41,107 nt of DNA from Paracoccus sp. (in: a-proteobacteria) (GTDB taxonomy: Bacteria > Pseudomonadota > Alphaproteobacteria > Rhodobacterales > Rhodobacteraceae): contig JAUNTL010000018.1 in assembly GCA_030538705.1 (NCBI GenBank), positions 1 through 41,107 on the forward strand, written 5' to 3'. This document shows positions 1 through 41,107 of the stretch, in pieces; positions within the stretch are counted from its first letter, which is position 1; each line of letters begins with the position of its first letter. The position numbers and the translations under genes are program-made. Under the pieces are notes generated by a model, which was given only the letters and a program-made list of their open reading frames with translations, searched no databases and was not told where the DNA came from.

Positions 1-92
1 TGCCACAGTAAGGGGCGTGCCACGGTCAGGACGGGGCAGCGGGCAGGGGCGTGCAGCCGTCAGGATGGTGCGCGATCAGCAGGGTGCCGCGG

Positions 93-884
93 TCAGGACG
101 GATCACCCCCCTTGCCGGGGATGACGCGAAAGGCGGCGCGGCGCTCGTCCGGTGTGGCGGGCGGTTTTGCCCCTGCGGGCCTGCCGCCGGGTTTTGGTCC
201 GCCGCCGCGTGGCGGGGGCGGGGGCGGGGGCGGCCGCCAGTCGGGCGCGCCATCGGCAAACCCGCCGGGACCGGGCCGCAGCGGGCGCGCGCCCTCGATC
301 ACCGGAAGATGCACGTCCCGGATCATGTCAAAGCGCCGTGGCGCGGCACCGCAAGGACTACCGCTGACCAGACAGCCAAGCGCGCGGCTGACATCGCCAA
401 GATCGGATTTCAGCGGCAAAAGCATCATCCGCGCCTCCAACTCGCCGCGCCCGAAACCGGCGGGCGAGCGCAGCACCAGATCGGCGATCTGGGGGCCACG
501 GAACACGGCCTCCAGCACATCCGACAGCTGCCCGCGCGACGGCGGGTTGAAAAGCGCGCTCAGCGGCATGCCACGCACCTCCATCCCCATCAGATCGACG
601 AGATGGCGCCCGGCCAGCCGCAGCCGCGCCGCGCCCGGCGCCGTGCGTTCGAGGATAAAGGCGTAATCGACCGCCGGCCCCATCGCCGCAGGCGTGACAT
701 CGGTGCGATCAGGCACGGCCCGGCCAGCCCGCAGGCCGTCCCAGAAACCGCGCAGGCCGGCCACGATCCGCGCCGCGTCAAAGGGCGCGTCAGCAGGCGC
801 GTGCCGGTCCAGCCGGATGACGCGATCATGATCCTGCACAGGGCCATCACCCCCCGCCTTGCCGTGATCCGGGCCGTCATTCAT
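93..884 (-). CDS. PAS-domain protein, proline-rich C-terminus
   Basis: Predicted 263-residue soluble protein. The central part (about residues 30-165, with a [10 protein letters not shown]... [21 protein letters not shown] core) resembles the single-PAS-domain proteins common in Rhodobacterales (DUF1457/PAS_5 type), which are thought to be sensory or regulatory but whose ligand is unknown. The C-terminal 60 residues are low complexity, with a run of eight prolines and Gly/Lys/Pro stretches, and are probably disordered. I chose the ATG at 884 because the frame upstream to 1175 would run through the gmk promoter and start. The Shine-Dalgarno is weak (GGACAGG about 10 nt upstream). It diverges from gmk across about 175 bp. 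Family call is fairly sure; function is not known. Confidence 0.75.
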
Positions 885-1059
885 CTGTCGTGACCTGTCC
901 TTGTCCCCGGATGCCGGGCCGCGTGCCAGCCCGTGCCGGCCTCCTTGTAACCCATCCCGGACCGGCGCGCGCATAAAATCTTGCCGGTTGGTTAAGGCAC
1001 AAGGGGTTGATTCCCGCCGTGACAGCAGGGCAAATGCGCCAAATGAAAAGGGGGACGGG

Positions 1060-1683
1060 ATGGACCGGACCGGACTGTTAATCATTCTGTCATCGCCATC
1101 CGGGGCGGGGAAATCGACGCTGGCGCGGCGGCTGATCTCATGGGATCCTACCCTGGCCTTTTCGGTCTCGGCCACGACGCGCCCGGCGCGCGCGGGCGAG
1201 ATCGACGGCCAGCATTACCATTTCATCACCCGGCCCGAGTTCGCCGCCATGGTCGCGGCGGGCGACATGCTGGAACATGCCGAGGTATTCGGCAATCTTT
1301 ACGGCAGTCCGCGCGGCCCGGTCGAGGCCGCGATGCTGGCCGGGCGTGACACGCTGTTTGACGTTGACTGGCAGGGCGGTCAGCAGATCCGCGCCAGCGT
1401 GCTGGGCGCGCATGTGGTCAGCATCTTTATCCTGCCGCCCTCGATGGCCGAGCTGGAGCGCAGGCTGGTATCGCGCGGACAGGACGCGCCCGAGGTGATC
1501 GCCGGGCGCATGGACAAAAGCCGGGGCGAGATTTCGCATTGGGCGGAATATGATTATGTCCTGGTCAATGACGATATAGAGGCAAGTTTTGAACGGATCT
1601 GTGCTGTCCTGACCGCCGAACGGCTGCGACGCGACCGCCAGAAGGGGCTGGGGCCATTCGTCAAGACGCTGATGGAAGGATAA
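1060..1683 (+). CDS. gmk: Guanylate kinase
   Basis: Converts GMP and ATP to GDP and ADP, feeding GTP, dGTP and (p)ppGpp pools in the cytoplasm. The 207-residue protein has the P-loop SPSGAGKST at residues 12-20, the GMP-binding segment [19 protein letters not shown] and the [11 protein letters not shown] motif typical of the family; length is normal. The frame is open back to 901, but the ATG at 1060 has a good purine-rich Shine-Dalgarno (AAGGGGGA, 5-6 nt upstream) and gives the family N-terminus, so the longer reading is rejected. It is followed after 4 nt by the carbonic-anhydrase-like gene, so the two are very likely co-transcribed. Confidence 0.96.
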
Positions 1684-1687
1684 GCGC

Positions 1688-2209
1688 ATGATCTGGGAAC
1701 TTGATGGCGTTGCACCACAGATCGCCGAGGACGCGTGGATCGCGCCGGATGCACAGATTATCGGCCGGGTGGTGATCGAACCGGGCGCAAGCATCTGGTG
1801 GGGCGCCGTGCTGCGCGGCGATAACGAAGAGATCCGCATCAGCGCCGGCGCCAATGTGCAGGATCTGTGCTGCCTGCATACGGATCCCGGCTATCCGCTG
1901 CATGTCGGCGAGAATGTCACCGTGGGTCATCGCGCCATGCTGCATGGCTGCACCATCGGCGCGGGTGCGCTGATCGGGATGGGGGCGACGGTTCTCAACG
2001 GCGCGCGGATCGGGGCGGGAACGCTGATCGGGGCAGGGGCGCTGATTTCCGAGGGCAAGGACATTCCCGGCGGCGTGCTGGTCATGGGCGCGCCCGGACG
2101 CGTCGTGCGCGAGTTGGATGCCGGCCAGATCGGGGGTCTGCTGGAATCCGCCCGGCGTTACAGCGCCAATGCCGCCCGCTTCCGCGACGGCATGAAACGG
2201 ATCGGCTGA
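1688..2209 (+). CDS. Gamma-carbonic-anhydrase-like hexapeptide protein (YrdA/PaaY type)
   Basis: 173-residue left-handed beta-helix protein built from hexapeptide repeats (for example [19 protein letters not shown]). The three zinc ligands of gamma-class carbonic anhydrases are present as H64 (in CLHTD), H81 (VGHRA) and H86 (LHGC), plus the conserved NVQD segment. Members form trimers with a metal at each subunit interface; many show weak or no hydratase activity, so the physiological reaction is uncertain. The Shine-Dalgarno AAGGA lies inside the last codons of gmk, 7 nt before the ATG, which points to translational coupling. The next gene starts 1 nt after its stop. Confidence 0.9.
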
Positions 2210-2210
2210 G

Positions 2211-3308
2211 GTGGACCGCCGCATCGTTCAGGATCTGATCGCGGCGATGCCGGTGCCGGTGCTGGCCGTCGATGGCGCGGCGCGTGTCATGGCCGCCAAT
2301 GCGGCCGCAACCGCGCTGCTGGGCGCGCCGCTGACGGACCGCCCCTTTGTGACCGTGCTGCGCCATCCGGTCGTGGTTCAGGCCGTTGACGCCGTCCTTG
2401 ACCCCGCCCATGTCGAGCCGCCGGTGCCGGACCCGACGCTGATGGCGGTGGCCTCGGGCGGGCATCGCAACCGGGTCGTGATCTCGGCCCGCGGGCGCGA
2501 TATCCCGGCCGAGATCACCGTCTCGGCCCTGCCCGGACGCGCGGGCGCGCTGATCGTGATCGAGGACAGCTCCGGCCGCGAGGCCGCCGAACAGCAGCGC
2601 CGCGATTTCGTCGCCAATGTCAGCCATGAGCTGCGCACACCGCTGACGGCGCTGATGGGGTTTATCGAGACGCTGCGCGGCCCGGCCCGCAACGATGCCG
2701 ACGCGCGCGAGCGGTTTCTGGCCATCATGGAGGCCGAGGCCAGCCGGATGAACCGGCTCGTGCTTGATCTTCTGTCGCTCAGCCGCGTCGAATCCGAGGA
2801 ACGCCGCCGCCCGGCCGAACAGATCGACCTTGCCATGCTGGTGCGCGCCGTCGCAGCGACGCTGGCCCCGCAGGCGGCAGCGCAGGGCGTGCAGATCCGC
2901 GTCGAGGGCGCGGATGCGGGGCCAGAGCTGGTCGCGGGGGATGCCGATCAGCTGACGCAGGTGTTCCATAATCTGGTCGAGAATGCGGTGAAATACGGCG
3001 GCTCGGGCGGCGAGGTAATCCTGTGTCTCAGGCGGATCGCGCATGAGCCGACCCTGCGCGGCCCGGCCCTGTCGGTCACGGTGCGCGATCATGGCGAGGG
3101 GATCGATTCGATTCACCTGCCGCGGCTGACGGAACGTTTCTACCGCGTCGACAACCACCGCTCGCGCCAGCAGGGCGGCACCGGGCTGGGGCTGGCCATC
3201 GTCAAGCACATCATCAACCGCCATCGCGGCAAGCTGCGGGTCGAATCCGAACTCGGGCAGGGGTCATCCTTCAGCGTGATCCTGCCGGTGCAGCGCGACC
3301 GGCCGTAA
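2211..3308 (+). CDS. phoR: PhoR-type sensor histidine kinase, no membrane segment
   Basis: 365-residue kinase with an N-terminal PAS-like domain (about 10-115), HisKA with the phospho-acceptor H139 in VANVSHELRTPL, and HATPase_c with N-box (FHNLVENAVKYGG), G1 (DHGEGID), F-box (LTERFYRVD) and G2 (GGTGLGLAIVKHI). I see no transmembrane helix. It resembles the short PhoR-like phosphate-starvation kinases of Rhodobacteraceae, but no phoB, phoU or pst genes are in the window, so the phosphate role is inferred. The GTG start lies 1 nt after the upstream stop with little Shine-Dalgarno; an ATG at 2247 is the alternative. Likely read with gmk and the carbonic-anhydrase-like gene. Confidence 0.85.
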   Translation: MDRRIVQDLIAAMPVPVLAVDGAARVMAANAAATALLGAPLTDRPFVTVLRHPVVVQAVDAVLDPAHVEPPVPDPTLMAVASGGHRNRVVISARGRDIPAEITVSALPGRAGALIVIEDSSGREAAEQQRRDFVANVSHELRTPLTALMGFIETLRGPARNDADARERFLAIMEAEASRMNRLVLDLLSLSRVESEERRRPAEQIDLAMLVRAVAATLAPQAAAQGVQIRVEGADAGPELVAGDADQLTQVFHNLVENAVKYGGSGGEVILCLRRIAHEPTLRGPALSVTVRDHGEGIDSIHLPRLTERFYRVDNHRSRQQGGTGLGLAIVKHIINRHRGKLRVESELGQGSSFSVILPVQRDRP

Positions 3309-3318
3309 TCCCCCCTGC

Positions 3319-3347
3319 TTGCCGGACCGCGCCCGAGGGACTATCTG
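3319..3347 (+). promoter_or_regulatory. Possible sigma70 promoter for ispG
   Basis: TTGCCG and TATCTG are separated by exactly 17 nt in the short gap between the kinase stop and ispG. Matches are 4/6 and 3/6 to consensus, which is modest. Initiation near 3354 would leave a leader of about 15 nt. The call rests on spacing and position only. Confidence 0.3.
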
Positions 3348-3368
3348 TCGCGGGAACGAAAGGGTTCG

Positions 3369-4502
3369 ATGATGACGCATAATCCCATCCGTCCGTGGCG
3401 CGATATCGGGCGGCGGCGCTCGCGCCAGATCATGGTGGGCCGGGTTCCGGTCGGTGGCGATGCGCCGATCAGCGTCCAGACCATGACGAATACCGACACA
3501 ACGGATGTGCGCGCGACTCTGGCACAGATCATCGCGGCGACCGAGGCCGGCGCCGATATCGTCCGCGTCTCGACCCCCGACGAGGCCAGCACGCGGGCGC
3601 TCTATGAGATCTGCCGCGAAAGCCCGGTTCCGGTCGTGGCCGATATCCATTTCCATTACCGTCGCGCAATCGAGGCCGCCCAGGCGGGGGCCGCCTGTCT
3701 GCGCATCAACCCCGGCAATATCGGCGATGCCCGGCGCGTGACCGAGGTGGTGCGCGCCGCGCGCGATCACGGCTGTTCGATCCGCATCGGCGTCAATGCC
3801 GGCTCGCTGGAGCGTCATCTGCTGGAAAAATACGGCGAGCCATGCCCCGATGCGATGGTCGAATCCGGGCTGGATCATATCAAGCTGTTGCAGGACAACG
3901 ATTTTCACGAGTTCAAGATCAGCGTAAAGGCATCCGACGTCTTTCTGGCCGCAAGTGCCTATCAGCAGCTGGCGGATGCGACAGACGCCCCGATCCATCT
4001 GGGCATCACCGAGGCCGGCGGACTGCGCGGCGGGACGGTCAAATCCGCGATCGGGCTGGGAAACCTGTTATGGGCCGGTATCGGCGATACGATCCGGGTC
4101 AGCCTGTCGGCCGACCCGGTGGAAGAGGTCAAGGTCGGCTTTGAGATCCTGAAATCTCTTGGCCTGCGCACGCGCGGGGTTCAGGTCATCTCTTGCCCGT
4201 CCTGCGCGCGTCAGGGCTTTGACGTCATCAGGACCGTCGAAATCCTCGAGGAGCGGCTGGAACATATCAAGACGCCGATCTCGCTGTCGATCATCGGCTG
4301 CGTCGTCAACGGGCCGGGCGAGGCGCTGATGACCGATATCGGCTTCACCGGCGGCGGTGCAGGATCAGGCATGGTCTATCTGGCTGGCCGGCAGAGCCAC
4401 AAGATGAGCAATGCCGAGATGATCGACCATATCGTCGAACAGGTCGAGAGCCGCGCGGCTCAGATCGAGGCGGCACAAAAGGCGACGGATGGCACGTCCT
4501 GA
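3369..4502 (+). CDS. ispG: 4-hydroxy-3-methylbut-2-enyl diphosphate synthase (IspG/GcpE)
   Basis: Catalyses the reductive ring opening of MEcPP to HMBPP, the penultimate step of the MEP isoprenoid pathway, with a [4Fe-4S] cluster fed by ferredoxin or flavodoxin. The 377-residue protein has the N-terminal TIM barrel ([28 protein letters not shown]) and a C-terminal cluster domain with C276, C279 and C311 in the SCPSCARQG and [10 protein letters not shown] motifs; E318 would be the fourth ligand. This is the short two-domain bacterial form. Two ATGs occur in tandem (3369, 3372), preceded by AAAGGG. The cluster requirement fits the Fe-S support genes at 37.7-38.4 kb. Confidence 0.97.
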
Positions 4503-4533
4503 CGCGGCGGCATGCGCCACGGGACCGGCGCAG

Positions 4534-4562
4534 TTGTCAGGCGCGGGGACGCGCGCAAGAAT
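4534..4562 (+). promoter_or_regulatory. Putative sigma70 promoter
   Basis: TTGTCA (5/6 match to the -35 consensus), a 17-nt spacer, then AAGAAT (4/6 match to the -10). A start near 4569 gives a leader of about 23 nt to the secreted protein at 4593. This is one of the better promoter matches in the window; no direct evidence. Confidence 0.45.
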
Positions 4563-4592
4563 GCGGCATAACGGCTTTTAAGGGACGATCTT

Positions 4593-5075
4593 ATGCAACG
4601 AATCGGAATCGCCATCGCCGCGCTTGTCACCGCGGCCGTTCCCGCCGCGCTTTTCGCTGATCCGGGCTTTGATCCCGCTGGCGGGTTCTCGACCGTCAGC
4701 TATGCGACGCCATGGGATCAGCAAAGCGAGATCGTCAGCGCCGAAATCACCCCGATCGAAGGCGACCGCTATGCCGTCTCGCTGATGACGACGCTGCCCG
4801 CGACCGACACTTCCGGCGGATGCGGCGGCGGTATCGAGGGCGAAATCACGCTGAGCGGGCGGATGGCCACACTGATCGTCGTGAATGAGGATTTCGATGC
4901 CTCGATCCCCGAAAACCCGGTCAATGCCCGTCAATGCCAGGTTGACATGGAATGGACCGGCTCGACCTCGGATGACGCTTTCACGCTTGAACTGACCGAG
5001 CAAGGCGGCTGCATGTATCACCACGGCGCTAGCTGCGGTTTCAGCGGGGTGCTGCACTATACCGCCGCCGGATAG
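4593..5075 (+). CDS. Hypothetical secreted protein with four cysteines
   Basis: 160-residue protein I do not recognise. Residues 1-22 form a clear signal peptide (MQRIG then a long Ala/Val/Leu core, probably cut after LFA). The mature part has four cysteines (C77, C115, C140, C148), consistent with two periplasmic disulfides, and a beta-rich, acidic composition (pattern GCGGGIEGEITLSGRMATLIV). No enzymatic motif is seen. The start at 4593 sits after AAGGGA at 8 nt. It converges on the DsbA-like gene, a plausible catalyst for such disulfides, though that link is only inference. A GC-rich hairpin (arms 5063-5069 and 5076-5082) lies at the stop but has no T-run. Confidence 0.7.
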   Translation: MQRIGIAIAALVTAAVPAALFADPGFDPAGGFSTVSYATPWDQQSEIVSAEITPIEGDRYAVSLMTTLPATDTSGGCGGGIEGEITLSGRMATLIVVNEDFDASIPENPVNARQCQVDMEWTGSTSDDAFTLELTEQGGCMYHHGASCGFSGVLHYTAAG

Positions 5076-5086
5076 GGCGGCGCGGC

Positions 5087-5830
5087 TCAGCCATCCTGCG
5101 CGGCGCGGACCTCTTCGATCACGGGCGCCAGACCGGCGCGGGGCACGCCGCGCAAAAGCTGGTCGCCGATCACAAAGGTCGGCGTGCCGGAAATCTGCAT
5201 GCGTTCACCCAGTTGGCGGTTGGCGGTCAGAACCGCGCTCACCTCTTCGCTGTCCATCGCGGCCAGAACCGCCTCGGCATCCAGCCCCGCATCACCCGCA
5301 AGGTTGCGCAAGGATTGCTCGGTCACGCCGCCGCGCAGGTTGAACAGCCGGTCATGGATATCGCGATAGGCGTCGTCACCCGCGACCTGCTTGACCGCAA
5401 TGGCAAAGCGCGAGGCGGCGGTGCTTTCCTCGCCCAGAATCGGGAACTCCTTGATGATCAGGCGGATATTCCCGTCCGCCTCGACCGTATCAAAGACATG
5501 GCCGTAAACCTGACGGCAGACCCCGCAACGGTAGTCGACAAATTCGACCATGGTCACATCGCCCTCGGGATTGCCGCCGACCCAGCTGTGACCGTCGTTA
5601 TGGATCTGGTCCGCAAGCTCGCGCAGGGCGGTCGCGTCGGCCTCGGCCTCGGCCATGACGCGGCGATCCTCAAGGACGTTCATCGCCTCGATCAGCACTT
5701 CGGGATTATCCAGCAGATAGGCCCGCACCGCGTCATTGAACGCGCCGCGCTCGCCCTCGTTCATCGCGGCAAGGTCCAGGGCCATGACCGGGGTGGCACT
5801 CAGCAACAGGGCGGCAATCAGCGTTTTCAT
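5087..5830 (-). CDS. DsbA-family periplasmic thiol:disulfide oxidoreductase
   Basis: 247-residue protein with a signal peptide (MKTLIAALLLSATPVMA), a helical N-terminal region (about 20-80) and a thioredoxin-fold domain. The active site is CGVC (C102-C105) in EFVDYRCGVCRQ, and the cis-proline loop is SGTPTFVIGD. It matches the Com1/ScsC-like DsbA relatives of alphaproteobacteria, which act as oxidants or isomerases in the periplasm; partner and direction are not readable from sequence. The ATG at 5830 follows AAAGGA at a good distance; the frame upstream to 5956 is not used. It diverges from the aminotransferase across 126 bp, which must hold both promoters. Confidence 0.92.
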   Translation of the reverse strand: MKTLIAALLLSATPVMALDLAAMNEGERGAFNDAVRAYLLDNPEVLIEAMNVLEDRRVMAEAEADATALRELADQIHNDGHSWVGGNPEGDVTMVEFVDYRCGVCRQVYGHVFDTVEADGNIRLIIKEFPILGEESTAASRFAIAVKQVAGDDAYRDIHDRLFNLRGGVTEQSLRNLAGDAGLDAEAVLAAMDSEEVSAVLTANRQLGERMQISGTPTFVIGDQLLRGVPRAGLAPVIEEVRAAQDG

Positions 5831-5956
5831 CGGAGTCCTTTCGAGGTTTGGGCGGAATGTGGCGGCAATATGCGGGCTTGGCAAGTCACCAAGGCTTGAC
5901 CGCGCGCGCCGCTGGCAGGCATACCCGCGCCAAAACAGGCAAAGGCAGTCAGGCAT

Positions 5957-7093
5957 ATGCGGCTCTCACAGCGCGGACAGGTCGATCCCTTTATCGTCAT
6001 GGATGTGATGGAGGCCGCCCGGCAGGCCGAGGCGGCGGGGCGGCGCATCATCCATATGGAGGTCGGCCAGCCCTCGACACCGGCACCGGCACGCGCCCGT
6101 GCGGCATTGCGGGCCGCGCTTGATCAGCCGCTGGGATATACGGTTGCGCTTGGCCTGCCCGAGCTGCGGGCCGGGATCGCGGCGCTGTATGGCCGCTGGT
6201 ACGGGGTCGATCTTGACCCGGCCCGGGTCATCGTCACCTCGGGTTCATCGGGGGCGTTCATCCTCGCCTTTGCGGCATTGTTCGACGCCGGCGCGCGGGT
6301 GGCCCTGGGTGAGCCGGGATATCCCAGCTATCGCCAGATTCTGCGCGCCATGTCGCTGGAACCCGTGGGCATCCCGACCCGCGCCGTGGATCGCTATCAG
6401 CCCCGCGCGCAGGATATCCCCGAAGGCGTGGCCGGGCTGATGCTGGCCTCGCCCGGCAACCCGTCGGGGACGATGCTGGGCCTTGAGGATTATCGCAGCC
6501 TGCTGGGGCAGGCGGCGGCGATGGGCGTCAGCGTGATCTCGGACGAGATCTATCACGGGCTGAGCTATGGCGGGCGCTGCCATTCGGCGCTGGAGGTCAG
6601 CGACGATGTGTATGTCGTCAACTCGTTCTCCAAATATTTCAGCATGACCGGCTGGCGTATCGGCTGGATGGTCGTGCCGCCCGATCATGTCCGCACGCTC
6701 GAGCGGATCGCCCAGAACATGTTTATCTGCCCGCCCCATGCCAGCCAGATCGCCGCCCTTGCCGCGCTGGAGGCCGAAGAGGAATGCGCCGCAAATCTGG
6801 CCACCTATGCCGAAAACCGCCGCCTGCTGATGCAGGCGCTGCCCGCGATCGGGTTCGGGCGTATCGCGCCGCCGGACGGGGCCTTTTATATCTATGCCGA
6901 TATCTCGGATCTGACCGCGGACAGCCGCGCCTTCGCCGCCGAAATCCTAGAGAGCGCCGGGGTCGCGGTCACGCCGGGGCTGGATTTCGACCCGCTGCGC
7001 GGCACGCGGACATTGCGCTTTTCCTATGCGCGCGCGACGTCTGACATCGCCGAGGGCATCGCGCGGCTGACGCGTTTCATGGCGGCGCGGTGA
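5957..7093 (+). CDS. PLP-dependent class I/II aminotransferase
   Basis: 378-residue fold-type I aminotransferase of the aspartate-aminotransferase-like group. The PLP lysine is K226 in NSFSKYFSMTGWRIGW; other cofactor contacts are N168 in SPGNPSG, D196 and Y199 in SDEIYHG. The C-terminal substrate-carboxylate arginine lies in LRFSYAR. Amino-donor specificity cannot be assigned from these motifs. The Shine-Dalgarno is weak. Its stop overlaps the amidase start (TGATG at 7091-7095), so it is translationally coupled to the cell-wall gene downstream. Confidence 0.93.
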   Translation: MRLSQRGQVDPFIVMDVMEAARQAEAAGRRIIHMEVGQPSTPAPARARAALRAALDQPLGYTVALGLPELRAGIAALYGRWYGVDLDPARVIVTSGSSGAFILAFAALFDAGARVALGEPGYPSYRQILRAMSLEPVGIPTRAVDRYQPRAQDIPEGVAGLMLASPGNPSGTMLGLEDYRSLLGQAAAMGVSVISDEIYHGLSYGGRCHSALEVSDDVYVVNSFSKYFSMTGWRIGWMVVPPDHVRTLERIAQNMFICPPHASQIAALAALEAEEECAANLATYAENRRLLMQALPAIGFGRIAPPDGAFYIYADISDLTADSRAFAAEILESAGVAVTPGLDFDPLRGTRTLRFSYARATSDIAEGIARLTRFMAAR

Positions 7094-8280
7094 TGCGCGG
7101 GCTGGTCTTGCTGCTATGCCTGCTGGCGTGGCCGATTGCCGGGCTGGCGCAGGATGAGGTGCCGCGTCTGGACGTGGCGCGTTCCGCGATCACGCAAGAA
7201 GGCGGCGATCTGCTGATCGAGCTGCATCTGACCCGGCCCGTGCCCTATCGCACCTTGCTGGTCGATGGACCCCGGCGGCTGGTGCTGGATCTGCGCGGGG
7301 CCGGGCACAGCCTGGGCGCGCTGTCCGATCTGCGCGGGGCCGGACATCTGGCCGCCCTGCGCGATGGCCCGTTCAGGGCCGGGTGGCAACGTCTCGTGTT
7401 CGAGTTGCGCGAACCCATGGCGCTGAGCCGCGCCGGGATGGAAACGGGCGAGAGCGCCACCTTGCGCCTGCGCCTGACCCCGGTCGCCGCCGAGGAATTC
7501 GCCGGCGCCGCCAATGCCATGTCGGCACTATGGGATCTGCCGCGCCCGACGACCCCGACCGCCGACCCCGCCCGCCCGCGCCCGCTGCGCGTCGCCATTG
7601 ACCCCGGCCATGGCGGGATCGATGCCGGCGCGGTCGAGGGCGGGCTGCGCGAGGCTGATCTGATGCTGGATTTCGCCCATCAACTGACTGAAAAGCTGAT
7701 CCGCGCCGGGTTCGAGGTCGTGCTGACGCGCCGGCGTGACGTCTTTGTCGGGCTGGAGGCACGCATGACCGAGGCGCGGGCATCACGGGCCGATCTGCTG
7801 ATCTCGCTTCATGCCGATGCGCTGCCCGAGGGGCAGGCGGCGGGGGCGCAGATCTTCATCTGGAACAGTCAGGCCGACGACCGTGCGTCGCGCCAGCTGG
7901 CGGCGCGCCACGACCGCGCCGATCTGGTCGCCGGTCTGGACTTGCAGGGCACCGATGATCAGATCGCCGATACGCTGATGGATATGGCGCGCGCCGATAC
8001 ACAGCCGCGATCGGAAACACTGGCCAGTCACATGTCGGCGCGGCTGGCGCAGGCGGGTCTGGCGCTGCATCGCAACCCGATCAAGGGCGCCGCCTTCAGC
8101 GTGCTGAAATCGCCCGATATCCCGTCGGTGCTGATCGAACTCGGCTTTCTGACCGATCCTGTCGACCGGGCCAATCTGACGGATCCGGTCTGGCGCGCGC
8201 AGATGGCCGCCGCCCTGGCCGGCGCCGTGACCGACTGGGCACAGGACGATAATGCGCGCCGCGCCCTGCGCCGCAACTGA
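7093..8280 (+). CDS. amiC: N-acetylmuramoyl-L-alanine amidase (AmiC type)
   Basis: Zinc amidase that cleaves the bond between N-acetylmuramic acid and the stem peptide, splitting septal peptidoglycan for daughter-cell separation. The 395-residue protein has a signal peptide (to about residue 19), an N-terminal AMIN domain (about 25-130) that targets peptidoglycan and septum, and an Amidase_3 domain (165-390). Zinc/catalytic residues are H173 (DPGHGGIDAGA), E187, H240 (ISLHADA) and E349 (LIELGFL). A GTG at 7090 could also start the frame, but the ATG at 7093 in the TGATG overlap is preferred. It precedes mrcA by about 250 bp, the usual order in Rhodobacteraceae. Confidence 0.95.
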   Translation: MRGLVLLLCLLAWPIAGLAQDEVPRLDVARSAITQEGGDLLIELHLTRPVPYRTLLVDGPRRLVLDLRGAGHSLGALSDLRGAGHLAALRDGPFRAGWQRLVFELREPMALSRAGMETGESATLRLRLTPVAAEEFAGAANAMSALWDLPRPTTPTADPARPRPLRVAIDPGHGGIDAGAVEGGLREADLMLDFAHQLTEKLIRAGFEVVLTRRRDVFVGLEARMTEARASRADLLISLHADALPEGQAAGAQIFIWNSQADDRASRQLAARHDRADLVAGLDLQGTDDQIADTLMDMARADTQPRSETLASHMSARLAQAGLALHRNPIKGAAFSVLKSPDIPSVLIELGFLTDPVDRANLTDPVWRAQMAAALAGAVTDWAQDDNARRALRRN

Positions 8281-8475
8281 GGCGCGGTCCGGCCCTCTGG
8301 GGCAGCCTGACCCGGACCGGCGTGCCGCGCGCCGATCAGATCAGATGCCCGCCCGCCGCGCCACGCCGCGCCAGCGGGCCGGGCATGCTGTGACCGGCTC
8401 ACGCGGATGTGACGATATCGGCCCCAATCGCTGATCCGAACAGATGCACAGATCGCCCTTTCACCCAAGCTTGTT

Positions 8476-8504
8476 TTGACGCCGCCGGTCTTGATCGCTA
8501 ATAA
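8476..8504 (+). promoter_or_regulatory. Putative mrcA promoter
   Basis: TTGACG (5/6 match to the -35 consensus), a 17-nt spacer, then TAATAA. Expected initiation is near 8511, about 20 nt before the TTG at 8533. The -35 hexamer contains the TTG that a longest-frame reading would take as the mrcA start, so the promoter and that start exclude each other. Confidence 0.5.
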
Positions 8505-8532
8505 GCCGCATCACATCAGCGCGGGCGGTTCA

Positions 8533-11115
8533 TTGGTTCGGTTCATCCTTTCATTCTTCGGGGCAGCATTTTCGGTGCTGGTTACCGCGCTGATCTTTGG
8601 CATGCTGATCCTTGGCGGCGTGTTCTGGACCTATGGGCGCGATCTGCCCAGCCACGAGCAGCTGACCCAATATGCCCCCAAGACGATCAGCCGGATCTAT
8701 TCCGGCGAGGGCAGGCTGATTGACGAATTCGCCCAGGAGCGGCGCATCTATGTGCCCGGCGAGGATATTCCCGATCTGGTCAAACAGGCGTTCATCTCGG
8801 CCGAGGACAAGAATTTCTATGTCCATCACGGCTATGACGTGCGCGGCATGGCGGCGGCGCTGCGTGATGCGGTCGTCTCGCGGGGGCAGAACCTGCGCGG
8901 GGCCTCGACCATTACCCAGCAGGTGATGAAGAATTTCCTTTTGTCCTCGGACCGTTCGGTCGAACGCAAGGTCAAAGAGCTGATCCTAGCCACCCGGCTG
9001 GAACAGTCGCTCAGCAAGGAACAGATCCTCGAACTGTATATGAACGAGATTTTTCTGGGCCAGAACAGCTATGGCGTCGCCGCCGCGGCCCAGACCTATT
9101 TCAACAAGACGCTGTCCGAGCTTGCCCCCCATGAGGCCGCAACCATCGCCGCCATGCCGCAGGCACCGGGCCGGTTCCATCCTGTGCGCGCCAAAGAGGC
9201 ACTGACCCAGCGGCGCAACTATGTCCTGCGCGAGATGTGGCAGAACGGCTATATCGACGAGGCCGCATTCCGCGCCGAATCGCTGATGCCGCTGCGTTCG
9301 GTCCAGAACGGTGATTTCGAGGCGTTTCAGGAACGTCTGCCGCCGCGCGACTATTTCACCGACGAAATCCGCCGCCAGCTGAGCCAGGAATTCGGCGAGG
9401 ATGAATTCTTTGGCGGCGGCCTGACCATCCGCGCCACGGTCGAGCCGCATATGCAGGCGGTGGCCTCTGCGGCGCTGCGCAACGCGCTGGAAAGCTATGA
9501 CCGCAACCGCGGCATCTGGCACGGTGTCATCGCCAATATCCCCGAGGAAAACCGCGCCACCGAAGCCGCGTGGCGCGCGGCGCTGTTTGATATCAAGGCC
9601 GCACCGCGCGATGTGCCGGACTGGATGCCGGCCGTCGTTCTGGCGATCGAGGGCGGCAATGCCCGCGTCGGCATCGAAGGTATCGAAGAGGCCGGGCCGG
9701 GCCATTGGGTGCCGGCGCGCGATGTGCAATGGGCACGCCCCCGCCAGCCCGATGGCCGGCTGGGACCGCGCGCGCAGGGCGCGGGCGATCTCGTCCAGCC
9801 GGGCGATGTCGTCATGGTCCGCGCCATGACCGAGGACGGATCAGGCAAGTTCATCCGCTGGACGCTGCGCCAGGTGCCCGAAATTCAGGGCGGATTCATG
9901 GCGATGGACGTCAATACCGGCCGGGTCATCGCCATGCAGGGCGGGTTTTCCTATCAGTCCTCGGTGTTCAACCGCGCCACGCAGGCGATGCGGCAGCCGG
10001 GGTCAAGCTTCAAGCCCTTTGTCTATGCCGCGGCCCTTGATAACGGCTATACGCCCGCAACTATCGTCGTCGACGAAGAAATCGCCATCAATACGCCGGC
10101 GGGTCTGTGGCGGCCGAAAAACGCCTCGAACCGCACCTATGGGCCGACGCCGCTGCGCACCGGGATCGAGCAGTCGCGCAACCTGATGACGATCCGGATC
10201 GCGCAGGATATCGGCATGGATACCGTTGCCGATTACGCGGAACGTTTCGGGGTCTATGACCATATGAATCCGTTTCTGGCCAATTCGCTCGGCGCACAGG
10301 AAACCACGCTGTTCAAGATGGTTGCGGCCTATGCGATGTTTGCCAATGGCGGCGAGCGGGTGGAACCCACGCTGGTCGACCGCGTGCAGGACCGGCGCGG
10401 GCGCACGGTTTACCGCCATGATCAGCGCGATTGCGTGGGCTGTTCGCAAAACGCGCTGCCGGCGGGCACCTCGCCGGGGATCGACACCCGGCGCGAGCGT
10501 GTGATGGATGCCGTCACCGCCTATCAGATCACCTCGATGATGGAAGGTGCGGTAACGCGCGGCTCTGGCTCGGGTGTGAACCTGCCGGTGCCGATCGCCG
10601 GCAAGACGGGGACGACCAATGACGCCAAGGATGTGTGGTTCGTCGGCTATTCCTCGAATATTGTCGCGGGCTGCTATCTGGGTCACGACACGCCGCGCAC
10701 GCTGGGCAGTGATGCCTTTGGCGGGACGCTTTGCGTGCCGGTTTTCAACGCCTTCATGCGCGAGGCGGTCAAGGAATATGGTGGCACAAAGTTCAAGGTG
10801 CCGCCGGGGGGCTATTTCCTCAAGATCGACCGTTTCAGCGGCGCGCGTCTGGCCGCCGATGCCAGCGGGGCCAATGTCATCTCCGAATTCTTCCGCGAAG
10901 GTTCGGACCTGACCTCGGGCATGGGTTATATCGACGGCGGTTTCGAGGCGAGGATCATGCCCAAGATCGAAGGCATCCCGCTGACGCTGAAGGAACTGCC
11001 GCAATCGGAAAATGCGGGATCGGCGGGGCGTGCGGTCACGACCTCTTCGGGACAGCAGCGCGTGATCCCGCAAAAGGCCGATTTCGGCACGATGTCCTCG
11101 GGCGGGCTGTATTAG
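8533..11115 (+). CDS. mrcA: Penicillin-binding protein 1A (bifunctional, class A)
   Basis: Polymerises lipid II glycans and cross-links stem peptides; anchored in the inner membrane. About 860 residues: one TM helix (about 10-32), a GT51 transglycosylase domain with the catalytic E91 in SAEDKNFYVHHG and the GASTITQQ motif, an OB-like insert, then a transpeptidase domain with SxxK at S491 (PGSSFKPF), SxN at S548 (SRN) and KTG at 691-693 (GKTGTTND). The TTG at 8533 gives the short N-terminus VRFILSFFGA seen in relatives and has GGGCGG upstream. A TTG at 8476 would add 19 residues but falls inside a -35-like element. Downstream comes prfB. Confidence 0.95.
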   Translation: MVRFILSFFGAAFSVLVTALIFGMLILGGVFWTYGRDLPSHEQLTQYAPKTISRIYSGEGRLIDEFAQERRIYVPGEDIPDLVKQAFISAEDKNFYVHHGYDVRGMAAALRDAVVSRGQNLRGASTITQQVMKNFLLSSDRSVERKVKELILATRLEQSLSKEQILELYMNEIFLGQNSYGVAAAAQTYFNKTLSELAPHEAATIAAMPQAPGRFHPVRAKEALTQRRNYVLREMWQNGYIDEAAFRAESLMPLRSVQNGDFEAFQERLPPRDYFTDEIRRQLSQEFGEDEFFGGGLTIRATVEPHMQAVASAALRNALESYDRNRGIWHGVIANIPEENRATEAAWRAALFDIKAAPRDVPDWMPAVVLAIEGGNARVGIEGIEEAGPGHWVPARDVQWARPRQPDGRLGPRAQGAGDLVQPGDVVMVRAMTEDGSGKFIRWTLRQVPEIQGGFMAMDVNTGRVIAMQGGFSYQSSVFNRATQAMRQPGSSFKPFVYAAALDNGYTPATIVVDEEIAINTPAGLWRPKNASNRTYGPTPLRTGIEQSRNLMTIRIAQDIGMDTVADYAERFGVYDHMNPFLANSLGAQETTLFKMVAAYAMFANGGERVEPTLVDRVQDRRGRTVYRHDQRDCVGCSQNALPAGTSPGIDTRRERVMDAVTAYQITSMMEGAVTRGSGSGVNLPVPIAGKTGTTNDAKDVWFVGYSSNIVAGCYLGHDTPRTLGSDAFGGTLCVPVFNAFMREAVKEYGGTKFKVPPGGYFLKIDRFSGARLAADASGANVISEFFREGSDLTSGMGYIDGGFEARIMPKIEGIPLTLKELPQSENAGSAGRAVTTSSGQQRVIPQKADFGTMSSGGLY

Positions 11116-11209
11116 CGGGCGGGCCTGCCCATCCGATTGGCCGAAACCCTTGCCGGGCAGCCGGTCAGGGTTTATCTGATCCCCCACCGTTTTCACGAAG
11201 GACCAAGCC

Positions 11210-12337
<1,128 letters not shown>

Positions 12338-12338
12338 A

Positions 12339-12378
12339 CGGCTTCGCGGCGCGCAGGGGCAGGGGCAGGGGCCGCCCC
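12339..12378. repeat. Short tandem CAGGGG repeat at a convergent junction
   Basis: Three head-to-tail copies of a CAGGGG unit lie at about 12353-12371 in the 41-nt gap between prfB and the convergent ABC exporter. No T-run terminator is visible. Probably slippage-derived filler. Confidence 0.5.
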
Positions 12379-14235
12379 CTAGCGATACCCCGCCGCCTGC
12401 AACTCGAACAGCTCGCGATAGCGCCCGCCCGCCTCCATCAGGGCCTCATGCGTGCCCTCGGCCTCGACGCGGCCGTTTTCCAGCACCAGAATGCGGTCGG
12501 CCATGCGGACCGATGAAAACCGGTGCGAGATCAGGACGGCGGTGCGGCCCTCGGACAGTTCCTTGAACCGCTCGAACACCTCGAATTCGGAACGCGCGTC
12601 CAGGGCGGCGGTCGGCTCGTCCAGGATCAGCACCTGCGCCTCGCGCATATAGGCGCGCGCGATGGCCAGCTTCTGCCACTCACCGCCCGACAGCTCGACC
12701 CCGCTGACGAAACGCTTGCCGATCATCTGGTCATAGCCTTCGGGCAGGCGCGCGATCACCCGGTCGGCAAGCGCGCGTTCAGCGGCGCGGGTAATGCGGG
12801 GGCGGTCCTCGCGGGCCTCGATCCGGCCGACCGCGATATTGTCGGCGGCGGTCATGTTATAGCGCACGAAATCCTGAAAGATCACGCCGACGGCCGCGCG
12901 CAGACTGTCCAGATCATAGTCGCGCAGATCGCGCCCATCCAGCAGGATGCGCCCCTCGTCAGGGTCGTAAAGCCGCGCCAGCAGCTTGACCAGCGTGGTC
13001 TTGCCGGCCCCGTTTTCGCCCACAAGGGCCAGCGTCTCGCCGGCGCGCAGATGAAAGGACAGGTTGCGGACGGCCCAGCTGTCGGCGCCGGGATAGCGAA
13101 AGCCGACATTCTGGAAAACAAAGCCCTGCCTGACCGGTTGCGGCACCGGGGTCGCGCCGGGGGTGGATGCGATTTCAGGGCGGGTGTCGAAGAATTCGAA
13201 CAGATCCTCCAGATAAAGCGCCTGCGCCGCGGTCGAGGAAAACGACGTCAGCAGCCCGCCCAGCAGCGAACGCAGCCTGTGAAACGAGCCGGCGAGAAAG
13301 GTCAGATCCCCGATCGAAAGCTGACCCGCCAGCGTCTGCCCGACGATCCACAGATAGGCGCCGTAATAGCCAAGCGTGCCCAGAGCGGTAAAGATCACCC
13401 CCCAAAAGGCACGCGCCCGCGCGATACGGCGGCGTTCGGTATAAAAGCGTTCCGACAGCAGCCGGTAACGTGCCGACAAAAAGCCGTGCAGGTTGAATAT
13501 CTTGATTTCCTTGGCCGTCTCGGGCCAGCTTGCGATCTGGCGGATGTAATCCAGCTCACGCCGTTCAGGCGTGCGGCCGTAATCCAGCGAATAGCTGCGG
13601 GCATTGAAATGGGCCTCGCCCAGAAATGCCGGGATCAGCGTCACCAGCAGCAGCACGACCAGCCACGGGCTATAGGCGATCAGCCCGCCAGCAAAGGTCA
13701 GCACGGTGACCATATCCTGCAACTGCCCGAAAATCAGCCCCATCAGCGTCATGCGCCCCGCCGCCTGACGCCGCGCGCGGTCAAGCTTGTCCTGAAAACC
13801 GGCATCCTCGAAATCCTCAAGATCGAGGTCGGCCGCATGGGCCATCAGATCCATGGTCAGCGATATGGTCAGCCGTTCCGTCAGCAGCGCATCAATCAAT
13901 GCAACCAGCCGCGCCAGCAGGTCAGACAGGATCGCCAGCCCGAATTCGGCGGCGACAAGCAGGGCGAGATAGCCGGTCAGATCGCTGTCCCACCAGCCCG
14001 CCAGCGTCTGCGGCCCGTCAAGCGCGACAAGGCGGATCACCTCGTCGATAATCAGCTTGCCGATCCACAGCGAGGTCACCGGCAAAACCGCACGCAAGAG
14101 CCGCAGCATGAGCGTCGCCAGCGTCAGCCCGGGTGCGGCGCGCCAGACCATGCGCAGAAAGGGCGGGATGTTCTTCATCGCGGCCCAGCGGGCGGCAAAG
14201 GTCCGGGGCGGCTCTTTCCAGGCAGAGGGCGGCAT
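12379..14235 (-). CDS. ABC exporter, fused permease and ATPase
   Basis: 618-residue half-transporter of the ABC type I exporter fold; two copies would form the inner-membrane pump. The N-terminal permease (about 30-330) has about six hydrophobic helices. The ATPase domain has Walker A GENGAGKTT (406-414), signature LSGGE (515-519), Walker B VLILDE (535-540) and a His-loop in VLISHRFSS. Composition recalls exporters near peptide or lipid systems, but I cannot name the substrate. Start at 14235 has no convincing Shine-Dalgarno; the in-frame ATG at residue 20 is an alternative. The substrate-binding protein upstream on the same strand (139 nt away) belongs to an importer class and is not an obvious partner. 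Confidence 0.92.
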   Translation of the reverse strand: MPPSAWKEPPRTFAARWAAMKNIPPFLRMVWRAAPGLTLATLMLRLLRAVLPVTSLWIGKLIIDEVIRLVALDGPQTLAGWWDSDLTGYLALLVAAEFGLAILSDLLARLVALIDALLTERLTISLTMDLMAHAADLDLEDFEDAGFQDKLDRARRQAAGRMTLMGLIFGQLQDMVTVLTFAGGLIAYSPWLVVLLLVTLIPAFLGEAHFNARSYSLDYGRTPERRELDYIRQIASWPETAKEIKIFNLHGFLSARYRLLSERFYTERRRIARARAFWGVIFTALGTLGYYGAYLWIVGQTLAGQLSIGDLTFLAGSFHRLRSLLGGLLTSFSSTAAQALYLEDLFEFFDTRPEIASTPGATPVPQPVRQGFVFQNVGFRYPGADSWAVRNLSFHLRAGETLALVGENGAGKTTLVKLLARLYDPDEGRILLDGRDLRDYDLDSLRAAVGVIFQDFVRYNMTAADNIAVGRIEAREDRPRITRAAERALADRVIARLPEGYDQMIGKRFVSGVELSGGEWQKLAIARAYMREAQVLILDEPTAALDARSEFEVFERFKELSEGRTAVLISHRFSSVRMADRILVLENGRVEAEGTHEALMEAGGRYRELFELQAAGYR

Positions 14236-14374
14236 CAGATGCGGCCCTCATGCGGCCCGCGTGCCCGGCCGCAGGGCAGGGGCATCAGGGCGAAGGCGGG
14301 GGCTGGGCAGAACATCATTTTCACTGCGCAAAGATCGGGGGCGTCTTGCGTAAATTCAAGCACCTGCATGCCGT

Positions 14375-15940
14375 TCAGGGCGCCGTCAGGCGAATATCCT
14401 TGCCATACCAGCGGCCTAGGGCCGAGCGGCGCGCGATTCCCCCGATCCCCGGCCGGATCAGTTCGGCGCGGGCATAGTGATAGATCGCGATCATGGGCAG
14501 CTCGCGCGCCAGAATCGCCTCGGCGGCGGTGTATCGCGCGGCAGGGTCCGCCGCGATCAGCGCGTCATCAAGCAGCGCATCATAGGCCGGATTGTCGAAA
14601 CGACCCGCATTCACGCCGTCACGGCGGAAATAGTCCAGAAAAGCGGCCGGATCATCGTAATCGGCGCACCAGCCAAACCGGGCCAGCTCGAACTCCTGCG
14701 CCTTCATGCGTCCTTCATGGACGCGCCAGTCAAGATTATTCAGCCGCAGCATGATCCCGTAAGGGCGCCACATCTGCTGAATGGCGGCCGCGATGCGGCG
14801 ATGATCGTCCAGCGTGTTATAGTTCAGCGTCAGGCGCAGGGGGGTCTCGGGGGTAATCCCGGCGGCCTCAAGCAGCTGCGCGGCCTCGGCCGCGCGCCCG
14901 GCCGGGCCGGGGTCATCTTGCGGCCGGGCCGGCGCCACAAACCCCGAAATCGCCCAATGGGTCCATGATCCCGCCGGCTGTTGCCCGCCGCCCAGAACGG
15001 TCCCGGCAATGGTTTCGCGGTCGGTCAGAAGGTCAAGCGCGCGGCGGATCGCGGGATCCGCCAGCGCCGGCGGCCCGCTTTCCGAGAGGTTGAGGATATA
15101 GCCATAGGTACAGCCAACCGGCAGAACCACGGTCTCGGCGGGCAGCTCGGCGCGCAGGCGCTCCAGCTGCCCCGCCGCAACCTGCACCCGGTCGATCCCG
15201 CCGGCACGATACAGCGCCAGCGCGGCCGTCTGATCATTCTCGACGATACCGCTCAGACGGTCGGGCGCGACATTTTCCGCATCCCAATAGGCGGGGTTGC
15301 GGATCATGGAAATGCCATCGGGACCGTTGCTTTCCAGCATGAAGGCGCCATTGCCGGTCACGCCCCCGCCATCCGCGACATGGCGCGGCAGGGGAAAGGC
15401 CGCGACATGGGTCAGCGTGCGGGGAAACCACGGCGCGCGGGCCAAGAGCGTGATTTCCAGCCGGTGATCATCCATGGCAACCACGCCGAGATCCTCGGGC
15501 GGCAGCTGGCCGGCGCGGATCTCGTCCGCATTGGCCAGACGCATGACATCCGCGACATACCAGCCCAGTTCCGCCCCGGTCGCAGGGTCGGCCAGCCGGC
15601 GCCATGCATGGACGAAATCCTGCGCCGTGACCGGCACCCCGTCTGACCAGCGGGCCTGAGGACGCAGCGTAAAGACATAGCGCAACCCGTCGTCCGATTC
15701 GCTGTAGCCGCTCGCGACCCCCGGCAGCAGGGTGCCATCGGGCGCCTCGTTCAGCAGCCCCTCGAAAAGATTACGCACGGCATCATCGGCGCCGCGATCA
15801 ACGGCATTGGCCGGATCGAGCGTTTCGACGGGATCAAGCAGCCAGAAACGGAACTCGCCGCCCGTGCCGGTCTGCTCTGCGGCCAGTGGCGAGACCGGCA
15901 TCAGCATCAGCGCAAGTGCCGGGCCGATCAGGAATTTCAT
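14375..15940 (-). CDS. Peptide/OppA-type ABC substrate-binding protein
   Basis: 521-residue periplasmic solute-binding protein, family 5 (SBP_bac_5). A signal peptide ends near SPLAA (residues 1-21). The body carries family blocks such as the LDPANAVDRGADDAVRNLFEGL start, YVFTLRPQARWSDG and the VHAWRRLADP segment, typical of OppA/MppA-like binders of oligopeptides or muropeptides. No oligopeptide permease genes (B, C, D, F) are adjacent, so it is either an orphan receptor using a permease elsewhere or a peptidoglycan-recycling MppA-like binder; the latter is only a suggestion. It diverges from dctQ across about 250 bp. Confidence 0.9.
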   Translation of the reverse strand: MKFLIGPALALMLMPVSPLAAEQTGTGGEFRFWLLDPVETLDPANAVDRGADDAVRNLFEGLLNEAPDGTLLPGVASGYSESDDGLRYVFTLRPQARWSDGVPVTAQDFVHAWRRLADPATGAELGWYVADVMRLANADEIRAGQLPPEDLGVVAMDDHRLEITLLARAPWFPRTLTHVAAFPLPRHVADGGGVTGNGAFMLESNGPDGISMIRNPAYWDAENVAPDRLSGIVENDQTAALALYRAGGIDRVQVAAGQLERLRAELPAETVVLPVGCTYGYILNLSESGPPALADPAIRRALDLLTDRETIAGTVLGGGQQPAGSWTHWAISGFVAPARPQDDPGPAGRAAEAAQLLEAAGITPETPLRLTLNYNTLDDHRRIAAAIQQMWRPYGIMLRLNNLDWRVHEGRMKAQEFELARFGWCADYDDPAAFLDYFRRDGVNAGRFDNPAYDALLDDALIAADPAARYTAAEAILARELPMIAIYHYARAELIRPGIGGIARRSALGRWYGKDIRLTAP

Positions 15941-16057
15941 TGCTCAAACACCCTTTCTGGCGCCCCCGACCTGGCATGTCGCGCAGGACGAGACATGAAT
16001 TGGCCAAAATCCATCGCCGGCACAAGCCCCGGCCAGCGGACCTTTCCCACAGCGGCA

Positions 16058-16140
16058 TGACGTAGCGTCAGCCCCGCAAACATCCGCCACAGGGCGGACG
16101 GCGCTTGAACCGACGCTTGCGGGCGTTACAAGACGCTGAC
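16058..16140 (+). promoter_or_regulatory. Nested inverted repeats upstream of dctQ
   Basis: Several dyads lie together: TGACG-TAG-CGTCA at 16058-16070; CCCGCAA (from about 16073) facing TTGCGGG (about 16117-16123); between them TCCGCC-ACAG-GGCGGA; and GTCAGC near 16067 facing GCTGAC near 16135. They could be an operator or a folded 5' leader for the TRAP genes. No ligand or regulator can be read from sequence. Confidence 0.4.
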
Positions 16141-16187
16141 ATACGGGGCCCGCCTAAAGAGGCCCGAACAACCGGGAGGATAACATC

Positions 16188-16811
16188 ATGGGTGGGCTTT
16201 TGGCCCTTGCGCGCGTCATTGACCGCATCAATGCCGCGATCGGCCGGGCTGTCGCCTGGCTGATTTTGCTGTCGGTGCTGGTCAGCGTCGGCAATGCATT
16301 AGTGCGCTATCTGCAATCGACGCCGCTCTTGCGCTATCTAGAGATCAGCGCGTCCAACCGCTGGCTTGAGCTGCAATGGTATCTCTATGGCGCGGCCTTT
16401 CTGTGTGCGGCCGCCTATACGCTGATGGAGAACGAACACATCCGCATTGACGTCATCTATGGCCGCTGGTCGCGCCGCGTCCAGCACTGGATCGACCTGC
16501 TGGGCCACCTGTTCCTGCTGATGCCCTTTGTGCTGCTGATCAACTGGATGGCCTGGCCGTGGTTCATGCGCTCGTATCATTCGGGCGAGGTATCGACCAA
16601 TTCCGGCGGGCTGACGATCTGGCCGGGCAAGCTGATGATCGCGCTCGGGTTCACGCTGCTGGCGGTTCAGGGCGTATCAGAGATCATCAAGAAGATCGCC
16701 GTCATGCGCGGGGATCTGCCCGATGACGGCTTTCATCCCAGTGAAGAGGCCATCGCCGCCGAGGCCGCCGGCCTTTCGCGTGAACAGTTCGGCGGGGACC
16801 GCACATCATGA
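16188..16811 (+). CDS. dctQ: TRAP transporter small permease (DctQ)
   Basis: 207-residue membrane protein with four predicted helices (about 15-35, 60-85, 100-125 and 145-165), the DctQ pattern, including the NEHIRIDVIYGRWSRR stretch between helices. It forms the small subunit that pairs with DctM in Na+-driven uptake of organic acids or related solutes. Start has a strong GGGAGGA 8 nt upstream. The stop overlaps the dctM start by ATGA, so the two are translationally coupled. No DctP receptor gene is adjacent; the one used must lie elsewhere. The length and partner size suggest the dicarboxylate/mannitol-type branch, but substrate is unknown. Confidence 0.93.
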   Translation: MGGLLALARVIDRINAAIGRAVAWLILLSVLVSVGNALVRYLQSTPLLRYLEISASNRWLELQWYLYGAAFLCAAAYTLMENEHIRIDVIYGRWSRRVQHWIDLLGHLFLLMPFVLLINWMAWPWFMRSYHSGEVSTNSGGLTIWPGKLMIALGFTLLAVQGVSEIIKKIAVMRGDLPDDGFHPSEEAIAAEAAGLSREQFGGDRTS

Positions 16812-18673
16812 TCGAGCTTATCGCACATAACCTTGCGCCGATCATGTTCATGTCCATGGTCCTGTTTTTGCTGCTCGGCTATCCGATTGCCTTTGCGCTG
16901 GCGGCCAACGGACTGCTTTTCTATGTGATCGGGGTAGAGCTGACGCCGTTTTCCAACGGGCAGATCAACCTGCACTGGAACCTGCTTTTCGCCCTGCCGG
17001 AACGGCTGTGGGGGATCATGAAAAATGATCTCTTCCTGGCGATTCCATTTTTCACATTCATGGGCATCATTCTGGAAAAATCCGGGATGGCCGAGGATCT
17101 GCTCGACACGATCGGCCAGCTTTTCGGGCCGGTGCGCGGCGGGCTTGCCTATGCGGTGGTGCTGGTCGGCGCGCTTTTGGCGGCAACGACGGGCGTGGTC
17201 GCGGCCTCGGTGATCGCGATGGGCCTGATCTCGCTGCCGATCATGCTGCGCTATGGTTACGATTCGCGCATTTCAAGCGGCGCGATCGCGGCCTCGGGGA
17301 CACTGGCGCAGATCATGCCGCCCTCGCTGGTGCTGATCGTTCTGGCCGACCAGCTTGGCCGGTCGGTCGGCGATATGTATCGCGGCGCACTTGTTCCGGC
17401 CCTGCTGCTGACGGCTGTCTATATGGCCTATATCGCCGTGACCTCGATCCTGCGGCCAAATTCGATGCCTGCCCTGCCGCCCGAGGCGCGCCGGCTTGGC
17501 TCTGGCTATGGATCGGTGATCGCGCTTGTTGTCGCGGGCGTCGCACTGTTCTTTGCGGGGCAGTACTGGCTGAACGGTCAGGGCAATTCGCATCCCGGCG
17601 TCTGGGCCGCGGTTATCGCCGTTGTGGTGCTGTTCATTCTCGCCTCGGTTGACCGGCTGCTTGGGCTGAATGTGCTGTCGCCACTGGCGCGCGCGGTCAT
17701 CATGGTGCTGGTGCCGCCGCTGGGGCTGGTGTTTCTGGTGCTGGGCACGATCTTTCTGGGCATTGCGACCCCGACAGAAGGCGGCGCCATGGGCGCGCTT
17801 GGTGCGCTCCTGCTGGCGGCAGCCAAGGGCCGGCTGCGCTACACGATCACACGCGATGCTCTGGTGGCAACGACGCGGCTGTCGGCATTCGTGATGTTCA
17901 TCCTGATCGGCGCCACGGTGTTTTCGCTGACCTTTTACGCGATCAACGGTCAGGTCTGGGTCAAGGATCTGCTGATGGCGCTGCCGGGCGGGCAATATGG
18001 CTTTCTGATCGTCGTCTCGCTGCTGATCTTTATTCTCGGCTTTTTCCTCGATTTCTTTGAAATCGCATTCGTTATCGTGCCCTTGCTGGTGCCGGCGGCG
18101 AATGAGCTGGGAATTGACATGATCTGGTTCGGGGTGCTGTTGGGGATGGTGCTTCAGACCTCGTTCCTGACCCCGCCGGTCGGTTTTGCGCTGTTCTATC
18201 TGCGTTCGGTCGCGCCGCGCCGGCCCTATACCGACGTCGTGACAGGCAAGCGGATCCCGGCGGTCACCACGACCGAGATCTATCGCGGCGCAGCGATGTT
18301 TATCGTGCTTCAGATCATCATGATCATCGTCGTGATCGCCTTTCCCGATATCGTCCGGCGCGATACGGTGCGCAAGATCGACACATCCGAGATGCGGATC
18401 GAACTGCCGATGGGTGGTGGCGGCTTTGGCTCACTTGGCGGTGGGCTTGGCTCGCCCTTCGGGGCACCGCCGCCGGCCGCGGGCGATGCCGCGCCGGGCG
18501 GGCTGGGTGGCGGATTGGGCAGCGGTCTGGGCGGCCCGCCGAATTTCGGTGCCCCGCCTGCATCCGATCCCGCATCTGATCCCGCGACCGTGCCGGCCCC
18601 GGCCGCACCCGCAGGCGGCGCGATGAACCCGCTTGGCGGCCCGCCGCCGGGTCTGGTGGCACCGGCGAACTGA
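16808..18673 (+). CDS. dctM: TRAP transporter large permease (DctM) with Gly/Pro-rich tail
   Basis: 621-residue transport subunit; usual DctM proteins are about 430 residues. The core has many hydrophobic helices and the family blocks FLAIPFFTFMGIILEKSGMA, ASGTLAQIMPPSLVLI and GIATPTEGGAMGALGALLLA. Part of the extra length is an internal segment (about 215-300) with added helices, as in the mannitol/chloroaromatic-type TRAP group. Residues from about 535 to the end are a low-complexity tail rich in Gly, Pro and Ala (GGGLGSPFGAPPPA and similar), probably disordered. Overlaps dctQ by 4 nt. A strong terminator follows directly. Confidence 0.93.
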   Translation: MIELIAHNLAPIMFMSMVLFLLLGYPIAFALAANGLLFYVIGVELTPFSNGQINLHWNLLFALPERLWGIMKNDLFLAIPFFTFMGIILEKSGMAEDLLDTIGQLFGPVRGGLAYAVVLVGALLAATTGVVAASVIAMGLISLPIMLRYGYDSRISSGAIAASGTLAQIMPPSLVLIVLADQLGRSVGDMYRGALVPALLLTAVYMAYIAVTSILRPNSMPALPPEARRLGSGYGSVIALVVAGVALFFAGQYWLNGQGNSHPGVWAAVIAVVVLFILASVDRLLGLNVLSPLARAVIMVLVPPLGLVFLVLGTIFLGIATPTEGGAMGALGALLLAAAKGRLRYTITRDALVATTRLSAFVMFILIGATVFSLTFYAINGQVWVKDLLMALPGGQYGFLIVVSLLIFILGFFLDFFEIAFVIVPLLVPAANELGIDMIWFGVLLGMVLQTSFLTPPVGFALFYLRSVAPRRPYTDVVTGKRIPAVTTTEIYRGAAMFIVLQIIMIIVVIAFPDIVRRDTVRKIDTSEMRIELPMGGGGFGSLGGGLGSPFGAPPPAAGDAAPGGLGGGLGSGLGGPPNFGAPPASDPASDPATVPAPAAPAGGAMNPLGGPPPGLVAPAN

Positions 18674-18688
18674 CGGCAGAGAGAACGC

Positions 18689-18715
18689 AAACGGGGGCCG
18701 CGCGCCCCCGTTTTC
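18689..18715 (+). terminator. Rho-independent terminator after dctM
   Basis: Perfect 8-bp stem ACGGGGGC (18691-18698) and GCCCCCGT (18704-18711), 5-nt loop CGCGC, then TTTTC. Closes the dctQM transcript. Confidence 0.85.
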
Positions 18716-18782
18716 ATTGCGGCTTGCCCTGCCTTGGCGGCCTGTGGCATCCATGGCCGGAACGCCACAAGGAGGGGGCATC

Positions 18783-19295
18783 ATGACCGGCCCGAAGTTG
18801 ACGATCATCGCCCTTGTGGCGCTTCTGGCCAGCCCGGCCCAGGCCGCGGACGAGGCTCTGAATTGCTTTGGCCGCAGCTATTCGCCTGAACATCTGGCCG
18901 CCAATCCCGGCCAGCAGGTCCGCATGATTGAGGCGCGTGCGATGTGGATGTCCGGCTATACCGGGCCAAAGCGCATCACCGGCTATGAGATCCGCGTGCA
19001 GTTTCGCGACGACCCCCGCGCGTTTTCGGCAAGTGCTGCCTGCTGGCCACGGGCTGATGGCAGGCTGGATTGTGCAAGCGATTGCGACAGCGGCAGTTTC
19101 GTGCCCGAAATCGGCGCCGATGGCCGGCTGCGGCTGCATGTCGGCTATCTGATGGCCGAAACCGACGAGCTGCTGCCGGGGGAAAGAATATCCAATGGCT
19201 GCATGCAGAGCCTGACCCGCGACATCAGCGACAAAGGGCCGGGGAATACCACCTTCATGCTTTATCCGCGTGATCTGCGCGAATGCCGCTGGTAG
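18783..19295 (+). CDS. Hypothetical secreted six-cysteine protein
   Basis: 170-residue protein I do not recognise. It has a signal peptide (MTGPKLTIIALVALLASPAQA, cut after residue 21) and six cysteines in the mature part (C28, C87, C97, C101, C140, C168), an even number that suits three disulfides in the periplasm. No catalytic motif is seen. The frame stays open back to 18633, but the ATG at 18783 has an ideal AAGGAGG about 8 nt upstream and the upstream part would cross the dctM terminator. It stands alone between that terminator and the converging lipoprotein gene, 4 nt away. Confidence 0.75.
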   Translation: MTGPKLTIIALVALLASPAQAADEALNCFGRSYSPEHLAANPGQQVRMIEARAMWMSGYTGPKRITGYEIRVQFRDDPRAFSASAACWPRADGRLDCASDCDSGSFVPEIGADGRLRLHVGYLMAETDELLPGERISNGCMQSLTRDISDKGPGNTTFMLYPRDLRECRW

Positions 19296-19299
19296 CGTC

Positions 19300-19662
19300 T
19301 CAGCAGCCCGGCAAAGGCGCCTCGCCCGGTGCGGTTTCACAGGCGGGATCGCGGGCTGACAAAGCAGCCGCGCGGCGGCGCAGCTCGGCGGCGCGCCGTA
19401 TCATCGCATCATCGGTGATCGGGGCGGCGGTCACATCGGCCGCGGAAACCGCCAGTGCCGCGCCTGCGGATTGCAGATCGGCCACGACCTGATCAGGCGA
19501 GGTTGCCGCAATCCCTGCATGGCCGGGGATCGCCGGCTCGGCCAGTATCTGATCGGTGGGAAGCAGGGCCGGATAATCGTCGCCACGATCACCGCAACCC
19601 GCAAAAAGGCCAAGCACGGCAAAGGCCGCGATCATGCGGGGCAATCCGCCATGGCGGGTCAT
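19300..19662 (-). CDS. Small predicted lipoprotein
   Basis: 120-residue protein with a short basic start, a hydrophobic core and lipobox LFAGC at about residues 18-22, followed by GDRGDD; an aspartate two residues after the Cys is compatible with inner-membrane retention. The mature part is Ala-rich and mostly helical, with two C-terminal cysteines (DPACETAPGEAPLPGC). The frame continues upstream through tRNA-Leu, so the start is set at the ATG at 19662. It lies 29 nt downstream of the tRNA on the same strand and could be read from the tRNA promoter. Function unknown. Confidence 0.7.
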   Translation of the reverse strand: MTRHGGLPRMIAAFAVLGLFAGCGDRGDDYPALLPTDQILAEPAIPGHAGIAATSPDQVVADLQSAGAALAVSAADVTAAPITDDAMIRRAAELRRRAAALSARDPACETAPGEAPLPGC

Positions 19663-19691
19663 CGCGTTCCCCCGTTCAGCGCAAAGTTCCG

Positions 19692-19775
19692 TGGTACCCG
19701 AGGTCGGACTCGAACCGACATGGATTGCTCCGGCGGATTTTGAATCCGCTGCGTCTACCATTCCGCCACTCGGGC
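19692..19775 (-). tRNA. tRNA-Leu(CAA)
   Basis: Read on the minus strand, an 84-nt cloverleaf with encoded CCA. The acceptor arm pairs GCCCGAG with CTCGGGT (one G-U pair). The anticodon arm is GCGGA, loop TTCAAAA, TCCGC, giving anticodon CAA, which reads UUG. A long variable arm, typical of class II leucine tRNAs, and the GGTTCGAGTCC T-arm are present. Confidence 0.96.
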
Positions 19776-20179
19776 CTGTCGCGCCGGAATAACCGCCGTC
19801 GCGGCAATGGGCAAGAGGGGACGCGCGCCCGTTTATCGTCTGATTTCGCCTTTGCCGGCAAAGGCGGCGACCGCACAGCCTATTGTTCCCGCCGTTCCCG
19901 CCGATCCGGGCCTCGGCATGCGGGGCACCGGCGCGCCGGGACAGCCTGTGACGCAAATCGCGGCCAGAATAGTGACCCGCGCTCATCCGGGTTCATGGGC
20001 GAGCGCTCTGCCACAGGTGACGCGTTTTGTGACCCGCGCCCGCAGGAAAGCAATCAGGCGATGCCGAGGATGGATGACATCGCCCTGTGATGGGCCGGGA
20101 AAATGCAGGCCGGACGGGGCAAAGCGGCGCGGCATGACAGGATCACGGGCGATATCCGCGCGCTGCGGGCGGCGCTGTC
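19776..20179. other. 404-bp gene-free stretch between tRNA-Leu and lipA
   Basis: I see no credible gene. Plus-strand open frames crossing it are Arg/Pro/Ala-rich, lack a Shine-Dalgarno and run into the end of lipA. The segment should hold the tRNA promoter on the minus strand. Four copies of GTGAC[GC]C occur at 19948, 19972, 20017 and 20029, two of them extended to GTGACCCGCGC. No terminator with a T-run is visible after lipA. Confidence 0.6.
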
Positions 20180-21151
20180 TCAGGCGCGGCCCAGCTTTGC
20201 CAGCCGCGCGCTGCGCAACCGGGCGAAATCATCGCCGGCGTGATAAGAGGAACGCGTCAGCGGCGTGGCGGACACCATAAGGAATCCCTTGCCAAAGGCG
20301 GATTTCTCATAGCCTGCGAACTCCTCGGGCGTAACAAAGCGGTCAACGCGGTGGTGCTTTGGCGTCGGTTGCAGATATTGCCCGATGGTCATGAAATCCA
20401 CATCGGCCGCGCGCATGTCATCCATCACCTGCAAGACGCCCTGCCGGTCCTCGCCCAGCCCGACCATAATGCCGGATTTGGTGAACATCGCCGGATCAAG
20501 TTCCTTGACCCGCTGCAACAGCCGCAGGCTGTGGAAATAGCGCGCGCCGGGGCGCACGGTCGGATAAAGGCCGGGAACGGTCTCGAGGTTGTGGTTGAAC
20601 ACATCCGGCCGCGCCTCGACAACGGCTTCCAGCGCCTCGGGGCCGCATTTCAGAAAATCCGGGGTCAGAACCTCGATCGTCGAATCAGGAGAGCGGTGGC
20701 GGATCGCGCGGATCACCTGTGCAAAATGCTCGGCGCCCCCGTCATCCAGATCGTCACGATCAACGGAAGTGATCACAACATGCTTCAGCCCCAGCTTTTG
20801 CACCGCATGGGCGACGCGCCCCGGCTCGAACGGGTCGAGCGCGTCGGGCTTGCCGGTGATGATATTGCAAAACGAACAGCCCCGCGTGCAGATATCGCCC
20901 ATGATCATCATGGTGGCATGGCCCTGCGACCAGCATTCACCGACATTGGGGCAGCCCGCCTCTTCGCAGACGGTGGACAGGCGGTTCTCGCGCAGAATAT
21001 CGCGGGTGTCCTTGTATCCCTGCGAGGTGGGCGCCTTGACCCGGATCCATGCCGGTTTCTTTGGCTGGTCCTGATCGGGACGGTGGGCCTTTTCGGGATG
21101 GCGGGGCCGCTGCGACATGGCGCGCAGGGCAGGGGGCTGGTCGGACATCAT
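20180..21151 (-). CDS. lipA: Lipoyl synthase
   Basis: Radical-SAM enzyme that inserts two sulfurs into protein-bound octanoyl groups, making lipoyl cofactors for pyruvate and 2-oxoglutarate dehydrogenases and the glycine cleavage system. The 323-residue protein has both cluster motifs: the auxiliary [4Fe-4S] ligands C62, C67 and C73 ([12 protein letters not shown]) and the radical-SAM CxxxCxxC at C88, C92, C95 (CTRGCSFC). Normal length. Two adjacent ATGs (21151, 21148) are possible; an AAAGG lies upstream. The longer frame to 21301 overlaps the peroxiredoxin start region on the other strand and is rejected. Depends on Fe-S supply. Confidence 0.97.
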
Positions 21152-21263
21152 CAGGGCCTTTGTCGCGTTTCCCCAATAGGTAGTCACAAAGCAGGGGTTG
21201 CGCAACGCCGCGCGCCATGATGCAAACCCGCCTGCCGGGAGGAGCAAACCACTGACAGGAGCC

Positions 21264-21812
21264 ATGACGATGAAAACCGGCGACAAACTGCCCCAGATCA
21301 CCTTTCACACCCGCCTGCGCGACCCATCCCTCGGCGGGCCGAACCCGTTTCGCTGGCAAGAGATGACCACGGCGGATTATTTCGCCGGCCGGCGCGTGGT
21401 GCTGTTCTCGCTGCCGGGTGCCTTTACGCCGACCTGTTCGACCTATCAGCTGCCCGGTTTCGAACAGAATGCCGGCCGCTTTCGCGATCTGGGCATCAGC
21501 GAGATCTATTGCATTTCGGTCAATGACAGTTTCGTCATGAACCAATGGGCAAAGTCGCAGGATCTGGCCCATGTCAAGGTCATCCCCGACGGCTCGGCCA
21601 GGTTCACCCGCGCCATGGGCATGCTGGTGAAAAAGGACAATCTCGGCTTTGGTGAACGCAGCTGGCGTTACGCGGCGATCGTTGATGATGGCGTGATCGA
21701 GGCGATCTTCATCGAGCCGGGTCAGGCCGATAACTGTGCCGAAGACCCTTATGGCGAGACCTCGCCGGAAAACCTGCTGGCCTATTTGCAGCGCCGCCGC
21801 GCGGCCGCCTGA
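21264..21812 (+). CDS. Peroxiredoxin, Prx5 type
   Basis: 182-residue thiol peroxidase that reduces H2O2 and organic hydroperoxides. The peroxidatic cysteine is C58 in the Prx5 signature [18 protein letters not shown]; two further cysteines (in EIYCISV and ADNCAED) could resolve it. Cytosolic, no signal peptide. Two starts are possible: ATG 21264, only 2 nt after AGGAG, or ATG 21270 at 8 nt spacing, which fits better mechanically and would remove two residues. It diverges from lipA across about 110 bp. A GC-rich hairpin follows the stop. Confidence 0.93.
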
Positions 21813-21821
21813 CAGGCATGG

Positions 21822-21842
21822 GGACCGCCCCGCGGGCGGTCC
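21822..21842. terminator. GC-rich hairpin after peroxiredoxin gene
   Basis: Perfect 9-bp stem GGACCGCCC / GGGCGGTCC with a CGC loop, between two convergent genes. No T-run follows on either strand, so it may be a weak terminator or a transcript-end stabiliser. Confidence 0.45.
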
Positions 21843-21865
21843 TCAGTCCCGCAGTCAGACATGGC

Positions 21866-23038
21866 TCAGCCGATCATGCGGCTTCCGGGGCCATATTGGG
21901 CCTCATAGTGGCGGGCCAGCCGCTCCAGCGCGAGTTTCAGCACAATCTTGCCGGAACGCGCTGACCAGCCCAGCCGGCGCTCGGTCATCTCCAGCCCTTC
22001 CAGATAGCAGCAGACCCGCAGCACCAGATCCCCCATGCCCGGACCAAGCTCGCGCAGCGCATTACCGACACGGGCACGGGCATGATCAGATCCGCCCTCG
22101 CGGCGCGGACCGCGCGCGCCCTCGTCAATGCCGGCCGTCAGAAAGCGGTCCCAGTTCTGGGCGATGCGCGGCCCCATCTGTGCAAGCTCGAAATCCTCGC
22201 GCAGACGCTCGCCGGCGGCGACCAGATCGGGGTGAAGAAATGGCTCGCCCTTGCCATCGCGGCGGCGTGCAAGCAGTTGCAGCGGGCTTTCAGACAGGTT
22301 GACGCGCATCCGGCGGGGCTTGCCATTCTCGGGGTCGGGCAGGGTGCGGGTGCCCCAGTTGCGGTGCTGCTCTGCGTGATCAAAGCTGCCGGCCGCCTCG
22401 TGCATGCCGTCGGCGGCCGAGGTGCCGACCGGGCGGGCATCGGCAAAATCACCCGCCAGCGGCAGCCCGCCCTCGCCCCGGCCGAGCGCGCGCAGCCGGG
22501 CGCGCCCGGCGCCCGAGATCGCATAGCGCAACATCCGCCCGCCGGCACTGCGCGGAACCGGCTCGACCCAGCCCTTCAGCGCGAAATCCTCGGCCACAGA
22601 ACGCTCCAGAATGGCGGTGCGGATGTCGGCGCGGGTGATGATCGCCTTGTCCATGCCGGGCGCCACGACCATCTCGGCACCCGGTTCGGCCAGACGCCGC
22701 AGAATGCGGCGGGTCTGATCGCCCGCGCGCGGGCGGGAACGTGCAGGCAGTTCCCCCAGCCCCAGGCGTTGCAGCGCATCGTCGATCAGCGGGTCGTCAC
22801 GACGGCTTTCAAAGCGGCGGATCCGGCGCAGGATGGTCGAGGCGTGGCAGCCGGATTCACGCGCGATGGCGCGGATCGAGCAACCTTCACGGACATGGCG
22901 AAGATACAGCTGCGCGTCTTCGATCAGGCTGGAATCACTGGCAACTCCGGCAGCAACGGGGATCGTTCCGGCCGCATCCCCCGCTGCGCCGGACCGGACC
23001 GCGCCGGCGATGCCGAAATCTGGCGTCAAAATGGTCAT
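21866..23038 (-). CDS. DUF6456 helix-turn-helix protein
   Basis: 390-residue cytosolic protein. A helix-turn-helix lies at about residues 50-80 (CSIRAIARESGCHASTILRR), resembling recombinase or sigma-like HTHs, and the C-terminal part (about 225-390, with RVNLSESPLQLLARRRDGKGEPF) matches the DUF6456 domain found across Rhodobacterales. Probably a DNA-binding regulator of unknown target. The ATG at 23038 has AAGGGA 7 nt upstream; the open frame to 23203 is rejected because it would swallow the shared upstream region. It diverges from the DUF6477 gene across 216 bp that contain phased TTCC repeats and small dyads, plausible autoregulatory sites. Confidence 0.85.
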   Translation of the reverse strand: MTILTPDFGIAGAVRSGAAGDAAGTIPVAAGVASDSSLIEDAQLYLRHVREGCSIRAIARESGCHASTILRRIRRFESRRDDPLIDDALQRLGLGELPARSRPRAGDQTRRILRRLAEPGAEMVVAPGMDKAIITRADIRTAILERSVAEDFALKGWVEPVPRSAGGRMLRYAISGAGRARLRALGRGEGGLPLAGDFADARPVGTSAADGMHEAAGSFDHAEQHRNWGTRTLPDPENGKPRRMRVNLSESPLQLLARRRDGKGEPFLHPDLVAAGERLREDFELAQMGPRIAQNWDRFLTAGIDEGARGPRREGGSDHARARVGNALRELGPGMGDLVLRVCCYLEGLEMTERRLGWSARSGKIVLKLALERLARHYEAQYGPGSRMIG

Positions 23039-23094
23039 GTTCGTCCCTTGTCTGTGACAGGACGGTCGGCAGAGATCCGCCCCATCGTTGGCCG

Positions 23095-23166
23095 ACCTGT
23101 GTTTTCTGGACAGGTTCCGGTTAAGCAGAACGGCATATTTCCTAACAATTCCTAAAGATTCCCTGT
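23095..23166. promoter_or_regulatory. Dyad plus three 10-bp-phased TTCC repeats
   Basis: In the divergent region between the DUF6456 and DUF6477 genes: inverted repeat ACCTGT-N9-ACAGGT at 23095-23115, then three direct units of 10 nt each, ATTTCCTAAC (23137), AATTCCTAAA (23147) and GATTCCCTGT (23157). One unit per helical turn puts the same face of DNA in register, as expected for cooperative binding. A smaller CTGT-G-ACAG dyad sits at 23052-23060. The binding protein is unknown; the HTH protein next door is the obvious candidate. Confidence 0.4.
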
Positions 23167-23254
23167 CCCGCAGGACGTTGCTCGGCAGAATCCCGCAACA
23201 CATCCTGAAGTTGTGCGAATGTCACGACAGCGATTTCGAATCGAAGGATATGAC

Positions 23255-23638
23255 ATGAGCTTTATCGCCGATCACGACCAGTTTCTCCGCCTTGTCCCCG
23301 CAGCTTCGCTGCGTCGTCCGAAAGCGCTGATTCGCGCGGCACGGGCCGGTCAGGGGGGATGGTGCCGCAACCGCGATCTGCCCCGGCTGCTGGCCCGCGA
23401 AAGCGCGCCCGCCGGCCCCGTGGCCCTGCGCATGCTGCGCGCGGCCGAGGCGGCAGCAGACAGCGCCCGGCGCGAGGGCCGGGCGGATTATGACATGAAA
23501 CGCCATGTTTTGCTGCTGATCGCGCTTTTGGCAGAGATGCGGGCCGAGGCCGGCGCGCAGCGGGATGGGGCCTCTGCCGGCGCCGCGATCTTGCGGTTTA
23601 CTTGCCCCGGAACAACCCGCCCAGCACGCCCCGCATGA
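23255..23638 (+). CDS. DUF6477 family protein
   Basis: 127-residue, Arg/Ala-rich soluble helical protein matching the DUF6477 family of Rhodobacterales (core RRPKALIRAARAG, then RNRDLPRLL and an RHVLLLIALLAEMRAE end). Function not known. The ATG at 23255 is preceded by AAGGA at 7 nt. In related genomes it is found beside a DUF6456 regulator, as here, suggesting a joint function. Its 3' end overlaps the convergent HerA-like gene by 41 nt, so the last dozen residues are coded opposite that gene's end and may be less conserved. Confidence 0.75.
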   Translation: MSFIADHDQFLRLVPAASLRRPKALIRAARAGQGGWCRNRDLPRLLARESAPAGPVALRMLRAAEAAADSARREGRADYDMKRHVLLLIALLAEMRAEAGAQRDGASAGAAILRFTCPGTTRPARPA

Positions 23639-25226
23639 TCACCTGTGTGCCAGAGCGGCCGATCTCGCGGGCGACGGTCTTGCCCAGAGTTTCCAGCACC
23701 GTATCGCTGCGCGACGAGCGCGCCTTGCCTGATGCGGTTCCCTGAGCGCCGCGCTGTGCGGTCGTCCTGGGGGTCGGGATTGTCAACTCTGGGTTGTAAC
23801 GACGGGCGCGGGTAAACTTCTCGTCCGGTTTGCCGCCGATTATCCATAGATCGTCGTCATTCGCGCCCGCACCGCTGCCGGCGGCGGTCTGACCTGACTG
23901 CCGCGCGGCATCCTCGGTCCGTTTGGTCAACAGCTCATGGGCGGATTCCCGATCAATGGTCTTGTCATATTTCAGCCCCATGGGAGAGGCCGCCATGATC
24001 GCCGCCCGCTCGGCATCGGTGATCGGGCCAAGCTGGGAAAGCGGGGGCCGGATCAGCGTGCGTTCAACCACGCCCGGCACGCCCTTGGCATCAAGAAATG
24101 AGGTCACGGCCTCGCCCGTGCCGACCTCGGTGATCGCGGTGGCCGTATCAAAAGCCGGGTTGGGGCGGTAATTCTCGGCCGCCATGCGCAACGCCTTCTG
24201 GTCCTTGGCCGTAAAGGCGCGCAGCGCGTGCTGAACCCGGTTACCAAGCTGCCCCAGCACGTTTTCGGGGATATCGGCCGGATTTTGCGAGATGAACCAG
24301 ACGCTGACCCCCTTTGAGCGGATCAGCCGCGCCACCTGTTCGATCTTGGCGACAAGCGCGCGTGGCGCCCCGTCGAACAAAAGATGGGCCTCGTCGAAAA
24401 AGAACGCGCAGACCGGCCGCGCCGGATCGCCGACCTCGGGCAGCTGCTCGAACAGCTCTGACAGCAGCCACAGCAGAAAGGTCGAATAGAGCCGCGGCGC
24501 ATTCATCAGCCGGTCGGCCGCAAGGATATTGACCACGCCCTTGCCCGAGGCGTCCTGACGCAGCATATCCGACAGCTCCAGCGCCGGCTCGCCGAACAGC
24601 CGGTCGCCACCCTCGCCCTCCAGCACCAGCAGCGCGCGCTGGATCGCGCCGACCGAGGCGGCGCTGACATTTCCATAGGTCAGGGACAGATCGGCGGCAT
24701 TCTGCCCGACCCAGACCAGCATGGATTGCAGATCCTTGAGATCCAGAAGCGCCAGCCCCTGCTCATCGGCGACACGAAAGGCGATGTTCAGCACGCCCTC
24801 TTGCACGGGGGTCAGATCAAGCAGGCGCGCCAGCAGCAACGGCCCCATCTCGGCCGGTGTGGTGCGCACCGGATGACCCTTTTCGCCAAAGACATCCCAG
24901 AATGTCACCGGGCAGGACTGATAGTTCAGCTCAACCCCGATACGCGCGGCACGGGCGGCGAACGCCTCGTGCAGCCTGACCTGATCGGATCCGGCCCGTG
25001 CCAGCCCGGCCAGATCGCCCTTCACATCGGCCAGAAACACCGGCACCCCGGCCAGCGACATTGATTCGGCCAACGTTTGCAGGGTTACGGTCTTGCCGGT
25101 GCCCGTCGCCCCTGCGATCAGCCCGTGGCGGTTGGCATATTTCAGCAACAGGTATTGCGCCTGCTTATAATCCTCACCACCGCCACCAACAAAAACAGTG
25201 CCTTGATCGTGATCGAGAATATTCAT
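23598..25226 (-). CDS. HerA-like ATPase, DUF853 family (YjgR type)
   Basis: 542-residue P-loop ATPase of the HerA/FtsK superfamily. Walker A is GATGTGKT (39-46) and Walker B FFFDEAH (275-281); an arginine-rich sensor segment (RLIRSKGVSVWFISQNP) follows. DUF853 proteins form hexameric rings; E. coli YjgR is the namesake, and its DNA or protein substrate is not established. The C-terminus (GTQVIMRGVLGGLFRGK) is typical of the family. ATG 25226 is favoured because GCAGGA lies 8 nt upstream; ATG 25235 would add three residues and lacks spacing. No nuclease partner gene (NurA, SIR2) is nearby, so this is unlikely to be a HerA-type defence pair. Confidence 0.9.
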   Translation of the reverse strand: MNILDHDQGTVFVGGGGEDYKQAQYLLLKYANRHGLIAGATGTGKTVTLQTLAESMSLAGVPVFLADVKGDLAGLARAGSDQVRLHEAFAARAARIGVELNYQSCPVTFWDVFGEKGHPVRTTPAEMGPLLLARLLDLTPVQEGVLNIAFRVADEQGLALLDLKDLQSMLVWVGQNAADLSLTYGNVSAASVGAIQRALLVLEGEGGDRLFGEPALELSDMLRQDASGKGVVNILAADRLMNAPRLYSTFLLWLLSELFEQLPEVGDPARPVCAFFFDEAHLLFDGAPRALVAKIEQVARLIRSKGVSVWFISQNPADIPENVLGQLGNRVQHALRAFTAKDQKALRMAAENYRPNPAFDTATAITEVGTGEAVTSFLDAKGVPGVVERTLIRPPLSQLGPITDAERAAIMAASPMGLKYDKTIDRESAHELLTKRTEDAARQSGQTAAGSGAGANDDDLWIIGGKPDEKFTRARRYNPELTIPTPRTTAQRGAQGTASGKARSSRSDTVLETLGKTVAREIGRSGTQVIMRGVLGGLFRGK

Positions 25227-25324
25227 GGGACGCATCCTGCGGCTGATTGCGGTCATTGCTGCATCTGGCAGCGGGGCGACAATACTAATTTAAGGTTCTT
25301 GTGCCAATCTCGGTATGTTCAGGA

Positions 25325-25394
25325 TTTCTTGTGCGTTTTCATTCTGAACACCTCCTCCCTGTTGGACTGCCGCGCCTTCGGGCGCGGCTTTTTT
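25325..25394 (+). ncRNA. CcsR/cuckoo-like small RNA with CCUCCUCCC loop
   Basis: A short stem AACA (25347-25350) and TGTT (25360-25363) displays exactly CCTCCTCCC as a 9-nt loop, followed after 5 nt by an intrinsic terminator. This two-hairpin plan with an anti-Shine-Dalgarno loop is the signature of the CcsR RNAs of Rhodobacter (the cuckoo RNA family of Rhodobacterales and Rhizobiales), which are stress-induced and affect redox metabolism. In Rhodobacter they lie downstream of a DUF1127 gene; here none is present and the RNA stands alone, divergent from the HerA-like gene. The 5' end is a guess based on a poor TTAAGG-N18-TATGTT element (25290-25319). Confidence 0.75.
25369..25394 (+). terminator. 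Intrinsic terminator of the CcsR-like RNA
   Basis: Perfect 8-bp stem GCCGCGCC / GGCGCGGC closed by a stable TTCG tetraloop and followed by six T. No protein gene ends upstream on this strand, which implies a non-coding transcript. Confidence 0.95.
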
Positions 25395-25416
25395 CCTGGG
25401 TAATGCAGGCATGCAA

Positions 25417-25436
25417 AACTGTCAAAAAGGACAGTT
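25417..25436. promoter_or_regulatory. Operator-like dyad
   Basis: Perfect inverted repeat AACTGTC-AAAAAG-GACAGTT. Its right arm overlaps the first two bases of the TTGACG element at 25435, a position where a bound repressor would block polymerase. It could also act as a hairpin in read-through RNA. Confidence 0.4.
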
Positions 25437-25463
25437 GACGCCCTTTGGCGCGGCCATTACGGT
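25435..25463 (+). promoter_or_regulatory. Putative sigma70 promoter of a second small RNA
   Basis: TTGACG (5/6), 17-nt spacer, TACGGT. Expected initiation at the A at about 25470. It lies between two strong terminators, so it would drive only a transcript of about 63 nt. Confidence 0.45.
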
Positions 25464-25469
25464 CCGCCC

Positions 25470-25532
25470 AATACTAAAGACCGGCCAGTCCGGCAGGGAG
25501 GGAAAGGGTCACGTTCGCGTGGCCCTTTTTTT
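25470..25532 (+). ncRNA. Candidate second small RNA, G-rich
   Basis: Predicted transcript of about 63 nt between the promoter-like element at 25435-25463 and the terminator ending at 25532. It begins AATACTAAAGACC, contains a CCGG...CCGG mini-hairpin and a GGCAGGGAGGGAAAGGG tract. CAGGGAGG (25494-25501) is exactly complementary to CCTCCCTG (25354-25361) in the loop of the neighbouring CcsR-like RNA, extended to 11 pairs with G-U. No open frame is seen. It may be a sponge or antagonist of the first RNA, or simply a leader. Confidence 0.4.
25503..25532 (+). terminator. Intrinsic terminator of the second candidate RNA
   Basis: Stem AGGGTCACG / CGTGGCCCT (9 bp with one G-U), TTCG tetraloop, followed by seven T. 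Its T-run faces the plus strand only. Confidence 0.92.
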
Positions 25533-25569
25533 ATTTGCCGCTGTCGCGGGGGCAGGGCACGCATCATGC

Positions 25570-25589
25570 TGTCAGGCATTTTTCTGACA
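25570..25589. promoter_or_regulatory. Inverted repeat upstream of the IalB-family gene
   Basis: TGTCAG-N8-CTGACA, about 105 nt before the IalB-family start. Perfect 6-bp arms. Possible operator or leader hairpin; it shares only the CTGTC half with the dyad at 25417. Confidence 0.3.
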
Positions 25590-25694
25590 CAAATTTATGA
25601 AGAGTTCATGTCACTTGCGATGACCATGGCCCCCTGACAAGCGCCACAACAGATGATAACCCTCTGCCGACCGCATTGATGCTAGGAGGCCATG

Positions 25695-26516
25695 ATGTCA
25701 CCGAAGAAATGTTCAACCGCGATCGTCGCGATCCTGATGCTGGGCGCCGCGCCGCTGATGGCGCAGACGACGACCCCGGCCGAGAATGCGGCCGCCGCTG
25801 CCGATGCAGCCAGCGACGCGGCGCAGGCCGTGCAGGATGCGGCCGCCGCCGTGACCGAGGCCGCCGAGGACGCTGCCGCGACCGCCAATGAGGCCGCCGC
25901 CGCCGCCAGCGAAGCGACCACCGCCGAAACCCCGGCGGCGGATGCACCGGCAGAAACCCCGGCAGATGCACCGGCCGAGGCGGCCGCCGCAGAGCCGGCC
26001 GAGCCGCAGATCGGGGCCTATTACGCCCGTGCCACCCATGGCGACTGGACGGTGCGCTGCATCCGGACGCCGAATAATGCCGATCCGTGCGAGCTGTATC
26101 AGCTGATGCAGGACGGCAATGGCAATTCGGTTGCCGAAATCTCGCTGATCCCGTTGCAGAACGGCCAGGCTGCGGCCGGCGCAACCCTGGTTTCGCCGCT
26201 GGAGACCGATCTGACCGCCGGTGTCGGGCTACAGATTGATTCGGGTGCGCAGAACACCTATCCGTTCAACCTCTGCGCGCCGGTCGGCTGTGTGTCACGG
26301 ATCGGATTCACCGATGCCGAACTGGCCGCGCTGCGCCGTGGCAATGCCGCGACTGTCAGCGTTCTGCCCTATGGCGCCCCGCGCGAGGATATCGTGAATC
26401 TGCGCATGTCGCTGACAGGGTTCACCGCCGGCTTTACCGAGCTGGAGGCGGCTCATGCAGAAATGCGCGCCGCAGCCGAAGCAGCGGCAGAGACCGAGGC
26501 CGCGCCGGCACAATAA
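25695..26516 (+). CDS. Invasion-associated locus B (IalB) family protein with Ala-rich spacer
   Basis: 273-residue exported protein. A signal peptide (MSPKKCSTAIVAILMLGAAPLMA) is followed by an 80-residue low-complexity Ala/Glu/Thr/Pro segment (about 28-108) and then an IalB domain (about 112-260; YYARATHGDWTVRCIR and NLCAPVGCVSRIGF with paired cysteines). IalB proteins are periplasmic or envelope proteins first linked to erythrocyte entry in Bartonella; in free-living relatives the role is unknown. Two ATGs exist; 25695 lies 5 nt after a perfect AGGAGG, 25692 only 2 nt, so 25695 is preferred. A bidirectional terminator follows. Confidence 0.88.
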   Translation: MSPKKCSTAIVAILMLGAAPLMAQTTTPAENAAAAADAASDAAQAVQDAAAAVTEAAEDAAATANEAAAAASEATTAETPAADAPAETPADAPAEAAAAEPAEPQIGAYYARATHGDWTVRCIRTPNNADPCELYQLMQDGNGNSVAEISLIPLQNGQAAAGATLVSPLETDLTAGVGLQIDSGAQNTYPFNLCAPVGCVSRIGFTDAELAALRRGNAATVSVLPYGAPREDIVNLRMSLTGFTAGFTELEAAHAEMRAAAEAAAETEAAPAQ

Positions 26517-26525
26517 GCGCTGATC

Positions 26526-26617
26526 CCGGGGGGCGAGCCCCCCGGAACCCTGCCGACAGGTTTCAGGGTGACAGCGCCGGTCAAGCGCGATGCAGAAGGG
26601 GGCCTTGAGGCCCCCTT
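26526..26617. terminator. Bidirectional terminator region
   Basis: Perfect 9-bp stem AAGGGGGCC (26596-26604), TTGA loop, GGCCCCCTT (26609-26617) followed by TTC; reversed, it also ends in a short T-run, suiting the convergent IalB and acyltransferase genes. A second GC-rich hairpin CCGGGGGG-CGAG-CCCCCCGG lies just after the IalB stop near 26526-26546. Confidence 0.75.
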
Positions 26618-26645
26618 TTCGTTTCGCCATTGCTGCGGGCGGGTC

Positions 26646-27611
26646 TCAGACGTGTTTGATGATGCGGCGCTGAACCAGCCGCGAGGTCGAAACCGGGCGG
26701 GTATCGACCGGCTCGGGCAGCGACAGGGTGATCCGGCGCAGCATTTCGATGGCCTCTTCGCTTTTGCCGGGCAGAGAGCCGGGCATGACCGGCGCACCGA
26801 CCGTTACCTGAAACTGCTGGGCGGCCTTGTTCAGAACCTCGTAAAACAGGGTCACATCGCGCAAGGTCGGATGGATCGCATCAAACAGATAGAACAGCGC
26901 CGAGTTGCGCGCCCGCAGCCTGAGCGGGATCACCGGCACATCGGTCTTGCGCGCGATCATGGCCGCCGAGGCCATCCACGGGCGTTCATGCAAGGTCAGC
27001 CCGCTGCGTTTGGCCAGACGGCCCGAGGGAAAGATCAGCCCGATACGACCATCTGCCAGCCAGGCGCGGGTCTGTTCCATCGTCGCGCGGGTTTTGGCCA
27101 TGGTGCGCTTTTCGCTGCGCCATTCGACCGGAACGATCACGTTTTCCAGCTGTGGCAGAACCCGCAGGATGTCCTGATTGGCATAAACAAACAGATCGCG
27201 CCGCACCCGGCCGATCAGCGAATGCAGAACGATCCCGTCGGCAATCCCGGTCGGGTGGTTGGTCACGATCAGCGCCGGGCCTTCTTTCGGGATATGCTCC
27301 AGCCCCGCGACCTCGATATCGCGGACGATCATCTTCTCCATCGTGCTGAAGATCTCGTCCGTGGTGCTGTCACGAAAACGCGCGCCCAGATCAAGCGTGC
27401 GCGGATAGCCCAGCATCCGCATCAGAAGCCAACGGGCAATCGTATGATGGGGGCGGCCGGAATAAAGCCATGGCGCCCGCTCTGATATGAGCGGATCGAG
27501 ACGGCGCTGCATCTCGTCACGAGGGCTATCCAGCGGTCCAGTCATGGTGGCCGGATTATCCTCACGCTCGGGCTGACCTGCAAGAGGGCTTGTCATGAAG
27601 CGGGCGGTCAT
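26646..27611 (-). CDS. Lysophospholipid/glycerolipid acyltransferase family protein
   Basis: 321-residue acyltransferase of the PlsC-like superfamily. The catalytic block is TNHPTGIADG with H119 and D125, an HX5D arrangement rather than classic HX4D, as seen in the hemolysin-type/OlsA-like branch. The FPSGRL block and VPVIPLRLRARNS follow. It likely transfers a fatty acyl group to a lysolipid at the inner membrane; the acceptor (glycerol-phosphate, ornithine or other) cannot be told. Its ATG overlaps the pepN stop (ATGA), so translation is coupled to pepN. About 25 N-terminal residues are poorly typical; M23 is an alternative start. Confidence 0.85.
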   Translation of the reverse strand: MTARFMTSPLAGQPEREDNPATMTGPLDSPRDEMQRRLDPLISERAPWLYSGRPHHTIARWLLMRMLGYPRTLDLGARFRDSTTDEIFSTMEKMIVRDIEVAGLEHIPKEGPALIVTNHPTGIADGIVLHSLIGRVRRDLFVYANQDILRVLPQLENVIVPVEWRSEKRTMAKTRATMEQTRAWLADGRIGLIFPSGRLAKRSGLTLHERPWMASAAMIARKTDVPVIPLRLRARNSALFYLFDAIHPTLRDVTLFYEVLNKAAQQFQVTVGAPVMPGSLPGKSEEAIEMLRRITLSLPEPVDTRPVSTSRLVQRRIIKHV

Positions 27612-30181
27612 GTGGCCTCGCGGATGCGGGTGACCATTTCGGCCAGATTGCGTGACAGGCCGGGTGCCGCGAGGATGCGATCCAGTGCAGCAATTGCTCG
27701 GTTTTTGCGCATATCGTCATAGCGCGCCCAGCTTTCGAACCCCGAGGACATGCGCGCCGCGATCTGCGGGTTGAGCGGATCCATGCTCAAAAGCCAGCCG
27801 GCCAGAAAATCGTAACCGCTGCCATCGGCGGCATGAAAGCCCGCGTGATTCGCCGTCAGCCCGCCGATAAGCGCACGGAAACGGTTGGGATTTTTCCAAT
27901 CGAAATCCGCCCTGCTGGCAAGCATTCCGGCCGTGGCCGCAGCCGTGGCGGGCGGCGCGCATTGCACCTGCAACGCGAACCATTTGTCGATCACCAGCCG
28001 GTTGTCGCAAAAGCGGCTGTGAAAATCGGCCAGGGCCTGATCGCCGCGCCCTGCCGCGATCAACAGGGCAAGGGCCGCGGCGCGTTCGGTCATATTGCCG
28101 GCCGTATCATAAAGCCGGGCCGCCCCGTCGCCCCCGTCGATACGGCTGAGCAGGCTCAGCGCCGCAAGCCGCAGCGCGCGGCGCCCGGCCGGGCCGGCAT
28201 CGGGGCTGAAGGGGCCGGGGACAGCCATGGCGGCATAGGTCTCGCGCAATGCGGCCTCGTGGCGCCGTGCGATGCTGCGCGCAAGGCCCTCACGCGCGGC
28301 ATGGATCGCATCGGGATCGGGGATCGTGCCGGTTTCCGACAGCAGCACGGCGATATCCTCTTCGGACGGCAAGCGCAGACAAAGCGCGCGAAAGGCCGGG
28401 TCGCTGTCCTCGTCTGCGATCAGCCGGCCGATCGCATCAAGATAGGCCGGCGCGGGCTGCCGCGCCTCGGCGATCATCGCGGCCAGCGTCTCGCGCGCAA
28501 GCTGGTTCCCGGCCTCCCACCGGGCGAAGGGATCGCGGTCATGGGCCAGCAGAAATGACCGGCCCGCCGCGTCCAGATCACGGTTCAGGACCACCGGCGC
28601 GGAAAAGCCCCGCAACACCGAGACGGCCGGGCGCGAGGGCAGGGCGTCAAAGGCAAAGCTCTGACTTGCGGCGCTCAGCTCCAGCAGCGTTTCGGGCAGC
28701 AGCTCATCCCCGTTGGCAGAGATGAGACCAACCGCAACCGGGATGACGCGGGGCGGCTTGTCGGGCTGGCCGGGGGTGGGCGGCGTGGATTGGGCGAAAT
28801 GCAGCACCAGACGGCCGCTGTCCGCGTCCCATTCCTCGGCCATCGTCACAACGGGGGTGCCGGCATCCGAATACCAGCGTTTGAACTGGGCAAGGTCGCG
28901 GCCCGTCACATCCTCAAAGACCCTGAGCCAGTCCTCGATCGTTGCCGCATCGCCGTCGTGGCGCGTGAAATACAGATCAAGCGCGCGCGCGTAATCATCC
29001 TCACCGACCAGCCGCCTGAGCATGGCGATGATCTCGGCACCTTTTTCGTAAACGGTTGCGGTGTAGAAGTTATTGATCTCGACATAGGATTCCGGCCGCA
29101 CCGCATGGGCCAGCGGGCCCTGATCCTCGCGGAACTGGCGCGCGCGCAGGGTCACGACATCCTCGATCCGCTTGACCGCCGCGCTGCGCATATCGCTGGT
29201 GAACTGCTGGTCGCGGAACACCGTCAGCCCCTCTTTCAGGCACAGCTGGAACCAGTCGCGGCAGGTGATGCGGTTGCCGGTCCAGTTATGGAAATACTCA
29301 TGCGCGATCACCGCCTCGATCCGTTCATAATCGCTGTCGGTCGCGGTATCGGGGCTGGCCAGAACCAGCTTTGAGTTAAAGATGTTCAGCCCCTTGTTCT
29401 CCATCGCGCCCATATTGAAATCATCGACGGCAACGATGTTGAAAACATCCAGATCATATTCACGCCCATAAACCTCCTCGTCCCATTTCATCGACTTTTT
29501 CAGCGATTCCATGGCAAAGCCGGCACGTTCCTCATCACCGGGGCGAACCCAGACATTCAGCGCGACCTGACGGCCGGAACGGGTGGTGAAACTGTCGGGC
29601 ACGGCACGCAGATCACCGGCGACAAGTGCGAACAGATAGGCGGGTTTTGGCCAGGGGTCGTGCCATTCGGCGCGGCCCTCAGCCTGCGCAACAGGGTTGC
29701 CGTTCGACAAAAGGACAGGAAGATCCGAATGGATCACGACCTCGAAAGGCGCCATGACGTCGGGGCGGTCGGGGTAGGGGGTGATGTGGCGAAACCCCTC
29801 GGCCTCGCATTGGGTGCAGAAGATCCCGCCCGACAGATACAGCCCCTCATTCGTCGTATTGGCAGCGGGATTGATGATGCAATCGGTTTGCAGTGTGAAA
29901 CTGTCGGGCAGGGGGGCGGTAAGGCTGAGCAGCTCGCCCTCGCGGCGCCACGCGCCGGGGTCGAGGTCGGCGCCGTCGATGGCGATGCGGCGCAGGGTAA
30001 CGCCGGCGCCGATATCCAGAACCGGCGCGCCCGGCCCCTGCCGGCACATGGTGATATGCGCCCTGACAAGGGTCTCAGCAGGGTCGAGCCAGACCTCGAT
30101 CCGGGTGCGCGTGATTGCGAAAGGATAGGGGCGATAGTCAGAGAGCAGCGTCGGCTGCTGACTGGGCCGGGTTTCGCTCAT
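27608..30181 (-). CDS. pepN: Aminopeptidase N
   Basis: Zinc metallopeptidase of family M1 that removes N-terminal residues from peptides late in cytoplasmic protein turnover. The 857-residue protein has the exopeptidase motif GAMEN (258-262) and the zinc motif HEYFH (294-298) with E317 as the third ligand; C-terminal helical domain complete. Three ATGs occur in tandem (30187, 30184, 30181); AAGGAG sits right before them and best suits the last. First gene of a two-gene unit with the acyltransferase, diverging from the Ala-rich membrane protein across about 155 bp. Confidence 0.97.
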   Translation of the reverse strand: MSETRPSQQPTLLSDYRPYPFAITRTRIEVWLDPAETLVRAHITMCRQGPGAPVLDIGAGVTLRRIAIDGADLDPGAWRREGELLSLTAPLPDSFTLQTDCIINPAANTTNEGLYLSGGIFCTQCEAEGFRHITPYPDRPDVMAPFEVVIHSDLPVLLSNGNPVAQAEGRAEWHDPWPKPAYLFALVAGDLRAVPDSFTTRSGRQVALNVWVRPGDEERAGFAMESLKKSMKWDEEVYGREYDLDVFNIVAVDDFNMGAMENKGLNIFNSKLVLASPDTATDSDYERIEAVIAHEYFHNWTGNRITCRDWFQLCLKEGLTVFRDQQFTSDMRSAAVKRIEDVVTLRARQFREDQGPLAHAVRPESYVEINNFYTATVYEKGAEIIAMLRRLVGEDDYARALDLYFTRHDGDAATIEDWLRVFEDVTGRDLAQFKRWYSDAGTPVVTMAEEWDADSGRLVLHFAQSTPPTPGQPDKPPRVIPVAVGLISANGDELLPETLLELSAASQSFAFDALPSRPAVSVLRGFSAPVVLNRDLDAAGRSFLLAHDRDPFARWEAGNQLARETLAAMIAEARQPAPAYLDAIGRLIADEDSDPAFRALCLRLPSEEDIAVLLSETGTIPDPDAIHAAREGLARSIARRHEAALRETYAAMAVPGPFSPDAGPAGRRALRLAALSLLSRIDGGDGAARLYDTAGNMTERAAALALLIAAGRGDQALADFHSRFCDNRLVIDKWFALQVQCAPPATAAATAGMLASRADFDWKNPNRFRALIGGLTANHAGFHAADGSGYDFLAGWLLSMDPLNPQIAARMSSGFESWARYDDMRKNRAIAALDRILAAPGLSRNLAEMVTRIREAT

Positions 30182-30337
30182 CATCATCTCCTTGCAGAAA
30201 AAAGCTGCGTTCGCGGGAACTTGTCATCTTGTGCCCGAGTTAATCGCAGGATACCGGCCTCGCAAGCCGTGAAGGATGCTGCGCCATCCTGCGGTGAAGG
30301 CGGTCAGGCCCGCCAGATTGAAGTCAAGGAGACCATT

Positions 30338-30889
30338 ATGGCAAATTACGATCCGAATGATCCCAACAAGACCACGCCGCGCGAGACCTATGTCGAGCCG
30401 GTTGAGAAGCGTTCTTCACCGCTGCCGTTGATTATCGGCATCCTGCTGGCCCTCGCGCTCGCCTATTTCGTGCTGACGCGTTTCATGGGCGGCAATGAGG
30501 CCGAGACGACGGTCGAGGAAACGCCTGCCGTGACGACCGAAACCCCGGCCGAAACCGCCGCGACCGATGCGGAAGCCGCGGCTGATGACGCCGCAGCAGC
30601 AGCCGAGGATGCAGCAGAGTCGGCTGGCGAGGCCGCAAGCAGCGCCGCTGACGCGGTCGAGAGCGCGGCCAGCGATGCGGTCGTGACCGTCGAGGAAACC
30701 GCCGAAACTGCCGCTGAGGCGGCAAGCGAAGCGGCATCGAATGTCGCGGATGCCGTCGAAGAGGCCGCGACCGATGCCGCCAATGCCGTCAGCGAAGCGG
30801 CGCAGGACGCAGCCAATGCGGTGACCGGCACCACCACGACCACGACGCCGCCGGCCACGCCGGCCACGCCCTCCACGACGTCGAACTGA
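30338..30889 (+). CDS. Ala-rich single-helix membrane protein
   Basis: 183-residue protein with a short hydrophilic N-terminus (about 1-27), one transmembrane helix (about 28-48, LPLIIGILLALALAYFVLT) and a long acidic, Ala-dominated region (about 55-160) made of degenerate AAxDAxxxAxEA units, ending in a Thr/Pro tail. The helical repeats resemble LEA/apolipoprotein-like amphipathic helices; likely a membrane-tethered rod on the periplasmic side, topology by inference. Not recognised as a named family. Start ATG has AAGGAG 6 nt upstream; the frame continues far upstream opposite pepN but that part is a shadow. A terminator follows. Confidence 0.8.
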   Translation: MANYDPNDPNKTTPRETYVEPVEKRSSPLPLIIGILLALALAYFVLTRFMGGNEAETTVEETPAVTTETPAETAATDAEAAADDAAAAAEDAAESAGEAASSAADAVESAASDAVVTVEETAETAAEAASEAASNVADAVEEAATDAANAVSEAAQDAANAVTGTTTTTTPPATPATPSTTSN

Positions 30890-30937
30890 TCCGACGCGCC
30901 GCCCGGACAGGGATATCTGGTCAGGGCAATGACATCA

Positions 30938-30968
30938 GCCGTCGCAGCCTGGCGCTGCGGCGGCTTTT
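30938..30968 (+). terminator. Rho-independent terminator after the Ala-rich protein
   Basis: 11-bp stem GCCGTCGCAGC / GCTGCGGCGGC with one G-U, 5-nt loop, followed by TTTT. Separates this gene from pntA. Confidence 0.75.
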
Positions 30969-31091
30969 GCATTCTTCGCACCCGCGGCGGGGCGAGCTGA
31001 CAGTTTTTGCCCGCAATCGCCGCTCGCTTACTTGTGAAAGCGAAATTCCGGGTGTTATTCATGCCCGAGCGTTATCGTTAGGAGGGTGGCC

Positions 31092-32666
31092 ATGAAGATT
31101 GGCGCGTTGAAAGAGACGCAGGACGGCGAGGCGCGGGTTGCGATCACGCCGGCTTCGGCGGCGCATCTGCAAAAACTCGGCCATGAGGTCCATATCGAGA
31201 CCGGCGCCGGCGTCCGGGCCGGGTTCTCGGATTCCGCATATGACAAGGCCGGTGTCACGGTTGAACCTTCGGCCGAGGCGCTGACCGGCACGGTCGATGT
31301 GCTGGCCAAGGTCCGCCCGCCCGAAACGAACGAGATCGGGCGGATGCGCGAGGGTCAGACGCTGATCTCGCATTTCTACCCGGCCCAGAACCCCGAATTG
31401 CTGGAGGCTGCGCGCGCGCAGGGGATTACCGCCATCGCCATGGATATGGTGCCGCGCATCTCGCGCGCGCAAAAGATGGATGCGCTGTCGTCGATGGCCA
31501 ATATCGCGGGCTACCGCGCCGTGATCGAGGCGGCGAATAATTTTGGCCGCTTTTTCACCGGGCAGGTCACCGCAGCCGGCAAGGTGCCGCCGGCACGCGT
31601 TCTGGTTGTCGGGGCCGGCGTTGCCGGTCTGGCGGCCATCGGCACGGCGGTCAGCCTGGGTGCGCAGGTCTATGCCTTTGACGTCCGCCCCGAAGTTGCC
31701 GAGCAGATCGAATCGATGGGCGCCGAGTTCGTGTTCCTCGAATTTGACCAACCCGCACAGGACGGCGCGGCGACCGGGGGATATGCGGCCCCCTCCAGCC
31801 CCGAGTTCCGCGAAAAGCAGCTGGCCAAGTTCCGCGAACTGGCGCCACAGATGGATATCGTCATCACCACCGCACTGATCCCCGGCCGCGATGCGCCTGT
31901 CCTGTGGACGCGCGACATGGTCGAGGCGATGAAACCCGGATCAGTCATTGTCGATCTGGCCGCGGCCGCCGGCGGCAATTGCGAAATGACCATCCCGGAC
32001 GAGAAATTCATCACCGAGAATGGCGTGACCATCGTCGGTTATACTGATTTCCCGTCGCGCATGGCCGCCCAGTCATCCGAGTTATATGGCAATAATATCC
32101 GCCATTTCATGACCGATCTGACGCCGGGCAAGGACGGCGTGATCGTCCAGAATATGGAAGACGATGTCATACGCGGCGCGACCGTCACCCATGACGGCGA
32201 TGTGACCTGGCCGCCACCGCCGCCGAAAATCGCGGCCATCGCGGCGCAGAAGCCCAAGGAAAAGAAGCGCGAACTGACGCCCGAGGAACGCCGCATGGCC
32301 GAGGTCGAGGCATTTCGCGCCCAGACCCGCAGTCAGGTCACGCTGCTTGCTGTGGGGGCTGCGATCATGCTTCTGGTCGGGCTGGTCGCACCTGCCAGCT
32401 TCATGCAGCATTTCATCGTTTTCGTGCTGGCGATCTTTGTGGGCTTTCAGGTCATCTGGAACGTCAGCCACAGCCTGCACACGCCCTTGATGGCGATCAC
32501 CAATGCGATTTCCTCGATCATCATCGTCGGCGCGCTGATGCAGATCGGATCGGGCGGTTGGCTGATCGTGCTGCTGGCGGCGCTTTCGGTGCTGATGGCA
32601 GGCATCAATATCTTTGGCGGCTTCCTGGTCACGCGCCGGATGCTGGCCATGTTCCAGAAATCCTGA
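31092..32666 (+). CDS. pntA: NAD(P) transhydrogenase subunit alpha
   Basis: Proton-translocating transhydrogenase that uses the proton-motive force to reduce NADP+ with NADH. The 524-residue alpha subunit has the soluble NAD(H)-binding domain I (residues 1-380) with the nucleotide-binding [11 protein letters not shown] at about 172-182, then a charged linker ([14 protein letters not shown]) and four hydrophobic helices near the C-terminus, so it is the fused alpha form as in E. coli rather than the split three-gene form of Rhodospirillum. ATG 31092 follows AGGAGG at 6 nt; GTG 31086 overlaps that site. pntB follows. Confidence 0.97.
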
Positions 32667-32676
32667 GGGGGACAAG

Positions 32677-34227
32677 ATGGATCAACTCATGATCGCACCC
32701 ACGGGTGAAATGGGAAAAGCGGTGGCCGGTTTCGGCCTGACCGGGGCGGCCTATGTGGTGGCGGCGGTGCTGTTCATTCTGGCGCTTGGCGGGCTGTCGG
32801 GGCAGGAAAGCGCGAAACGCGCCGTCTGGTATGGCATTGCCGGTATGGCTTTGGCGGTGCTGGCCACGCTGATCGGGCCGGGTGCCGGGAACTGGTGGCT
32901 GTCGCTGATCCTTCTGGCCATCGGCGGCAGCATCGGCTGGGTCATCGCCAATCGCGTCCAGATGACCGAGATGCCGCAGCTTGTCGCGGCCATGCACAGC
33001 CTTGTCGGTCTGGCCGCCGTTTTCGTGGGCTTCAACGCCCAGTTTGAACTGGGCCGCCTGAAAAACCTGCTTGAAACCGTCAATGGCGGGCTGAGCGCGG
33101 CCGCGCGTATCACGCCCGAGGCCATGCTGCGCGCCATCGAGGAACTGGCGACGCTGAAGGGCTTTGCCGCCGTTCTGGCCCAGAAAACCCCGGCCGAAAT
33201 CGCCATGCTCAAGGTCGAGGTCGCCCTTGGCATCTTTATCGGCGCGGTGACCTTCACCGGCTCGGTCGTGGCTTATGGCAAGCTCTCGGGCAAGATCGAC
33301 GGCAAGCCGAAGAAGCTGCCCGGCGGGCATATGCTGAACGCGGGTGCGGCCGCGATCTCGCTTCTGGCGACGGTGCTTTATGTGGCGGGCGCAGGCCCGG
33401 CGGCGCTGTGGCTGATCGTGATCGCGCTTGCGGCCTTCTTCATCGGCTACCACCTGATCATGGGGATCGGGGGGGCGGATATGCCTGTCGTGGTCTCGAT
33501 GCTGAACAGCTATTCGGGTTGGGCCGCGGCGATGATCGGCTTCACGCTTGGCAATGATCTGCTGATCGTGGTCGGTGCGCTTGTCGGGTCATCCGGCGCG
33601 ATCCTCAGCTATATCATGTGCAAGGCGATGAACCGCAATTTCGTCAGCGTGATCCTTGGCGGTTTCGGCGGCGATGCCGGCCCGGCGATGGAGATCGAGG
33701 GCGAGCAGATCGCCATCGACGCCGAGGGCGTGGCCGCCGCGCTGAATGATGCCGATGAGGTCATCATCGTGCCGGGTTACGGCATGGCGGTGGCACAGGC
33801 GCAGGGCGCGGTGTCGGAACTGACCCGCAAGCTGCGCGCGGCGGGCAAGAATGTGCGCTTTGCCATCCATCCCGTTGCGGGCCGTCTGCCGGGGCATATG
33901 AACGTGCTGCTGGCCGAGGCCAAGGTGCCCTATGACATCGTGATGGAGATGGATGAGATCAACGACGACTTCCCCAATACGGATGTGGTCATCGTCATCG
34001 GTTCGAACGATATCGTGAACCCGGCGGCACAGGACGATCCCAACAGCCCCATCGCCGGTATGCCCGTGCTGGAGGTATGGAAGGCCAAGCAGGTGTTTGT
34101 CAGCAAGCGGGGGCAGGGGACCGGCTATTCCGGGATCGAGAACCCCTTGTTCTATAAGGACAATACCCGGATGTTCTATGGCGATGCCAAGGATTCGATC
34201 AACGCGCTGCTGCCGCTGATCAACTGA
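32677..34227 (+). CDS. pntB: NAD(P) transhydrogenase subunit beta
   Basis: 516-residue partner of PntA. The N-terminal two-thirds is multi-helix membrane domain II (helix blocks such as [17 protein letters not shown] and [17 protein letters not shown]), and the C-terminal third is the NADP(H)-binding domain III with [15 protein letters not shown] and the [16 protein letters not shown] end. Somewhat longer than E. coli PntB (462), by an added N-terminal helix region. Start ATG has GAGGGG upstream, 10 nt after the pntA stop, so they are one operon. Supplies NADPH for the thiol-reducing proteins encoded nearby and across the cell. Confidence 0.97.
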
Positions 34228-34246
34228 TCCGGGTGCCAGAGACGAC

Positions 34247-34274
34247 AAAGGCGGGCCGATCGGCCCGCCTTTTT
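34247..34274. terminator. Bidirectional terminator after pntB
   Basis: Perfect 11-bp stem AAAGGCGGGCC / GGCCCGCCTTT around a GATC loop, with T-runs on both strands. Sits between the converging pntB and L,D-transpeptidase genes. Confidence 0.92.
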
Positions 34275-34294
34275 GTGTCGCCATCCGGCCGCGA

Positions 34295-34813
34295 TCAGGG
34301 ATAGATCATGATCGGCGTTCCATCCGTGACCATGGCGTAGATATCCTCTACCTCGCGGTCGGTCACGGCGATACAGCCCACCGTCCAGTCACGCCGGGTC
34401 GCGACGCGGCCTTCCGGTCCCTGACCATGGATAAAGATATCACTGCCGACCTGAAGCCCCTGTGACATGGCACGGATCTTGTCGGCCTCGTTCGGATAGG
34501 AAATCCCCAAAGAAAGGTGATAGCGGCTGTTGGGATTGCGCCGGTCGATATAATATAACCCCTCGGGCGTCTTGCCGTCACCCTCGTATTCCTTATTGCC
34601 GGCAGGCGCGAATCCAAGGCCGAAATTATAGCTTTTGATCGCGCGGTTACCCGAATAAAGAAGCATCAGCCGCTGTGATTTATGGACGTCGATCCGCGTC
34701 ACCGGCGGGCCGGAATAGCTGCGAAACCGCGGGTCAGAGGTCCCCGCGCCACAGCTTGCCAGAGCCAGCCCGCTGACCCCGCACAGCATCAGTCTGAGAA
34801 AATTGCGACGCAT
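34295..34813 (-). CDS. L,D-transpeptidase (YkuD) family lipoprotein
   Basis: 172-residue predicted lipoprotein: lipobox LALASC with the modified Cys at 21, then a YkuD-fold domain (about 37-172). Catalytic elements are H129 in IFIHGQG and the nucleophile C147 in WTVGCIAVTD; relatives usually show S-x-GC-x-R, so T-V-GC-I-A is a variant. Such enzymes form 3-3 peptidoglycan cross-links or attach proteins to the wall; the precise reaction is unknown. The ATG at 34813 has AAGGA upstream; the frame to 34876 adds a charged stretch before the signal and is rejected. Confidence 0.9.
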   Translation of the reverse strand: MRRNFLRLMLCGVSGLALASCGAGTSDPRFRSYSGPPVTRIDVHKSQRLMLLYSGNRAIKSYNFGLGFAPAGNKEYEGDGKTPEGLYYIDRRNPNSRYHLSLGISYPNEADKIRAMSQGLQVGSDIFIHGQGPEGRVATRRDWTVGCIAVTDREVEDIYAMVTDGTPIMIYP

Positions 34814-34987
34814 GGCCTGTCCTTTCATCCGCTCTTTTTTATCGTCCATTGTGACCTTGCGGCCCGGATTTCGCAACGCCGCCGGCGGTCACGACATGTT
34901 GAGGCGGTTTTGAGGCGGTTTCCCGCGCGCGGCTGGACCTTGCGGGGCAGGGCGGCGATAATGGCGCGTGACGACCGGGAGAATACG

Positions 34988-35062
34988 ATGAGAACCTTTC
35001 TTGCACTGGCGGCACTGCTGGCCCTTGCGGCTTGCAACGTTCCCGTTGTGCCGCTGATCTGA
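34988..35062 (+). CDS. 24-residue predicted lipoprotein
   Basis: Very short gene: MRTFLALAALLALAAC then NVPVVPLI and stop. It has a textbook signal with lipobox LAAC (Cys16), leaving a mature lipid-anchored peptide of nine residues. ATG at 34988 follows GGGAG at 7 nt. It lies 10 nt before the ArsC-like gene and probably shares its transcript. Too short for standard gene finders. It recalls entericidin- or LptM-type mini-lipoproteins in layout only; no homology is claimed. Confidence 0.6.
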   Translation: MRTFLALAALLALAACNVPVVPLI

Positions 35063-35072
35063 GGGTGCCGCG

Positions 35073-35417
35073 ATGACCAGAACGCTTCAGATGTTCGGGC
35101 TTGATTACTGCTCGACCGTGCAAAAGGCCCGCAAGGAACTGGAGGCTGCCGGCTGGCAGATCACCTTTCACGACGTCAAGGCTGATACGCCCTCCGCCGA
35201 TCAATGGCGTCAGATGCTGGCCGATTTCGGCGAAAAACTGGTCAATCGTGCCAGCCTGACCTGGCGCGGGATGTCCGAGGAAGAGCGCGGCGCCGAACCT
35301 GCCCAGATGCTGCTGGCGCGGCCGGCGCTGATGAAGCGCCCGGCGATCATCGCGCAGGGTCAGCACTTTCTTGGCTGGACAGCCAATGTCAAACGCGCGC
35401 TTGGCGTCGAGGTTTGA
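35073..35417 (+). CDS. ArsC/Spx/YffB-family reductase-like protein
   Basis: 114-residue thioredoxin-fold protein of the ArsC/Spx/MgsR family. The single active-site cysteine C13 is in LDYCSTVQKARK, the CX3K pattern of the YffB-like branch, with RPAL/KRPAII near the C-terminus. The arsenate triad arginines are not clearly conserved, so arsenate reduction is unlikely; a glutathione-linked thiol role is more probable. Start ATG at 35073 after GAGGG. It follows the mini-lipoprotein and is followed by an AT-rich tract. Confidence 0.88.
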   Translation: MTRTLQMFGLDYCSTVQKARKELEAAGWQITFHDVKADTPSADQWRQMLADFGEKLVNRASLTWRGMSEEERGAEPAQMLLARPALMKRPAIIAQGQHFLGWTANVKRALGVEV

Positions 35418-35420
35418 CGA

Positions 35421-35456
35421 TTTAATTTATTGATATATAATAATATTTATTATACC
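35421..35456. terminator. AT-rich tract with hairpin
   Basis: An unusually AT-rich patch (TTTAATTTATTGATATATAA...) with the perfect dyad ATAATAA-TAT-TTATTAT lies between the ArsC-like and thioredoxin-like stops. The A/T arms could end transcripts weakly in both directions. Its composition contrasts with the GC-rich surroundings. Confidence 0.4.
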
Positions 35457-36004
35457 ATCCACTTGATGGAACAACCCATGGACGGCTGCTGATCGCGCGG
35501 CCCTTTTCCACTTTGCGCGATCATGACCATTGCTTCGAATAATTCGCGCCGTGCGTCAGCAGGACCGGCCTTGCGGCCCGACGCATCCAGCCGGCCACGA
35601 TACTGAAGCGCGCCCACCGCATTATAACCAAAGAAATCCGGCGTGCATTCGGCGCCGAAAGCTCTGGCAACTTGCTGATTTTCATCATAAAGATATGGAA
35701 ATTGAAAGCCGTGGCGGCTTGCCTCGCGCTGCATCTCGGCGGGACCATCCTGCGGATAGCTGGCGGCATCATTCGATGAGATCGCGACAACGCCGATCCC
35801 ATGGTCGCGCATCAGCTCATGCGCATCGCGGGTGATGCGGTCGATCACAGATTGAACATAGGGGCAATGATTGCAGATGAACATGACCAGTGTCCCATTC
35901 GCGCCACGCAGATCCCGTGAGTGATGGATGCTTCCGTCCGGCGATGGCAGCGCAAAATCCGGCATCGGCGCACCAAAATCACAAATCGGCGTGGTTACGG
36001 CCAT
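35450..36004 (-). CDS. Thioredoxin-fold peroxiredoxin-like protein
   Basis: 184-residue AhpC/TSA-Redoxin-type protein without a signal peptide. The active site is FICNHCPYV, a CxxC (C44, C47) followed by Pro-Tyr, as in the group of cytosolic thioredoxin-like proteins widespread in proteobacteria and cyanobacteria. The cis-proline is in AECTPDFFGY. Acts presumably as a thiol reductase or peroxidase; substrate unknown. ATG 36004 has AAGGAG at 6 nt. It ends inside the AT-rich patch and its C-terminus (MGCSIKWMV) carries one extra cysteine, usual for this group. Confidence 0.9.
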   Translation of the reverse strand: MAVTTPICDFGAPMPDFALPSPDGSIHHSRDLRGANGTLVMFICNHCPYVQSVIDRITRDAHELMRDHGIGVVAISSNDAASYPQDGPAEMQREASRHGFQFPYLYDENQQVARAFGAECTPDFFGYNAVGALQYRGRLDASGRKAGPADARRELFEAMVMIAQSGKGPRDQQPSMGCSIKWMV

Positions 36005-36207
36005 GCGGTTCTCCTTGCTGAGGCTTACACAGTTCTGGGCGAGATCCGGCACCATGACAAGCAGACCGGCCGGATGGCGGGCGGTCGATTTTGGTTTTAG
36101 TTACATAATACCGATTATTACCTTTACTGCCGGGCTGGTTGTATCCGGCGTGGCCAATTCGGGATTGATCGGCTAACGCTGTCTGGCATTTCAAGTCAGA
36201 GGGTCCG
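36005..36207. promoter_or_regulatory. Divergent promoter region, AT-rich
   Basis: 203 nt between the thioredoxin-like gene and the glycosyltransferase. It contains TTACATAAT (36101-36109), a good -10-like CATAAT with extended -10 character, and the dyad ATAAT-ACCG-ATTAT (36105-36118). No -35 at proper spacing is seen. Confidence 0.35.
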
Positions 36208-37686
36208 ATGCCCGAAAACCCGATCATCCTCGTTCTGCCCTCGATGGCCGTGGCCGCCCTGCCTGTGATGCAGGCCCTCTATCGCAGCGGTGCCGAGGTC
36301 GTGGCAGATCCGATCCCGGCCACGGATGACGTGACCAGCCGCCGCGCACAGCTTGAGGCGCTGATCACGCCGGGCGGGCTTCGCCGTATTCTAGTCCTGC
36401 CGGCGCCGGCGCTTTATGATCTGGGACTGCTCAATCAGGTTATTCCAGATAATATACTTGTTTTTCAAATAGATACTGCGGATATGGTGCGCACCGTCCT
36501 GCGCGCCCTGAGGATCGAGGCATGGATCACCGAAGGCCAGATGCGTGATGAGGCCCGCAGCCTGCCGATTCCCGCCGAGGCCGGGTTCAGCGCCCCGTTC
36601 GATGCGCATCGCCTCGGAATCATGGTGCAGGAGATCCAGACCGGTCGCGCTATCCTTGACGGCGCGCTGCGCGGCCTGCGGTCCCGGCGCGTCATGCTGG
36701 ATGAAACGCCTGTCGCCGTTCCCGAACTGGGTCTGACGCCCGCAGATTTCCCCCTGCGCGAGCCGCTGGCCGATCTGACCGACGACCCCGGCGCGGTCAC
36801 GGCCCAGATTCAGGCCCAACGCCTGCCTTGCCCGGACGTCGACCTGCCCCCCCTGCCCGCGATCCACATGGGCGCACCGCGCCTGATGGCCTTTGTTTGT
36901 GGCCGCAATATATCCCCTTATCTATCTGTTCTTGCATCAAAAATGCAAGAAGAAGATGTTCCTCTGATCTATATTGACAATGATTCCGAAGACGGTTCAG
37001 CCGAAATTGCCGCCAGTCTGATCGGGCGGGGCATTGCCGGGCTGCACCGTCTGGAATGGGACGGCTCTTTTTCGGTCGAGGCTCAGCTGCGCGCCAAGGC
37101 GCGGCTGATTGATCACCACGCGCCACGATGGATTCTGAACATCGACGCCGATGAGATCATCGAACATCGCGACCCCGGCAAGGGGCTGCATGATCTCGTT
37201 CAAGGTGCAGAAGATACCAGTCATAACGCCATCAATTTCAACGAATTTGTTTTCCTACCCCTGCCCGGGGAGGATTTTGCGGGACAGGATTATGCCGCGC
37301 TGATGCGGCGTTATTACATGTTCGCGCCAATGCCGTTCAGGCTGATCCGGCTGTGGCGCAACGGCGCCGGCCTGTCCAATCTCGCCAGTGCCGGGCACCG
37401 GCTGACGGGTCCGGTGCGACTGGCGCCGGATTCGCATAACCTGCGGCACTATATCGCGCTGAGCGAAAAAGCAGCGGCAGAGAAATATGTCGGGCGGGTC
37501 TTTTCACCGGCCGAACTGGCGCGGCGCTGGCATGCCAATCGCACCGGGCTGAGCGCCGAGCGGCTGCGCATGCCCCCGGCCGGCGATCCGCGGCTGTTCA
37601 GCCTTGATCCCGATGCAATGAAGGCGTTGCGACGTGACGCCCCTCTGGGCGCTCACTGGTGGGCCTGGCCGCAGCCGGGTGCCTGA
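36208..37686 (+). CDS. Glycosyltransferase family 2-like protein with an unassigned N-terminal domain
   Basis: 492-residue cytosolic protein. Residues about 222-430 look like a GT-A fold of the Glyco_tranf_2_4 type: MAFVCGRNISPYL, IYIDNDSEDGSAE and the metal-binding D-A-D at 313-315 in ILNIDADEIIEH. It would transfer a sugar from a nucleotide donor, perhaps to an envelope glycan. The first 220 residues are not recognised. Two stretches inside the gene, near 36420-36480 and 36900-36980, are much richer in A/T and use codons (ATA, AAA, TCA, CTA) rare in the neighbours, which hints at acquisition or mosaic origin. ATG 36208 follows AGAGGG. Confidence 0.8.
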   Translation: MPENPIILVLPSMAVAALPVMQALYRSGAEVVADPIPATDDVTSRRAQLEALITPGGLRRILVLPAPALYDLGLLNQVIPDNILVFQIDTADMVRTVLRALRIEAWITEGQMRDEARSLPIPAEAGFSAPFDAHRLGIMVQEIQTGRAILDGALRGLRSRRVMLDETPVAVPELGLTPADFPLREPLADLTDDPGAVTAQIQAQRLPCPDVDLPPLPAIHMGAPRLMAFVCGRNISPYLSVLASKMQEEDVPLIYIDNDSEDGSAEIAASLIGRGIAGLHRLEWDGSFSVEAQLRAKARLIDHHAPRWILNIDADEIIEHRDPGKGLHDLVQGAEDTSHNAINFNEFVFLPLPGEDFAGQDYAALMRRYYMFAPMPFRLIRLWRNGAGLSNLASAGHRLTGPVRLAPDSHNLRHYIALSEKAAAEKYVGRVFSPAELARRWHANRTGLSAERLRMPPAGDPRLFSLDPDAMKALRRDAPLGAHWWAWPQPGA

Positions 37687-37751
37687 GACGCCCTTGCGAG
37701 CGGCCTGCCCTTCCCCTACATCTGGTCAGACAGCCAAAGGGACCAGCAAGC

Positions 37752-37994
37752 ATGGCTATGGAAGCCCACGATATCGAAGCCCTGATCCGGGCCGCATTCC
37801 CGGACGCCCGTATCTCGATCACCGACCTTGCCGGTGACGGAAATCATTTTGCCGCCGAGGTCATCGACGAGTCCTTTCGCGGCCTGAACCGCGTTCAGCA
37901 ACAGCGCGCCGTCTATGCCGCGCTGGATGGGCGCATGGACGGCCCGAATGGCCAGCTTCACGCGCTTGCCCTGACCACCAAAGCCCCCGACTGA
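37752..37994 (+). CDS. BolA/IbaG family protein
   Basis: 80-residue BolA-fold protein (class II KH-like). It shows the family core ITDLAGDGNHFAAEVI, FRGLNRVQQQRAVYAAL and the invariant C-terminal His at 70 (QLHALAL), which with the glutaredoxin cysteine binds a bridging [2Fe-2S] cluster. It lies 15 nt before the monothiol glutaredoxin, an arrangement that predicts complex formation for Fe-S trafficking or iron sensing. The upstream frame extends to 37659, but ATG 37752 (or 37758) is the family start. Confidence 0.93.
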   Translation: MAMEAHDIEALIRAAFPDARISITDLAGDGNHFAAEVIDESFRGLNRVQQQRAVYAALDGRMDGPNGQLHALALTTKAPD

Positions 37995-38009
37995 AAAGGC
38001 ACCCAAGAC

Positions 38010-38372
38010 ATGACCGATGCGCGTTCGCAGATCCAGCAGGCCCTTGATGAAAACGAGGTCGTGCTGTTCATGAAAGGCACCAAGGAAATGCCGCAATGCG
38101 GGTTTTCCAGCCGTGTTGCCGGGGTGCTGAACTATATGGGCGTCGCTTATCGTGACGTTAACGTGCTGTCTGACGAGACAGTCCGCCAGGGGATCAAGGA
38201 ATATTCGGAATGGCCGACCATCCCGCAGCTTTATGTCCGCGGCGAGTTCATCGGCGGCTGCGACATCGTGACCGAAATGGTGCTGTCGGGCGAGTTAGAT
38301 CAGCTTTTTGATCAAAAAGAGATCGCCTATGACAAGCAGGCCGCCGATAAGATCCGTGAGGCAAACGCCTGA
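38010..38372 (+). CDS. grxD: Monothiol glutaredoxin, Grx4/GrxD type
   Basis: 120-residue CGFS glutaredoxin. C30 is in MPQCGFSS; WPTIPQLYV and GGCDIV are the glutathione and target-binding blocks. It assembles a glutathione-ligated [2Fe-2S] cluster as a homodimer or with BolA and hands it to Fe-S enzymes such as IspG and LipA. No signal peptide. It is read with the BolA gene upstream and ends at a strong terminator. Confidence 0.96.
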   Translation: MTDARSQIQQALDENEVVLFMKGTKEMPQCGFSSRVAGVLNYMGVAYRDVNVLSDETVRQGIKEYSEWPTIPQLYVRGEFIGGCDIVTEMVLSGELDQLFDQKEIAYDKQAADKIREANA

Positions 38373-38408
38373 AACCATGGCCCTTCTGCCTGCGGCAGAA
38401 TATTTGAT

Positions 38409-38437
38409 GCCCCGCGCCTGCCGCGGGGCTTTCTTTT
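38409..38437 (+). terminator. Rho-independent terminator after grxD
   Basis: Perfect 7-bp stem GCCCCGC (38409-38415), loop GCCTGCC, GCGGGGC (38423-38429), then TTTCTTTTT. Closes the bolA-grxD unit. Confidence 0.9.
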
Positions 38438-38503
38438 TGACCTGCGCCGCTTTCACCCCTACCCTGCGCCTGTAGAACCAATTCCACGGGAGGGAACGAA
38501 CTC

Positions 38504-39463
38504 ATGACCATCCGCAACCGGCTGGCCGCTGCTCTGATCGGGGCATCCGCCATCGTCGCACCGCTTGGGGCGCAGGCGACGGAATTCATCAATATCCTGA
38601 CCGGCGGCACCTCGGGAGTTTACTATCCGATGGGCGTTGCGCTGTCGAAAATCTATTCCGAGGCGGTTCCGAATTCGCGCGTGCAGGTTCAGTCAACCAA
38701 GGCTTCGGTCGAGAACCTGAACCTGCTTCAGCAAGGGCGCGGCGAGATCGGTTTTTCGCTGGGCGATTCGGTCAAACTCGCGGTTGAGGGCGACGCCGAG
38801 GCGGGCTTTCCTGTCCCCTTGGACAAGCTGCGCGGCATCGCCGGCATCTATCCCAATTATATTCAGATCGTTGCCAGCAAGGAATCCGGGATCGCCACGC
38901 TGGACGACCTGCGCGGCAAATCGGTTTCCGTCGGCGCACCGAAATCGGGGACCGAACTGAACGCCCGCGCCATTCTTGAGGCCGCCGGAATGAGCTATGA
39001 CGACCTTGGCCGCGTCGAATATCTGCCCTTTGCTGAATCGGTCGAGCTGATGAAGAACCGACAGCTTGACGCGACGCTGCAATCCGCGGGCCTCGGCGTT
39101 GCCTCGCTCAAGGATCTGTCGACGGCCATCCCGATCTCGGTTGTGGCCATCCCCGCCGAGATCGCCGAGACACTGGGCGCGCCCTATGTCGCAAGCGAAA
39201 TTCCGGCCGAAACCTACAGCGGCCAGAATGAAAACGTGGCGACGGTGGCGGTGATCAATTATCTTGTCAGCTCGGATGCGGTCAGCGATGACACCGCCTA
39301 TGCCATGACCAAGAGCCTGTTCGAGAACCTGAACGAAATGCGTGCGGCCCATTCTGCGGCCGAAGCGATTGACCCGCAGAACGCGCTTGTCGGCATGCCG
39401 GTGCCGGTCCACCCGGGCGCACAGCGCTATTACGACGAAATCGGCGTCAAGGCCGACGAATAA
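38504..39463 (+). CDS. TAXI-family TRAP transporter solute receptor
   Basis: 319-residue periplasmic binding protein of the TAXI branch. Signal peptide to about residue 25 (MTIRNRLAAALIGASAIVAPLGAQA). The mature start FINILTGGTSGVYYPMGVALSKIY is the TAXI hallmark, with YIQIVASKESGIATLDDLRGKSVSVGAPKSGTE inside. It binds substrate (glutamate-like or other organic acids in known cases) and passes it to the fused permease downstream. Good Shine-Dalgarno GGGAGG. An attenuator-like hairpin separates it from the permease, as expected for making more receptor than permease. Confidence 0.95.
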   Translation: MTIRNRLAAALIGASAIVAPLGAQATEFINILTGGTSGVYYPMGVALSKIYSEAVPNSRVQVQSTKASVENLNLLQQGRGEIGFSLGDSVKLAVEGDAEAGFPVPLDKLRGIAGIYPNYIQIVASKESGIATLDDLRGKSVSVGAPKSGTELNARAILEAAGMSYDDLGRVEYLPFAESVELMKNRQLDATLQSAGLGVASLKDLSTAIPISVVAIPAEIAETLGAPYVASEIPAETYSGQNENVATVAVINYLVSSDAVSDDTAYAMTKSLFENLNEMRAAHSAAEAIDPQNALVGMPVPVHPGAQRYYDEIGVKADE

Positions 39464-39483
39464 GACACAGCCGGGGGCCATAG

Positions 39484-39519
39484 CCAGGGGCCTGCCAAGG
39501 GTCTGGCCCCTGGGGTTTT
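39484..39519 (+). terminator. Attenuator-like hairpin between receptor and permease
   Basis: Perfect 9-bp stem CCAGGGGCC / GGCCCCTGG, 12-nt loop, followed by GGTTTT. Likely partial terminator that lowers permease transcription relative to the receptor. Confidence 0.65.
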
Positions 39520-39613
39520 CCGGGCGCGGCACAATCCGCAAAACCTGAGATGATCAGGACCGATCCCTTTCCTGACCGCCTGACGGCAGGGACACAGCCA
39601 AAGATTGCATTCA

Positions 39614-41107
39614 ATGACCGTTCCAAAGCACGCCGCACCCGCTGCTGACCAGCACCTGGGGATCCATGATCCGCTTGCCGAGAGCTTTCCCACCAGCCTG
39701 CAAGGCCGGCTGCTGTTCTGGATCGCGGTCGCATTCTCGCTTTACCAGATCGCAACAGCGGCACATCTGCTGAACCTCAATAGTCAGATTCAGCGCGCCT
39801 GGCATCTGGCGTTTCTGCTGTTGCTGGGCTTTCCGCTGCTGACCATGCTGCGCGGCCACAGCCGCGCCATTCAGGCCGCCGCCTGGGCGATGGGGCTGAT
39901 CGGGGTTGGTATCGCGGTCTATCAATGGGTCAATTATGTGCCGCTGATGCTGCGGGCCGGCGATATCAACAGCATCGACACCTGGGTCGGCATTGCCACA
40001 TTGGTCGCGGTATTCGCCGCCGCCTGGGTGGTCATGGGGCCGGCCCTGCCAATCGTTGCGGGGGTATTCCTCATATATGCGCTTTTCGGCCAGTATTTCC
40101 CCGGCGCCATGCAGACGCGCGGCTATTCTCTCGAGCAGGTGGTCGAGCAGATGGCCTATGGCACCGAAGGGGTTTACGGCACACCGCTTTATGTCAGCGC
40201 GACCTATATCTTTTTGTTCATCCTGTTCGGCTCGTTCCTTGAAAAGGCCGGGATGATCAGGCTGTTCACCGATGTCTCGCTGGGTCTGGTGGGCCATCGC
40301 CAGGGTGGCGCGGCCAAGGTGTCGGTCGTCAGCTCGGGCCTGATGGGCACGATCTCTGGCTCAGGCGTGGCCAATGTCGTGACGACCGGGCAGTTCACCA
40401 TCCCGCTGATGAAAAGCTTTGGCTATCGCCCCGCCTTCGCCGGCGGGGTCGAGGCGACGGCCTCGATGGGTGGGCAGATCATGCCGCCGGTCATGGGCGC
40501 GGTCGCCTTTATCATGGCCGAGACTCTGGGCGTCGCCTATATCGAGGTCGTGCGCGCGGCGCTGATCCCGGCGATCCTCTATTTCGTCAGCGCCTTCTGG
40601 ATGGTCCATCTGGAGGCCGGGCGGCGCGCCCTGCGCGGGATGTCGCGCGATGAACTGCCCTCGGCGGCGCGGGCGCTGCGCGAGGGCTGGTATCTGATCC
40701 TGCCGCTGGCCGTTCTGGTCTTTTTGCTGTTTTCCGGCTTTACCCCGCTTTATGCCGGGGCGGTCGGGCTGGCACTGACGATCATGCTGATCCTCGGGGC
40801 CTCGCTGATGCTGGGCCTGCCCTCGCGGGTGATCCGGTCGATCTTCTGGATCGGGCTGGGCCTTCTGGTCGGCTATCTGCTGCGCGGCCGGCAAGAGGTG
40901 ATGCTGTGGTCGGTGATCGGCATCCTGCTGATGCTGAGCGTTTTCACCAATGGCGGACGCGCGACCATCGGGCAGGTCATCGAAAGCCTGGCCGAGGGCG
41001 CCAAGACCGCCCTGCCCGTCGGCGTGGCCTGCGCCCTTGTCGGGGTGATCATCGGAACGATGACGCTGACCGGGGCGGCCAATACATTCGGCATCTTCAT
41101 CGTCAGT
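39614..41107 (+). CDS. TAXI TRAP transporter fused permease (partial, cut by window end)
   Basis: The reading frame from ATG 39614 stays open to the window edge, 498 codons, with no stop. After about 30 hydrophilic residues it has a DctQ-like four-helix part and then the DctM-like transport part with VSVVSSGLMGTISGSGVANVV and GGVEATASMGGQIMPPVMGA, the typical fused TAXI permease of which about 600-700 residues are expected. No clear Shine-Dalgarno before the ATG; an in-frame TTG lies at 39605. Works with the receptor upstream for Na+ or H+ driven uptake. Confidence 0.93.
   Translation, partial: MTVPKHAAPAADQHLGIHDPLAESFPTSLQGRLLFWIAVAFSLYQIATAAHLLNLNSQIQRAWHLAFLLLLGFPLLTMLRGHSRAIQAAAWAMGLIGVGIAVYQWVNYVPLMLRAGDINSIDTWVGIATLVAVFAAAWVVMGPALPIVAGVFLIYALFGQYFPGAMQTRGYSLEQVVEQMAYGTEGVYGTPLYVSATYIFLFILFGSFLEKAGMIRLFTDVSLGLVGHRQGGAAKVSVVSSGLMGTISGSGVANVVTTGQFTIPLMKSFGYRPAFAGGVEATASMGGQIMPPVMGAVAFIMAETLGVAYIEVVRAALIPAILYFVSAFWMVHLEAGRRALRGMSRDELPSAARALREGWYLILPLAVLVFLLFSGFTPLYAGAVGLALTIMLILGASLMLGLPSRVIRSIFWIGLGLLVGYLLRGRQEVMLWSVIGILLMLSVFTNGGRATIGQVIESLAEGAKTALPVGVACALVGVIIGTMTLTGAANTFGIFIVS

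Follow-up and report, generated by a model that had tools for sequence, protein, structure and literature searches.

The window analysed here is a stretch of 41,107 nucleotides from a draft genome of Paracoccus sp. (205 contigs, 86.6% complete). The gap between its herA-like and ialB-like genes carries two putative small RNA genes, RNA1 and RNA2, both on the plus strand. The herA-like gene (HerA_C; PF05872, E 2.9e-209) runs divergently on the minus strand at 23598..25256. RNA1 lies at 25314..25394 with an approximate 5' end, delimited by fold, Rfam SorX/SorY matches and conservation. RNA2 starts 75 bases downstream of RNA1 and spans about 25470..25532, its start taken from its promoter and its identity from conservation, fold and complementarity. 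The ialB-like gene (PF06776, E 3.2e-35) follows at 25692..26516 (+) and has its own promoter-like element, CTGACA-N17-GATAAC at 25634-25662, recognised by eye. The preliminary description of the locus had noted an adjacent HerA-like gene and no same-strand coding gene before the feature. Both observations hold, the upstream neighbour being the divergent HerA_C-family gene. In the synteny listing of the locus herA adjoins in 24/26 cases and ialB in 25/26.

The interval 25257-25313 between herA and RNA1 contains conserved GACAATAC, TTAA and TGTGCCAG and reads as a minus-strand herA promoter, a sigma70-like TTGGCA-N17-TATTGT (assigned by eye) that overlaps the stretch upstream of RNA1. Conservation upstream of RNA1 would thus be due, at least in part, to the herA promoter. 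A search by eye of the same upstream sequence found no RpoH-like promoter for RNA1; the conserved TTAA in the spacer of the herA promoter may serve an RNA1 promoter. Beyond herA lie divergent DUF6456 (-) and DUF6477 (+) genes (21866-23638), both from families of unknown function. Just one feature of the window reaches the Rfam gathering level, a tRNA gene at 19695-19775 (-) whose variable arm is long (57.2 bits).

RNA1 and its relatives

In its predicted fold RNA1 consists of a 10-bp 5' hairpin, with arms UGUUCAGGAU (25316..25325) and AUUCUGAACA (25341..25350), a single-stranded core CCUCCUCCCUGUUGGACU (25351..25368) and an intrinsic terminator GCCGCGCC-TTCG-GGCGCGGC with an 8-bp stem and T6 (25369..25394), all on the plus strand. 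The fold of 25314-25396 has a z-score of -4.58, and 0/200 shuffles were as good. The preliminary description had proposed an AACA/TGTT stem-loop followed by a terminator. AACACCTCCTCCCTGTT, the TTCG-capped 8-bp terminator and the six T are indeed present at 25347-25394 (+). The AACA/TGTT hairpin is absent from the minimum-energy folds, and its AACA belongs to the 3' arm of the 10-bp stem, whose 5' arm lies nearly all upstream of position 25325, where that description began the feature. Its idea that Shine-Dalgarno sequences could be bound here remains plausible, as the pyrimidine-rich single-stranded stretch would suit such pairing.

A DNA search with 25290-25400 returned matches in 59/61 genomes of the genus and in 0/40 others. 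In 46 of the genus genomes (hand count) the match has at least 89% identity and an E value of 1.1e-8 or better, and the best 30 of these 46 loci (L002-L031, own locus included) form the genus set used below. About 42/61 genus genomes (hand count) hold a second match of 81-86% identity over query positions 65-105, probably a paralogue. All 30 loci of the genus set can form a 5' stem of 9-14 bp that ends 4-7 nt before the core, built from 20 different arm pairs. Under a similar criterion 30/30 genus loci compare with 1119/3000 shuffles, and 23/29 loci from other genera with 1158/2900 shuffles. The hairpin energy by itself is only moderately unusual (mean z -1.9; in 12/29 loci at most 5/100 shuffles equalled it). 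RNAalifold on a MAFFT alignment of the RNA1 loci recovered the terminator only, the 5' hairpin varying too much for sequence alignment, and the hairpin was then assessed sequence by sequence. Taken together, plan and conservation make it very probable that RNA1 encodes a small regulatory RNA.

SorX and SorY are induced in an RpoHI/RpoHII-dependent manner, bind Hfq and regulate potA or takP. Their common core (CCUCCCUGUUGGA) is also the core of RNA1, which in addition resembles the alphaR8 10-mer UUUCCUCCCU; CCTCCCTGTTGGA occurs at two sites in the own genome, both exact. In a permissive Rfam scan of RNA1, SorX was the best match (36.7 bits, E 2.5e-7; gathering cut-off 46.6), followed by SorY (30.2 bits, E 3.1e-4; cut-off 111), and suhB/alphaR8 reached 15.4 bits (E 1.4). 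The Rfam cut-offs were passed neither by RNA1 nor by any of 40 sibling loci (0/40). UUCCUCCCU is present in 29/30 genus loci, and the own genome reads CCUCCUCCCU. The sibling L205 scores 40.8 bits with suhB, next to the cut-off of 41, as well as 34.0 bits with SorX, which places RNA1 between the Sor and alphaR8 families.

RNA1 shares with SorX (RF02784) the 5' hairpin, the single-stranded core and the terminator. The clear SorX copies L057, L093, L055 and L119, however, score 75-87 bits, and RNA1 sits at herA/ialB, whereas SorX lies in an ompR-type 3' UTR according to the available text of PMC6238624. SorX and SorY are RNAs of Rhodobacter sphaeroides. In the excerpts available (PMC6238624, PMC8307010, PMC9438474), SorX is Hfq-dependent, stems from that 3' UTR and lowers potA translation, and the target of SorY is the mRNA of a malate transporter. 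SorY has its own promoter (PMC6238624). The core of SorY (RF02651) is identical to that of RNA1, but RNA1 remains far below the SorY cut-off, and a copy with a SorY-like hairpin lies elsewhere in the genome, at C160:247-298 (-) (locus L033), upstream of purL (profile match E 1.4e-14). The alphaR8/suhB kind (MmgR, SisA-D; RF00519) combines a weak hairpin, a single-stranded 10-mer and a terminator (PMC12559287, available text). In most species an N-formylglutamate amidohydrolase gene is adjacent to it (PMC12559287, same text), whereas RNA1 does not lie beside such a gene and scores low with the model. We regard RNA1 as a newly found relative of the known stress sRNAs.

RNA2 and its distribution

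The region 25435-25532 (+) comprises a sigma70-like promoter TTGACG-N17-TACGGT with conserved hexamers (25435..25463), then AAAGACCGGCCAGTCCGGCAGGGAG, and then an intrinsic terminator recognised from its sequence (25506..25532, +). The predicted RNA runs from a small hairpin CCGG-CCAGU-CCGG (25481..25493, +) through AGGGAG to the terminator; most of AGGGAG falls outside the hairpin, and among the loci examined it varies very little. The conserved block, GGCCAGUCCG[A/G]CAGGGAG, is preceded by GTTGAC in 31/31 loci of the genus set used for RNA2. GTTGAC is invariant in the 31 aligned loci, and TAGCGT is a common -10 element among relatives. An end hairpin is present as well; in a few copies, such as L014, L022, L023 and L150, its T run is poor or missing. 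The small hairpin pattern occurs in 62/62 loci, as GUCGG-CCAGU-CCGAC in most genera and CCGG-CCAGU-CCGG in the own genus. Its second pair is C-G in 32 of the 62, U-A in 16, U-G in 13 and broken in 1, and in 31 an A-C mismatch stands in place of the outermost pair. Folded on its own, RNA2 has a minimum-energy structure that pairs these bases slightly differently.

Rfam recognised no family over the own RNA2 (best E 2.7) and gave no match at gathering level over RNA2 in 40 loci; eight sibling loci yielded a single match, Atu_C8 with 24.2 bits (E 0.75; cut-off 50). A small protein gene was considered and rejected as unlikely: the ATG of most genus copies is missing in the own genome (AATACTAAAG), and L027 has a TAG in frame with the ATG (by eye).

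For a wider search a sequence-only model of 76 positions, holding no base pairs, was built from the 31 genus-set loci. At E<=0.01 it matched 199/295 Rhodobacteraceae genomes, 122 of them below 1e-4 (hand count); the remaining 96/295, including G044 from the own genus, gave no match at this threshold. Outside the family it matched 12/237 genomes (from a class-wide sample of 240), none better than 4.2e-4. These matches, weak and for the most part partial, were treated as background. At E<=0.01 this background is about 5%, so chance may account for some of the 199. Where a family genome lacks the exact Sor pattern, an RNA2 match is rare (2/23: G113, G300), compared with 197/272 of those with the pattern (Fisher p 1.6e-9, ignoring phylogeny).

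Synteny was inspected down to an E value of 2.9e-4. The 29 best non-own RNA2 loci have ialB beside them in 29 cases and herA in 27. A sample of weaker loci (E 1.0e-4 to 2.9e-4; 20 loci from consecutive rows, after removal of a second, partial match in G184) has ialB beside 20 and herA beside 16. RNA2 thus precedes ialB in 49/49 non-own loci inspected, with herA beside 43/49. In other genera relatives of RNA1, often with the core CUUCCUCCCUGUCAGACUGGCCG, lie upstream of RNA2 in the same gap; they were recognised in 29/32 loci with RNA2 and in 11/20 of the weaker loci, one more being doubtful. No RNA1 was recognised in the other 3/32 and 9/20 loci carrying RNA2, so RNA1 cannot be the sole partner of RNA2.

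Predicted pairing of RNA2 with the Sor core

The RNA2 segment AGUCCGGCAGGGAGG (25487..25501, +) is complementary over 15 nt to CCUCCCUGUUGGACU of RNA1 (13 Watson-Crick and 2 G-U pairs). In reverse complement the conserved RNA2 block reads CUCCCUG[UC]CGGACUGGCCG, which comes close to the Sor core joined to the foot of the SorX terminator. Predicted RNA1-RNA2 duplexes average -34.8 kcal/mol in the 30 genus loci (-18.7 with shuffled RNA2) and -36.1 kcal/mol in 29 loci from other genera (-17.2 with shuffled RNA2). L150 was left out of this set, its RNA1 being cut by the locus end, and the further own-locus copies L032, L045 and L180 were not counted a second time. None of 500 shuffles matched the duplex in 27/30 genus loci and 26/29 loci of other genera (53/59, pairs that come from relatives and are not independent), and at most 5/500 shuffles did so in the remaining 6/59. 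The pairing is not perfect: one A-C mismatch with RNA2 arises from the RNA1 core found in most other genera (GUCAGAC), and L015, L016, L019 and L028 carry a G to A change in the RNA1 core without a compensating change in RNA2.

Complementarity extends to other Sor-core RNAs of the same genome. In 18/18 pairs from 11 genomes, those with Sor sequences among the matches listed, 0/500 shuffles were as good, with energies from -34.0 to -45.3 kcal/mol; these pairs, too, come from relatives and are not independent. The fit of RNA2 to the Sor RNAs is often better than its fit to RNA1. Among 16 comparable pairs, 14 are as strong as the RNA1 pair within 4 kcal/mol, or stronger; both exceptions are in L187. 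When whole molecules of the own genome are paired with RNA2, RNA1 gains -20.0 kcal/mol (shuffle mean -8.2) and the purL-side Sor RNA -23.7 kcal/mol (shuffle mean -9.2), with 0/200 shuffles as good in either case. In sum, RNA2 is conserved widely, bears no label so far, and has an anti-Sor core that is striking.

The sponge CrfA of Caulobacter crescentus offers a model. According to the available text of PMC12559287, CrfA acts as a sponge of SisA-D, sibling sRNAs with the core UUUCCUCCCU; a G/A-rich part of CrfA is complementary to their CCUCCCU core, and the pairing was demonstrated by probing and compensatory changes. The likeness of RNA2 to CrfA is one of description, and there are several differences: CrfA is induced by carbon starvation (PMC12559287, same text), whereas the RNA2 promoter is sigma70-like; RNA2 adjoins one of the siblings; and of 237 genomes outside the family none gave a convincing match to it. 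By analogy with CrfA/SisA-D, RNA2 is likely an anti-Sor sponge. We consider it reasonably probable, taking the parts jointly, that the gap holds a tandem of two small RNA genes, RNA1 then RNA2, that RNA1 is an unrecognised sibling of the stress RNAs SorX/SorY and of the alphaR8/suhB kind, and that RNA2 is their sponge.

The predicted mechanism runs as follows. The core CCUCCCUGUUGGAC of RNA1 would pair with Shine-Dalgarno regions of mRNAs and cover their ribosome-binding sites as SorX and SorY do, probably with the help of Hfq. RNA2, presumably transcribed from its own house-keeping, sigma70-like promoter, would expose AGGGAG beside the small hairpin with its CCAGU loop and pair with the cores of RNA1, SorX and SorY-like RNAs along some 15-20 nt. 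It would thereby capture and inactivate the Sor siblings and set a threshold that stress-induced Sor RNA has to exceed. The broadest version, in which RNA2 is a sponge kept by most Rhodobacteraceae, holds down the whole SorX/SorY/RNA1 set while cells are unstressed and lies back to back with the gene for one of its targets, the two moving together as a cassette of regulator and antidote between herA and ialB, seems to us evenly balanced between true and false.

The stricter association of RNA2 with ialB than with herA or RNA1 would be expected if RNA2 were a terminated leader of ialB, an attenuator or target site at which Sor binding controls read-through. We regard this as rather unlikely, given that RNA2 is followed by a terminator and that ialB has in front of it a sigma70-like promoter of its own (by eye), and a leader role is not demonstrable from synteny alone. 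It is also unlikely that RNA2 is an ordinary sRNA with mRNA targets of its own, whose anti-Sor likeness is a now functionless relic of an inverted duplication. Read in reverse complement, RNA1 is indeed so similar to RNA2 that a loose pattern mixed them up, and the RNA2 block is partly accounted for by its own hairpin. AGGGAG, however, lies mostly outside that hairpin and hardly varies, and complementarity is also kept to SorX and purL-side Sor RNAs elsewhere in the genome. That the gap holds merely terminators and promoters of the neighbour genes and no functional RNA appears very improbable: both RNAs are known here from sequence alone, but no same-strand gene enters RNA1, and both RNA cores lie outside promoters and terminators.

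Targets of SorX and SorY are known, and the portions of the literature on these RNAs and on Rhodobacteraceae sponges that were available name no RNA holding them in check and contain no match to the core sequence; the original SorX/SorY papers or their supplements might mention one. If RNA2 is a true sponge, it would be a brake on the Sor network that can be tested in strains of Rhodobacter, Paracoccus and the Roseobacter group. It would also be the second alphaproteobacterial case after CrfA/SisA-D aimed at siblings with a CCUCCCU core, and such a second case would suggest that CCUCCCU-core sRNA families repeatedly acquire an antidote.

CcsR-like and Sor-like loci elsewhere

Cuckoo is a name for RNAs of the CcsR1-4 type, and ccaF1 is a DUF1127 gene. 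The preliminary description had taken RNA1 for a CcsR/cuckoo-type RNA that has lost, or never had, its DUF1127 partner, a reading we now find scarcely credible. In its favour, RNA1 of the own genome has the exact motif CCTCCTCCC, which occurs once in the window (chance expectation 0.36), and a possible 4-bp stem. Likewise, the CCUCCUCCC of the CcsR1-4/cuckoo family (RF02791) is found in this RNA1; in the available text of PMC3927594 it is placed in a CcsR hairpin loop, and in that of PMC8625941 CcsR is cut from the 3' UTR of ccaF1. RNA1, however, lacks a conserved loop stem, and its neighbours are herA and ialB, not a DUF1127 gene. The covariance model for CcsR1 scores RNA1 at noise level (15.4 bits, E 0.39, or 0.083 on a shorter stretch; cut-off 65.3), and the SorX model fits far better (36.7 bits). 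Neither stem nor loop is kept in related genomes: AACA...TGTT occurs in 5/30 genus loci and exact CCTCCTCCC in 1/30, the own locus, the others reading TTCCTCCC. The supposed family mark is a one-base peculiarity of the own genome among the 30 loci.

Nor has a partner gone missing. The own genome has a single DUF1127 match (E 3.1e-12, contig C79), directly followed by a CcsR-like array with eight CCTCCTCCC motifs (C79:31067-31593 (-), locus L001), so nothing is orphaned. At best 42.9 bits (E 4.8e-9), this array is missed by the Rfam CcsR1 model at gathering level. The array was also considered as a target of an RNA2 sponge and rejected: its eight 70-nt pieces gain -2.0 to -8.4 kcal/mol, which is background.

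Across GTDB species genomes the pattern CCTCCCTGTTGGAC-N12-42-TTTTTT found at least 118 stretches; the Sor-core carriers among the 80 matches listed are, we assume, Rhodobacterales or unresolved Alphaproteobacteria. Their loci fall into three classes: purL-side, high-scoring SorX, and herA-side, the class of the window. The range of 75-87 bits given above for SorX comes from the four examples of the second class that were scanned, and in both loci read, L057 and L093, a response-regulator-like frame precedes SorX (by eye). The purL-side class is provisionally equated with SorY solely on the likeness of its hairpin to the Rfam consensus, and L081 gave no match above the SorY cut-off of 111. Although its hairpin is SorY-like, the purL-side RNA of the own genome scores 47.9 bits with SorX, above the cut-off of 46.6, and the purL-side copy in L123 does likewise (48.0 bits); the Rfam SorX and SorY models overlap in the sequences they catch. 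Some Rhodobacteraceae records carry several Sor cores on one strand within about 100-850 bases (L055 at 3777 and 3892; L131 at 6055 and 6159; L092 at 2193, 2907 and 3038), which suggests local duplication of Sor genes.
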